Of a DNA stretch of 50,965 bases, positions 1 through 50,965 are shown piece after piece (the stretch's first letter is position 1; the number at the start of each line of letters is the position of its first letter). A program made the translations under genes and the position numbers. The DNA is from an uncultured Spartobacteria bacterium. GTDB taxonomy: Bacteria; Verrucomicrobiota; Verrucomicrobiia; Chthoniobacterales; Chthoniobacteraceae. The DNA is taken from positions 1 to 50,965 of the forward strand of contig CAIURC010000025.1 in assembly GCA_903901425.1 (NCBI GenBank), read 5' to 3'. Under the pieces are notes generated by a model. It ran no database searches, had not been told where the DNA came from, and worked only from the letters and a program-made list of their open reading frames with translations.

Positions 1-397
1 AGCCTCGTCTTTTCCCATTGACCTCTCCCCGATCCGCTCTTTAACCAATCAACAACACCCCGCACGCCATAGCTTATTTCGACCGAATTTTGGCCGGAAA
101 ATGGGGTCCACCATACCTCGCAATTTTCGGAACCAGATGGTTCGGGATAAGATTGCAAAGTTGTCGGAGGACACTCAGGCTGGACGGCGTCGAGGTTTTT
201 GTTTTTTTCGCCCCTGCCGAGTGGCAGGTTTTCAAACATACCTCGACACTTTTTTTGCCTCAGCTGTGGGATGGCTGTGTATCCGAAACAAGAAATGTAT
301 AATCTACCAATCCGGGCGCGGCATGAAAAATGGGATCGAGATATGTGTAGTATTCGACAAACTTTGAACGCTTAAGAAGTAGATTCATTCTTTTTTT
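1..397. other. Non-coding flank beyond the last integron cassette; no gene recognised
   Basis: I see no convincing gene here. The two short plus-strand frames (about 70 and 88 codons) overlap each other and resemble nothing I know. The stretch is T-rich with several poly-T runs around 200-260 and 391-397. It lies just outside the last recognisable attC site (398-499), so it is probably the genomic side of the cassette array or the decayed remains of an older cassette. Confidence 0.4.
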
Positions 398-499
398 GGC
401 TACCGACCCAAAGCTGAGCGACTGCGGAGGGCGGCGCGACGACTGCGCAAGCAGGTGACGTGACGGCCCGCAGCCGTTCGCTGGAGCGCAGGGTTAGGC
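398..499 (-). repeat. attC site, last in array (outer core degenerate)
   Basis: On the minus strand the site begins GCCTAAC (493-499) six bases after the stop of the 507-1004 gene. It ends in GGTAGCC (398-404) where the other copies have GTTAGRY. The body (GAGCGACTGCGGAG ... CCGTTCGCTGGAGCGC on plus) matches the family seen at 1753, 3057 and 4322. The mutated outer core suggests this end no longer recombines well. Confidence 0.8.
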
Positions 500-506
500 G
501 TTGCGG

Positions 507-1004
507 TCATTTGGATTCAGGGTGTTCATCGCGCCATTTTTGCTCATCGCGTTCGCAGTTGGAACAGATTCGGATGCGCGCTGTCTTGGAATCGCGGTTA
601 CTGACGACACAGCCGCCCCACGTCGAGTGTGCGGCGTGAGGAAAAAGACTGTGCCGAAGCTCCGGGTCAATCTCTCCAGGCGCAAGAAGTCGATTGCCGT
701 CCTTGTCGCGGAACATGGACATGGGCGTGCCGTAGTGGACGGGAACAATCTCGGCGCGCATATCGGTGCGGTGAACCTCGCAGACGGCAGGTTCGTAGGG
801 AATGAGGTCCATCGGTTCATCGGGCTTGAAGTCGTTCGAGTCGAAATCCGGCGGCTCGGCTGGAGGTGTCTTGAGATGCGAAACGTAGAGCAAACCGTCG
901 AGCCAGTGCTGAGGATGCGGACAAATCCAACCGTGCTGCACGGCCGCGAATAACGCGCAGGCGACAACAGCAAGGGAAGCGAGAAACCAGCGGAGCTTTT
1001 TCAC
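507..1004 (-). CDS. Cassette 7: small exported or membrane-anchored protein of unknown function
   Basis: The 165-residue product begins with basic residues (KKLR) and a hydrophobic stretch of about 18 residues (LASLAVVACALFAAV region), so it is exported or anchored in the membrane. I chose the GTG at 1004 because the open frame further upstream runs into the neighbouring attC and cannot belong to this cassette. Visible features are Cys and His clusters: ICPHPQHW just after the hydrophobic segment, and CSNCERDEQKW near the C-terminus. The C-terminal CxxC could bind a metal, but this is only a guess. The stop TGA sits six bases before the attC core, the same spacing and sequence as in cassette 1. 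Function unknown. Confidence 0.72.
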   Translation of the reverse strand: MKKLRWFLASLAVVACALFAAVQHGWICPHPQHWLDGLLYVSHLKTPPAEPPDFDSNDFKPDEPMDLIPYEPAVCEVHRTDMRAEIVPVHYGTPMSMFRDKDGNRLLAPGEIDPELRHSLFPHAAHSTWGGCVVSNRDSKTARIRICSNCERDEQKWRDEHPESK

Positions 1005-1018
1005 GGGACGCGAGCGAC

Positions 1019-1127
1019 GCCTAACGCCGAAGCTGAGTTGCGAAGGAATGCGGCCGGGCTTGCTGCTGGCGCAGCCCAGCAGCAAGCATGACGCATGTAA
1101 GGAGTTAGCTCCAGCGCTTGGTTAGGC
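1019..1127 (-). repeat. attC site (109 bp)
   Basis: Minus strand starts GCCTAAC (1121-1127) and ends GTTAGGC (1019-1025), both cores intact. The central part (GCTTGCTGCTGG ... CCAGCAGCAAGC on plus) is a strong hairpin. The sequence belongs with the site at 2171-2278 (shared GCATGACGCAT block) rather than with the shorter family at 1753 and 3057. Confidence 0.85.
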
Positions 1128-1146
1128 GGCGTAGGTTGCGGGTAAC

Positions 1147-1455
1147 TCATGTGCGCCTTACTGATAGGAGTGCCTCACAGTGCTCCACGACACCGGTGAG
1201 AATGTCGTCAGGACAAGCCGGATCGCCGACGAAAAGCAGAAAGTCGCCATACTGGTTATTGACGGTAAAAGCGTGGCTTCGGAATGAGAAGTCGAGCCAC
1301 ATCTCGGTTACGTTGTCGGTGACGTATTCTGTAATGGTCACTCCGGGTAACTGTGCGATATGCGTATGGAACTCGTCCCAGGAACACGTCTCAGGAAGCT
1401 CAGCGAAATGCCGAGAGCCATCGTGCATGGATGAGTTAAGTAGTGCCGTTCTCAT
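1147..1455 (-). CDS. Cassette 6: small protein of unknown function
   Basis: About 102 residues, without signal peptide or membrane segment. A longer frame starts at 1485 but its first codons read through the recombination core (1473-1479), so the internal ATG at 1455 is the better start. The product is mixed alpha/beta in appearance, with a central block rich in aromatic and acidic residues (EMWLDFSFRSHAF) and a C-terminal GDPACPDDIL motif. I do not recognise the family. Position between two attC-type sites marks it as cassette cargo. Confidence 0.65.
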   Translation of the reverse strand: MRTALLNSSMHDGSRHFAELPETCSWDEFHTHIAQLPGVTITEYVTDNVTEMWLDFSFRSHAFTVNNQYGDFLLFVGDPACPDDILTGVVEHCEALLSVRRT

Positions 1456-1472
1456 TGTAGATGTTCGGATAA

Positions 1473-1501
1473 ACCTAACGCCCATTTAAGCGTCTGGTTT
1501 A
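1473..1501 (-). repeat. Very short, degenerate attC-like junction
   Basis: Between the 78-codon gene (stop at 1499) and the next cassette only about 30 bp remain. The minus strand has a GTTAGGT core (1473-1479) and a small hairpin (ACGC ... GCGT, 1479-1493), but no full-length attC body. It is either a deletion derivative that fused two cassettes or a minimal site. Confidence 0.5.
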
Positions 1502-1735
1502 AGGTTGTCTTTCTGCTTGGCTTTTGGTTGGGGTAGGACTGTTAAACCCTCCGGGAGCGTCGTCTTCAATCTCGGCAATAATGCCGTTAACGATCATGGA
1601 ACCGATCACAATTGCAAATACTCCCCAAAACGGAAAACCAATCCAATGGTTGATGCCCCAAGCTATCAATGTCGCAACCGATAATCCAATAACTGCCGGT
1701 ATCGGCGCGAATTTGAGGTTTTTGAGTTTCATCAT
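1499..1735 (-). CDS. Cassette 5: small membrane protein of unknown function
   Basis: 78 residues with two predicted membrane segments, roughly residues 12-30 (PIPAVIGLSVATLIAWGI) and 34-52 (FPFWGVFAIVIGSMIVNGI), followed by a hydrophilic tail rich in acidic residues and Pro. The start codon lies 18 bp inside the GTTAGGC core at 1753-1759, typical of a cassette with almost no leader. No family recognised. Confidence 0.65.
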   Translation of the reverse strand: MMKLKNLKFAPIPAVIGLSVATLIAWGINHWIGFPFWGVFAIVIGSMIVNGIIAEIEDDAPGGFNSPTPTKSQAERQP

Positions 1736-1752
1736 AAAGGTGCGTGCAAAGC

Positions 1753-1855
1753 GCCTAACGACCCAAGCTCAGCGACGGCGCAGGGACAGCAGCGGAGGCT
1801 GCGCAAGCAGCCGGCGTAACGGCCAGCATCCGTTCGCTGCAGCGCCTTGTGCGGC
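1753..1855 (-). repeat. attC site (about 103 bp, one core degenerate)
   Basis: On plus the site starts GCCTAACGACCCAAGCTCAG (intact outer core 1753-1759) and runs through CCGTTCGCTGCAGCGCC. The inner core is TTGTGCGGC instead of GTTAGGC, so one arm is eroded. The central GGCTGCGCAAGCAGCC is a hairpin. Confidence 0.75.
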
Positions 1856-1905
1856 TCCGTTGTTTGAGTTTCTGAATTCTGGAAAAGCATTAACTTGAAT
1901 TAAAA

Positions 1906-2163
1906 CTAACGCTTAAAAATAAAACGTATCGCATCCCAAATTCCGGCATATTTCTGATTACGGCCGATATAATTTTCGAGAACGTAAAATAGATAATAAT
2001 AGAACCGGCAAAAACCCCAGATTGCAACCGCCAACAAAAAAGCGGTTCTGAAATTTTGGCTTTCGAATAATATCGTGCCACTCGCCAACATGCCAATCAG
2101 CAAAAACAGAAAACCCTTCGCGTGAAGCAATCGCTTACTTTTAATATCACGAAATAGGGTCAT
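1906..2163 (-). CDS. Cassette 4: small membrane protein of unknown function
   Basis: 85 residues, AT-rich coding sequence unlike the GC-rich backbone. A basic N-terminus (about 16 residues) precedes two hydrophobic segments, about 17-32 (GFLFLLIGMLASGTIL) and 39-60, the second full of aromatic residues (FCRFYYYLFY). The ATG lies eight bases after the attC core at 2171-2177. No recognised family. Base composition and context say it was acquired as a cassette. Confidence 0.65.
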   Translation of the reverse strand: MTLFRDIKSKRLLHAKGFLFLLIGMLASGTILFESQNFRTAFLLAVAIWGFCRFYYYLFYVLENYIGRNQKYAGIWDAIRFIFKR

Positions 2164-2170
2164 AATTTTT

Positions 2171-2278
2171 GCCTAACGCCAGAACTGAGCGACGCCCGGA
2201 ATGCGGCGGGCCGGCTGCTGCGAAGCGAGCAGTCCGCATGACGCATATAGGGCGTTCTTCTCCAGTGACTTGTTAGGC
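2171..2278 (-). repeat. attC site (108 bp)
   Basis: Both cores intact: GCCTAAC (2171-2177 on plus) and GTTAGGC (2272-2278). Between them lie GAGCGACGCCCGGAATGCGG and the shared GCATGACGCAT block, plus a central hairpin (GGCTGCTGCGAAGCGAGCAG). Closest relative in the array is 1019-1127. Confidence 0.87.
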
Positions 2279-2377
2279 AACGTAGGGTTCAAAGAGTGCG
2301 GATGATAACATGGAGCCTTCTGGAATCGTAGTTTGTCGCCTGTTGGATTCAGAGTATCTCCTCAACAACGTCTCCTG

Positions 2378-2983
2378 CTAGGTCCCACAGTTATACTCCA
2401 TGCATTTTTTCATCCGCACGACAGGTAGATTTAAACTGTCGCCCATCGGAATGTCGTAACGCTCCACGACTGAGTAACCGAACGATACGTAAAGCGGTTC
2501 TCCCGCAAGTGTCGCTACGATGTCCACGGTGCGAAAGCCCGACTCCCTAATCGCTCGTTCACAAGCGATCATAATACTGCGTCCAATGCCACGCCGCGCC
2601 CAAGCAGGGTGAACGAAAAAAGCACGAACGCGCGCTGCATCTCGTTTTGGATCGAGCTCTTGATCAGGCTCGGTTCGATGTCCGTCACTACCGTAAAGAG
2701 ATCGGCGCTTGCTCCACCCGCCGCAGCCCACAATCTGGCCAGCATACTCGACGAGAAAATAAGTGCTGTCGCGAATGAGCTGCCGATCAACCCCGAAAAT
2801 CGGTCCTAACGCTGCTTCCATCTGTGCCGGAGAATAGTGAGGAGCCTGAAGGGACCGAACCGAAATAGGAATCAGTGCCTCCAATGTAGGGATGTCGTCC
2901 TCGCGTGCCAATCGTGGTTGCCAATCGATCGTATTCTCAGGCTGCACGGCCATAAGACTTCCACTAATAAGGATTTTTTTCAT
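2378..2983 (-). CDS. Cassette 3: GNAT family N-acetyltransferase
   Basis: 201 residues from the outer ATG; an inner ATG at 2953 has a better ribosome site (GGAAG just upstream) and would give 191. The GNAT fold is shown by the acetyl-CoA loop: VRAFFVHPAWARRGIGRSIM has the R-R-G-x-G-R pattern after a beta strand, followed by an amphipathic helix and the late motif PLYVSFGYSVVERYDI, where the FGY of motif B is typical. These enzymes move an acetyl group from acetyl-CoA to an amine; the substrate cannot be told. GNATs are common integron cargo, some conferring antibiotic tolerance, but nothing here identifies a resistance enzyme. About 100 bp of non-coding sequence separates its stop from the attC at 2171. 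Confidence 0.85.
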   Translation of the reverse strand: MKKILISGSLMAVQPENTIDWQPRLAREDDIPTLEALIPISVRSLQAPHYSPAQMEAALGPIFGVDRQLIRDSTYFLVEYAGQIVGCGGWSKRRSLYGSDGHRTEPDQELDPKRDAARVRAFFVHPAWARRGIGRSIMIACERAIRESGFRTVDIVATLAGEPLYVSFGYSVVERYDIPMGDSLNLPVVRMKKCMEYNCGT

Positions 2984-3056
2984 TTATTGCACGTAGTGTA
3001 GCCAATAATGGATCTAATTGCGTTTATGTTATTCTACCGCAATGTGGCGAACACAA

Positions 3057-3158
3057 ACCTAACGAAACAAACTCAGCGACGGCGTAGGAACGGCGCGGCG
3101 GCTGCCCAAGCAGCCGACGTGACGGCCCGGAGCCGTTCGCTGCAGCGCATGGTTATAT
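3057..3158 (-). repeat. attC site (about 102 bp)
   Basis: Plus strand begins ACCTAAC (3057-3063), body CTCAGCGACGGCG ... GCCGTTCGCTGCAGCGC, and ends GGTTATAT, a slightly degenerate inner core. GGCTGCCCAAGCAGCC is the loop hairpin. Same family as 398, 1753 and 4322. Confidence 0.83.
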
Positions 3159-3197
3159 TGCTTGGTGTGGATAGCATATAGGATAACTACTAGAGGC

Positions 3198-4271
3198 CTA
3201 TTTTTGTCCGCTGCATAGCCCCCTGTCCGGCGATAGAGTTTGGAAAGCCTCTTTAGTGCCGGAAAGCTTGATTTCAAACTTACTCTGATACCTCTTTGCA
3301 GTCTCTATTGAGACTCCATTTATTCTTTCCCCGCAGGCTTTTCCGGGCAATCCTGTAAGTTTCTCGAAAAAATAGAGCTCCTCAGCGGCTGCGCCTCCAG
3401 ATGGTTCCGAGAGTAGAAATTTCTCATCCTTCCATGTGAATTCTATTTTGGCGAATTCAACTTCGTTTATCAAGACAGTCGTGGTTTCGCTGTCTTCTGG
3501 TTGAACGACCCTGTAATGTTTCTCACCTACTGGCGAAGCTGGTGTCGTATCTATAGTGAATCTGGTCGGTCCCATATCTGATTCGTTCACATTTCCGTTT
3601 GTCCAGGTTAGATATTGAATCGGATAGTCATTGATCCACTTGTGGTAAATATTTTGTGTCCACCATGATTTGCGTCCGGAGGATTCATGGGTGATCAAAT
3701 ATCCAGCTGCTGTATCTGGTTCGCCGTCGCCACTGCTGGCGACAAGTTTAATATTTCTCTTATCACGGGTGGGAACGGCGATTTCGTACCCCAATCGATA
3801 ACCATCATTATTGAATGCGATAAGGAGGGCAATTGATTTGTCCGGTCCCACTGGCTTTATCGAAAAAGGCTGTTTCGTAGGCGCAATATGAAAGAACCCA
3901 CGATCCTCCCTTTGTGCACCTTCTGGAAGCCAGCAGGGAGTAAGATCCCATGCTTCCCTAAACTTCCATCTATTTCCGATCCATTCCAAATATGCTGTCT
4001 TTGATTTTGCTTCGGCGATTGCCCAAATATGTCCATCCCTAAATATTTCCCCCCAGATAACAAATCGTTCACCCGGCAGGATCGCTGTATTGACCTGATT
4101 TTTTGATTTTTGTGGCTTTATGTCCTTTAGCGCATTCTCAACATCGATTTGTATTTCTGAAATAAGATCAGACGGAATTGTAGATGCTGGTTGACTGGGC
4201 ATTGCAAATGCAACGTTCAGGCAAGCCAGCACTGCCGAAAGAATGCAAATTGCGGATTTGGGAAGTAGCAT
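3198..4271 (-). CDS. Cassette 2: exported protein of unknown function
   Basis: About 357 residues from the ATG at 4271; a GTG at 4304 would add 11. The N-terminus is a clear signal peptide (KSAICILSAVLACLNVAFA, cleavage after AFA), so the protein works outside the cytoplasm. The mature part is rich in aromatic residues and beta-strand-like patterns (WGEIFRDGHIWAIAEAKSK, YLEWIGNRWKF). No catalytic motif or known domain is visible. The gene is distinctly AT-rich compared with tex and later genes. It is the largest cargo gene. Function unknown. Confidence 0.75.
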   Translation of the reverse strand: MLLPKSAICILSAVLACLNVAFAMPSQPASTIPSDLISEIQIDVENALKDIKPQKSKNQVNTAILPGERFVIWGEIFRDGHIWAIAEAKSKTAYLEWIGNRWKFREAWDLTPCWLPEGAQREDRGFFHIAPTKQPFSIKPVGPDKSIALLIAFNNDGYRLGYEIAVPTRDKRNIKLVASSGDGEPDTAAGYLITHESSGRKSWWTQNIYHKWINDYPIQYLTWTNGNVNESDMGPTRFTIDTTPASPVGEKHYRVVQPEDSETTTVLINEVEFAKIEFTWKDEKFLLSEPSGGAAAEELYFFEKLTGLPGKACGERINGVSIETAKRYQSKFEIKLSGTKEAFQTLSPDRGLCSGQK

Positions 4272-4321
4272 GACTTGTCGGTGTAACAGTAATCGATTGA
4301 TCACGGCGAAGGTCTACAGCA

Positions 4322-4493
4322 ATCTAACGACCCCAAGCTCAGCGACTGCGGAGCGCGGCGCGGTAGCTGCGGGGTGGAGCAAAGAGAAAGCGAACGAGCG
4401 TAGGACAACGCCACGCTCGGACGAGACGGGTGCAAGCTAGAGAAAGCAGCTACCGTGACGCGCGGAGCAGTTCGCTGCAGCGCATGGTTAGGC
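4322..4493 (-). repeat. Long attC site (172 bp)
   Basis: Cores ATCTAAC (4322-4328 on plus) and GTTAGGC (4487-4493). The ends match the 102-bp family (CCAAGCTCAGCGACTGCGGAG ... TTCGCTGCAGCGCATGGTTAGGC), but the loop region is enlarged and closed by a perfect CGGTAGCTGC / GCAGCTACCG stem. Confidence 0.85.
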
Positions 4494-4500
4494 GTTGCGG

Positions 4501-5274
4501 TCATTTCTGTTGAAGCCATGCGAACAGAGAAGGTGCTACTCGGTCGTAGTCATTGTTATCGACGGTGACGAAAGACGAATCCGTCTGACTAAGCTTCGGG
4601 TCGGGTAGCGTGAGAAATACACCAGTGGCAAACGAATAAGAGTAGTTCTTGTCGTAGGCCCACGGGTCGGCAACGCCGTGGCGGGTGCTGCCACGCTGCC
4701 CGGCTGCGGTGAGAAATCCATCGTGGTTGCGGTCAACGGCGAAATGGATGCGAGAGCCCCACGGAGTAAAGACTCCTTCGGGAGTGATGCGGACCTTGTG
4801 TTTGCGGCCGCTGTGGTCGCGCATGTAGAGCGGCTCCGCCGCTCGCAATGCGTCGATGAAACCGGATACCTGCACCTCCTCGGAGTCATCGCTGAGGTAA
4901 GCAACTGCGGAAGGGTGCTCGCGGACGTAGCGGTAGAGAAAGAAGTTGATGAGGCCGCCACCGCCTGCCTGGTCGAACCACGCATAAGACGCATCATAGT
5001 TGGCCTCCCAGTTGAGCTTCTTGGCGACCATTGTGGCAGGCAACACAAGCGCGAGAACGGCAAGCAAGACGCCACTGCCACGGGAGTCTCGCGAACGCAC
5101 AATGTCGGCAAGACCAGCGATAAGTCCGATGACGGAGAAAATGAAACACGGATAGAACGCAAACGCTGCGAAAATCTCTCCGCCCGTGATCGAGGCCGGC
5201 GTATGTGCCGGGAACATGACGGCTGGAGTAAGGAGAGCCGAAATACCGACAGCGATGAAAAGAAAGCGCCTCAT
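4501..5274 (-). CDS. Cassette 1: membrane protein of unknown function
   Basis: 257 residues, the first cassette counted from the attI side. Three hydrophobic segments lie in the first third (about residues 4-22, 34-55 and 68-84), then a soluble domain of about 170 residues. The soluble part contains DRNHDGFLTAAGQ, an Asp-rich turn that resembles a calcium-binding loop, followed by an aromatic stretch (WAYDKNYSYSF). No family recognised. The start is 41 bp from the core at 5315-5321 with no obvious ribosome site, and expression would depend on a promoter upstream of the array. The final bases TGACCGCAACGCCTAACC are identical to those of cassette 7. Confidence 0.72.
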   Translation of the reverse strand: MRRFLFIAVGISALLTPAVMFPAHTPASITGGEIFAAFAFYPCFIFSVIGLIAGLADIVRSRDSRGSGVLLAVLALVLPATMVAKKLNWEANYDASYAWFDQAGGGGLINFFLYRYVREHPSAVAYLSDDSEEVQVSGFIDALRAAEPLYMRDHSGRKHKVRITPEGVFTPWGSRIHFAVDRNHDGFLTAAGQRGSTRHGVADPWAYDKNYSYSFATGVFLTLPDPKLSQTDSSFVTVDNNDYDRVAPSLFAWLQQK

Positions 5275-5314
5275 GCGGTTATCGGAGTCTCTGTCATGGG
5301 ATGCGGCGAGCAGC

Positions 5315-5400
5315 GCCTAACATGTATTATGCAGCTGCTGTAGATTTCTGCGGCTGCTGCACTATTGGGAACATGTTTATCTTTGTATATTATCAAACAT
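5315..5400 (-). other. Candidate attI-like end of the cassette array
   Basis: The first cassette begins at a GTTAGGC core (5315-5321). Upstream on the minus strand there is no attC body but an AGCAGC-rich segment (CAGCAGCCGC and CAGCAGCTGC, 5325-5360) and then an AT-rich stretch with an ATGTTT ... AAACAT inverted repeat (about 5371-5400) holding TTGATAATAT-like promoter sequence. This arrangement resembles the attI side of an integron, where cassettes insert and their promoter lies. No intI gene accompanies it, so the call stays tentative. Confidence 0.4.
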
Positions 5401-6015
5401 CCCAGAAGCAAGGCGAAACCCGCTGGGAGCATCGAGGGTGCGCAGAGGCATGGAGGAGGGGGCCAACACTCCGGGCCCCGCACCAGCAAATTAGCCGACT
5501 TGGCACACCCTTGCTTCGGGGAACCGGAGACACGGCCGTTCACTGAGGACCGTTCCCCTTTTTCAGAAGATATCGGCCAGATTGCGCACTGCAATCCCGC
5601 ATTTGTTCAAGGCAGAGTTGCTGGAGGATGGACCTACTAGACCTAATGGACTGGCTTGCTGACCCGGGGAGGCGGATGTTCTGTGGGGTGCAGAGATTCC
5701 TCGGATCGGCCGCAGCCAGATTTTGCACCACCGGCTGCCTCCGGATTCTATTTTTTATCCTGTCTCCATGCGTTTGCCTCCCCTTTCCATAAAAGAATCG
5801 TTGAGAGGTGGGTTTTTGGACTCAGGAAAGCTCCGCTTAAATTTTTAGGTTCATGGATCTCTGCAGAGCAGCAGAACCATTCCCAATTCCCCGGCAATCC
5901 AATCGCCCCCCCACCCTGGCCCGAACACTCCCCCCCCAACAAAAATCCCGGCCTCCCCTTTTCCGGCGGTTGACTCCGGGCTCGGACTCCCCATCATTTG
6001 CCCCCTTTCCCCGAC
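5322..6015. other. 694-bp intergenic region with no supported gene
   Basis: Between the cassette array and tex I find no ORF with recognisable homology. In particular there is no tyrosine-recombinase signature (no R..H-x-x-R or Tyr motif of an integrase) in either strand. The left end holds the attI-like segment, 5518-5563 holds a hairpin, and 5905-5940 is C-rich. It may be a decayed integrase locus or plain spacer carrying the tex promoter. Confidence 0.5.
5518..5563 (+). terminator. Possible terminator hairpin with T-run
   Basis: GGGGAAC (5518-5524) pairs perfectly with GTTCCCC (5552-5558), followed by TTTTT. The loop is long (27 nt), which weakens the call. No plus-strand gene precedes it in the window. 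Confidence 0.35.
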
Positions 6016-8280
6016 ATGCTCGAAAAACACGTCCTCAAAATCGCCCAGGAACTCAAACTGCAACTCCGGCAGGTGGCCTCGACGGCCATTCTCCTCGAAG
6101 AAGGGGGCACTGTCCCCTTCATTGCCCGGTACCGGAAGGAAAAAACCGGTGAACTCGACGAGGTACAGATCACCTCGATCCGGGACCGGCTTGAGCAACT
6201 CGAGGAACTCGACAAACGCCGGGAATCGATCCTCAGCTCGCTGACAGAACGCAGCCTGCTTACCGCGGAACTCGCAGCCAAGATCGAGGCCGCTGAAACC
6301 CTTTCCAGCCTCGAAGACATCTACCAACCGTTCCGTCCAAAAAAGCGGACCAAGGCCACCATTGCCCGGGAGAAAGGACTCGAGCCTCTTGCCGACATTC
6401 TTTGGGCACAGAACCCGGCCACCCAGCCGAAGGTGGAAGCGGCGGCGTTTGTCGATGCGGCCAAGGAGGTTGCCACTCCCGAGGAAGCCTTGGCCGGTGC
6501 CCGCGACATTCTCGCCGAACGGATCAGTGACGATGCCGGTGCCCGCGCCAAACTGCGCGAACTCTACCTCCAGAAAGGCGTGATCAAGTCCAAGGTGGTT
6601 TCCGGCAAGGAGGAGGAAGGCGCGAAGTTCAAGGATTACTTTGACTGGAACGAACCCGCAGCCAACGCGCCGTCGCACCGGGTTCTGGCCATCCGCCGAG
6701 GCGAGAATGAAGGGGTCCTGTTTTCGCGGCTGACTCCGCCAGAAGAGGAGGCGATTCTGGCTCTTGAAATTTTGTTTATGAAAGGGTCCTCGCCGGCAGC
6801 TTTGGAGATCAAGGCAGCGGTGGCCGATTGCTACAAACGGCTTATTGGGTTCGCCATGGAAGGCGAAGCCCGGATTGCCGTGAAAAAACGGGCCGACGAG
6901 GAAGCCATCCGCGTTTTTGCCGAGAACCTCCGGGAACTCCTGCTGGCCTCCCCGCTCGGACAGAAAAACATGCTCGCCATTGATCCCGGGTTCCGGACCG
7001 GTTGCAAGGTGGTGGTGCTCGACCGGCAGGGCAAACTGCTCGGACACGACGTGATTTACCCCGAACAAGGCGCACGAAACGCATCCGATGCGGCTGAAGC
7101 CATCCGCGGGGTGGTTAAGAAGTTCAACATTGAGGCAATTGCCATCGGCAACGGGACGGCCGGACGCGAGACCGAAGCGTTTGTCCGCAAACTGGGGCTG
7201 CCGCCTTCGGTGACAATCGTGTCGGTCAACGAGAGCGGGGCGTCGATTTACTCGGCCAGCGAAGTCGCGCGCGAAGAGTTTCCGGACCACGACATCACGG
7301 TCCGTGGCGCGGTGTCGATCGGGAGACGGTTGATGGATCCCCTTGCGGAACTGGTGAAGCTCGATCCGAAATCGATTGGGGTGGGGCAATACCAGCACGA
7401 CGTGGACCAGAACGCGCTCAAGCGCTCGCTGGACGACGTCGTGATGAGCTGCGTGAACGGCGTGGGGGTGGAACTCAATACCGCGAGCAAACAGCTCCTG
7501 AGCTACGTTGCCGGTCTCAACTCGCGGACTGCCGCCAACATTGTGGCGCACCGGAACGAAAATGGTCCGTTCAAGTCGCGCCGGGAGCTGCTCAAGGTGG
7601 CGGGCCTCGGTCCCAAGGCGTATGAACAAGCCGCCGGCTTCCTCCGGATCCGGGATGGCGAACATCCGCTGGATGCCAGCGCCGTGCACCCGGAACGGTA
7701 TGAATTGGTGGACCGGATGGCCTCGGACTTGGGCTGTGCCGTGAGCGATCTGCTGCGGGACTCAGGGAAACGCTCCCGGATCCAGCCCGAAAAATACGCG
7801 ACCGCCGAGGTGGGTCTTCCGACCTTGAAAGACATTATGGCGGAACTGGCCAAACCGGGTCGGGATCCGCGTCAGCAGTTCGAGGTGTTCTCCTTCAACG
7901 AAGGTGTTCAGGAAATGAGCGACCTGAAGGTGGGAATGAAACTGCCGGGGATCATTACCAACGTGACGGCGTTTGGAGCATTCGTGGACATTGGGGTCCA
8001 CCAAGACGGCCTGGTCCATGTCAGCCAACTCTCGGACAATTTCGTCAAGAACCCGGCGGAAGTGGTCAAGGTCGCCCAACGAGTCCAGGTGACTGTGACC
8101 GAGGTGGATCTGGCCCGGAAACGGATCGCCCTTTCCATGAAGTCCAAGCCCGAGCTTGCTCCGCGCGGGGAACGCAAGCCCGAGGCCGGTCCGCGGGACA
8201 TGAAACGCTTTGGCCAGTCCAGTCCGCAACCGGCCTCCGGCAACGATTGGTTTAGCCAGGCCATGCAGCGCCGCAAATAG
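6016..8280 (+). CDS. tex: Tex family RNA-binding transcription accessory protein
   Basis: 754 residues from the ATG at 6016 (a TTG at 5998 would add six). Order of domains: N-terminal helical region, a YqgF/RNase H-like domain from about residue 315 (NMLAIDPGFRTGCKVVVLD), helix-hairpin-helix region at about 505-545 (AANIVAHRNENGPFKSRREL, then AGLGPKAYEQAAGFLRI), and a C-terminal S1 RNA-binding domain from about 636 (GMKLPGIITNVTAFGAFVD, LVHVSQLSDNFV). Length and order match the family. Tex binds nucleic acid and influences transcription; its exact task is not settled. moaA follows after 11 bp and may be co-transcribed. Confidence 0.96.
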   Translation: MLEKHVLKIAQELKLQLRQVASTAILLEEGGTVPFIARYRKEKTGELDEVQITSIRDRLEQLEELDKRRESILSSLTERSLLTAELAAKIEAAETLSSLEDIYQPFRPKKRTKATIAREKGLEPLADILWAQNPATQPKVEAAAFVDAAKEVATPEEALAGARDILAERISDDAGARAKLRELYLQKGVIKSKVVSGKEEEGAKFKDYFDWNEPAANAPSHRVLAIRRGENEGVLFSRLTPPEEEAILALEILFMKGSSPAALEIKAAVADCYKRLIGFAMEGEARIAVKKRADEEAIRVFAENLRELLLASPLGQKNMLAIDPGFRTGCKVVVLDRQGKLLGHDVIYPEQGARNASDAAEAIRGVVKKFNIEAIAIGNGTAGRETEAFVRKLGLPPSVTIVSVNESGASIYSASEVAREEFPDHDITVRGAVSIGRRLMDPLAELVKLDPKSIGVGQYQHDVDQNALKRSLDDVVMSCVNGVGVELNTASKQLLSYVAGLNSRTAANIVAHRNENGPFKSRRELLKVAGLGPKAYEQAAGFLRIRDGEHPLDASAVHPERYELVDRMASDLGCAVSDLLRDSGKRSRIQPEKYATAEVGLPTLKDIMAELAKPGRDPRQQFEVFSFNEGVQEMSDLKVGMKLPGIITNVTAFGAFVDIGVHQDGLVHVSQLSDNFVKNPAEVVKVAQRVQVTVTEVDLARKRIALSMKSKPELAPRGERKPEAGPRDMKRFGQSSPQPASGNDWFSQAMQRRK

Positions 8281-8291
8281 ACACCGTCCCC

Positions 8292-9302
8292 GTGGACGCC
8301 TCCGATCGTTTCAGCCGACGCCTGCGTGACCTGCGCATTTCGGTGACCGACCGGTGTAATTTCCGGTGCACGTACTGCATGCCGAAGGAGATCTACGGGA
8401 GCGCCCACCCGTTTCTTCCGCGGAGCGAGCTGCTGTCTTTTGAGGAAATCGCAGCACTGGCTGGGGCGTTTGTCCGGAACGGGGTCGAAAAACTCCGGAT
8501 CACCGGGGGCGAACCCCTGCTCCGCCGGGACTTGCCCAAACTGATCGGGATGCTGCGCGGCTTGCCCGGGGTCAGCGAGATTGCGCTCACCACCAACGGA
8601 GCGCTTCTGGCAGAGCACGCCCGGGCCCTGCGTGGGGCCGGGCTCGACCGCCTCACGGTCAGTGTGGACGCGGTGGAGCCCACCGTGTTCCGTGCGATGA
8701 ACGACGTGGGGTTTCCCGTAGAAAAAGTTTTGGCGGGAATTGAAGCGGCTCAGGAAGCCGGGTTTGAGCCGGTGAAGATCAACGCGGTGATCCGCCGGGG
8801 CGTCAACGAAAACCAGATCGTGCCGCTCGCCCGGCGGTTTCTCAACCGGGCCCATGTGCTGCGGTTCATCGAGTACATGGACGTGGGAGAAACCAACGGG
8901 TGGAAAATGCAGGACGTGGTTCCGGGCGAGGAAATTCTCCGGACCCTAGAGTCGCATTTTGCGCTCAATCCCCTGCCCCCGAATTATCCGGGTGAAGTGG
9001 CCAAACGCTTTGCCCACACGGGTCCGGAGGGAGGCGAGATTGGGGTGATCACCTCGGTAACGCAGCCGTTTTGCGGTGACTGTACCCGGGCCCGGCTCTC
9101 GGCGGACGGCCGTCTGTACACCTGCCTGTTTTCGGGAACCGGCCATGACCTCCGCGGGCCGCTCCGCGCCGGCGCAACGGACGAACACCTCGACGCAGCC
9201 ATCCGCGCGGTCTGGACTGCCCGTGCGGACCGGTACTCGGAGATCCGTTTTTCTGCGACCCCAAAACTGCCAAAGCCGGAGATGTCGCGGCTCGGGGGTT
9301 GA
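8292..9302 (+). CDS. moaA: GTP 3',8-cyclase (MoaA), molybdenum cofactor synthesis
   Basis: 336 residues, GTG start 11 bp after tex. MoaA is a radical-SAM enzyme that, with MoaC, turns GTP into cyclic pyranopterin monophosphate. The radical-SAM cluster is CNFRCTYC (Cys22, 26, 29). A second cluster motif is Cys261, Cys264 and Cys278 (CGDCTRARLS ... LYTC). KLRITGGEPLLRRDL is the SAM-binding GGE motif. The protein ends in Gly-Gly, the conserved MoaA tail needed for catalysis. The gene converges on mog, 13 bp away. Confidence 0.97.
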   Translation: MDASDRFSRRLRDLRISVTDRCNFRCTYCMPKEIYGSAHPFLPRSELLSFEEIAALAGAFVRNGVEKLRITGGEPLLRRDLPKLIGMLRGLPGVSEIALTTNGALLAEHARALRGAGLDRLTVSVDAVEPTVFRAMNDVGFPVEKVLAGIEAAQEAGFEPVKINAVIRRGVNENQIVPLARRFLNRAHVLRFIEYMDVGETNGWKMQDVVPGEEILRTLESHFALNPLPPNYPGEVAKRFAHTGPEGGEIGVITSVTQPFCGDCTRARLSADGRLYTCLFSGTGHDLRGPLRAGATDEHLDAAIRAVWTARADRYSEIRFSATPKLPKPEMSRLGG

Positions 9303-9315
9303 AAAGTTTCCCTGT

Positions 9316-9792
9316 TCAGGACTCGCCGCGGAGATGGCGGAGCGCCTCGCGGATTGCAGGGAGCAGCAACGGGAGGCACTCGCCAATCGCACGGGGGTTG
9401 CCAGGCAGGTTCACCACGAGGCTCTGGCCCCGGGTCCCGGCTGTGGCGCGGGAAAGGATGGCCGTGGGCACCTTGGCGTAGGACTGCATCCGCATGACCT
9501 CGCCGAATCCGGGGAGTTCCCGGTCGAGCACCTCGCGGGTGGCTTCCGGCGTCACATCGCGGGCGGAAGGCCCCGTGCCTCCAGTGGTGACCACCAGATC
9601 GCAGTGCTCCAGATCGCACAGCTCCCGAAGCGTTTCTGCGATCTGTGCCTGTTCGTCGGGCAAAATCCGGGCCACCCATTCGACGGGATCCGCCCAGAGT
9701 TCGGCAATGACGCGTTCGATTTCGGGCCCACTCCGGTCCGTGTAAACACCGGCTGAAGCCCTGTCGCTGAGTGTGAGACGGCCTATTTTCAT
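9316..9792 (-). CDS. mog: Molybdopterin adenylyltransferase (MogA/MoaB family)
   Basis: 158 residues. The ATG at 9792 overlaps the moaC stop in an ATGA arrangement; a longer open frame exists but has no family support. MKIGRLTLSDRAS at the N-terminus and the MPT-binding stretch TTGGTGPSARDVTPEAT are the hallmarks of the MoCF family. The enzyme activates molybdopterin with AMP before molybdate insertion by MoeA. MogA and MoaB types cannot be separated with certainty by eye. Last gene of the moeA-moaC-mog operon on the minus strand. Confidence 0.9.
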   Translation of the reverse strand: MKIGRLTLSDRASAGVYTDRSGPEIERVIAELWADPVEWVARILPDEQAQIAETLRELCDLEHCDLVVTTGGTGPSARDVTPEATREVLDRELPGFGEVMRMQSYAKVPTAILSRATAGTRGQSLVVNLPGNPRAIGECLPLLLPAIREALRHLRGES

Positions 9793-10244
9793 CCCTTGAT
9801 TTTCTCCACGACGCGGATGGCGCCCAGTTCCATTCCCTTGTCCACGGCCTTGCACATGTCGTACAGGGTCAATCCGGCCACCGCCACGGCCGTAAGCGCC
9901 TCCATTTCCACACCGGTCTTGGCCGAGGTCGACGCTTCCGCACGGATCACGATCCGATCGGTGTCCACTTGGAAACTGAGGTCCACGCCATCCAGCGGCA
10001 GCGAATGACAGAGTGGGATGAGTTCATCGGTGCGTTTTGCCGCCTGAATTCCCGCCAGCTTGGCCACCGTGAGCACATCCCCCTTGGGAAGCGCTTTCTG
10101 TTGTAACGCCCGGATCGTGTCGGGATGACACTTCAATTCCCCACAGGCCACCGCCCGGCGGCGCTCCGTCACCTTGTGCCCCACATCCACCATGCGCGCC
10201 CCTCCGGCAGCATCCAAATGCGAAAAATCAGACCCTTTTTCCAT
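9789..10244 (-). CDS. moaC: Cyclic pyranopterin monophosphate synthase (MoaC)
   Basis: 151 residues, full length. MoaC converts 3',8-cyclo-GTP made by MoaA into cyclic pyranopterin monophosphate. The signature motifs are present: ARMVDVGHKVTERR near the start, IPLCHSLPLDGVDL (HxL loop), KTGVEMEALTAVAVA and YDMCKAVDKGM with its catalytic lysines. It starts 3 bp after the moeA stop and overlaps mog by 4 bp, so the three genes are one translationally coupled operon. Confidence 0.97.
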   Translation of the reverse strand: MEKGSDFSHLDAAGGARMVDVGHKVTERRRAVACGELKCHPDTIRALQQKALPKGDVLTVAKLAGIQAAKRTDELIPLCHSLPLDGVDLSFQVDTDRIVIRAEASTSAKTGVEMEALTAVAVAGLTLYDMCKAVDKGMELGAIRVVEKIKG

Positions 10245-10247
10245 CCG

Positions 10248-11453
10248 TCAATCCAACCGGAGCCCGCGCTCCTTCAGCAACAAGCATTTCACCGGATCCC
10301 CGCTTTTCCACGGACCCGACTCCGCGGGCAACCAGAGCAACACCCCGGCTCCGGCCACTCCGCACAAATCCCCGGAACTGCGCCATCCCAACGGAACGGC
10401 CTCCAACCCGGAATTTCCGACCCGTAGGCGGCCCGGCCAGAAGGTCTCCCTCCGGTCGAGCTTTCCCGGGAGGTCTTCCGCCAAGAGCGCCGGAACAAAC
10501 TCCCATGCCGGGACAGCTCCCAGCAACCGTTCCAGAGCCAGACGCACCGCGACTTCGAACACCACCCAGTGCGACACCGGATTGCCCGGAAGGAGAAAGG
10601 CGGCCTGCGGTCCCCGGGTCGCAAAACCCACCGGTTTGCCTGGCCGGAGCCTGACCCCATGGAACCGCAGATCGAATCCCAAGGCCTGAAGTGCGCGAGG
10701 CCCGAAATCGTAGTCACCCACGCTGGCGCCGCCGCTGATGAGCAGCAGATCCCACGGGATATCGACTCCTTCGACTGTCTCGACAAAAGCCTCCAGACGA
10801 TCTGAAACACGCCCCTGCCAGACGATTTCGCCTCCAGCCGCCTCCACCAATCCCGCCACAAGAGACGAGTTTGAGTCCCGGATTTCGCCGGGGCCGGGCA
10901 CGGTGCCCGGCGGGACCAGTTCGTTGCCGGTGACCAGATGGATCACCCGGGGCCGGGGTGCGATTTGGGGGGCGATAGCCCCCAACTGTGCCAGCAGCGA
11001 GACTTGCGGCGCTCTTAGAATGGTTCCCGGTTTGAGCAGAACGGTTCCTGCCCGCACATCTTCTCCCCTGCGTCGGACATGGATTCCGCCAAAGCGCTCC
11101 AGAGGAACCATCCAGTCTCCCTCCCGGCGGACAGCCTCCTGCGGGATCACCTCGGTGCATCCGGCGGGAAGGGCCGCGCCGGTGAAAACACGGAAACATT
11201 CTCCCAGCGCAAGCGTCTGAGTGGCCGCCGCGCCCGGCTGGATCTCGCCCCGTACCGCAAACCGGGAAGCGGTGTCTTCCGCATGGAGGGCGTACCCGTC
11301 CATGGCGGAGCGGTCAAACGCCGGAAAATCTTCCGGAGCAGCGATTTCCTCGCGCAACACCCGGCCATAAAGCGCTCCCCAAGCTCCCGTTTCTGCGGGA
11401 AGCGGATGGAGCGCCTGTTGAATTGTCTGCCTGGCCTCAGAAAGCGAGATCAT
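10248..11453 (-). CDS. moeA: Molybdopterin molybdotransferase (MoeA)
   Basis: 401 residues. MoeA inserts molybdate into adenylated molybdopterin. Family features: N-terminal EDFPAFDRSAMDGYALHAED, the GCTEVIPQEAV region, the central MoCF domain with VTGNELVPPG and LLISGGASVGDYDF, the AFLLPGNPVSHWVVFEV motif and a C-terminal beta barrel. First gene of the moeA-moaC-mog operon. It is divergent from moaD with an 89-bp spacer that must hold both promoters. Confidence 0.97.
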   Translation of the reverse strand: MISLSEARQTIQQALHPLPAETGAWGALYGRVLREEIAAPEDFPAFDRSAMDGYALHAEDTASRFAVRGEIQPGAAATQTLALGECFRVFTGAALPAGCTEVIPQEAVRREGDWMVPLERFGGIHVRRRGEDVRAGTVLLKPGTILRAPQVSLLAQLGAIAPQIAPRPRVIHLVTGNELVPPGTVPGPGEIRDSNSSLVAGLVEAAGGEIVWQGRVSDRLEAFVETVEGVDIPWDLLLISGGASVGDYDFGPRALQALGFDLRFHGVRLRPGKPVGFATRGPQAAFLLPGNPVSHWVVFEVAVRLALERLLGAVPAWEFVPALLAEDLPGKLDRRETFWPGRLRVGNSGLEAVPLGWRSSGDLCGVAGAGVLLWLPAESGPWKSGDPVKCLLLKERGLRLD

Positions 11454-11542
11454 GATCCGGGAACTAATCCAAAAGAAGTCGGCTCCGGCAATCCCGGCGT
11501 GTGCAGGTTTGGAGCGCAGGATTGCTTCCCGGCTGAGCTTCC

Positions 11543-11788
11543 ATGCAGTGTGAAGGGGTGCAGATCAGGATTTTAGCCTTTGCGTCCGCCAGCGAACAGA
11601 TCGGGGTGCGCGAGACGGACATGGAATACTCGCCGGCCGACACGCCGCGCCAGATTTTGGCGCGACTGTGTCCGGCGTTTGACCCGGCCTCGGCGCGGGT
11701 GGCGTTGGATTGCGATTATGTGGGCTGGGATACGCCGGTAGGCAACGCGCGGGAACTGGCTGTGCTGCCCCCGGTGAGCGGAGGTTGA
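11543..11788 (+). CDS. moaD: Molybdopterin synthase sulfur carrier subunit (MoaD)
   Basis: 81 residues with the ubiquitin-like fold of MoaD (VQIRILAFASASEQIGVRE ... PRQILARLCP ... NARELAVLPPVSGG). The C-terminal Gly-Gly is the site that is adenylated and thiocarboxylated. It delivers sulfur to the MoaE active site. moaE starts 19 bp downstream. The activating enzyme MoeB is not in the window. The first residues are uncertain, since a GTG at about 11561 is also possible. Confidence 0.93.
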   Translation: MQCEGVQIRILAFASASEQIGVRETDMEYSPADTPRQILARLCPAFDPASARVALDCDYVGWDTPVGNARELAVLPPVSGG

Positions 11789-11807
11789 GCGTCCGGAGGA
11801 CAAGCCC

Positions 11808-12221
11808 ATGCATTTTTCGATCCTTTTTACAAACAACCCGATTGTCGTCCCCCCGGCCCCGGCTGGTGCCCGTGAAACCGGAGCGGTGGTGGAGTTTCAC
11901 GGAGTGGTCCGTGAGCTCGAGAACGGGGTTCCGCTGTTGGGGCTGCAGTACGAGGCGTACGAGCCCATGGCCCGGCGTCAACTCGAGTCGATCTTTGAAT
12001 CGCTCCAGCGGGTTGCGCCGGTGCATTCGGTGGAGTTCATTCATCGGGTGGGCTGGGTGCCCGTCGGGGAAGCTTCGCTCTACCTCCGGATCACCGCATC
12101 GCACCGGGGTGAGGCATTTTTGTTCTGCAAGGAAACCATCGACGCAATGAAACGGAATGTGCCGATCTGGAAAACGTTTCCATCGAAAAACCTGTTGACT
12201 CCGCAGGCCGGGCTCACCTAG
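11808..12221 (+). CDS. moaE: Molybdopterin synthase catalytic subunit (MoaE)
   Basis: 137 residues. Together with MoaD it adds two sulfurs to cyclic pyranopterin monophosphate to give molybdopterin. Conserved parts: ETGAVVEFHGVVRELENG, the LQYEAYEPMA stretch, and the catalytic block HRGEAFLFCKETIDAMKRNV followed by PIWK with its lysines. A good ribosome site (GGAGGA) lies eight bases before the ATG. Slightly shorter at both ends than the E. coli protein but complete. Confidence 0.95.
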   Translation: MHFSILFTNNPIVVPPAPAGARETGAVVEFHGVVRELENGVPLLGLQYEAYEPMARRQLESIFESLQRVAPVHSVEFIHRVGWVPVGEASLYLRITASHRGEAFLFCKETIDAMKRNVPIWKTFPSKNLLTPQAGLT

Positions 12222-12232
12222 GTTGCCGCCCG

Positions 12233-12402
12233 CTTTCATCGAGAGTGACTGAGGGACTGGCCCGTTGAAGTCACGGCAACCGCTGAAAGCCTCGTGGAGG
12301 TCCAGTTCCAGTTTTTGGATCAGGATTTTCAAGGAGGCCGACAGGACCAGGTGCCAAATCCAGCTTAAAATCAGCGCTGCTGTTTTTAGGGAAAGATGAG
12401 AG
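12233..12402 (+). promoter_or_regulatory. SAM-I (S-box) riboswitch
   Basis: All core parts are visible. P1 pairs CTTTCATC (12233-12240) with GATGAGAG (12395-12402). P2 is a perfect GTGACT / AGTCAC (12245-12250, 12269-12274) enclosing GAGGGACTGGCCCGTTGAAG, which carries the kink-turn and pseudoknot sequences. CGGCAACCG follows, then an enlarged P3 (GCCTC 12289-12293 with GAGGC 12334-12338), the SAM-pocket strand AGGTGCCAAATCC (12349-12361), P4, and GGGAAAGATGAG. S-box elements bind S-adenosylmethionine and shut off downstream methionine or sulfur genes. About 80 bp separate P1 from the likely start codon at 12486. I see no strong terminator, so control may act on translation. Confidence 0.9.
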
Positions 12403-12485
12403 GTCGTAGTTCGCTTAAAAATGGGCGGATTATGAACCACCCGTCGGAACGGAAGTCCGGTCCTCTTGGGAAAGCAATCAACCCC

Positions 12486-13742
12486 ATGGAAAACTCCTTT
12501 TTCAGCAACCTCAAGTGCCGCGAGTGCGGGAAGCTTTACCCGAAGCAAGCCATCCACGTCTGCGACTTCGACTTTGGACCGCTGGAGGCCGTGTACGACT
12601 ACGAAGCGATCCGCGGCAAACTCACCCGCCAACTGATCGAATCGCGGCCGCAATCCATGTGGCGGTACCGCGAACTGCTCCCGATTGACGGCGAACCCAC
12701 GGTGGGACGCCAGGTTGGGTTCACGCCGCTGGTCAAGGCCGACCGTCTGGCCAAGGCCCTCGGGATCCGCGAGCTCTACATCAAAAACGACACGGTCAAC
12801 TACCCCACCCTCTCGTTCAAGGACCGCGTGGTGTCTGTCGCTCTGAGCCGGGCCCGGGAACTGGGATTTGAGGTGGTGGCATGCGCCTCCACGGGGAACT
12901 TGGCCAACTCGGTCGCCGCCAACGCCGCAAGCGCTGGTCTGAAGAGCTACGTGCTCATTCCGGCCGATCTGGAGCAGGGCAAAGTGCTCGGCTCGCTGGT
13001 GTACGGAACCCAGGTGGTTGCGATCCATGGGGCCTACGACCAGGTCAACCGGCTCTGCTCGGAAATCGCCGGGAAATACGGCTGGGGATTCGTGAACGTC
13101 AATCTGCGCCCGTACTACGCGGAAGGCTCAAAAACCATGGGATTCGAGATCGCCGAACAGCTGGGCTGGCGTCTGCCGCAACACACGGTGATTCCGATGG
13201 CCAGCGGTTCATTGCTGACCAAGATCCACAAGGCGTACAAGGAGTTCATCGACCTCGGGTTGGTGGAAAAAACACCGTTCAGTGTGCACGGGGCTCAGGC
13301 CACTGGATGCTCCCCGATCAGCACCTCGCTCAAGCGGGGCAGCGATCTGGTCAAGCCCGTCGCAAAACCCCAGACCATCGCAAAGTCATTGGCCATCGGG
13401 ACACCGGCCGACGGCTACTACGCCATCCATTCCATGAACCAGACCGGCGGGTCCGCCGACGACTGTTCCGATGAGGAAATCATCGAGGGCATCCGGCTCT
13501 TGGCGGAGCATGAAGGCATTTTTGCAGAAACCGCAGGCGGCGTAACCGTGGGCTGCGCGAAGAAGTTGATCGCGTCCGGCAAGATCCCGGCCGATTCGAG
13601 CGCCGTGCTTTGCATTACCGGGAATGGGCTCAAGACGCAGGAAGCACTTCTGAATCAGTGCGGGGCGCCGCGGGTGATCAACCCGAGCCTTCGCGAATTC
13701 GAGGACCAGATTTATCAACCCGACCTTGCTGCAGCATTCTAG
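12486..13742 (+). CDS. Threonine-synthase-like PLP enzyme under SAM-riboswitch control
   Basis: 418 residues from the ATG at 12486. Earlier in-frame starts lie inside or next to the riboswitch (12396, 12432) and are unlikely. The N-terminus carries a small zinc-ribbon-like Cys set (LKCRECGKLYPKQAIHVC). The fold-type-II PLP domain shows the cofactor lysine in TLSFKDRVV and the phosphate loop region ACASTGNLANSVAANAA, as in threonine synthase. Ordinary threonine synthase makes threonine from O-phosphohomoserine. Its place behind a SAM-I riboswitch and ahead of a ThiS-like carrier and a NIL protein suggests instead that it uses phosphohomoserine (or a related ester) with protein-bound sulfide to make homocysteine. 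That role is inferred; a plain ThrC cannot be excluded. Confidence 0.85.
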   Translation: MENSFFSNLKCRECGKLYPKQAIHVCDFDFGPLEAVYDYEAIRGKLTRQLIESRPQSMWRYRELLPIDGEPTVGRQVGFTPLVKADRLAKALGIRELYIKNDTVNYPTLSFKDRVVSVALSRARELGFEVVACASTGNLANSVAANAASAGLKSYVLIPADLEQGKVLGSLVYGTQVVAIHGAYDQVNRLCSEIAGKYGWGFVNVNLRPYYAEGSKTMGFEIAEQLGWRLPQHTVIPMASGSLLTKIHKAYKEFIDLGLVEKTPFSVHGAQATGCSPISTSLKRGSDLVKPVAKPQTIAKSLAIGTPADGYYAIHSMNQTGGSADDCSDEEIIEGIRLLAEHEGIFAETAGGVTVGCAKKLIASGKIPADSSAVLCITGNGLKTQEALLNQCGAPRVINPSLREFEDQIYQPDLAAAF

Positions 13743-13760
13743 TTTTTAAAATCCTACTCT

Positions 13761-14033
13761 ATGCCGTCCGTACTCATCCCCACTCCGCTCCGAAAACTTA
13801 CCAACGACCTGGATCTGGTCCAGGCCGATGGAGCTACCATTGCCGAGGTTTTCGCCAATCTCGAAAAAGCATTTCCAGGCATCCAAGAACGCATCTGTGA
13901 CGACAAAGGCTGCATCCGCCGCTTTGTGAACGTCTTTGTAAACGGTGAAGACGTCCGATTCTTGGAAGAAACTGCGACCCCGGTCCATTCGAACGACGAA
14001 ATCAGCATCGTGCCAGCGATTGCAGGAGGCTAG
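13761..14033 (+). CDS. ThiS/MoaD-family sulfur carrier protein
   Basis: 90 residues, beta-grasp carrier with the expected pattern: IPTPLRKLTNDLDLVQADG, a helix AEVFANLEKAFPGI, RFVNVFVNGEDVRF and the tail SIVPAIAGG ending in Gly-Gly, where a thiocarboxylate would form. It begins 18 bp after the PLP enzyme and is surely co-transcribed. Such carriers donate sulfide to a partner enzyme, as CysO does for CysM in mycobacteria and HcyS in a homocysteine pathway described for Wolinella. It differs from the MoaD encoded at 11543, so two carriers coexist here. Partner assignment is by context. Confidence 0.9.
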   Translation: MPSVLIPTPLRKLTNDLDLVQADGATIAEVFANLEKAFPGIQERICDDKGCIRRFVNVFVNGEDVRFLEETATPVHSNDEISIVPAIAGG

Positions 14034-14129
14034 AATCGCGCACATCCCTTGACATGATCGTCCTGTGGTCCCGTTTGCGGACCCACCGGGCGAGACCCGC
14101 TGCTGACCCTGTTTCCACACTCTTTTTGT

Positions 14130-14378
14130 ATGGCAGAAGAAAAAACGCGCCTCTGGCTGATGTTTCCCGCCCGGCTCATTACGCGGCCGATCATTTGGGA
14201 ACTGGCCAAAAAGTTTGAGGTCGTGACAAACATTCGGCAGGCGAGCATCACGGATGAAGTGGGATTGCTCTCGCTGTCGTTCCAGGGGGAAAGGTCTGAG
14301 ATTAAAGCGGCCATCGCGTGGTTGGAGGAGATGGGCGTCAAGGTGGAACCAGTGGAGATCAACACGATCGAAGGCTGA
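14130..14378 (+). CDS. NIL-domain protein
   Basis: 82 residues made almost only of a NIL domain (RLWLMFPARLITRPIIWELA, a ferredoxin-like fold with EVGLLSLSFQGE and MGVKVEPVEI). NIL domains are best known from the C-terminus of the methionine transporter ATPase MetN, where they sense methionine, and from small proteins linked to homocysteine synthesis. The gene lies 96 bp after the sulfur carrier with the same strand. Its likely job is a methionine-linked binding or accessory function in the same pathway. No Cys cluster is present, so it is not a NIL-ferredoxin fusion. Confidence 0.85.
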   Translation: MAEEKTRLWLMFPARLITRPIIWELAKKFEVVTNIRQASITDEVGLLSLSFQGERSEIKAAIAWLEEMGVKVEPVEINTIEG

Positions 14379-14461
14379 GTTGCCCTGGGGAACTCAACTG
14401 CACTCAACACCGGTCGATCGGATATACCGCGGTTCTTAGGCCGGCCCGGCCCTGCTGAGCG

Positions 14462-16477
14462 TTACGTAAGGGTTGCATGCTCTGCAATGCACGCTCCTGA
14501 TCTTGGGACCGTCTGTCCTTGGACTGTTTCTTCAGACTGAGCGTCAGCCTGCGGTTCCGTTTTCGTGCCGAGCTTGGAAGCTTCAACCGCCAAGATACAG
14601 ACGTCATCATGAAAACCGCCCGTCCGTGACGCAGAGCGGACTTCAGCCAACAGGCGATCGAGCAGTGTTTCGGTTTCCATGCCCGCATTCCGCTCTATGA
14701 CGGGGAGCAGCCAACTGCGATCCAGCATTCCGCCTCCGGGAGTTTCCACCTCGTATAATCCGTCCGTGATCAGAAAGAGGCGGTCTCCCTGCTCCATTTT
14801 GAGATAACGCTCTGGATAAACGGCGCGCTCAAAAATTCCAAGCGCAGGCCCGCGGACGCCGCCCCCGCCTTCCCCAGAGCGCTCTGTGAACGCCCTGCTG
14901 CTTTTCAAGAAAATCGGCGCTGGATGTCCGGCATTCGCGTAGCGGAGAAGCCCGGTCTCTACATCTGCAACCCCGTAGAACGCGGTGGAAAACAACGGAC
15001 TGCCGAGCCTCCGGAGAATTCCGTGGAGCGCCCCGTTCATTTTCGCCAGGAAGGCGCTAGGAATCCCGGCGACGTCTGCCATCCCCTCGGCAAGAGCCCG
15101 CTGCAGCGCGGTCACCAAAGCCGCCCGGACACCGTGCCCCATGACATCGCAGATTAAGACTCCCACACTCCGATCGCTCACCTGCACAACGTGGAAGAAA
15201 TCTCCGCCCAGCGCCTCGGCTGGAACGTAGCGGCTATGAAACCGGAAGGCTGGCTCCGGCGCGGTTCTTGGAAAAGTGCGGTACTGCTGGGGAAAGAAAG
15301 CAAGCTGCACCTCCCTCGCCATTTCCAGATCCTCCTCCAGTTCTAGGTTTTTGCGCCGCAATTCCTCCATGGACTCCAACAACTGCGCCTCGATGAGCTT
15401 GGTTTCCGTGATGTCGCGTCCAATCCCAATCATGCCGAGCAGGCGGCCACTCCGGTCCCGGAAAGGCACCTTGGTGGTGGAGTACCAGTGTTTCTCGCCC
15501 CCTGGGTGCTCTACAACCTCGGTCCGGTTTAAGACGGGTATCCCGGTGCGCGCGACTCGTTCGTCATCCCATTCTCGGGTCTCACCGGCCCTTGGATGGC
15601 CGCAGAGGATCCGCCGTTCCTCGTTGCCCCCTTCGGCTGGGCTGATCCGGCAGGTCGCCCCTGACGCATTGTGCGCCGGCGCAGCTCGCTCGGAGAAACC
15701 GGCCGAGCCTCCGTTCCCCGAGGACTCGCCCAGAGCATGGGCAATGTTATCGAGCAGATAGTTCCCTTCCAGATCCTTGACGTAGATCGTATCGGGCAAC
15801 TGGTCGATCACCCGCTTAAAGAGGCTCCGTTCGTCCTCGATTCTTCTGTCCAGTTCAGCACGGGTGATCCCGTACCGGATGACCCGGCCGAGAAGGGCGG
15901 CATCAAACCGCCCTTTGACCAGATAATCCTGCCCCCCCATTTCGACGGTTTTCAACGCGAGCTGCTCGTCGTCCCGGCCGCTCAACACTACCACCGGGAC
16001 ACGGCCAGGGTTGAGACAAATCTGGCTGAATGTGTCCAAACCTTGGCTGTCCGGAAGCGAGAGGTCACACAACACCATGTCGATCCGCGGCTCCTGGCGC
16101 AACCTCTCCAGACCGTCCGCCAACCGATCCCGGACCTCCCAGCGCACCGGAAAAGCCAGGCTCCGGAGCATTCGCTCCAGAAGCTCGCGGTCCAACCGGC
16201 TGTCCTCCAGCACCAGGACACTCACTGTTCCTTCCTCCTCAGACTGAGGTTTCTCCGCTCCTGTTTTTCCACCCGCTTCCCTCCGGAGATCAGGGAGTTC
16301 ACGTGGGGATTCCAACCGGGGGGAGGCGGCCGCGGGTAGAAATAATACCGGTCCCTCATCTCCCCCCGGCTGGAGAAGTGCAGTTCCTGGAGGATCCGTA
16401 CCCTCCCTGCGCCCCTCCCCCTTTCCGTCTACCGCAACTCCCGGCCGTGCCACCTCACTCATACCTCCCCATTCCAC
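14462..16477 (-). CDS. Response regulator with PAS domain and PP2C (SpoIIE-type) phosphatase
   Basis: 671 residues. A low-complexity N-terminus (about 1-82) is followed by a receiver domain (about 85-205; acidic pair in LVLEDS, phospho-acceptor Asp138 in VLCDLSLPDS, Lys188 in YLVKG), a PAS domain with PAC (about 218-380), a coiled-coil linker (RRKNLELEEDLEMAREVQLA) and a SpoIIE/PP2C phosphatase (about 395-640; GGDFFHVVQVSD and VLICDVMGHGVRAALV hold the metal-binding Asp residues, and ANAGHPAPIFL follows). Such RsbU-like proteins dephosphorylate anti-sigma-antagonist proteins in partner-switching control of stress responses. No partner STAS or anti-sigma gene is nearby. An ATG at 16462 is an equally possible start. 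Confidence 0.93.
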   Translation of the reverse strand: MEWGGMSEVARPGVAVDGKGEGRREGTDPPGTALLQPGGDEGPVLFLPAAASPRLESPRELPDLRREAGGKTGAEKPQSEEEGTVSVLVLEDSRLDRELLERMLRSLAFPVRWEVRDRLADGLERLRQEPRIDMVLCDLSLPDSQGLDTFSQICLNPGRVPVVVLSGRDDEQLALKTVEMGGQDYLVKGRFDAALLGRVIRYGITRAELDRRIEDERSLFKRVIDQLPDTIYVKDLEGNYLLDNIAHALGESSGNGGSAGFSERAAPAHNASGATCRISPAEGGNEERRILCGHPRAGETREWDDERVARTGIPVLNRTEVVEHPGGEKHWYSTTKVPFRDRSGRLLGMIGIGRDITETKLIEAQLLESMEELRRKNLELEEDLEMAREVQLAFFPQQYRTFPRTAPEPAFRFHSRYVPAEALGGDFFHVVQVSDRSVGVLICDVMGHGVRAALVTALQRALAEGMADVAGIPSAFLAKMNGALHGILRRLGSPLFSTAFYGVADVETGLLRYANAGHPAPIFLKSSRAFTERSGEGGGGVRGPALGIFERAVYPERYLKMEQGDRLFLITDGLYEVETPGGGMLDRSWLLPVIERNAGMETETLLDRLLAEVRSASRTGGFHDDVCILAVEASKLGTKTEPQADAQSEETVQGQTVPRSGACIAEHATLT

Positions 16478-16602
16478 AGAATTTGCTCGGACGCAACCCC
16501 GGGAAGTCCCTGCGTTGCGCGAAGCGGAAACTCCCGGATCCGGTGTCTACAGACTGGAAATTCATGGACAAACCGCTCGCGTGCTGCAAAAGGAGCGGAG
16601 TC

Positions 16603-17139
16603 ATGCGCACCAGCAAACTCTGGATCTTCGGCCCGCCTTTTGCCCTCCTCATTTCTGCCCTCGTCTACTACGTCAAGTTTCCCGGGTTCCGGGACTGGAC
16701 GGACAGGAATATTCCTTGGGTGAAGGAGAACGTGGCTCCCCGGCTCCCCGCCCTCCGGGAATCAATCGAGCAGCAGGTCCGCACCCATTCCGATGTAAAG
16801 TCGCTGGTGACTGATCTGGTTTCGCCGACTCCTGATCCGGCCTCTGCCATTGGCGTGCCGGCCGAACCTGCTAAAAAATCGTATGTTCTCAAGGACGGCA
16901 GCATTGATCTCCAAGAACTGGCTGCCACTCCGGCCGACTGGCCCAAAGTGTTGAGTTTGAAGAAACCGACCCAGTTTCCGGCGGTTCGGGACGGCCAAGT
17001 GATTGGAACACTCACCGCGCCCATGGGCTCAGAAGTGCGGCTTGTGAAAATCCACCAAGGTAAGATCGGCGTGGAGTATCAGGGAGGTGGGGGCTGGATT
17101 GCCCCCGAGGATTCGAACCTCGGGGAGAAACTGCAGTAG
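16603..17139 (+). CDS. Membrane-anchored protein of unknown function
   Basis: 178 residues from the ATG at 16603, chosen because AAGGAG sits seven bases upstream; the open frame extends much further but only as the shadow of the opposite gene. One membrane segment near the N-terminus (about residues 4-22, LWIFGPPFALLISALVYYV), then a periplasmic part with a Pro-rich linker and a C-terminal stretch resembling an SH3-like beta barrel (GQVIGTLTAPMGSEVRLVKI ... GVEYQGGGGWIAPED). No enzyme motif. Function unknown. Confidence 0.78.
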   Translation: MRTSKLWIFGPPFALLISALVYYVKFPGFRDWTDRNIPWVKENVAPRLPALRESIEQQVRTHSDVKSLVTDLVSPTPDPASAIGVPAEPAKKSYVLKDGSIDLQELAATPADWPKVLSLKKPTQFPAVRDGQVIGTLTAPMGSEVRLVKIHQGKIGVEYQGGGGWIAPEDSNLGEKLQ

Positions 17140-17203
17140 AAAGGACCTCACCGGGTTGGTCTGGCCCCTTCAGGACCGCGCTGCAGGAAGGTTGAAATCC
17201 ATT

Positions 17204-17581
17204 TCAGACGCTCTGCTCAATCTGGCGGATCATTTTTCGGAGCGCTTTTTTCTGCACCGGATCGCAGCTCCGCGATTCTGAGAACTCGAGGAGGGTGAGC
17301 AGACTGTTGGCCAGTTGAAGCGCCCCCAGTGCCTCGAAAGGGACGCCCTCAATGGGCGCCAACGGGGCCAGTCCGCTGGCTGAGCGAATCTGGGGGTAGT
17401 TGTAGCGGAGCCAGTCCATGAGCCGCGCATGGCTGAGTTTTCCGCCTGGGGCTGGGCACCCGTTCTCCAGGCAAAGCCGGATAAATGCCCGGCTGACCTG
17501 GGCTTGATGACAGAGTTGTTCCACCGGAAGAGGCAGATAGTCTTCCGGCCCGAGTTGGATACAGGTGGGAGGTCGACGCAT
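17204..17581 (-). CDS. Small protein of unknown function, possible helix-turn-helix
   Basis: 125 residues, mostly helical, without signal peptide. The middle (LCHQAQVSRAFIRLCLENGC, then KLSHARLMDWLRY) looks like a MerR-like or chaperone-modulator helix-turn-helix in which a sensory part is lacking. The C-terminal half is a helical bundle (ALGALQLANSLLTLLEFSES). The gene is divergent from the exported protein at 17658. No family firmly recognised; a regulator is a guess. Confidence 0.65.
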   Translation of the reverse strand: MRRPPTCIQLGPEDYLPLPVEQLCHQAQVSRAFIRLCLENGCPAPGGKLSHARLMDWLRYNYPQIRSASGLAPLAPIEGVPFEALGALQLANSLLTLLEFSESRSCDPVQKKALRKMIRQIEQSV

Positions 17582-17657
17582 GATCTCCTATACAGCATGG
17601 ACCTTGCCAACCCACGGAAGGGGTTGATCCCGCCAGTTCCACTGCCAGAATCCCCGT

Positions 17658-18392
17658 ATGGCTCCCCGTTTTCTCTGTCTGTTCCTCGTGCTTCTCGCAC
17701 CCTGGTGTCCCCTGCCGGCTCCGGGCGCCCCCCCACCGAGCTATCCGAGCGCACAGGTGGCCCGACAGCGGTTCGAACTCGCCGACCGCGACATGAATGT
17801 GCACTGGAATTCCGTCCGAAAAACGCTCCCCCCCGGGGAGTACCGGCTCATTCAGGAATCTCAGCGGCGCTGGGCGCTGGTCCGGGACGAAATGTGCGCG
17901 TCCCCCATTTATACCGCCACTGGAGGCGAAACCCGGCACCGGTCCAATTCGGGGCCTTTCCTTCAGACCGCGGCCGACCTCACCGAGCAACGGGGCAAAT
18001 GGCTCAAAGGAGTCGCTGATTTCTGGAACCAGAGCGGCCTCTCAGGCGTATGGGAAGATGGCGAAGGGGGCAGGATCGAAGTGCTCCAGAGAGAGGGGCA
18101 CCTCGCATTTTCGATAGAAACGGTGCGGGGCGTGGCCTCAAACACGGGAGCGCTGGCCGGAGTTGCGGTCTGGGACCACAGAGTCGGGTGGTATTCCACC
18201 CCCAAAGGCGCAAGCTTCTGTCTGTTGCTCCGACAGAACCGGCTGGAGTTGGTCAGTTCCGGCCCCTCCCCGCACCACCATCCAGAAGCCGGATTCGACG
18301 GGAATTACTATCGGACCCGAGAACTGACATCAGACTCCAGCGAGACCTTGGAACGGATGCTTTCCGGAAAAACAACCAAACCAGTTCCTTAA
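17658..18392 (+). CDS. Exported protein with LprI-like (DUF1311-type) region
   Basis: 244 residues. A signal peptide (FLCLFLVLLAPWCPLPAPGA) directs export. Residues about 38-85 read like the LprI/DUF1311 pattern: AD-x-x-MNVHWNSVRKTLPP, then LIQESQRRWALVRDEMCA, the Q-x-x-W-x-x-x-R-x-x-x-C signature. Some members of that family inhibit lysozymes, but the region is widespread and the role here is open. The remainder is a beta-rich domain (LSGVWEDGEGGRIEVLQREG ... FDGNYYR) seen in similar proteins. It converges with nrdB. Confidence 0.75.
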   Translation: MAPRFLCLFLVLLAPWCPLPAPGAPPPSYPSAQVARQRFELADRDMNVHWNSVRKTLPPGEYRLIQESQRRWALVRDEMCASPIYTATGGETRHRSNSGPFLQTAADLTEQRGKWLKGVADFWNQSGLSGVWEDGEGGRIEVLQREGHLAFSIETVRGVASNTGALAGVAVWDHRVGWYSTPKGASFCLLLRQNRLELVSSGPSPHHHPEAGFDGNYYRTRELTSDSSETLERMLSGKTTKPVP

Positions 18393-18404
18393 AGAGGCAA
18401 ACCT

Positions 18405-18425
18405 CGGAAACGACGTTCGTTTCCG
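18405..18425. terminator. Hairpin between convergent genes, likely shared terminator
   Basis: CGGAAACGA (18405-18413) and TCGTTTCCG (18417-18425) form a perfect nine-base-pair stem with a three-base loop, between the stops of the exported protein (18392) and nrdB (18445). A second small hairpin, GAGG-CAAA-CCTC, lies at 18394-18405. No clear T-run on either side, so the efficiency is uncertain. Confidence 0.45.
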
Positions 18426-18444
18426 GGCCGTCCTTTGAACAGCG

Positions 18445-19617
18445 CTAGATCAGATCGTCTTCGCTGGAGTTTTTGACGCTCCCGCTGGTCTGATACTCGG
18501 TGACCCGGGTTTCGAAGAAGTTTTTCTCTTTCTTGAGAAAGATGACCTCATCGAGCCAGACGAAGGGGTTGGTTTTGACATTGGAGAGCGTCGGGAGTCC
18601 GAGGCCGGCAAGCCGCCGATCCGCGTTGTAATCGACGTAGTCCAGAAACTCGGCCTGACTCATTCCCACCGTGTCTTCCGGGAGGCAATCGCGGACAAAC
18701 GCCTTCTCCAGTTCGACCCCTTCGCGCATGAACTCCACCAATTCGGACCGGAACTCAGGAGTCCAAAGGTCGGGGTTCTCGTGAACCAGTTGCTCAATCA
18801 GGTACCGTCCCAGAGCGATGTGGTTGGACTCGTCCCGGAGGGTGTACTGGAACATCTGACCAATGCCCGTCATCTTGTTCTGCCGATGCAGGGACAGAAT
18901 CATGGCGAAAAGGGCATAGAACTGGGTACCCTCCATGACTTGGGTGATTCCGAAGAGCGCCTTGGCGAACTTCTGTTTGTTGACCGTCTGGGTGAGGTCG
19001 ATGCCCATCTTCAACTCCGGCATGTTGCGGGTGATGAACTCGTTTTTCCTCCGGATACTCGGGATGTCCCGGAACTTGGCGGTCACCTCGTCGATCTCGA
19101 TGTTCAAACTGCCGATGATGTGGAGCAGCGAATCCATGTGGATGGATTCCTCGGCAATGTGCCGCAGGGAGGCGTGCTTGAGTTCGGCGGCGGACAGGTT
19201 GTCCTCAATCACGTGGAGGACGGAATCGCCCACGATCCCTTCAGCCGCTGAAAAGTATCCAACCCCCATTTCAATGATCCAGCGCTCCTTGGCGGAAAGC
19301 TGGTTGGAATTCCACTGGGTGCAGTCCTTGGTCATGTCAATGACGTCCGGCTCCCAATGGTTGGCCTTCATCTGTTTGTAAATCCGGTACGCCTCGTGAT
19401 ACTTGAGCGGGAGCACGTTCAGCTCCGCACTCCGCAGGCCGTTGATCACCCGCTTGCCGGCCATCCGTTCCCGGGCCTGCTGCTTGTTCAAGCGGAAATT
19501 CTTCCCGCCGATCGTGTACACCACCGTGTTCCCCTCCTCCCGTGTTTCCACGCCCGAAAGCAGGGCTTCCTCGTCCGCAACGGATTTTTCGTCGATCTCA
19601 ATCGTGTGTAAGCTCAT
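18445..19617 (-). CDS. nrdB: Ribonucleotide reductase R2 (beta) subunit lacking the radical tyrosine
   Basis: 390 residues. R2 supplies the radical or high-valent metal centre that drives reduction of ribonucleotides by R1. Metal ligands align with E. coli D84, E115, H118, E204, E238 and H241: Glu126 (SAAEGIV), Glu157 and His160 (AEESIHMDSLLHII), Glu229 (QVMEGTQFYAL), Glu263 and His266 (RDESNHIALGRYL). The position of the stable radical, Tyr122 in E. coli, is Leu164 (codon CTG at 19126-19128). R2 proteins lacking this Tyr form the class Ic group known from Chlamydia (Phe there), which use a Mn/Fe cofactor. The C-terminal tail has a Tyr (TEYQTSGS) that could serve radical transfer. The R1 gene is not adjacent. 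Two NrdR-box-like sites lie about 150 bp upstream. Confidence 0.95.
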   Translation of the reverse strand: MSLHTIEIDEKSVADEEALLSGVETREEGNTVVYTIGGKNFRLNKQQARERMAGKRVINGLRSAELNVLPLKYHEAYRIYKQMKANHWEPDVIDMTKDCTQWNSNQLSAKERWIIEMGVGYFSAAEGIVGDSVLHVIEDNLSAAELKHASLRHIAEESIHMDSLLHIIGSLNIEIDEVTAKFRDIPSIRRKNEFITRNMPELKMGIDLTQTVNKQKFAKALFGITQVMEGTQFYALFAMILSLHRQNKMTGIGQMFQYTLRDESNHIALGRYLIEQLVHENPDLWTPEFRSELVEFMREGVELEKAFVRDCLPEDTVGMSQAEFLDYVDYNADRRLAGLGLPTLSNVKTNPFVWLDEVIFLKKEKNFFETRVTEYQTSGSVKNSSEDDLI

Positions 19618-19765
19618 GGCGTGTGGTCTGGCTGGTCAGGTTGCTGAATTTGGTGGTGGACAGGCGTTTTCGGGAGCTTTTCTCGGACCTTTCTCGGACT
19701 TTTTTTGGGAGTCGTCAGGATTCCGCAGCCACTTGGATGCCTGCGGGCCGCCTCGGGAGGCAAAA

Positions 19766-19812
19766 CCACAACCCCTTGTGGTCGCACAACGGAACCCCAC
19801 GATCACTAGTAC
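19766..19812 (-). promoter_or_regulatory. Putative tandem NrdR boxes upstream of nrdB
   Basis: CCACAACCCCTTGTGG (19766-19781) is a perfect 16-bp palindrome with the CACAA ... TTGTG arms of the NrdR consensus. A weaker partner, CCACGATCACTAGTAC (19797-19812), begins exactly 31 bp later, three helical turns, the usual spacing of paired NrdR boxes. NrdR represses ribonucleotide reductase genes when dATP is plentiful. The rest of the 313-bp gap (19618-19930) shows only an 11-bp direct repeat (CTTTCTCGGAC, near 19680-19702) and no ORF. The motif match is by eye. Confidence 0.5.
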
Positions 19813-19930
19813 CCAACCCCGGTTTTGTCAACGACTGCTCCCCTCTATTTTCGCACATCGCAAGGGGCACGGCATCCCGGTCGCACCGCGCCTTTCAAAG
19901 AAGCGAGCCGCGCCGACTCCCACCCCACAC

Positions 19931-20935
19931 TCACAGCAGCCTGTGCCGGGCAAGATCCTGAGAATCCACAATGCCAAGCGGCGAACCGGCCTCGTCCACC
20001 ACCACCAGATCATCGATCCGGTGTTCCTTGAGCAGGTGCAGAACCTCCACCGCCAGTTTTTCAGCTCCAACGGTCACCGGGTTGCGCGTGAGCAAAGGCC
20101 CGACCTGCCGGTCCCCAATCCCAGCGTCCTGTTCGTAGTGACGGGCAAAATCGCCGTGCGTGAATATTCCGGCCAAACGCCCCGAGTCTTCCACGGCGAC
20201 GGCAGCTCCAGCACGGCGCAGGTTCATCGTCCGGAGCACCTCCCGCACGGTTTGTCCCGGCCGCACCAGCGCCATTTGGTCGGGGCCGCGCATGATCTGT
20301 CGGACCTTGAGCAGGAGGCTGCGTCCGAGCCTGCCACCGGGATGAAAACGCGCAAAGTCCTCCCGTGAAAACCCTCTGGCCTCCAAAAGAACCATGGCCA
20401 GAGCATCGCCCAGAACGAGCATGGCGGTGGTGCTGGAGGTGGGGGCAAGGTTCAGAGGACAGGCCTCCTGGGCAATCCTGACCTCGAGATGCACATGACT
20501 GTTGGACGCCACAAAAGACTGGGGGTTGCCCGTCACGGAGATGACCCTGACATCGAACCTTTCCAGCGCAGGGAGAACGTTGACCAGTTCGTCGCTCTCG
20601 CCGCTGTGGCTGAGCGCCAGAACCACATCTCCATCAGAAACCACACCCAGATCACCGTGCAGGGCGTTGAGCGAGTTGAGAACCACAGCGGGCGAGCCCG
20701 TGCTGGTCAGGGTGGCCGCAATTTTTTCGCCAATGTGACCCGACTTCCCCACACCGCACACCACGATCTTGCCGCGGTTTTCGACCGCCGCTCGCATGAG
20801 GTCCACCGCGGTCCTGAACGCTTCGGCCAGAGCTCCGCCGGCCTTCAGCCGGTCCTCCAAGGCACGCAGTTCGGCGATTTCCACCGCGAACACGCGGCAG
20901 GCGGCATCAAGCGGATCAAACACGGTTCGGGACAC
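19931..20935 (-). CDS. kdsD: Arabinose-5-phosphate isomerase (KdsD/KpsF family)
   Basis: 334 residues. An N-terminal SIS sugar-isomerase domain (about 35-190; VVCGVGKSGHIGEKIAATL, SHSGESDELVNVLPAL) is followed by the family signature FARFHPGGRLGRSLLLKV and two CBS domains (about 215-330). The enzyme converts ribulose-5-phosphate to arabinose-5-phosphate, the first step toward Kdo of lipopolysaccharide, so the organism has a Gram-negative envelope. It lies 39 bp behind the HPr gene and is probably co-transcribed with it. Confidence 0.95.
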   Translation of the reverse strand: MSRTVFDPLDAACRVFAVEIAELRALEDRLKAGGALAEAFRTAVDLMRAAVENRGKIVVCGVGKSGHIGEKIAATLTSTGSPAVVLNSLNALHGDLGVVSDGDVVLALSHSGESDELVNVLPALERFDVRVISVTGNPQSFVASNSHVHLEVRIAQEACPLNLAPTSSTTAMLVLGDALAMVLLEARGFSREDFARFHPGGRLGRSLLLKVRQIMRGPDQMALVRPGQTVREVLRTMNLRRAGAAVAVEDSGRLAGIFTHGDFARHYEQDAGIGDRQVGPLLTRNPVTVGAEKLAVEVLHLLKEHRIDDLVVVDEAGSPLGIVDSQDLARHRLL

Positions 20936-20974
20936 GGGCGGACCCTAAAACACCCCCCACCTTCCGCTCAACCC

Positions 20975-21313
20975 TCAATTCCCCGGAGCGTTTTTGGAGC
21001 CTCTGGGCTGTCCACTTGCCTCTGATTCACCGCGCGACGCGGGTTCCACTGCAGCCCCACGCATCCCCAGAAGACGGGCCACATCGTCCAGCGCCCGCTC
21101 CGCCTCGGGGCCGGTGGCCTCAAGGGTAACCCGGCTCCCGCATCCGAGATTCGCGCTGAGCAGTTCCAGAATGCTGTCGGCGGAAAAACGGCGGTTTTCG
21201 CCGACCCGCCCGATCGTCATGGCTGCCCTGCGGCGCCGGAGACAACGGACGATTTCTGCGGCCGGCCGTGCATGGATACCCTCCCTGTTCCGAATTTCGA
21301 CTTCCCTCCACAT
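20975..21313 (-). CDS. HPr-like phosphocarrier protein
   Basis: 112 residues, longer than the typical 85-90 by a C-terminal tail. The phospho-acceptor His14 sits in EGIHARPAAEIV, and the regulatory serine region is ADSILELLSANLG with Ser47 at the position of Ser46. The beta-strand pattern TIGRVGENRRFSADS and GSRVTLEATGPEAERALDD fits HPr. Without PTS sugar transporters in view it may act in a regulatory (HPr kinase-type) role. The tail after about residue 90 is Ser/Gly/Pro-rich. It is divergent from the glycosyltransferase with only 16 bp between the starts. Confidence 0.88.
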   Translation of the reverse strand: MWREVEIRNREGIHARPAAEIVRCLRRRRAAMTIGRVGENRRFSADSILELLSANLGCGSRVTLEATGPEAERALDDVARLLGMRGAAVEPASRGESEASGQPRGSKNAPGN

Positions 21314-21329
21314 CCCGGACCCAACTTAG

Positions 21330-22565
21330 ATGGAAAACCCCGTTTCCGCGAGGGTCCCCGTGAGCCTTTTTCAATCTCTGCAGCCGTCCAACCCCGCTGA
21401 ACCCGCCTGCCGTCCGGTGGCCGGTTGCTATCTGGCGACGTTTTTGAAGCCTGAAATGATGCATGTTTACCGGCAGATCACGGCATTGCGCCGGTACCAG
21501 CCGGTGGTCTTCACGCAAAAACGCGAAAACCCGGCCCAGTTCCCGTTTGAACCGGTGCAGGTGCAGCCCAAACCGCGCACCCATGCGCTTCGGCGACTCT
21601 GGCAGAAACAGATTCTGGGTCGCCCCATCACGATGTACCGGTCCGAGGCAGACCGCCTTCTGAGAAAACTGCGGGCCAGTGACGCCTCGATCCTTCACGT
21701 GTATTTTGGGCACATGGGGGTTCATCTTCTCCCGCTTCTGGAGCAGAAGAGCCTTCCCACGGTGGTGTCCTTTCATGGAGCCGATGCGCAGGTGGACATG
21801 GACCGCCCCAACCACCGCGCCTGCATGCAGCAGGCCCTCACCGTGGCCACGCTCCTGCTGGTACGCTCTGAGTCCCTGGGCAAACACTTAGTCGAACTCG
21901 GCGCTGATCCCGGCAAAATCCGACTGCACCGCACCGGCATCCCTCTCGAACAAATCCCGATGGAAGCCCATGCGCCCCCTGCCGATGGGAAGTGGGTCTG
22001 CCTCCAAGCCTGCCGACTCATCCAAAAAAAGGGGATTCCAACCACCCTCCGCGCATTTGCCCACTTCCGCAAAACGTTCCCCGACTCCCGGCTGATTCTG
22101 GCTGGCGATGGACCGGAGGAGGCTGCACTGCGTGCGCTGGCCCACAGCCTCGGACTGGACGGGCGCGTGGAGTTCACGGGATTCCTTTCCCAGGAAGCAC
22201 TGGGGCGGCTTCGTTCGGAAGCACACCTTTTCCTCCACCCGAGCGAACGGAGCGCGAATGGCGACGAGGAAGGGGTTCCCAACTCTTTGCTTGAGTCGAT
22301 GGCGTCCGGCCTGCCCGTGCTTGCCAGTCGCCACGGGGGCATTCCAGAAGCCGTGGATCCCGGCGCCAGCGGGTTGCTAGTGGATGAAGGCGACTGGCGC
22401 GCGCTGGGAGAGGCGATGCTGGGGCTTGCAAAATCTCCTGAAACTTACCGTTCCCTGTCGCGCACGGGCAGGCAACACGTGCTCGAACGGTTTGCGTTGT
22501 CCACGCAAGTTGCGGTCCTCGAGTCGGCATACGACGAGGCACGCGCCCGGTTTGCCGGCGGGTGA
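21330..22565 (+). CDS. GT4 family glycosyltransferase
   Basis: 411 residues with GT-B fold. The donor-binding C-terminal half shows RLIQKKGIPTTLRAFAHF, LILAGDGPEEAALRALA, VEFTGFLSQEALGRLRSEA, and the E-x7-E motif GVPNSLLESMASGLPVLAS followed by RHGGIPEAV, all typical of GT4. The N-terminal half has HVYFGHMGVHLLP and VVSFHGADAQVD. It probably adds a sugar to a lipid- or polysaccharide-linked acceptor in envelope synthesis; the acceptor is not identifiable. A GTG at 21360 is an alternative start that would leave more room for promoters facing the HPr gene. Confidence 0.93.
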   Translation: MENPVSARVPVSLFQSLQPSNPAEPACRPVAGCYLATFLKPEMMHVYRQITALRRYQPVVFTQKRENPAQFPFEPVQVQPKPRTHALRRLWQKQILGRPITMYRSEADRLLRKLRASDASILHVYFGHMGVHLLPLLEQKSLPTVVSFHGADAQVDMDRPNHRACMQQALTVATLLLVRSESLGKHLVELGADPGKIRLHRTGIPLEQIPMEAHAPPADGKWVCLQACRLIQKKGIPTTLRAFAHFRKTFPDSRLILAGDGPEEAALRALAHSLGLDGRVEFTGFLSQEALGRLRSEAHLFLHPSERSANGDEEGVPNSLLESMASGLPVLASRHGGIPEAVDPGASGLLVDEGDWRALGEAMLGLAKSPETYRSLSRTGRQHVLERFALSTQVAVLESAYDEARARFAGG

Positions 22566-22629
22566 TTTGGCGTGGCGCGCCGGCAGCGCACGCTTGCAGG
22601 GCTGTCCCGCCTGCTCTAATCCTGAGGAC

Positions 22630-23157
22630 ATGTACATCCGCACCCTCGCCCTGTTTTTTGCCGGCGCCCTCGCGCTCCACGCCGAAGACCCCACCTCCTT
22701 CGAAGTGGGTTCGCTGAAGTTCCAGCGGCCAGCAACGTGGGAATGGGTGCCTGTCAGTTCGCCGATGCGCAAAGCCCAACTCAAGATCCAGAGCGCCGAC
22801 AAGTCGCAGGCCGCTGAAGTGGTGTTTTTCCATTTCGGGCAGGGTCAGGGCGGAGGGATCCAGGCAAATGCGCAGCGGTGGATGTCGCAGTTTCAAGCGG
22901 CCGAGGGAGCCGGAAAAGTGGAGACCCGCGAGGTGGGCGGCGTCCAGATGGCGATTGTGACCACCCAAGGCACCTACCGGAGCGGCATGCCTGGCGGTCC
23001 GACAACATCCTTGGAAAACCATGCTCTGCTCGGAGCCATCATTGAGAGCTCCGGTGGCGACGTGTTTGTGAAGATGACCGGTCCTGCCGCGTTGGTGCAG
23101 TCCCAACGGGAGGCGTTTCTGGGGTTTGTGACATCCGCGCTGGGAGGCAAACCTTAG
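22630..23157 (+). CDS. Exported protein of unknown function
   Basis: 175 residues. Start chosen at the ATG with GAGGA four bases upstream; the open frame continues into the preceding gene but without meaning there. Signal peptide IRTLALFFAGALALHA, cleavage before EDPTS. The mature protein is a compact domain (FEVGSLKFQRPATWEWVP ... AEVVFFHFGQGQGGGIQANA ... WMSQFQAAEG) that recurs in exported proteins of this kind of organism; I cannot name it. It ends with ALVQSQREAFLGFVTSAL. Confidence 0.8.
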   Translation: MYIRTLALFFAGALALHAEDPTSFEVGSLKFQRPATWEWVPVSSPMRKAQLKIQSADKSQAAEVVFFHFGQGQGGGIQANAQRWMSQFQAAEGAGKVETREVGGVQMAIVTTQGTYRSGMPGGPTTSLENHALLGAIIESSGGDVFVKMTGPAALVQSQREAFLGFVTSALGGKP

Positions 23158-23172
23158 GCCGTTCTGCGCACC

Positions 23173-23535
23173 ATGAATTACCTGGTCACCTCATTCATCT
23201 CGATCCTCCACTTTATCAGCGAGGATCTGCTGCAGTGCGACGAGAGCACTGTGATTGGCGAACTGTTCTGTGACGAGTTCGACGATCTGGACTTCGAACT
23301 GGCGCTTTCCTGTTTTGAAGCCACACACAAGGTGGCGTTTTTTGAGCGGCTCTGGGAGTGCGACCCGGAAGAGTACGAGGACCTGAGCATTGAACAGTTC
23401 ATTGAAACGTTTCTCGACCCCACCGAGCAGCGGGATCCTCTATTTGTAACCAAACGTTTTCTGATGTTTCAGGAGTCCCTGACCAAGGCTTTGACCGAGG
23501 AAGCCGAGGGCCAGTACGGGGAGGATTTCAACTAG
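23173..23535 (+). CDS. Acidic protein of unknown function
   Basis: 120 residues, strongly acidic (many Glu and Asp, with runs such as CDEFDDLDFE and DPEEYEDLSIEQ), helical in appearance and no signal peptide beyond a mildly hydrophobic start. It begins 15 bp after the exported protein and ends 72 bp before glnS, same strand. No family recognised. Confidence 0.7.
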   Translation: MNYLVTSFISILHFISEDLLQCDESTVIGELFCDEFDDLDFELALSCFEATHKVAFFERLWECDPEEYEDLSIEQFIETFLDPTEQRDPLFVTKRFLMFQESLTKALTEEAEGQYGEDFN

Positions 23536-23607
23536 CGCCCCCCCCAATCCGACCGGGACCCGCATTTCGATGGGCCGGACACCGCACTTCCCTTGTTTGA
23601 CCCCGCC

Positions 23608-25356
<1,749 letters not shown>

Positions 25357-25368
25357 GGCTTCCGGCCA

Positions 25369-25478
25369 GGTTCATCGGGTTCATCGGGTTCATCGGGTCC
25401 ATCGGGTCCATCAGGTCCATCAGGTCCATCAGGTCCATTGGGTCCATTGGGTCCATTGGGTCCATTGGGTCCATCGGG
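25369..25478 (+). repeat. Minisatellite of about 12 nine-base units
   Basis: Tandem units GGTTCATCG (3), GGTCCATCG (1), GGTCCATCA (3), GGTCCATTG (4) and GGTCCATCG (1) fill the gap between glnS and the next gene. Blocks of identical variants lie side by side, the pattern of point change followed by local duplication. Because units are nine bases, each frame stays open and reads as Gly-Pro-x-like tripeptides in one frame, but the next gene very likely starts after the repeat. Confidence 0.9.
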
Positions 25479-25530
25479 GCGACTCAATCGCCCATCCGGC
25501 ACGCGGAATGCTGTGCAAAACGGAAGGGAG

Positions 25531-26220
25531 ATGATCACCGCCAACTGCCGCGATCGATTCACCGCAGCCGACTTCGAGTTCGTCGTACGGACCCTCGCGA
25601 ACTCTGACGCCGGCGCCGTCTCCCTCACCCGTCTTCTTACAGACCCGGAAACCCGGGATGCGGTGCTGGACCACGACGCGCTTGCCAGTGCGGTGCTGGA
25701 CCGACCGGATTCGCTGCACATTTCTGCGCAGCTTTATTTTTACATCCTGATCAGACACATACTCAAGGAGACAGACCTGCGGGAGCGGGCCCTGTGCGAC
25801 TACGTCGCGTCCCTCCTTGAAACGTTCTCCCGAACAGGCCAGCTCCGGTCTCCTGCCGATGGACAGTCGGGCCCGATCCAGTACCTTTCCGACATGCTTC
25901 TGGCCCTCCAAAACGCGTCGCCCACACAGGCTTTTCTGATTCGCGCGCACATTGGAAATTACTCCCTTTTTCTCGCGGGAATTTTTCACGAAACGGTGGA
26001 GCGCCGCTCACTTCGTGGGGGACCGGACTTGGAGTTTTACGAGCGGTTAGGCAGCGGAAGCTACAAGATGCTGGCCACGCATCGTGCAGCCAAAAACACG
26101 TGTCTGGCTGCCCTTTACTCGCAACTGGCGGATGCGTTTCATGAACTCCGGGTTGCACTAAACCAGCTCTCGGACCGACTTCTCCACTTTCATCCGGCCC
26201 CGCTCCTGCCCAATCTGTGA
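25531..26220 (+). CDS. Protein of unknown function (helical)
   Basis: 229 residues from the ATG at 25531, preceded directly by GGAAGGGAG. The open frame reaches back through the minisatellite, but that part would code only Gly-Pro repeats. The product is mostly alpha-helical, with ADFEFVVRTLANSDAGAVSL, QLYFYILIRHILKETDLRER and LYSQLADAFHELRVALNQLS; no signal peptide, no motif I know. Confidence 0.78.
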   Translation: MITANCRDRFTAADFEFVVRTLANSDAGAVSLTRLLTDPETRDAVLDHDALASAVLDRPDSLHISAQLYFYILIRHILKETDLRERALCDYVASLLETFSRTGQLRSPADGQSGPIQYLSDMLLALQNASPTQAFLIRAHIGNYSLFLAGIFHETVERRSLRGGPDLEFYERLGSGSYKMLATHRAAKNTCLAALYSQLADAFHELRVALNQLSDRLLHFHPAPLLPNL

Positions 26221-26337
26221 GTGTAAAAACCGAGATTTCGGGTCTGAAAAAGGCTTGCCTGTAAGAGTTGAAGCGTTAGTTTTCCCCTCCACTCGGTGTC
26301 CGGGGACACTCTCCCCGAGAACCGGTCAGAGATCCTA

Positions 26338-26412
<75 letters not shown>

Positions 26413-26474
26413 TCTCCCTCTCATCGAGGGCTCTGGCGGTTCCCCCTTCACGGTGACGCCCACCTCCCGAAGGT

Positions 26475-27506
26475 TCAACCCGTGGGCAGGTCCAGCAGCC
26501 TTTTGACTACCCGCGCATCGGCTGCGGCCATTGGCAACCGGTGGAGCGCGGAAAGTTCCACGAGTTCGCCCTTTTCCCCAAGGCTCCCCGGAGGGCCGCC
26601 AAACACCTTGAGCAGCACACGGTGGTGAGTGAATGCATAGCGTTCTTCGCATAAGGGCGTCCCTTCTGGAACTGCATCCAGCCTCGGAAGCCGCCACAAC
26701 CCGCTCCACCGAGCACCGGAACTGCGTTCCATCCGGAGATGGTGGTTCTCAATCTGGAAGAGGCAGGCCTCCACCACATCCACCACCGGGCGGCGGGCCT
26801 TTTTTACAGGCAACTCCTCGGGTTCGGAAGCCTGGCATTCCCCGCGAACCGGACATGCATGACACTTGGGATTGCGGGGTGTACACACCAGCGCTCCGAG
26901 CTCCATCAAGGCCCAGTTATGAAGCCTTGGACTGTCGTTCGGAACCAACTCGGCGGCGAGTTGCCAGAGTCGGCGAAGGCCGGCCACGGAATCGATGGGA
27001 ATACGCAGGTCATCCAACCGCGCAAGCACACGGGCAATATTGGCGTCCACGGCAGGCACCGCTCTGTTGAATGCGAAGCTGGCCAGCGCCCCGGCGGTGT
27101 ACCTTCCAACCCCTGGCAACCGGCCGATCAAAACTTCGTCAGCAGGCAGTACCCCCCCATACTCTGCGCAAACCGCCTGTGCGGCCCTGTGCAAGTTCCG
27201 AGCACGGGCGTAATAGCCAAGCCCCTGCCAAAACCGGAGCACCTCCTGCTCCTCTGCGACTGCAAGACTCGCGAAATCGGGAAACCGTTTCAGCCAGCGT
27301 TCATAGAATGGAATCACTGTGGCAACCTGCGTCTGCTGGAGCATGAATTCCGACACCAGAATCGCGTAGGGATCCAGATTCCTACGCCATGGCAGATCGC
27401 GCCCGTGGAGGGAGAACCAGTCCCTGAGTTTCTGTTGGATTTTGGACACGTACACGGCGGTCTTCTCGCCCCGGCCCGCATCTGAGGCAACACGAATCCT
27501 CGGCAT
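26475..27506 (-). CDS. mutY: A/G-specific adenine glycosylase (MutY)
   Basis: 343 residues from the ATG at 27506. MutY removes adenine mispaired with 8-oxoguanine. Features: catalytic Glu53 in SEFMLQQTQVATVIPFY, helix-hairpin-helix LPGVGRYTAGALASFAF (about 130-146), catalytic Asp154 in VDANIARVLARL, the iron-sulfur cluster Cys208, Cys215, Cys218 and Cys224 (C-x6-C-x2-C-x5-C), and a C-terminal NUDIX-like recognition domain (SGLWRLPRLDAVPEG). The frame stays open far upstream but over the opposite rnhC gene. Divergent from rnhC with 45 bp between. Confidence 0.96.
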   Translation of the reverse strand: MPRIRVASDAGRGEKTAVYVSKIQQKLRDWFSLHGRDLPWRRNLDPYAILVSEFMLQQTQVATVIPFYERWLKRFPDFASLAVAEEQEVLRFWQGLGYYARARNLHRAAQAVCAEYGGVLPADEVLIGRLPGVGRYTAGALASFAFNRAVPAVDANIARVLARLDDLRIPIDSVAGLRRLWQLAAELVPNDSPRLHNWALMELGALVCTPRNPKCHACPVRGECQASEPEELPVKKARRPVVDVVEACLFQIENHHLRMERSSGARWSGLWRLPRLDAVPEGTPLCEERYAFTHHRVLLKVFGGPPGSLGEKGELVELSALHRLPMAAADARVVKRLLDLPTG

Positions 27507-27551
27507 GGAAACGCTTTGCGACAATGCTGCCCGGGAGTCACACTCGGTTCG

Positions 27552-28514
27552 ATGAGCGCTTCGGATCCGAGCCAGATCACCCTTCACACCGCCCCATTGA
27601 CCCCGGCACAGGCCGCCCATCTGCGCACGCTCCTCGAGGCCCGCGGATGGACGTTCCTCGCAAGGCCATACACCCTGTACTTCGCCCAACAGGGCAAGCT
27701 TTCGCTCGCCGTTTACGAGAAGGGCCCCAAGGTCGTCATCCAGGGCAAGGGCACCGGGGAATTCGTGCAGTTCATGCTTGAACCTGAAGTGCTTGGCGCC
27801 GCCACACTGGGCTATGAGGAGGTGCTCCACCCCGAACACTACGCCCCCCACTTTGGAATCGATGAAAGCGGCAAAGGCGATTTCTTTGGCCCGCTGGTCA
27901 TCGCAGGTGCATTTGTGGATGCCGGCATCGCCAAGAAATTCCGTGAGTCCGGCATTCAAGACAGCAAACGGATCGGGAGCGACCGGAAAATCCGGGATCT
28001 GGCGGAACTGATCCGGAACACGCCAGGAGCCACCCACTCCGTGGTGGCAATTGGCCCGGAGCGTTACAACCAACTCTACAAAAAGTTCGGAAACCTAAAC
28101 CGTCTGCTCGCCTGGGGCCATGCGCGGGTGATTGAAAACCTTTTAGAGCAACGTCCGGACTGCCCGCGGGCACTCAGCGACCAGTTCGCCAATCCTTCAC
28201 TGATCAGGAACGCACTTTTGGAGCGGGGCCGAGGCATCCAGCTCGACCAGCAAACCAAGGCGGAAAGCGATCCCGCAGTCGCAGCGGCTTCGGTTCTTGC
28301 AAGGGAACGGTTTATTGACTGGTTGGAAGCTTCAGGGAGCCGTCTTGGTATTCCCCTCCCTCGAGGCGCCTCGGCGGAGGTCAAAACGGCGGCGCGCAGG
28401 CTTGTAGAGGGGCACGGCGGAGCCTTCCTGGACTCCGTGGCGAAAACCCATTTCAAGACGGCGGCAGAGGTGGCGCCGGAAAATTATCTCAGAGCCGACT
28501 TGCCATCTTCCTGA
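27552..28514 (+). CDS. rnhC: Ribonuclease HIII
   Basis: 320 residues. Cuts RNA in RNA-DNA hybrids. N-terminal TBP-like substrate-binding domain (about 1-95) and catalytic domain with GIDESGKGDFFGPLVIAGAF (Asp104 and Glu105, the DE pair that sets RNase HIII apart from HII), IQDSKRIGSDRKI, LSDQFAN and ESDPAVAAASVLARERFID. The ATG at 27552 was taken rather than a start at 27516. Confidence 0.95.
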   Translation: MSASDPSQITLHTAPLTPAQAAHLRTLLEARGWTFLARPYTLYFAQQGKLSLAVYEKGPKVVIQGKGTGEFVQFMLEPEVLGAATLGYEEVLHPEHYAPHFGIDESGKGDFFGPLVIAGAFVDAGIAKKFRESGIQDSKRIGSDRKIRDLAELIRNTPGATHSVVAIGPERYNQLYKKFGNLNRLLAWGHARVIENLLEQRPDCPRALSDQFANPSLIRNALLERGRGIQLDQQTKAESDPAVAAASVLARERFIDWLEASGSRLGIPLPRGASAEVKTAARRLVEGHGGAFLDSVAKTHFKTAAEVAPENYLRADLPSS

Positions 28515-28539
28515 GTGTTTGTTAAACGAGGGTTACTCC

Positions 28540-28881
28540 ATGAGTACCCTTACAAAACGCGGAATAGTGGTCCAGATTAGCAACGAAACTGGCATTCCGC
28601 AAAATCAAGTTTTCAAGATTCTTCAGAGCACTCTGGATCTTATCACTGACACTCTTTCCCGCGGACAGGCCGTGGAGCTTCGGAATTTTGGGGTGCTGGA
28701 CGTGCGCCTCACCAAGCCACGGGTGGGAAGAAATCCCAGCCGTCCGGGTAGCCACTACGTGATTCCAGAACGTGCCACGGTGCGCTTCAAAGCCGGGAAA
28801 CTCATGCGCCAGCGAGTGACGGCCCTTTCCAAGGATCTGGCCTCGCGGGAGACCGCCTTGGGACGGACCGGAAAGAACTAA
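28540..28881 (+). CDS. HU/IHF family DNA-binding protein (IHF-like)
   Basis: 113 residues from the ATG at 28540. The family pattern is clear: LTKRGIVVQISNETGIPQNQ, LDLITDTLSRGQAVELRNFG, VLDVRLTKPRVGRNPSRPG (the DNA-binding arm, with Arg-Asn-Pro at its tip) and VIPERATVRFKAGKLMRQ. The RNPSRPG arm and length are closer to IHF than to HU. It lies 25 bp after rnhC. A second, HU-like paralogue is at 33475. Confidence 0.93.
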   Translation: MSTLTKRGIVVQISNETGIPQNQVFKILQSTLDLITDTLSRGQAVELRNFGVLDVRLTKPRVGRNPSRPGSHYVIPERATVRFKAGKLMRQRVTALSKDLASRETALGRTGKN

Positions 28882-29024
28882 TCCGGGGGTCACGAGGACG
28901 CACCAGGCGGCGTTTCATGCCGCTCTGAAGTTTTTCCGCACACTCAATCCCCCTGCAGCAATGCCTCCCCGGATGCCCGGGATGCAAAAAGGGCCTCGTG
29001 TGCCCACCCAATCACAGGGCCGAA

Positions 29025-29612
29025 TCAGCCCTGAGGGGGCGCCACATGGACCCCTGCCCTTCCCGGCAGTCGGTTGATCTGGTTGCCGTAGCAATCGGGA
29101 CAAATTCCATGGCTAAAATTCGAACCTGTCTGGGCATGAATATAACTCTCCACCTGTGACCAGAAATCATGATCGTCCCGAACCCGTTTGCAGTACATGC
29201 AGATCGGGATGAGTTCCTTGAGTTGGCGGATCTGCACCGTGTACTCGAGAATCCGCTCTGCAACCCGCAACCGCATCATGATCGACTCCCTGTCCAACGG
29301 CTTGGAGAGAAAGTCGTCGATGCCGGCCTCCATGGCCTTGCGGACGTTGTCGCGCCCGGCGTTGATGGCCGTAAGAAGGATGAAATAGGTGTAATCCGTA
29401 CGCGGACGCTTTCGGACCCGCTCACAGAGCTCCAAGCCGTTGACACCAGGCATCATCCAGTCGCTCACAATCACCCGGAATGGCTCCTGATCAAACAACT
29501 CCCACGCCTGCTGGCCATCGGTCGCCGTCACGATTTCATGCCCGTAGTGCTGCAGAGTGATCTGCAGAATTTTCAGAGAAACCGGATCGTCTTCGGCGAG
29601 GAGAATTTTCAT
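29025..29612 (-). CDS. Response regulator with C-terminal Cys-rich motif
   Basis: 195 residues. Receiver domain (about 1-125) with acidic residues EDD at 7-9, phospho-acceptor Asp51 in VIVSDWMMPG and Lys104 in FLSKPL. The C-terminal part has two CxxC pairs, Cys138/Cys141 (IPICMYCKRVRDD) and Cys171/Cys174 (HGICPDCYG), separated by an aromatic helix (FWSQVESYIHAQ); together they could bind a metal or form disulfides. This tail is found after receiver or PAS domains in many environmental bacteria; its role is not known to me. The start overlaps the stop of the hybrid kinase (ATGA), so the two are co-translated and probably work together. Confidence 0.92.
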   Translation of the reverse strand: MKILLAEDDPVSLKILQITLQHYGHEIVTATDGQQAWELFDQEPFRVIVSDWMMPGVNGLELCERVRKRPRTDYTYFILLTAINAGRDNVRKAMEAGIDDFLSKPLDRESIMMRLRVAERILEYTVQIRQLKELIPICMYCKRVRDDHDFWSQVESYIHAQTGSNFSHGICPDCYGNQINRLPGRAGVHVAPPQG

Positions 29613-32600
29613 TTCTTCGGGTGAGCCTCCCGGCGGAGCGTCTCAGTGAGAGCGTAGAGGGCTTCCTGCAATTCTTCAAGCAGCTCCTTGGCCTCGCTGA
29701 CAGTCCCATTTGTCGCCAATTCCTCCAGCCGGAGGCAGATCGCCTGGAGCCGGCTTGCAGCGAAGTTCGAGCAACTCCCCCGCAAAGCATGCGCAACGCA
29801 GGCCACCGAAACCGCATCTCCAGACGCCACTCCCGCCTGAATCTGGCTGAACTGGCCCGGCGCACTCTCAAGAAACAGATCCACCAAGCCCCGGACAAAC
29901 TCGCCCCCATCTCCGATATCCAGTTCGGCCAGTCGATTTCGGATCTCTGCATCCTCGCCGCGCGCTTCCCACCCTCCGCTCGCATTCCGTGGCGGGGCTG
30001 ACTCCGCCCGTTCAGCAGCACGCTGCAGCGCGGCCTCTATGGCAGCCGGTCGCACGGGTTTGCTGATGTAGTCATCCATCCCCGCGGCCAAACACTTCTC
30101 ACGATCTCCAGCCAGCGAGTGTGCGGTCATGGCAACCACCCAGACCCTCCCATTTTTCCCCTGCCGTAACCGGAGCTCGCGGGTGGCCTCGTATCCGTCC
30201 ATCTCCGGCATCTGACAATCCATGAAAACTGCGTCGTAAGGGGAGCGTTCCAAAAACTCGAGAGCCACCCGGCCATTGGGCGCAGCGTCGACCTGACAAC
30301 CCAGCCGTTCAAGAATCTGCACCGCCACCCGCTGGTTGACGGGGTTGTCCTCCACCAGAAGCACACGCCCCCGGTTGATTCCCTGGCCCCATCTGGGGGC
30401 GGTAGCCTGGCGCACAGAAGCCGGGCCGGCCCCAAACAAAACTTCTGATACAGCCGCCTGTAAAGCGGCCCGCTTGACCGGTTTGGAGACCACACCTGAG
30501 ACACCCAGGGCACCCAGTTCCTCCCGGTCCACCCGCCAGTCAATTCCCGTGAGCAGAACCACGCGCACTTGCTCAAACGTGGACTTCAGCCGTCTCACCA
30601 CGCCGGACACCTCACCCGCACACAGATTCAGGTCCAGGAACACCAAATTTGGTTCCGGACAAGCCGGGCGGGGAACGGAAAGGTCTTGGCGTTCCCGGAT
30701 CCAAGGGATCAGAGCATTCCCGTTGCCTGCAACGATGCAATTTCCTCCCCATGCAGTGAGGATGGCCTCCAGGTTGCGGAGACAGGAGGGACTACTGTCA
30801 AGCAACCAGACGCACTTGCCCGCAAGCCATCGAGCATCCCGCGCCACTGGGTCCCCACTCCCTTTCCCGAACCGGGCCGTGAACCAGAAGGTCGACCCCT
30901 CACCCGGAACGCTTTCCACGCCGATTCCCCCCCCCATCCTCTCCACAAGTTGCTTGGAAATGGCCAGCCCAAGACCCGTGCCTCCATATTTTCGAGTGGT
31001 GGATCCGTCCGCCTGCACAAAGGCCTGAAACAGACGGCTCCGTTGTTCCTCGGTGATTCCGATTCCAGTATCCCGAACCTCAAAGCGGAGCAACACATGG
31101 TCGGCTCCGACTTCCTCCGCTGTGACCACCACCAGCACCTCGCCACGCTCGGTAAACTTCAGGGCGTTGCCCACCAGGTTGGTGAGCACCTGTCTGAGCC
31201 GGCCCGGATCCCCACGCATCTGCATTTCCAGACGGGGATCGATTGCGCAAACCAGTTCCACCCCCTTGGTCAAAGCCCGCTCCGCAAAGAGGTCCAGAAC
31301 CCCCTCCACAGCCTGATCCAGGCCGAACTCCAACTCCTCAAACACCAACATGCCTGCCTCGATCTTTGAAAAATCCAGCACATCATTGAGGATCGTCAAG
31401 AGGGCATCTGCGCTGCTCGAGATGGTCTGCGCAAAATCCCGCTGTTGTAGCGTCAAATTGGTGTCCAGAAGAAGCCCTGCCATCCCGATGATTCCATTCA
31501 TCGGAGTCCGAATCTCATGGCTCATGTTTGCCAAAAACTCCGACTTCAGCCGTGCAGACTCCAAGGCCACATCCCGGGCCCGTTTCACCGCGGACTCCGC
31601 CTCTCTCTGCGCGGTGATATCCACCAAGGTCCCCTCCAGGTACTCCAGCCTGCCATCCGCTCCACGGACCGCACGCGCCCGGATCGCAACCAGAGTCCGA
31701 CTCCCGTCCAGACGCGACACCTCCAGATCGAAATCGCGCACCAAACCGTCCCGCTCCATCGATTCCAACAACCGTTCCATCTGACCCGCATCCGCGAACT
31801 GGACATCCCCCTCCCGGTTGAGTGCGGCCTGCATCTCCTGCACGGTTTCAAACCCGTAAATCCGGGCAAGGGCTGGGTTCCCATTTAAAAGCATCCCGCC
31901 AGGCGTAACTTGGAAGATCCCCTCCGTCGCGTTTTCAAAAATCGCGCGAAATTTCTCCTCCGCCTCCCGCAGCTCCCGCTCCGTGCGTTTGAGCAGGCTG
32001 ATGTCCTGAAGGGTGGAACGCATCCCGCACACCTGGTCATTTCCATCCTTGATGAGCTTGTGGCGCATCAGAACGGGAACCGTAGTTCCATCCTTTTTGA
32101 GGAAAAGACACTGGTTGACGGGCATCCGCAACTCGGAGGCCGCAAACTCGAGATCCGCGCGCTCCTTGTCCTCCAAAACAATGAAATCCCAGACAGACCG
32201 CCCCACCATCTCCGCCTCGGTGTAACCCAGCATGCCCAGTTCGGTGGTGTTGACCCGGGTGAGCCTGCTGTCAGTCCCCAGTTCATGGTAAGCCACAGGC
32301 GCCTCAAGGAAAAGATCCCGGTACTTTGCCTCCTCATCCCTCAGCAAGCTCTCGACCCGTTTCTGCTTGGTCATGTCCACACCTACCCCACCAATGAGGA
32401 TCTCCCCCTCGGAGGTCCGCATCGGGAACTTCATCAGAAGCCACTGGGTGGAGGTTTTGCCGTCCCGGCTGGGCACCACCTCGAGCATCCGGGCCGGACT
32501 GCCCCGGGTCACCACAGTCCGATCATTCTCCGCCACAAGATCTGCAATCTCCTCTGGCAGCCAACTGGCGTCTGTCTGCCCCTGCAGGGTGACCTCAAAG

Positions 32601-33346
32601 CTCACCCCAAATTCCTGTTCAAACGTCCGATTCACATAAAGGTAACGCCCCTCGGCGTCCTTGATGAAGGCCACCACAGGACTGTTGTCCATGAACGTCT
32701 GGAACCGCTCCTCGCTTTCCTCCAAAGCCGCACGAGCCTGTTCATGCTCGGTTGGATCCCGCCAGCTCATCAGATACCGCCAGCCTCCACGTCCCGCAGC
32801 AGCCAGCAACACCACACGGGCCTCCCTTTCGACTCCGTCTGCTCCCGGAAACTTCCAGTCAAAGACCGCCTCTCCGTTTTCACGCGCGTACCGACAGTAG
32901 CCTTCAAAATCGCTCCCCGCTTTCTGTCCCCCTGGTTGGACCGGTGCCCCCAAGGCCGTCACCTCCGTTCCCACCAACGCCGGTTCCTTTTCAACTCCCA
33001 GGAGTTTCAGGGCCACCGGGTTGGCCCGCTCCACCAACCCGCCCGCGATGAGAAGAATCGCATCCCCGCTTCTCCGAATGCCCCCCTGCAACAGGATTTC
33101 AGCGGCATCCCGTTCCAGAGTCCGGGTATCAAGGTCATCCTTCACCGTCTGTCCCAGACGAATTCCAGCCCATGCGCTCATCGCCCCAACCCCCGTAGCT
33201 CCCACCAGAAGCAAGCCGCCCGGGATCCAAAGATGGGTCCAACCCGAAAGAAAACCGGCGAAGGACAAACCCAGCCCGCCAAATGCGGCCAGCAGAACCC
33301 CGGAAAAGAAAAGCCGGACTTGTCTTTCGGTAAGGGGTAGGGACAC
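29609..33346 (-). CDS. Hybrid sensor histidine kinase with PAS domains, two receivers and HPt
   Basis: 1245 residues. Order: two membrane segments (about 10-60), four PAS domains (about 80-200, 215-335, 340-455, 465-590), HisKA with the phospho-His610 ([11 protein letters not shown]), HATPase_c ([43 protein letters not shown]), a degenerate receiver (about 860-980; only one acidic residue in LLDSSPS although FLDLNL is kept), an intact receiver with Asp1043 ([11 protein letters not shown]), and a C-terminal HPt with His1186 ([12 protein letters not shown]). It is a multistep phosphorelay kinase; the signal is unknown. It has a single partner gene (29025) in the same operon. No DNA-binding output is nearby. 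Confidence 0.96.
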
Positions 33347-33397
33347 GGGGAACGCGGTTTTTGGCGGTTTATAACCGGAGATTCGGGAGGAATCGCC

Positions 33398-33429
33398 AAA
33401 AAAAAACTCCGCCTCATCGAGGCGGAGTT
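33398..33429 (-). terminator. Rho-independent terminator of the HU gene
   Basis: On the minus strand an 11-bp perfect stem (AACTCCGCCTC / GAGGCGGAGTT, 33405-33429) with a three-base loop is followed by a run of nine T. It lies 46 bp after the HU stop codon and separates that gene from the sensor kinase downstream on the same strand. Confidence 0.95.
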
Positions 33430-33474
33430 CAGAAAGATACGATGGGAGCGATCAGAGGCCCGGTCTGAAACCGA

Positions 33475-33771
33475 TTAGGACTTCTTGGCGTCCTTCTTGA
33501 TCTTGGACTTGAGGTCCTTGCCCGCAGTGAACTTCACGCTCTTGGAAGCCTTGATTTTGATGGGCTGCTTGGTCTTCGGATTCACACCCGTGCGCGCCTT
33601 GCGATTGGTAATCTTGAAGGTCCCAAATCCGACCAACTGCACGGATTCGCCCTTTTTGAGTCCGGACTTGATTCCTTCGACCACCGCTTCCACGGAGCGT
33701 TCCGCCTGTGCCTTGCTAGTTTCCTTGCCCAGCGCTTTCTGCACTGCAGCGACGAGTTCTGCCTTGTTCAT
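33475..33771 (-). CDS. hup: DNA-binding protein HU
   Basis: 98 residues. MNKAELVAAVQKALG start, VQLVGFGTFKITNRKARTGV (arm with Arg-Thr-Gly-Val-Asn-Pro tip) and KASKSVKFTAGKDLKSKI, ending in a Lys-rich tail. HU bends and compacts the nucleoid. Monocistronic, with its own strong terminator. Confidence 0.96.
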   Translation of the reverse strand: MNKAELVAAVQKALGKETSKAQAERSVEAVVEGIKSGLKKGESVQLVGFGTFKITNRKARTGVNPKTKQPIKIKASKSVKFTAGKDLKSKIKKDAKKS

Positions 33772-33976
33772 GAGATACGGGTGTTGACTGAGGGTGTTTG
33801 TTTTGGTGAGCGTTCAGACCGGGGCGGCAGCCCCGCGAACGGACTTTTTTGTGCCGTCTGCCTGATGCAGAGTCAACACATTCCAGCCACAAAAACAACA
33901 CCCTGCGGCCCTCAAACCCTCTGCCCGCGAGGATTCCAGCCCCTCAGCCAGCCAGACTCCAACCCGGTTTACACCC

Positions 33977-34543
33977 ATGATTGACCCGAAAAGACTCCAG
34001 CACCACCTCGACACCCCGGCGGAAATCCACCCCTCCGCCTTTGTCGCCCCCAGCGCCGTCCTGGTCGGAAACATCCATCTCGCGGAGGACTCCAGTGTGT
34101 GGTTCAACGCCACGTTGCGCGCCGACATCCAGTCCATCCGCATTGGACCTCGGTCCAACATTCAGGACGGGTGCGTCGTTCATCTTGCAGACGACTTTTC
34201 AACGGAGGTGGGCGAGTGGGTAACCGTTGGCCACAACGCAGTCCTCCATGCCTGCACTCTGGGAGACGAGGTCCTTGTGGGAATGAACGCTGTCATCCTG
34301 GACGGCGCCCAGATCGGTTCATCCTCCATTGTGGGTGCCGGAGCACTGGTCACCGGCGGCAAGGTTTTTCCGCCGGGCTCCCTGATTCTGGGGTCCCCTG
34401 CAAAAGCGGTGAAAACCCTCTCCCGGGAAGAGCAACTCTCCATCCGACCGTGGGCTGAGAAATACGTGCATCTGAGCCGGGCCTACAAGGACCGCGGACT
34501 CGGGACGCGGGAACGGGCGATTATTTGGCCGCCCCGCCCGTAG
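33977..34543 (+). CDS. Gamma-carbonic-anhydrase-like hexapeptide-repeat protein
   Basis: 188 residues forming a left-handed beta helix: repeats such as AEIHPSAFVAPSAVLVGNIH, SSVWFNATLRADIQSIRIG, TLGDEVLVGMNAVILDGAQI. The three zinc ligands of the gamma class are at His69, His86 and His91 (CVVHLAD, TVGHNAVLHA). Members of the YrdA/Cam-like family bind metal, but not all show carbonic anhydrase activity. It converges with speA and overlaps its 3' end by 23 bp. Confidence 0.9.
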   Translation: MIDPKRLQHHLDTPAEIHPSAFVAPSAVLVGNIHLAEDSSVWFNATLRADIQSIRIGPRSNIQDGCVVHLADDFSTEVGEWVTVGHNAVLHACTLGDEVLVGMNAVILDGAQIGSSSIVGAGALVTGGKVFPPGSLILGSPAKAVKTLSREEQLSIRPWAEKYVHLSRAYKDRGLGTRERAIIWPPRP

Positions 34544-36488
34544 AAGGCACAGACCCCACGGCTGGAACGGAGGCACCGTTGAACTGCAGGTAGGTGTAGC
34601 CCTTCAATGCCCGTTCGTAGTTGCTCAGAAGTTTCATCGCCTCGTTAGGCTTGAGCCGGTCCCCCTTGATTGCAGCATCCACCTGGGCCTTGACCTGACG
34701 GGAGAGTTCATTTTTGTCCCACTGAATCATTCCGAGCACTTCGGAGATGCTCGCCCCCTCGATGGTCTCCTCAATGTACCACCCGCTCTCCTCGTCTTCG
34801 TCCAGAAAGACGTGGGCCTCGTTCACACGGCCAAAGAGGTTGTGCAAATCTCCCATGATGTCCTGGTAGGCGCCCATCATGAAAAAGCCGACATAGTAGG
34901 GTTCCGCCGCCTTGAACCGGTGCAGAGGGAGCGTGTCCCGCACATCCGCAAGGTCGATGAAGCGGCTCACTTTCCCATCCGAGTCGCAGGTGATGTCCAC
35001 CAAGGTAGCGTTCCGCTCCGGAAACTCTTGGAGCCGGTGGATGGGCATCACGGGAAACAACTGTCCGAGAGCCCAGTGGTCCAAGAGCGACTGGAACACC
35101 GAAAAGTTGCAGACGTACTGGTCGCAGAGCGCGGTCTCCAGTTCCTTGACCTCTTCGGGCACGTACTTCATCCCCTCGCAGAACCCCACAATCGTGTTGG
35201 CGATCTGCCAGTACACCGTCTCAATCTTTGCCTTGCTCTCAATCTCAAGCATCCCGAGGTCGAACATGGACTGGACTTGGTCCTTGATCTGCTGGGCATC
35301 GTGCAGGGACTCCATCCGGTTCTGACGGGTCAACTGACGCTGCAGTTCAAGAATGTCAGACAGGAGCTTTGGATCGCCCGGGGCGGGTTGGACCGCCACC
35401 ACCGCGCGGTCCTTCTCGATGGAACCGAAAGCCTCCACGATCAACACCGAGTGATGGGCCACGATCGCCCGGCCACTCTCACTGACAATACACGGGTGCG
35501 CCACTTTCTCCGAATCACACACCTCCAGAATGTTCCAAACAATGTCCCGTGCGTACTCTTGGAGCGAGTAGTTTGCAGAACTCTCAAACGCGGTTCTGGA
35601 GCCGTCGTAATCCACGCCGAGCCCGCCCCCCACGTCCAAATACTCCAGCGCATGCCCCATCTTCGCGATCTTGGCGTAAAATCGCGTCGCCTCCCGGACC
35701 GCCCGCTTGATGGTCCCGATGTCTGGGACCTGAGAGCCGACATGAAAATGGATCAACTTCAGGCAGTGGGCCTGGCCAGCTTCCTTGAGCATCGTGCTGG
35801 CTGCCATCAGGTCCGCCGTGCTGAGACCGAACTTGGCGTTTTCACCACCGCTGGTGGCCCATTTGCCCGCCCCCTTGGTCGCCAAACGCACCCGGACCCC
35901 GATCATCGGCTCGACCCCCACCTCGCGCGAAACCGCCAAAATCTGGCCCAGTTCCTCCAGCTTTTCCACCACGAGGATCACTTTCTTGCCCAGCTTCCTT
36001 CCCAGAAGCGCATTTTCAATGAACAGAGCGTCCTTGTATCCGTTGCAAACAATCAACGATTCCGGATCCCGGTGGACGGCCAGAGCCGCGAGAAGTTCCG
36101 GTTTGCTGCCGGCCTCAATCCCGAAATGGAAGCTGGTTCCAGCATCGATGATTTCCTCAACCACCTCCCGCAGTTGGTTGACTTTGATGGGGAAAACACC
36201 GCGGTACACGTTCCGGTAACCTGCCTCGTCGATGGCTGACTGGAAGGCCCGGTTGATCGTCTCCACCCGATGCCGCAGCAAGTCCTGAAAACGAAGGACG
36301 AGGGGGAACCCCAGACCGTACTCGTTGCGCGCCTCGGCAATGACCTCCATGAGGTCAATCGGCGTGCCGGGGTTCTGCGTGGGACAAACCTGCACGTTGC
36401 CCCGATCGTTGATCGAAAAGTACCCCAACCCCCAGCGGTCGATGTTATAAAGGGAGGTGGCCGAAGGAATGTCCCAAGGTGACTGCAT
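34521..36488 (-). CDS. speA: Biosynthetic arginine decarboxylase
   Basis: 655 residues from the ATG at 36488, matching the usual size; the longer open frame beyond it has no family support. The enzyme makes agmatine from arginine, the first step of polyamine synthesis by this route. Fold-III PLP enzyme with cofactor Lys102 in GVFPIKVNQLREVVEEI, the phosphate and dimer residues further on (VDYDGSRTAFESSANYSLQ), and a helical C-terminal insertion (QRQLTRQNRMESLHDAQQ). Typical Gly-rich stretch EYLDVGGGLGVDYDG is present. No agmatine-using genes are adjacent. Confidence 0.96.
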   Translation of the reverse strand: MQSPWDIPSATSLYNIDRWGLGYFSINDRGNVQVCPTQNPGTPIDLMEVIAEARNEYGLGFPLVLRFQDLLRHRVETINRAFQSAIDEAGYRNVYRGVFPIKVNQLREVVEEIIDAGTSFHFGIEAGSKPELLAALAVHRDPESLIVCNGYKDALFIENALLGRKLGKKVILVVEKLEELGQILAVSREVGVEPMIGVRVRLATKGAGKWATSGGENAKFGLSTADLMAASTMLKEAGQAHCLKLIHFHVGSQVPDIGTIKRAVREATRFYAKIAKMGHALEYLDVGGGLGVDYDGSRTAFESSANYSLQEYARDIVWNILEVCDSEKVAHPCIVSESGRAIVAHHSVLIVEAFGSIEKDRAVVAVQPAPGDPKLLSDILELQRQLTRQNRMESLHDAQQIKDQVQSMFDLGMLEIESKAKIETVYWQIANTIVGFCEGMKYVPEEVKELETALCDQYVCNFSVFQSLLDHWALGQLFPVMPIHRLQEFPERNATLVDITCDSDGKVSRFIDLADVRDTLPLHRFKAAEPYYVGFFMMGAYQDIMGDLHNLFGRVNEAHVFLDEDEESGWYIEETIEGASISEVLGMIQWDKNELSRQVKAQVDAAIKGDRLKPNEAMKLLSNYERALKGYTYLQFNGASVPAVGSVPSTGGAAK

Positions 36489-36632
36489 TGCGCGCCGGAG
36501 ATAGGCAACCCGGAGCCAACTGTCGAGGATCGAGACAAAAAATCTTCTCTTCCGCCCCTGATCCGCAAACCGGGCGCCCCCGTCCCTTCGGGTTCCTTGT
36601 GTTCCCATCCCCCGTCCATTAGGCTGGTTCCA

Positions 36633-37100
36633 ATGAGCAAAGAGGTCATTCCCGTTCAGGTCCGCGCAGTGCTTCCCGTCAATTCCGGCAGGGCCGTGTT
36701 CGTCGGCAATTCCTCCAAGGTTTTCGTCATTTATGTGGACGAAAGCGTCGGCACCGCCATCGCGATGTTCCTGAGCCAAACCCCGAAGGACCGCCCGCAG
36801 ACCCATGACCTCATTGGCCATATCCTGACCGCCCTCGGAGCCAAGGTAGAACGCGTGATCATCAACGATCTGGTGAGCGAAACCTACTTCGCCCGGATCA
36901 TTCTCAGCGCCGAAAACGAACTTCTCAGCCGAAAAATCATCGAACTGGACGCCCGCCCCAGCGACTCCATCGCAATCGCCATTCAGCAGGGCGCTCCCAT
37001 CTACGTCACCCAAGACGTCTGGGACGAAGTCGAGGACCGCAGCGACGTGCTCCGGTCCCTTGAAAACCCCAACCCTCCGGAATCCTCTCCCGAAGCTTAG
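36633..37100 (+). CDS. Bifunctional nuclease family protein (BFN/DUF151)
   Basis: 155 residues from the ATG at 36633. Family signs: VFVGNSSKVFVIYVDESVGT, RPQTHDLIGHILTALGAKVE, VIINDLVSETYFARIILSAE and ELDARPSDSIAIAIQQGAPI, the conserved ARPSDSIALA-type motif. Related plant proteins have RNase and DNase activity; in bacteria the role is unclear. Divergent from speA across 144 bp. Confidence 0.92.
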   Translation: MSKEVIPVQVRAVLPVNSGRAVFVGNSSKVFVIYVDESVGTAIAMFLSQTPKDRPQTHDLIGHILTALGAKVERVIINDLVSETYFARIILSAENELLSRKIIELDARPSDSIAIAIQQGAPIYVTQDVWDEVEDRSDVLRSLENPNPPESSPEA

Positions 37101-37103
37101 AGC

Positions 37104-37751
37104 TCAGAGACTTTTCTCCCAGAGCGAACGGATGGCCTTTGCCTTCAGCCAGTCCTCAAAAGCGGTGTGCTCAGAAATCGAGTACTGGAACACCTGAAAT
37201 CCTGCTTCCCTCGCGGCCTCCACGTTCGGCCTCAAATCGTCCACAAAAAGCGTCCGATCCGGGTTCAGATCAAATCGGTCCCGGGTGATCCGGAAAATCT
37301 CCAGATCGGGTTTTGAAACCTGGGCCTCGTCGCTGTAAACCCCGCCTCGGAACAGACCAAAAACCGGGAACTGCCGGAAAAGAAACTCGCGATGCAGATC
37401 GTTTGTGTTGCTGAGAAGAAAAAGCGGGACCTGTCCGGAAAGGGGCTTCAACACCTGCTCCATCGGTGGGTTCAGGGTGAAGATGTTCTCCCAAGCGCTC
37501 TGAAATTCCTCCTCGGTCCCCTGGTACCCCAGAAGTTGAATGCTCCGAGACACAAATTCCTGGCGACCGATCCGGCCGTTCTCATACGCCTGTTTTACTG
37601 GCTCCAGAACAACCTCCACGCAGGCGCGCCCGGAGGCCTCGGACTTGGCCGCGATGTCCGAGTAAAACGGCGCAAAATCGAAACTGACCAGCACGTTGCC
37701 GATATCAAAAACCACAGCCTCCACCCCAGCGGCTTCCACTGCGGCACTCAT
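37104..37751 (-). CDS. HAD-superfamily phosphatase (YihX-like)
   Basis: 215 residues. The start at 37751 overlaps the preceding stop in an ATGA overlap. HAD motifs: EAVVFDIGNVLVSFD with the nucleophile Asp16, LFLLSNTNDLHREF (motif II, Ser), SKPDLEIFRI (motif III, Lys) and TLFVDDLRPNVEAAREAGFQ (motif IV, Asp-Asp). DIGNV in place of DxD marks the YihX/epoxide-hydrolase-N-like subgroup of sugar-phosphate phosphatases. Substrate unknown. Co-transcribed with the glycolipid glycosyltransferase. Confidence 0.92.
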   Translation of the reverse strand: MSAAVEAAGVEAVVFDIGNVLVSFDFAPFYSDIAAKSEASGRACVEVVLEPVKQAYENGRIGRQEFVSRSIQLLGYQGTEEEFQSAWENIFTLNPPMEQVLKPLSGQVPLFLLSNTNDLHREFLFRQFPVFGLFRGGVYSDEAQVSKPDLEIFRITRDRFDLNPDRTLFVDDLRPNVEAAREAGFQVFQYSISEHTAFEDWLKAKAIRSLWEKSL

Positions 37752-38857
37752 GACTTCCAGTTCTGGCCCCGCTCCCGGTCGGAGCACCACGATTCCAACG
37801 CTTCTGCGATGTCCACGGAAGCACGTGGCCGGCTTAAAAGCCTCATATTCGCCTCCCACGCCTTCCAAAGCCGCCCCCCGTCCGCGAACAGTTCAGATAC
37901 CCGCGCCGCGATCCCCCCGGGATCCTGCCGAACCTCGCCGCACCCGGATTCAACCATCAGGCGGGCATTGCCCTCCTCCTGACCAGGTACCACCTGTGTG
38001 ATCAACATCGGCGTCCGTGCGGCAAGGCACTCTTGGACCGTAGCCCCCCCGGCTTTTCCGATCAACAAATGGTGGCTCATGAGCAACTCGGGCATCCGAT
38101 CGGTCCAACCGTGCAACTCCAAGGGACGGCCTGCCGCTACCTCGCGCAACTCGTCACCCAACGCCTCGTCTCTGCCCACCGTGACCGTCAAATGAACACC
38201 CCCTACGTCCAGAATCCGCCGAACGATCTCCGGGGCATGTTCCCTGCCCGCATTCACCATGAAAAGAACCCTCGGCGTCGTCACATCCGGCCCCGGCCTT
38301 TCGACCCGGCCATGCCAGAAAACGGGGAGCACAGGAAAGCCGAGCACCCGGACCCGCGCCTCGTCAATCCCTGCCTCCAGCAAGACGCGGCGACTGGGTT
38401 CGTTGGCTACAACGTACAAGTCGCTCCCACAGCGGTGCCAGACGCTGTTGATGGTGATCGAATCGGTGATCACCGTGCAGACCCCGAAGGGCAACCGCGC
38501 GCCTCCCCAAATCGCTTCGAACAGGTACGGGTAAGCCGGGTAGACCGAAACCACCAAATCCGGTCGCCGGGACTCCAGCACCCCGAATAAAGCCTCCCGG
38601 ACCGAACCCAAGAACGGCAGGCTCCAGTACCCGATCGGGTTTCGGTCAATCCAGCGAAACGCCGCCGCCCAGACGTTTGGAAAACGGTTGATCAGCGAAA
38701 GGTACCAGCGCCTTGTTTTCTGGTAAAAACTCCCCCCGCCCAGCGCAAACGCGTCCACGATCTCCGCAGGCACCCCTCTTTTTTCAAACGCGGACAACAG
38801 TCCGCGCGCCGCGGCATTGTGCCCCTCTCCATATCCGGCGGTCAAAATCAGGATCAT
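37748..38857 (-). CDS. MGDG-synthase-like glycosyltransferase (GT28 type)
   Basis: 369 residues. The N-terminal LTAGYGEGHNAAARGLLSAF motif is that of MGDG synthase/UgtP-type enzymes, which move galactose or glucose to diacylglycerol. Further parts: LVVSVYPAYPYLFEAIWGG, TVITDSITINSVWHRCGSDL, RVLFMVNAGREHAPE, and the donor-binding MSHHLLIGKAGGATVQECLA followed by GQEEGNARLM. The enzyme likely glycosylates a membrane lipid; donor and acceptor cannot be read from sequence. Confidence 0.92.
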   Translation of the reverse strand: MILILTAGYGEGHNAAARGLLSAFEKRGVPAEIVDAFALGGGSFYQKTRRWYLSLINRFPNVWAAAFRWIDRNPIGYWSLPFLGSVREALFGVLESRRPDLVVSVYPAYPYLFEAIWGGARLPFGVCTVITDSITINSVWHRCGSDLYVVANEPSRRVLLEAGIDEARVRVLGFPVLPVFWHGRVERPGPDVTTPRVLFMVNAGREHAPEIVRRILDVGGVHLTVTVGRDEALGDELREVAAGRPLELHGWTDRMPELLMSHHLLIGKAGGATVQECLAARTPMLITQVVPGQEEGNARLMVESGCGEVRQDPGGIAARVSELFADGGRLWKAWEANMRLLSRPRASVDIAEALESWCSDRERGQNWKS

Positions 38858-38996
38858 TGGCGTGCAGGGCCGGCATGGGGGCCCGAGCTATGAACCCTAA
38901 TGCATCCGAATTTCTCCGCCAGCGCAGATTTCCAGACAAGAACCGCGACTTTTGGAATTTACCCGGAGACTCCCCCGACACTACTCTTTGAAAAGG

Positions 38997-39641
38997 ATGA
39001 AAAACACTCCCCCCCCCCTTCCCTCGCTCGTGCAAATCCGGAACAGAGGAGCGTTCACACTGGTTGAACTGCTCGTCGTGATTGCCATCATAGCGATCCT
39101 CGCCAGTTTCGCCATGCCCGCCTTCCAAAAGGTTCAGGAAAAAGCTCGCGCAACGGCCTGCGCGGCCAACCTCGGCCAACTCGGCAAGGGGGTCCGAATG
39201 TTTCTCACCGACAACGATGACCAGATGTTCAGCAAGAACGACTCCTGGCCGTTGACGCTCAAAAACAAATCCGTTCCGGACTGGAGAGTGTTCAAGTCGC
39301 CGTTTGACAATCGCCCTGCCCGCGATGTCGCGCCCAATGCCCCTGTCAGCTACGGCATCAACGATGCCGTGCTCGGCACCAACACTTCAAGGTACACCGC
39401 TCCCTCCCAGCTTTTTCTAATGGCTGCCGCCATGGACCAGGGCAAAACCGTGTCCTTTTCTGGAACCTCCGAGTCTTCTCCTGTCATCCGTCCCTCCGGT
39501 GGCGTTGGCAAATTCGGCACTCACTCCGGGCGCAGCCAGATCAACGTGTTGTTTTCAGACTCCCACGTGGTCACCATGACCTGGGGGGAGTTCTCCTCAG
39601 ACGCCGGCGATTCAGGCAGGGTCCACTGGCAACCTTTCTAA
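38997..39641 (+). CDS. Prepilin-like secreted protein (type II pseudopilin-type N-terminus)
   Basis: 214 residues. AAAAGG lies just before the ATG at 38997. Basic leader ending RNRGA then [20 protein letters not shown]: cleavage after Ala19 gives mature Phe1 and Glu5, the standard prepilin signal. The C-terminal part holds a [19 protein letters not shown] motif (H-x9-DG-like), typical of the large pseudopilin-like families of Verrucomicrobia and Planctomycetes, where dozens of copies occur. No secretion genes nearby; probably a solitary exported protein handled by the common type II/IV machinery. Confidence 0.92.
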
Positions 39642-39675
39642 CCACAGTCTGGATCTGGACCTCAGGGCTGGCTGG

Positions 39676-40260
39676 TCAGGACTGTGCCTCTTCAGTGAAC
39701 TGGCACTCGATCCGCAGACACTCCCTAAGCTTCCGGAGGTACCGGCTTCTCGGGATTTCGTAGGCGCCGAACGTCCTCAGGTGCGGCGTCACCCACTGGG
39801 TGTCCAAAAGGCCGTACCCGCGGAGTCTGAGCCGCTCGACCAATGCGACGAGAGCCACCTTGGAGGCGTCGGTCACCCGGTGAAACATGGACTCGCCAAA
39901 AAAAGCGCCTCCGATTGCCACCCCGTACAACCCGCCTGCCAAGTTTCCCCCGGACCAGGCCTCGACAGAATGGGCGTACCCCATCTCGTTCAAGCGGCAG
40001 TAGCTTTCCACGATGGGCGGAGTGATCCATGTCTCGTCCCGTTCCGAACAGGCGACCATCACTTCCCTGAAGCTGTGATTGATGCGGATCTCGAAAATGT
40101 CTTTCGCCAAGGTTCTGCGGAGTCCATGCGGGACGTGAAACTCCTGAATGGGAATGACCCCGCGGGGGTCCGGGGAAAACCAGTCGACCCCCCCCCATTC
40201 GGTGCCCATGGGAAAAACCCCACTCCGGTACCCGTCCAACAGCAACTCACTTGGAATCAT
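39676..40260 (-). CDS. aat: Leucyl/phenylalanyl-tRNA-protein transferase
   Basis: 194 residues, slightly shorter than the E. coli protein. It adds Leu or Phe to proteins with N-terminal Arg or Lys, marking them for ClpAP. Signature parts: YRSGVFPMG, WFSPDPRGVIPI, TWITPPIVESYCRLNEMGYA, HSVEAWSGGNLAGGLYGVAI, FFGESMFHRVTDASKVALVA, and LLDTQWVTPHLRTFGAYEIP. All conserved blocks are present. Confidence 0.96.
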   Translation of the reverse strand: MIPSELLLDGYRSGVFPMGTEWGGVDWFSPDPRGVIPIQEFHVPHGLRRTLAKDIFEIRINHSFREVMVACSERDETWITPPIVESYCRLNEMGYAHSVEAWSGGNLAGGLYGVAIGGAFFGESMFHRVTDASKVALVALVERLRLRGYGLLDTQWVTPHLRTFGAYEIPRSRYLRKLRECLRIECQFTEEAQS

Positions 40261-40397
40261 CCCGTTTATATCGCACAGCCTTCTTGAATGATGCGCTGAA
40301 AAAAATTGGCGCGCCCTGCGCCGCAGCGGAGGGATTCCGCCAATCCTGTGCCGCTCTTCCTTGCCACCGCCCGGCGCTCCCTCTATGGAACTGAGGG

Positions 40398-40586
40398 ATG
40401 AAAGTCCTGCTCTGCCTTGCAGCCGTCCTTGCCTGCTCCGTGCTCACCGGGTGTGAATCGGATCTTCCTCCCGACCGCAACTCTGCCGGCCGATTCCAGC
40501 GGGGGATCTCGGGGGGCGGACAACTGGTCCAGCCGGACTATTCCGATGACCCTATCATTCGCGAAAGCACCCGATTGGGATACTGA
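40398..40586 (+). CDS. Small lipoprotein of unknown function
   Basis: 62 residues. Lipoprotein signal MKVLLCLAAVLACSVLTGC with lipidated Cys19 (lipobox LTGC). The mature part is about 43 residues, rich in Arg, Gly and Asp, with no known domain. GAGGGATG precedes the start. Gene length below many automatic cut-offs. Confidence 0.75.
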   Translation: MKVLLCLAAVLACSVLTGCESDLPPDRNSAGRFQRGISGGGQLVQPDYSDDPIIRESTRLGY

Positions 40587-40655
40587 GCCCCAGCACGCCG
40601 GTTGATTCGACCCGCAAAACTTTACCGCCTTCCACAAAACCGTTTTCCGCACTCC

Positions 40656-42224
40656 ATGCCCGCCACTTCCCATTCCACCATCGTCATACTCGACTTCGGC
40701 TCCCAGTACACTCAGGTCATCGCCCGAAGGATCCGGGAGTGCAATGTCTACTCCCAGATCCTTCGCTTCGACACGCCGGCAAAGGAAATCAAGGCGCTGA
40801 ACCCCAAGGGCATCATCCTCAGCGGCGGACCGTCTAGCGTTTATTCCAAAAACGCCCCGAACCCCGACCCCGCCATTTTTTCTCTCGGACTCCCGGTGCT
40901 CGGCATCTGCTACGGCATGCAACTCATGGGCCATCATCTTGGCGGACGTGTCGAACATTCAGAACGCCGGGAATACGGGTCTGGCATTCTCAAAGTGGTC
41001 GAAACCGACTGTCCCCTCTTTAAAAAGCTCGGCCGCAAGCTTGAAATCTGGAACAGCCATGGGGACAAACTCACCAAGCTGCCCCGGGGATTCCGCACGG
41101 TAGCCACCACTCCCAATAGCGAGTACGCTGCAATCGAGGACCCCAAGAAACGCCTCTACGGACTCCAGTTCCATCCCGAGGTTGTGCACACGCCCCGGGG
41201 CCGCGAGTTGCTCGAAAACTTCGTTCTCCGCATCTGTGGTGCCTCGGGAGACTGGACCATGGGCTCGTTTATCGAGCAGACATGCCAGGAGGTCCGCTCC
41301 CAAGTCGGTGACGATCATGTCATCCTCGGACTCAGCGGCGGCGTGGACTCCTCAGTGGCCGCAGCCCTCCTCCACAAGGCCATCGGCGACCAAATCACCT
41401 GCGTGTTCGTCAACAACGGTTTGCTCCGTGCTCAGGAGGCAGAGGCCGTCCAGCGCCTCTTTGGGGACCATTTTCACATCAAACTCAAATACGTCGACGC
41501 CAGCAGAAGGTTCCTGTCCAAACTGCGGGGAGTCACCGATCCGGAAAGAAAACGGAAGATCATTGGCACCGAGTTTGTCCGCGTGTTTGAGGACGCCACG
41601 CGGTCTCTCGCAAAAGGCCGGAAGTCCAAGTTCAAGTTCCTTGCCCAGGGAACGCTTTATCCCGATGTGATTGAATCGGTTGCCATCGCTGGCAACCCCG
41701 CCGCACTGATCAAAAGCCATCACAACGTAGGCGGCCTGCCCAAAAACATGCGGTTCAAGCTGGTGGAACCGCTCCGTCAACTGTTTAAGGATGAGGTGCG
41801 CTTGGTGGGCGCCGAACTGGGCCTCCCGAAAGAAATTGTGCACCGCCAACCGTTCCCGGGGCCAGGGCTCGCGGTCCGGATTCTGGGCGAAATCACAAGG
41901 GAACGGCTCAGGATTCTCAGGGACGCGGATGCCATCGTGGTCCAGGAGATGAAAGATTCCGACTGGTACTACAAGGTCTGGCAGAGTTTTGCCGTTCTTC
42001 TCCCCATCCGGAGTGTGGGAGTCATGGGGGACGAGCGCACTTACGACCACACCATTGCGCTCCGCATCGTGGAGAGTCAGGACGGCATGACCGCCGACTG
42101 GGTTCGGCTCCCGTCCGAGCTTCTGGCCCGGATCTCCTCGCGCATCATCAACGAAGTCAAGGGCGTCAACCGCGTCTGCTACGACGTCAGCAGTAAGCCT
42201 CCGGCCACCATCGAGTGGGAATGA
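40656..42224 (+). CDS. guaA: GMP synthase (glutamine-hydrolysing)
   Basis: 522 residues from the ATG at 40656. Converts XMP to GMP. The glutamine amidotransferase half has the nucleophile Cys85 ([16 protein letters not shown]) and the His-Glu pair in [10 protein letters not shown]. The synthetase half has the PP-loop [20 protein letters not shown] and the C-terminal dimer domain ([42 protein letters not shown]). Full length and intact. Confidence 0.98.
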
Positions 42225-42275
42225 CGGCCTGAACCACAGCCTGGAGCCGCATTTCCGCCACTGGTCCGGCCGCCC

Positions 42276-43688
42276 ATGAACCCGACCCTTCTCATTGTCG
42301 ACGACGAAAAGCACACCCGGGAAGGTTTGCGGTCATCCCTTGAAGAAAGCTTTGAGGTTTATGTGGCTTCTGACATCCAAGGGGCTCTCCACATTTTGGA
42401 GGGCGACCATGTGGATTTGGTTCTCACCGACCTGCGCCTCGGCGGCGATGACGGAATGCGCCTGATCGACAAGGTACTCGCCCTGCCGCACCCCCCGATT
42501 GTCATCATGATGACCGCCTACGGTTCCGTAGACGCCGCGGTGGAGGCCATGAAACGAGGTGCCTACGATTTTGTCACCAAACCCATCAACATCGACAAAC
42601 TGGAGATCCTCATCCAACGCGCCCTGCGCTCCCGGAAAACAGAGGAGGAGGTGGTTGCGCTCCGGAAGGTGGTGGAGAACCGGTTCGGACTGGAGCGGAT
42701 CATTGGCGAGTCGGCGGCCATGCAGGAGGTGTTTGAAACCATCAAACAGGTGGCGCCCACCAGAGCCACTGTGCTCATTCAGGGCGAAAGCGGCACGGGC
42801 AAGGAACTGGCCGCGCAGGCCATCCACGCCCTCAGCGGAAGACCCAAACCAAAATTTGTCGCCGTCCACTGCGCTGCGCTCTCCGCTCAACTGCTCGAAA
42901 GTGAACTGTTCGGACACGAAAAAGGGGCTTTCACAGGCGCTTTTGAACGCCGGATCGGCCGGTTCGAACAGGCTAATGGCGGCACGGTTTTTCTCGATGA
43001 AATCGGGGAGATCGATTCCACCACCCAAGTGAAACTCCTGCGCGTTTTGGGCGAGGAACGCACCTTTGAGCGGGTCGGCGGCAATACCCCCATCCGGGCG
43101 GACGTCCGGCTGGTGGCTGCCACCAACAAGGACTTGGCCAAGATGGTCTCCGAGGGCAAGTTCCGGGACGACCTTTTCTTCCGGCTCAGCGTGGTGCCGA
43201 TCACCATGCCGCCGCTGCGTTCGCGCAAGGAAGACATCCCGATGATGGTCCGCAGCTTCCTGAAAACATTCAGCGATGAAAACCGCAAGGCCCTCACGGA
43301 ACTGACCACTGACGCCATGCAAGCGCTCCTTCGCTACGAGTGGCCGGGAAACGTCCGCGAATTGCGCACTGCAATCGAGCACGGCGTCGTGATGGCCTCA
43401 GGCCACAAAGTCACCTTGAGAGACCTGCCCACTGCCGTACGACAAGCCGCTGCCCTGCCCGCGCCTGTCTCAAACCCCGGGCTGACGGCTGAAACCAAGT
43501 TCGACCTCCACCGGAACCAACACCAGCTCATCGAGCAGGCTCTCCAGGAGACCGGAGGCAACATCACCAAGGCGGCCCAGCGGCTGGGCATTAGCCGAAG
43601 AACCCTTCACCGGAAACTCCATGAAATTCGGCCCGGTTCAACACCCCCACTGACCCAGCCCGCCCCAGGCCATGTCGACGGAAAATAG
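42276..43688 (+). CDS. NtrC-family sigma-54-dependent response regulator
   Basis: 470 residues. Receiver (Asp52 in LVLTDLRLGG, acidic pair at 9-10), AAA+ domain with Walker A GESGTGKELAAQAIH, the sigma-54 contact loop GAFTGA (EKGAFTGAFERR), Walker B GGTVFLDEIGEI and the Arg finger region FRDDLFFRLSVVPI, then a Fis-type helix-turn-helix (GGNITKAAQRLGISRRTLHR). It turns on sigma-54 promoters upon phosphorylation; the cognate kinase is not next to it. The last 17 bases overlap the next gene. Confidence 0.96.
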   Translation: MNPTLLIVDDEKHTREGLRSSLEESFEVYVASDIQGALHILEGDHVDLVLTDLRLGGDDGMRLIDKVLALPHPPIVIMMTAYGSVDAAVEAMKRGAYDFVTKPINIDKLEILIQRALRSRKTEEEVVALRKVVENRFGLERIIGESAAMQEVFETIKQVAPTRATVLIQGESGTGKELAAQAIHALSGRPKPKFVAVHCAALSAQLLESELFGHEKGAFTGAFERRIGRFEQANGGTVFLDEIGEIDSTTQVKLLRVLGEERTFERVGGNTPIRADVRLVAATNKDLAKMVSEGKFRDDLFFRLSVVPITMPPLRSRKEDIPMMVRSFLKTFSDENRKALTELTTDAMQALLRYEWPGNVRELRTAIEHGVVMASGHKVTLRDLPTAVRQAAALPAPVSNPGLTAETKFDLHRNQHQLIEQALQETGGNITKAAQRLGISRRTLHRKLHEIRPGSTPPLTQPAPGHVDGK

Positions 43689-45477
43689 GCTTCAAGCTCT
43701 GATCCACCGCCTTGAAGAAGGTGGCTGGGCCCCGTGGATCGGCCGGGCTCTCCTCGCCATGGCTGTCGTCTATGTCGCCTGCGCATGGTTTTTCAAGGAC
43801 AGCGGGTTCCGCGGTCTGGGCCATGAAAAGGCCATGGACCAGGCGCAGATATCCCGGGAACTTGCCCGGGGCCATGGGTTTTCCACTCTGCTGATTCGCC
43901 CGGCAACCCTGTGGCAGCTCAAGTCTCAGGAACTGCCAATTCCAAAAGGCCCCATCCCGGACACCTTCCACGCGCCCCTCAACCCCTTTCTGGGCTCGCT
44001 GGTTTTGAGGGCTTTCCCTCAGGCTGCCACCATGACCTCGGACGGCACGGTGTGCGTCGGAGACAAACTTTTGGCGGGCCTGCAACTCGCCTTTTTTCTG
44101 CTCGCAGTTCTTGTGCATCACCGGGTCACGCTGCGCCTTTTTGACCGACGTCTGGCATCGCTGACCACGGGACTGCTCCTGCTCTGCGAGGCGTTCTGGG
44201 ATTTTTCGATGTCAGGCCTGCCCCAGATGTTGATGCTCTTTCTGTTCTCCTGCGCACTGTACTTCATGGTGCGGCTCTTGCAGGCCTCCAACTCGGGCAC
44301 CCCCACCCTGCGCTGGAGCGCCTGCAGCGGAGCCTGCCTCGGCCTCCTCGCCCTGACCCATCCCCTCACCCTTTTTCTCACGGCAGGTTCCGTTCTGGCC
44401 GCACTCGCTTTCCTCCGGCTCAAAGGCCGGGATTGCGCAGTCCTTGCCCTCTGCTGCCTCGGAATCTTCTCCCCGTGGCTGCTCCGGAACTCCCAGGTCT
44501 GTGGATCCCCGCTGGGCATCGGGTTTTACTCCACCCTCACCGAGGTCTGTGGATCCGAGGGAATGATCCAGCGCAACATGCATCTGGATGCTGCACTCCA
44601 AGGGGTTTCGCCCCGGCTGTTCACACTGAAGATCCGACGCCAAATCCAAGATCAGCTTGCCGGCCTCTACCAGCACCTGGGTTTTCTCCTGCCGGCCCCC
44701 CTCTTTTTTGTCGCCTTGCTTCATCCCTTTCGCCGCGCTGAAACCGCCGGACTCCGGTGGTGGCTTTTGACCCTCTGGATACTGGCACTGTTCGGCATGG
44801 CAGCCGTGGGCCTTGAACCCCTCAACCCAGCCATCCAACCTCTCCTCCTCAAAGCCAACGATCTCCACATCCTGTTCGCCCCGATTTTTGCAACGTACGG
44901 CCTTGCGTTTCTCCTCGTGCTCTGGAGCCGGCTGGAAATTCCCGGGGCTTTGGCTCACCGCGGGTTTCTAGCTGGAGTCTTCCTGATCTCGGCACTGCCG
45001 TTTCTGTCCCAACTGGTGGAACTTCACCGAGCGCAACCCAAGCGAATCCACTGGCCTCCCTACGTTCCGCCCTACATCAGCATGTTGAAGGAATGGACCG
45101 AACCGGACGAGGCCATTCTCTCCGACATGCCATGGGCGTTGGCATGGTATGCAGACCGGCGCAGCCTTTGGTTACCGCTCAAACGCAGCGACTACCTTTC
45201 ACTCCATGCATTCCAAACTCTGGGCCCCATCGTCGGACTCTACCTTTCCCCAGTGACTGGCAATCGCAGCTTCTGGGGCGACATTGCCCGGGGCGAATTC
45301 TCGGACTGGACCCCCTTTGTGATGCACCAAACTGACGTGCCTGATTTTCCGCTTCAGCACTGCACGGCAATGCCCGTCGACGACGAGTGCGTTTTTTATA
45401 CCGACTCGCCACGCTGGATCCAGAGGCGGCCGGGCCGGAGCAATGCCCCGGGTGGAAACCCGACGCCTCAAAAATGA
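43672..45477 (+). CDS. Polytopic membrane glycosyltransferase-like protein (GT39/ArnT-like)
   Basis: 601 residues with about ten hydrophobic segments between residues 25 and 450 and a C-terminal soluble part. The first loop carries Asp and Glu residues in AMDQAQISRELARGHGFST, similar to the catalytic loop of lipid-linked sugar transferases such as ArnT and protein O-mannosyltransferases. PFLGSLVLRAFP and LTHPLTLFLTAGS are typical membrane pieces. Probable substrate is a polyprenyl-phosphate sugar; acceptor unknown. It starts inside the end of the NtrC-type gene, so they are translationally coupled. Confidence 0.82.
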   Translation: MSTENRLQALIHRLEEGGWAPWIGRALLAMAVVYVACAWFFKDSGFRGLGHEKAMDQAQISRELARGHGFSTLLIRPATLWQLKSQELPIPKGPIPDTFHAPLNPFLGSLVLRAFPQAATMTSDGTVCVGDKLLAGLQLAFFLLAVLVHHRVTLRLFDRRLASLTTGLLLLCEAFWDFSMSGLPQMLMLFLFSCALYFMVRLLQASNSGTPTLRWSACSGACLGLLALTHPLTLFLTAGSVLAALAFLRLKGRDCAVLALCCLGIFSPWLLRNSQVCGSPLGIGFYSTLTEVCGSEGMIQRNMHLDAALQGVSPRLFTLKIRRQIQDQLAGLYQHLGFLLPAPLFFVALLHPFRRAETAGLRWWLLTLWILALFGMAAVGLEPLNPAIQPLLLKANDLHILFAPIFATYGLAFLLVLWSRLEIPGALAHRGFLAGVFLISALPFLSQLVELHRAQPKRIHWPPYVPPYISMLKEWTEPDEAILSDMPWALAWYADRRSLWLPLKRSDYLSLHAFQTLGPIVGLYLSPVTGNRSFWGDIARGEFSDWTPFVMHQTDVPDFPLQHCTAMPVDDECVFYTDSPRWIQRRPGRSNAPGGNPTPQK

Positions 45478-45531
45478 GGTATTGAGAGGCTGGCCTCGAC
45501 CCCCTAGGGTCTTGGACGACCTCCGCAGTCC

Positions 45532-45840
45532 ATGCCCGCACCCAAAGAAACCACCGCCACGTTCGAGTCTGCCCTCGAAAAACTGGAGTCCATCGTGCAC
45601 TCGATGGAATCCGGGCAACTCCCCCTCGAAGAACTTCTCACACGGTACGAGGAGGGCACCCAGTGGATCCGATTCTGCCAAGACAAACTTGCCACGGCAG
45701 AGAAGCGCATCGAGGTCATCACCCGGTCTGCCTCCGGCAAGACCCAACTGGCAGATTTTGAACCTGAGCCGACGGCCCGGAAAAACACTCCCACACCGGC
45801 TCCTCCCCCATCGGAACCCGACGACCTTCTTCTCTCCTGA
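45532..45840 (+). CDS. xseB: Exodeoxyribonuclease VII small subunit
   Basis: 102 residues. TFESALEKLESIVHSMESGQ, LPLEELLTRYEEGTQWIRFC and QDKLATAEKRIEVI are the XseB helical pattern. The C-terminal 30 residues (Pro- and Glu-rich) go beyond the usual 70-80. XseB joins XseA to form the enzyme that cuts single-stranded DNA. xseA is not in the window. dxs follows after 32 bp; xseB is often linked to isoprenoid genes. Confidence 0.93.
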   Translation: MPAPKETTATFESALEKLESIVHSMESGQLPLEELLTRYEEGTQWIRFCQDKLATAEKRIEVITRSASGKTQLADFEPEPTARKNTPTPAPPPSEPDDLLLS

Positions 45841-45872
45841 GCCGCCCTCTGTCCCGGTAAACTTCCCGCGCC

Positions 45873-47792
45873 ATGTCCAGTCCTTTGCTTCCCACAATCG
45901 AATCCCCAGCCGACGTCAAAGCCCTTCCAGAAGACCGGCTCCCGGAACTCGCCGAAGAGATCCGGAAGGAACTCATCCGGGTGCTTTCGGACGAAAACCC
46001 GCAATCGGTTGGCGGACATCTGGGCCCCAACTTGGGGGTGGTGGAACTGACCCTGGCGCTGCACCGGGTTTTCGAGACTCCCTCCGACAAATTTCTTTTT
46101 GATGTCAGCCACCAAGGCTACGTCCACAAGTTGCTGACCGGCCGCCGCTCCCGGTTCCACACGATCCGGCAGTATGAAGGGTTGAACGGGTTTCTGCTCC
46201 GGAGCGAGAGCGAGCACGACTGCTACGGAGCGGGTCATGCGGGCACGGCGCTCAGTGCGGCGCTGGGAATGGCGGTTGCCCGAGACCTGCGCGGGTCTCA
46301 GGAGCATGTGGTCTGCGTTGCCGGCGACGCGGCATTCACCTGCGGAGTCAGCTACGAGGCGCTCAACAACGTCTCGGAACAAACCCGGCGCCTCATTGTG
46401 GTGCTCAACGACAACGAGTGGTCGATCGCGAAGAACGTGGGCGCCATTGCAAGTTACTTTAACAAGATCGCCACCCACCCGACTTACACCCATCTCCACG
46501 AGAAAGCCGCCCAGTTCATCGAAGCGATCGGAGGCAGAGGCGCAAAGGAATTCGCCCACCGCATCGAGGCGGGCGTCAAGAACCTGATCTTTCCAAGCGT
46601 CATCTTTGAAGAACTCGGTCTCCGATACTACGGTCCAATCGACGGGCATGACATTCCGCTGCTGATCCGGACATTCGAGTTTCTAAAAACCCAGAACGAG
46701 CCCGTTCTGCTCCACATCCTCACCCAGAAGGGGCGCGGCTATGCTCCCGCAATGGAGCAACCGGACAAGTTTCACGGATTAGGACGGTTCGAACCTGTCA
46801 CTGGAAAAACCCAGCCCACTTCCAGCCCGACGTACTCGGAAATCTTTGGCAAAACCCTCGCCAAGATTGCCGAGTCCAACAACAAGATCTGCGCCATCAC
46901 GGGCGCGATGCCGGGCGGAACCGGGCTCTCGCATTTTGCGAAGGCCCATCCCGCCCGCTACTTTGACGTCGGCATCGCCGAGGAACACGCCGCCCTTTTT
47001 GCCTCAGGGCTCGCCACACAAGGGTTCAAGCCGTTCCTCGCCATCTACTCCACCTTCATGCAGCGCGCGTACGACATGATCCTGCATGACATCGCGCTTC
47101 AAAACCTGAATGTCGCACTTTGCATGGACCGGGGCGGGCTCAGCGGCGACGATGGCCCCACCCACCATGGCCTTTTCGATATCGGCTACCTGCGCCATGT
47201 CCCCGGCCTTGTCCAAATGCAACCCAAGGATGAGGAGGAATTCGCGGACATGCTTTGGACCATGGCAAATTACCATTCTGGCCCAATTGCAATCCGCTAC
47301 CCGCGAGGGGTCGGTACCGGCGCGATCCCCAAACCCCACCCCAAACTGCTCGAAATCGGCAAAGCCGAGGTTCTCCAGCACGGCACCCAAGTGGCCCTCT
47401 TTGGGCTCGGAAACTTCTGCGCCGTGGCCGTTGAGACCGCCCGCCTGCTGGAGGCCGAAGGAGTCAGCGCCGCCGTGATCAATCCGCGCTGGATCAAACC
47501 TTTGGACACCGCCACCCTCGAGTTTTTTGCTCGCAGCGTCGATGTCGTCTGCACCCTCGAGGACCATGTTCTCCACAACGGGTTCGGCTGCGCTGTCATG
47601 GAGCATCTCAACGAGGCACAGATCCCGACCCCGGTCGTCCGGATCGGATGGCCAGACCAGTTCATCGAACACGGCTCCCAGGAAATTCTCCGGGAAAAAC
47701 ATGGCCTTACCGCCAGAGCGGCTGCCGCGAAAATCCTGAGCCGACTTGCATCAAAAAACCGCCCCGGCATTTCCTCAGGTTCAGTGGCCTGA
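45873..47792 (+). CDS. dxs: 1-deoxy-D-xylulose-5-phosphate synthase
   Basis: 639 residues. First enzyme of the MEP isoprenoid pathway, joining pyruvate and glyceraldehyde-3-phosphate with thiamine diphosphate. Seen: GGHLGPNLGVVELTLALHRV, DVSHQGYVHKLLTGR, YGAGHAGTALSAALGMAVA, the TPP-magnesium motif CVAGDAAFTCGVSYEALNN (GDA rather than the common GDG), the catalytic Glu in DVGIAEEHAALFASGLA and the C-terminal transketolase domain. Probably co-transcribed with xseB. Confidence 0.97.
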   Translation: MSSPLLPTIESPADVKALPEDRLPELAEEIRKELIRVLSDENPQSVGGHLGPNLGVVELTLALHRVFETPSDKFLFDVSHQGYVHKLLTGRRSRFHTIRQYEGLNGFLLRSESEHDCYGAGHAGTALSAALGMAVARDLRGSQEHVVCVAGDAAFTCGVSYEALNNVSEQTRRLIVVLNDNEWSIAKNVGAIASYFNKIATHPTYTHLHEKAAQFIEAIGGRGAKEFAHRIEAGVKNLIFPSVIFEELGLRYYGPIDGHDIPLLIRTFEFLKTQNEPVLLHILTQKGRGYAPAMEQPDKFHGLGRFEPVTGKTQPTSSPTYSEIFGKTLAKIAESNNKICAITGAMPGGTGLSHFAKAHPARYFDVGIAEEHAALFASGLATQGFKPFLAIYSTFMQRAYDMILHDIALQNLNVALCMDRGGLSGDDGPTHHGLFDIGYLRHVPGLVQMQPKDEEEFADMLWTMANYHSGPIAIRYPRGVGTGAIPKPHPKLLEIGKAEVLQHGTQVALFGLGNFCAVAVETARLLEAEGVSAAVINPRWIKPLDTATLEFFARSVDVVCTLEDHVLHNGFGCAVMEHLNEAQIPTPVVRIGWPDQFIEHGSQEILREKHGLTARAAAAKILSRLASKNRPGISSGSVA

Positions 47793-47875
47793 GTTTTCTG
47801 ACTGGAATTTCAACGCGCCTGAAGCCCCGAGAATAGGGCGCTTCCGTACTCCACCTAACCCAGACACTCATTCGC

Positions 47876-48895
47876 GTGGCTCAAAACCCGGCGCATTCCG
47901 TTGCAGACAGCCCCAAGACGCCCTTTGACATCTCACTGCGTCCCCCGCTGTTCAGCGAATTCGCCGGCCAGGAAAAAGTCTGCCAACGTTTGGAGGTGAT
48001 GGTTCAGGCTGTGCAGGAACGTCAAGACGTCTTGGACCATATCCTGCTCAGCGGACCGCCCGGCCTCGGAAAAACCACGCTGGCCTACATCCTGTCCAAT
48101 GCGATGCAGGTCAACATCAAGAGCACCAGCGGTCCCATGATCGAAAAAGCGGGCGACCTTGCTGGCCTCCTGACCACCCTCGAACGCGGCGACATCCTGT
48201 TCATTGATGAAATCCACCGGCTTCAACCCGCGATTGAGGAGTACCTCTACCCGGCGATGGAGGACTTCAAACTCGACATCCTCATCGACCAGGGGCCCAA
48301 CGCGCGCAGTGTCCGTCTCAACCTTCCCAAGTTCACCCTTCTCGGGGCAACCACCCGGGCAGGCATGATCAGTTCCCCGCTGCGTTCCCGGTTCGGAATG
48401 CACGCCCGCCTGGATTACTATACCGCCGAGGAGCTCCAGCGAGTCCTTCTCCGAAGTGCGGCCCTCCTTCAGATCACCATCGACCCCCCGGGCGCCCTCG
48501 AGATCGCCGCACGCTCCCGGGGCACCCCGCGCATCGCCAACAACCTGCTGCGGTGGGTCCGGGACTTCGCCCAAGTCAGGGCTGGAAACAAGATTACCCG
48601 CGAAGTGGCTGATGCCGCACTCGCCATGCTCGATATCGATGCAGACGGCTTGGACGAAATGGACAAGCGCATCCTCGAAACCCTGATCTACAAGTTTGAA
48701 GGCGGCCCGGTCGGACTCAACTCTCTGGCTGTAGCCATCGGAGAAGACTCAGGCACCCTCGAGGATGTCAATGAACCGTACCTGATCATGCAGGGCTACG
48801 TAAAACGCACCCCGCAGGGCCGCGTTGCCCTTTCACCCGCCTACAAAAAGATCGGTGCCCCGCTCAAAACACGGAGCGGCGAGCTTTTCTCCTAA
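47876..48895 (+). CDS. ruvB: Holliday junction branch migration ATPase RuvB
   Basis: 339 residues from a GTG at 47876. Walker [10 protein letters not shown] (60-68), Walker [14 protein letters not shown], sensor/arginine-finger stretch [20 protein letters not shown], and the C-terminal winged helix ([37 protein letters not shown]). It drives branch migration with RuvA; ruvA and ruvC are elsewhere. Converges on the next gene with 11 bp between. Confidence 0.97.
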
Positions 48896-48906
48896 GCCGG
48901 CGTTCT

Positions 48907-49824
48907 TCACAACCCGGAGACACCGGAAAACTGGGGGTGCGCGATCAAAGCCTCCCAGTCTGATGAATCAATCGGGCCCGGAAACTGCCGCCCGGCCCCG
49001 AGCATCCGCTTGGGGGCCCCGCGGGTAGACGCGCGGAGCCTCCGGAGCCAAGCCGCATCCAGTGGTTGCTCAATCAACTGCGGGCTGTTGCTCGCAACCG
49101 TGGTTTGATCCTTCTCACCCACGCCTCTTCCGAACCCGACATAAAAACCGGCCAGCAAAAGCGCAGCGCGGACAGAGGTAGAACGGGTGTAGTTGGTCCA
49201 AAGACACGGACGCTCATCCGAGAGCTGGGAAAAAACGGCGCGGAAATGCTCCAGACTCCACATCTCCGGATTGCTCGCGGGCGAGTATGGGTCGTAAAGG
49301 ACCGCATCTGGCGGCGGCAAAAACGCATCCCGCATCAGCGCGGCAAAATCTCCCAGATGAAGCCACCAGCGCACTCGAGCCATCTCCACTGGTCGCGCAT
49401 TTGGATATCCTGCCGCCCCCGCCAGGAGTTCCCTGAGCACCTTCGCACGGCCCTCCAAGTACCCAAGCTCCGCCGCATGTTGGAGCGCAAAATCCAGAGG
49501 GCCGAGTTCCAAGTCGAAGCTGTGAAGGTCTACCTCCCCCGCATTCGATTCAAACGCCGCCACCACCGCCAAGGCGTTCGCTGCCGCCCCCAACCCAACA
49601 TCCCACACTACCAATCTTCGGTTCAAACCAACTGCACGCTCCACCAACCGCTGCTGTTCCACATGCAGCACACGGGCTTCCGTCAAAGGCCCCACCACGG
49701 GATGAAATGTTTCCCCGTTGCTGGTTTTCCTCAAACTCCAAACCCCAGACTGCAACGGGACCAACTCAAAGCGCGTCGCCCCCTCCGCGCCTGAGTCGAG
49801 TCCGCCCCCGAATTCGGTGACCAT
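48907..49824 (-). CDS. MnmD-like (MnmC N-terminal type) methyltransferase
   Basis: 305 residues. The MnmC/MnmD methyltransferase family completes mnm5U at tRNA wobble position 34. Seen: NGETFHPVVGPLTEARVLHV (family opening), VVWDVGLGAAANALAVVAAF as the SAM-binding glycine loop, and DAVLYDPYSPASNPEMWSLE as the D-x-F/Y-x-P-x-x-NPEMW-like motif. No FAD oxidoreductase half as in E. coli MnmC. The stop-to-start distance to dgt is one base. Confidence 0.85.
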   Translation of the reverse strand: MVTEFGGGLDSGAEGATRFELVPLQSGVWSLRKTSNGETFHPVVGPLTEARVLHVEQQRLVERAVGLNRRLVVWDVGLGAAANALAVVAAFESNAGEVDLHSFDLELGPLDFALQHAAELGYLEGRAKVLRELLAGAAGYPNARPVEMARVRWWLHLGDFAALMRDAFLPPPDAVLYDPYSPASNPEMWSLEHFRAVFSQLSDERPCLWTNYTRSTSVRAALLLAGFYVGFGRGVGEKDQTTVASNSPQLIEQPLDAAWLRRLRASTRGAPKRMLGAGRQFPGPIDSSDWEALIAHPQFSGVSGL

Positions 49825-49825
49825 C

Positions 49826-50965
49826 CTACGCGCTCCTCCCTGACAACCGGTTCCACTCCTCCAACAGGTAACGGTCTGTCATTCCCGAAAGATAATCGCA
49901 AACCGTCCTGTGAAGCCCAAACTCCGGAAGTCTCCGCAGCGTGGCTTCCCCGAGCAGTCCGGGGTCTGCCAGATACTCCCCAAAGACACGCTCCAACATT
50001 TCGCACCCCTTTTCAACGACCCCAACCACCTGCGGGTGCTGGTACAAACGTGAAAAAAGGAAACCCCGCAGCTCGCGGTTGGCCTGAGCCAATTCCGGGC
50101 TATAGCCAATCAGCCGCACGGATGCCCGCCTGGCCTCGTCAGAACTCGCAGGCGCAGCCTCCTTGATTCGAAGTGCGCTGTGGAAAATCACATTTTGCAC
50201 CTGATGATCGATCATGCAGCGGATGGTGTAGGTCTCACGCATCCGACCCTGAATGCCCGGAAAATCGGTCTCCACCTTCCGGACACTTGCCGCCCAAGAA
50301 TCCAACCCTTCAAGTTCTCGGGCACTGAGCAGTCCGAACTCCAAACCATCGTCCAAATCATGGCTGTAGTACGTGATTTCGTCCGCCAAATCCGCCACCT
50401 GCGCCTCCAGAGTTGGCCATTGAAAATCCTCCCCTGGCCGGCCCCCCGCTGCCGGACGGCGATGCATCCGGTCATGCTTCCGCAGCCCATCCCGGACCTC
50501 CCATGAAAGGTTCAGTCCATCAAACTTCGGATAGCGTTGCTCAATTACCTCGACGATCCGAGCACTCTGGCTGTTGTGATTGAACCCTCCATGCTCCCGA
50601 AGGAGTTGGTTGAGCGTCTTTTCTCCGGAATGCCCAAAGGGCGGATGCCCAAGGTCATGGGCCAGCGCAATGGATTCAGCAAGGTCCTCGTTTAACCCCA
50701 ACCCCCGTGCAATGGTGCGCGCTACCAGCGCGACCTCCATTGTGTGCGTCAGACGGGTCCGATGATGGTCCCCCGTTCCACTGAGAAAAACCTGGGTCTT
50801 CGCCTCCAGCCTCCGGAATGCACGGCAGTGAACGATCCGGGACCGGTCCCGTTCAAACTCGGTTCGATGCGGATGTCTGGGTTCCGGATGCACGCGGCCC
50901 ACAGACTCGGAGGACAACTGCCCCCATGGCGCCAAGCGGGCCTTTTCCCAGTCCTCAAGTTCAAC
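49826..50965 (-). CDS. dgt: dGTPase-family HD-domain nucleotide triphosphohydrolase (5' end outside window)
   Basis: The frame stays open to the right edge (VELEDWEKARLAPWGQ at the first visible codons), so the N-terminus lies beyond the window; 379 residues are visible. The HD domain is complete: THTMEVALVARTIARGLGL, LAHDLGHPPFGHSGE (HD metal site), and EITYYSHDLDDGLEFGLLSA. SSESVGRVHPEPRHPHRTEF and FRRLEAKTQVF are typical of dGTPase-like proteins, which remove triphosphate from dNTPs. Most relatives of this subgroup have 370-400 residues, so only a short piece is missing. Confidence 0.93.
   Translation of the reverse strand, partial: VELEDWEKARLAPWGQLSSESVGRVHPEPRHPHRTEFERDRSRIVHCRAFRRLEAKTQVFLSGTGDHHRTRLTHTMEVALVARTIARGLGLNEDLAESIALAHDLGHPPFGHSGEKTLNQLLREHGGFNHNSQSARIVEVIEQRYPKFDGLNLSWEVRDGLRKHDRMHRRPAAGGRPGEDFQWPTLEAQVADLADEITYYSHDLDDGLEFGLLSARELEGLDSWAASVRKVETDFPGIQGRMRETYTIRCMIDHQVQNVIFHSALRIKEAAPASSDEARRASVRLIGYSPELAQANRELRGFLFSRLYQHPQVVGVVEKGCEMLERVFGEYLADPGLLGEATLRRLPEFGLHRTVCDYLSGMTDRYLLEEWNRLSGRSA

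Follow-up and report, generated by a model that had tools for sequence, protein, structure and literature searches.

CysM-CysO of Mycobacterium consists of a fold-II PLP enzyme that takes its sulfur from a carrier thiocarboxylate and forms cysteine; we know of no SAM-I riboswitch associated with this pair. In Wolinella, homocysteine is formed from the thiocarboxylate of HcyS, a carrier that is trimmed, and MetY, which belongs to PF01053, acts on O-acetylhomoserine. The sulfur donor to MetM of Streptomyces is reportedly a thiocarboxylated carrier. MetM itself converts O-phosphohomoserine (OPHS) into homocysteine (Hasebe et al., 2024, doi 10.1128/aem.01247-24, as cited in the available text of PMC12172450). 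According to the same text, Streptomyces possesses metO, a gene resembling those of the sulfur carrier family, metM of S. albulus lies downstream of a SAM riboswitch, and MetM homologues are found in cyanobacteria. The Microcystis homologue, 51.6% identical to MetM and devoid of a riboswitch, is described there as having mainly threonine synthase activity together with deaminase activity and, in cells, as not fully equivalent to MetM. This result is the main published point against calling every homologue MetM. A further route to homocysteine is that of L-aspartate semialdehyde sulfurtransferase (L-ASST), composed of a DUF39/HcyBio protein and a NIL-ferredoxin protein, in which homoserine is not an intermediate (PMC5764234, available text); for L-ASST, NIL and CBS domains, carried on unrelated catalytic chains, have been proposed as sensors of methionine and SAM (PMC12068725, available text). 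Operons of ThiS/MoaD genes with E1, JAB, SirA and sulfite reductase genes were listed already in 2006 (PMC1779556), with Wsuc in neighbourhood class 4e, and the available text of that paper has no whole-word match for threonine synthase, NIL or methionine.

The operon described here belongs to an uncultured Spartobacteria bacterium and was found in a stretch of 50,965 nucleotides, referred to in full as the window. Judged from its sequence, it would be a MetM-MetO homocysteine synthase system, a reading to which we assign a probability of roughly 0.87. With MetM/MetO of S. albulus it shares the ThrC-like PLP enzyme, the adjoining carrier and the upstream SAM riboswitch, whereas the NIL gene is additional and the host is a member of the Verrucomicrobiota. 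CysM-CysO is similar in the fold-II PLP enzyme and in the carrier, which in the window is CysO-like, but CysM makes cysteine and belongs to another PLP subfamily. HcyS/MetY would be similar in the formation of homocysteine from a carrier thiocarboxylate, yet its MetY-type enzyme has no counterpart among the proteins found in the host genome. L-ASST also employs a NIL domain in homocysteine synthesis; in contrast, HcyBio was not found here and the NIL protein of the window is without a ferredoxin domain. The core idea of the earlier note, a carrier-dependent synthesis of homocysteine, is not new, as homocysteine synthesis by MetM/MetO has been in print since 2024 (via the available text of PMC12172450); the new part may be the NIL-bearing form and its spread. 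Among the openly accessible papers listed for the NIL domain, none was found to describe a NIL gene together with MetM-MetO, nor was any paper found that deals jointly with Verrucomicrobiota, SAM riboswitches and methionine biosynthesis; this is a weak indication that the form is new.

The operon and its riboswitch

Table 1. Features of the putative MetM-MetO operon, with positions in the window.
Feature	Position	Strand	Family or model
SAM-I (S-box) riboswitch aptamer	12233-12402	+	RF00162
MetM-like PLP enzyme (ThrC-like), 418 aa (probable extent)	12486-13742	+	PALP / TIGR00260
MetO-like ThiS/MoaD sulfur carrier, 90 aa, C-terminal GG	13761-14033	+	ThiS
Stand-alone NIL-domain protein, 82 aa	14130-14378	+	PF09383

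The earlier note had placed a complete S-box aptamer ahead of three co-directional genes, and this was borne out by a cmscan search against Rfam, in which RF00162 was matched over its full length (model positions 1-108; 70 bits against a gathering threshold of 44.4, E 2.1e-14), with three plus-strand ORFs downstream (Table 1). The aptamer starts 11 nt beyond the stop of moaE at 12221; a search of the whole draft genome (5.1 Mb) found no second SAM-I riboswitch. The mechanically called ORF of the enzyme opens at 12396, that is, within the aptamer; in its homologues, the start falls close to the position of the ATG at 12486 in the alignment, so the gene probably has the extent given in the table. 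Residues are numbered here as in the translation P0001, which has one residue ahead of the methionine of this ATG. In the predicted fold (z -2.85), the 5' end of the aptamer could alternatively pair with downstream bases, an indication from one sequence to which we give no weight. A search of the plus strand from 12150 to 14520 found no terminator-like site. We infer that SAM turns the operon off via the riboswitch. On the distal side, the boundary of the operon is a convergent minus-strand ORF (14462-16477).

The note's assignment of the three products to a ThrC-group PLP enzyme, a GG-tailed carrier and a NIL protein likewise holds, with 219 bits for Pfam PALP and 282 bits for the NCBIfam model TIGR00260 (thrC) in the first, 60 bits for ThiS in the second (P0002) and 53.3 bits for Pfam NIL in the third (P0003). 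The carrier ends in ...AIAGG, and its best solved relatives are 4n6e and 3dwg, whose entry name is 9.5 kDa culture filtrate antigen cfp10A and which we take to be CysO. A relationship between the operon and MoaE was considered and rejected: a tblastn search with the MoaE of the window gave no match at E 1e-5 in 80 named loci (the best 80 of 578), some of which offer little upstream DNA. We regard the molybdopterin genes as local neighbours, which may share an E1 with the carrier.

The enzyme and the homocysteine supply of its host

The TIGR00260 score is above the thrC cut-off of 167.1, so the enzyme could be labelled a threonine synthase; against NF006050 it reaches 282.9 bits, under the cut-off of 303. 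Cysteate synthase was discarded as a reading, the TIGR03844 score being 66 bits against 325. An AlphaFold model of the enzyme, based on 12 rows, was set aside for its mean pLDDT of 52. If the label were correct, the operon would encode a second, SAM-regulated threonine synthase, perhaps with a deaminase side activity, and the carrier would be an unrelated neighbour. The score speaks for this, as do the threonine synthase and deaminase activities of the Microcystis homologue in vitro (PMC12172450, available text), but several observations make it very improbable. In fact, the host genome contains two ThrC-like genes, and the other one, C114, is the better match to the thrC model (315 bits) and is not the one preceded by the SAM-I riboswitch; the objection weighed in the earlier note, that no other threonine synthase might be present, is thereby answered at the level of sequence.

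The second argument against a threonine synthase comes from the active site. A set of 93 rows of the enzyme, taken from the 12 genomes of a phylum-wide draw, 80 named genomes (the best 80 of 578, which confines the counts to nearest relatives) and one actinomycete, was compared with 36 other ThrC-like rows, called ThrC by our analysis, six of which have a GGGT loop and may be something else. The two sets fall on opposite sides of a branch with an SH-aLRT value of 100, in a tree that was built by a quick method and has flagged long branches, the actinomycete row among them. This row, from Nonomuraea (55% identity; order riboswitch-enzyme-carrier), served as the stand-in for MetM of S. albulus. 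Across the 93 clade rows, with the best 80 of 578 included, RP[YF]YAEG is universal (0/36 in the other ThrC-like rows), as is A[SG]GS, in place of which the others mostly have GNAG, GDGN or GGGT. Furthermore, column 240 holds alanine in 93/93 and glycine in 36/36, and R209, Y212 and A240 are unvarying in the clade so sampled. The same motif difference is seen against the solved ThrC 2zsj, and the two stretches are presumably those surrounding the substrate phosphate in structures of ThrC. The window enzyme resembles ThrC in its fold, in its presumed substrate OPHS and in the PLP lysine, K113 (93/93 relatives, best 80 of 578 included, and 35/36 others, the remaining one having a gap); it does not match the substrate-site motifs of the ThrC-like rows, and its genome has a separate ThrC.

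The host genome is a 5.1 Mb draft in 224 contigs, 96% complete, and the absence of a gene from it is therefore not final. It encodes ThrB (185 bits, neighbours in frame), MetH, NifS and, among three ThiF-family proteins, a MoeB-type E1 with a C-terminal rhodanese domain. A true Cys_Met_Meta_PP enzyme (PF01053, comprising MetB/C/Y) was sought in this draft and not found; the weak matches, three in number and with one exceeding the cut-off by 1 bit, were dismissed because they are NifS, an aminotransferase and an enzyme resembling BioF. MetX was not found in it either. The HcyBio model (PF01837) gave no match, and in a control run it was matched in 3/14 named genomes. A MetA route would need a PF01053 partner. 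As far as can be judged by PF01053, MetX and HcyBio, no canonical route to homocysteine was found, and the other objection of the earlier note, a conventional methionine route under the riboswitch, falls away in the same manner.

On this basis, the following pathway is proposed. ThrB would phosphorylate homoserine to OPHS, and the MoeB-rhodanese E1 would adenylate the C-terminal GG of the carrier, which would become a thiocarboxylate. The ThrC-like enzyme would then eliminate phosphate from OPHS on PLP and add the sulfur of the carrier at C-gamma, giving homocysteine to be methylated by MetH, and the separate true ThrC would draw on the same OPHS for threonine. The NIL protein would most likely bind methionine and adjust the enzyme or the hand-over by the carrier. 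We infer the substrate, the sulfur transfer and the E1 that serves the carrier; the proposed reaction, as put forward in the earlier note, receives genomic support from gene content, clade, motifs, the exclusion described below and the riboswitch. The same gene content might instead serve a cysteine synthase of the O-phosphoserine or serine type that works with a carrier in the manner of CysM-CysO, as 3dwg is the best solved relative of the carrier and the enzymes belong to the same fold-II PLP superfamily. We consider this even less probable than a threonine synthase: a CysK above its cut-off is already present in the host genome, the control is of the SAM-I type and not by cysteine, and the homocysteine gap would stay.

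Distribution of the gene set

For the co-occurrence survey suggested in the earlier note, 288 Verrucomicrobiota genomes were drawn and the enzyme was called at 68% identity or more. It is present in 12 of them, and all other matches listed have at most 41% identity. Every enzyme-bearing genome has a second ThrC-like match, short in one case (G121), and the carrier adjoins the enzyme in all 12. At E 1e-15, 20 of the 288 genomes have no PF01053 match; they comprise 11 of the 12 enzyme-bearing genomes and 9 of the other 276, which amounts to near mutual exclusion with the MetB/C/Y family (naive Fisher p 8e-14, kinship ignored; 5 of the 6 enzyme-bearing families are without PF01053). Both the constant carrier and this exclusion argue further against a SAM-regulated threonine synthase. 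The exception, G257, has a MetX-like protein (106 bits) beside the PF01053 family and the enzyme, and so seems to keep both routes. Matches to the MetX model occur in 2/12 enzyme-bearing genomes, all under the cut-off; this cut-off is a strict one, as the matches in nine named control genomes also fell short of it. MetH was found in 4 of the 12 and not found in 8.

A riboswitch lies upstream of the enzyme in nine of the 12 phylum genomes (none in L012, L013 and L016), and a model, R1, was built from these nine leaders. In the 80 named loci (best 80 of 578), R1 finds a riboswitch in 74, always upstream and on the same strand; 72 of these are situated 53-195 nt before the matched start, and those of L115 and L109 are 1.0 and 2.2 kb upstream, respectively. 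No R1 match was obtained at L039, L070, L094 and L106, where less than 150 nt of upstream DNA is available, nor, among the same 80, at L068 and L086, where upstream DNA is ample. Because R1 came from phylum leaders, 15 loci, mostly weak or odd, were cross-checked with Rfam; 13 score over the gathering threshold and two, L012 and L016, also missed by R1, do not. As loci were picked by the enzyme alone, the linkage counts are not circular.

The 80 named relatives (best of 578) belong to Verrucomicrobiota, Zetaproteobacteria, Myxococcota and Thermodesulfobacteriota, with one Kiritimatiellota and one betaproteobacterial bin, the closest among them being Chthoniobacteraceae MAGs. A carrier was found at 90 of the 93 loci, again with the best 80 of 578 included, four of the proteins being fragments of less than 80 aa. 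In this same set, 74 carriers end exactly in GG and 11 run one or two residues past it (10 at proteobacterial loci and one in a Verrucomicrobia bin, L111); the L015 carrier has seven residues beyond GG, and GG is internal in a carrier-NIL fusion of L109. By analogy with HcyS of Wolinella, the extra residues suggest that these carriers may be trimmed.

Mariprofundus-type and deltaproteobacterial loci add a cysteine synthase and an E1, mostly of the MoeB/ThiF type without rhodanese, and some of them a sulfite-reductase-like protein, TusA or a JAMM protease. Cysteine synthase, E1, sulfite-reductase-like and TusA genes are clustered in the deltaproteobacterial MAGs L109, L116 and L117, the order in L109 being riboswitch, CysK, E1, MetM, sulfite-reductase-like protein, TusA, carrier-NIL fusion and E1; in Zetaproteobacteria, sulfite reductase is matched weakly, at 26-28% identity. 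Since cysteine synthase genes share these clusters, the enzyme is unlikely to be a cysteine synthase in several proteobacterial loci.

TIGR00260 names the enzyme threonine synthase, and genomes that use MetM can therefore look like methionine auxotrophs. The methionine pathway is described as incomplete in the available text of two Xiphinematobacter genome papers, and a presumed Xiphinematobacter genome, of the same order as the host of the operon, has both MetM and MetO. Predictions of methionine synthesis for Verrucomicrobiota, Mariprofundus-type bacteria and some deltaproteobacterial lineages would be corrected by a signature composed of SAM-I, an enzyme with RP[YF]YAEG, a GG carrier and, in many cases, NIL.

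The NIL gene

The gene set also makes the role of its small conserved NIL gene directly testable. The predicted structure of the protein (pLDDT 80.5) has its best Foldseek matches in NIL/C-terminal domains of the MetN type, with E values from 4.5e-6 (MetN 3tuz), and all 11 PDB matches with E up to 0.001 are NIL/C-terminal domains of MetN or ABC transporters. Because the predicted fold is that of the MetN NIL domain, the protein is proposed as a methionine feedback subunit. A methionine-sensing accessory of this kind is a tentative assignment, held at somewhat short of even odds and suggested by the fold model. A slightly more doubtful extension, built on analogy, is a three-part enzyme of MetM, MetO and free NIL, in which NIL would bind methionine and throttle the enzyme, so that SAM would control the RNA and methionine the protein.

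The gene lies near the enzyme in 8/12 phylum genomes; in the other four, a genome-wide search for NIL gave no match, nor was it found at the actinomycete locus, so the reaction does not depend on NIL. Among the 93 loci (best 80 of 578 included), NIL is near MetM at 67 and missing at 26, five of which have less than 600 nt of downstream DNA; the NIL of L055 lies upstream of the enzyme and on the opposite strand. In L109, a Desulfuromonadales MAG, the carrier and NIL are one polypeptide, the single such fusion in this sample.

The fusion somewhat favours another role, in which NIL would serve the carrier as an adaptor for docking or sulfur transfer, and which we hold to be possible but less so than a methionine sensor. 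In keeping with it, a NIL domain also occurs in the NIL/ferredoxin protein needed for DUF39 homocysteine synthesis (PMC5764234, PMC12068725, available texts). In the 67 NIL proteins, which come from loci including the best 80 of 578, the triad N[IVL]R is conserved in 65 and one column is Cys in 32. Against an adaptor, no Cys is invariant in these 67 proteins, the best fold matches are to NIL domains from ABC transporters, MetN among them, and the 26 loci without NIL, five with little downstream DNA, apparently do without it. The triad is presumably the one behind the family name NIL. The conserved ...IEG end had raised the idea that NIL is itself a carrier-like protein, which was rejected: the last two residues of the 67 (best 80 of 578 included) are EG in 28, ES in 25, AG in 5 and AS in 3, and never GG. 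A tblastn search with NIL against plasmid records returned 15 weak records, of which those with an annotation are MetN or ABC ATPases.

Methionine gene content of the genomes

Both MetM, the ThrC-like PLP enzyme proposed as a homocysteine synthase, and its putative sulfur carrier MetO are encoded in G036:C1 (915,884 bp; loci L013 / L137), and the published genome of Xiphinematobacter americani is given as 915,884 bp in PMC4607532. This gene pair contrasts with the methionine pathway of Xiphinematobacter, which is described as incomplete in PMC4607532 and PMC7857533. For G036, considered together with G057 (L012), no riboswitch was found in the upstream DNA and no NIL, PF01053 (MetB/C/Y family), MetX or MetH protein in the genome. 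Among the 12 genomes with a MetM-type enzyme, a single one (G257) combines it with PF01053 and MetX-like proteins, for which a transfer of, or a transition between, homocysteine routes is possible.

Carrier C-termini

The carriers of L092, L093, L100, L104, L105, L111 and L113-L117 bear one or two residues beyond the GG motif (endings GGK, GGR, GGC, GGM, GGCA, GGRS and GGTR), while that of L015 has seven. Judged from their sequences, such extensions suggest that the carriers may undergo C-terminal trimming; a JAMM-like gene lies nearby in loci L115-L117.

Riboswitch and neighbouring genes

The window's aptamer, which at 170 nt is the longest among the nine aligned leaders of the phylum, carries after GGCAACC a long unaligned insertion of 64 nt, versus 13 in the consensus. 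Molybdopterin-related genes lie just upstream; a tblastn search of the DNA of the 80 named loci, some with little upstream sequence, returned no match to the window's MoaE.

Coordinates of the features in the window and in the deltaproteobacterial locus L109
Feature	Location	Strand	Basis
MoaD-like, MoaE	within window 9316-12221	+	profile search
Mog-, MoaC-, MoeA-like ORFs	within window 9316-12221	-	by eye
Aptamer	window 12233-12402		
tRNA gene	window 26338-26409	+	70 bits
SAM-I riboswitch, CysK, E1 (MoeB/ThiF-type), MetM, sulfite-reductase-like, TusA, MetO-NIL fusion, second E1 (in this order)	L109:2646-8998	all one strand
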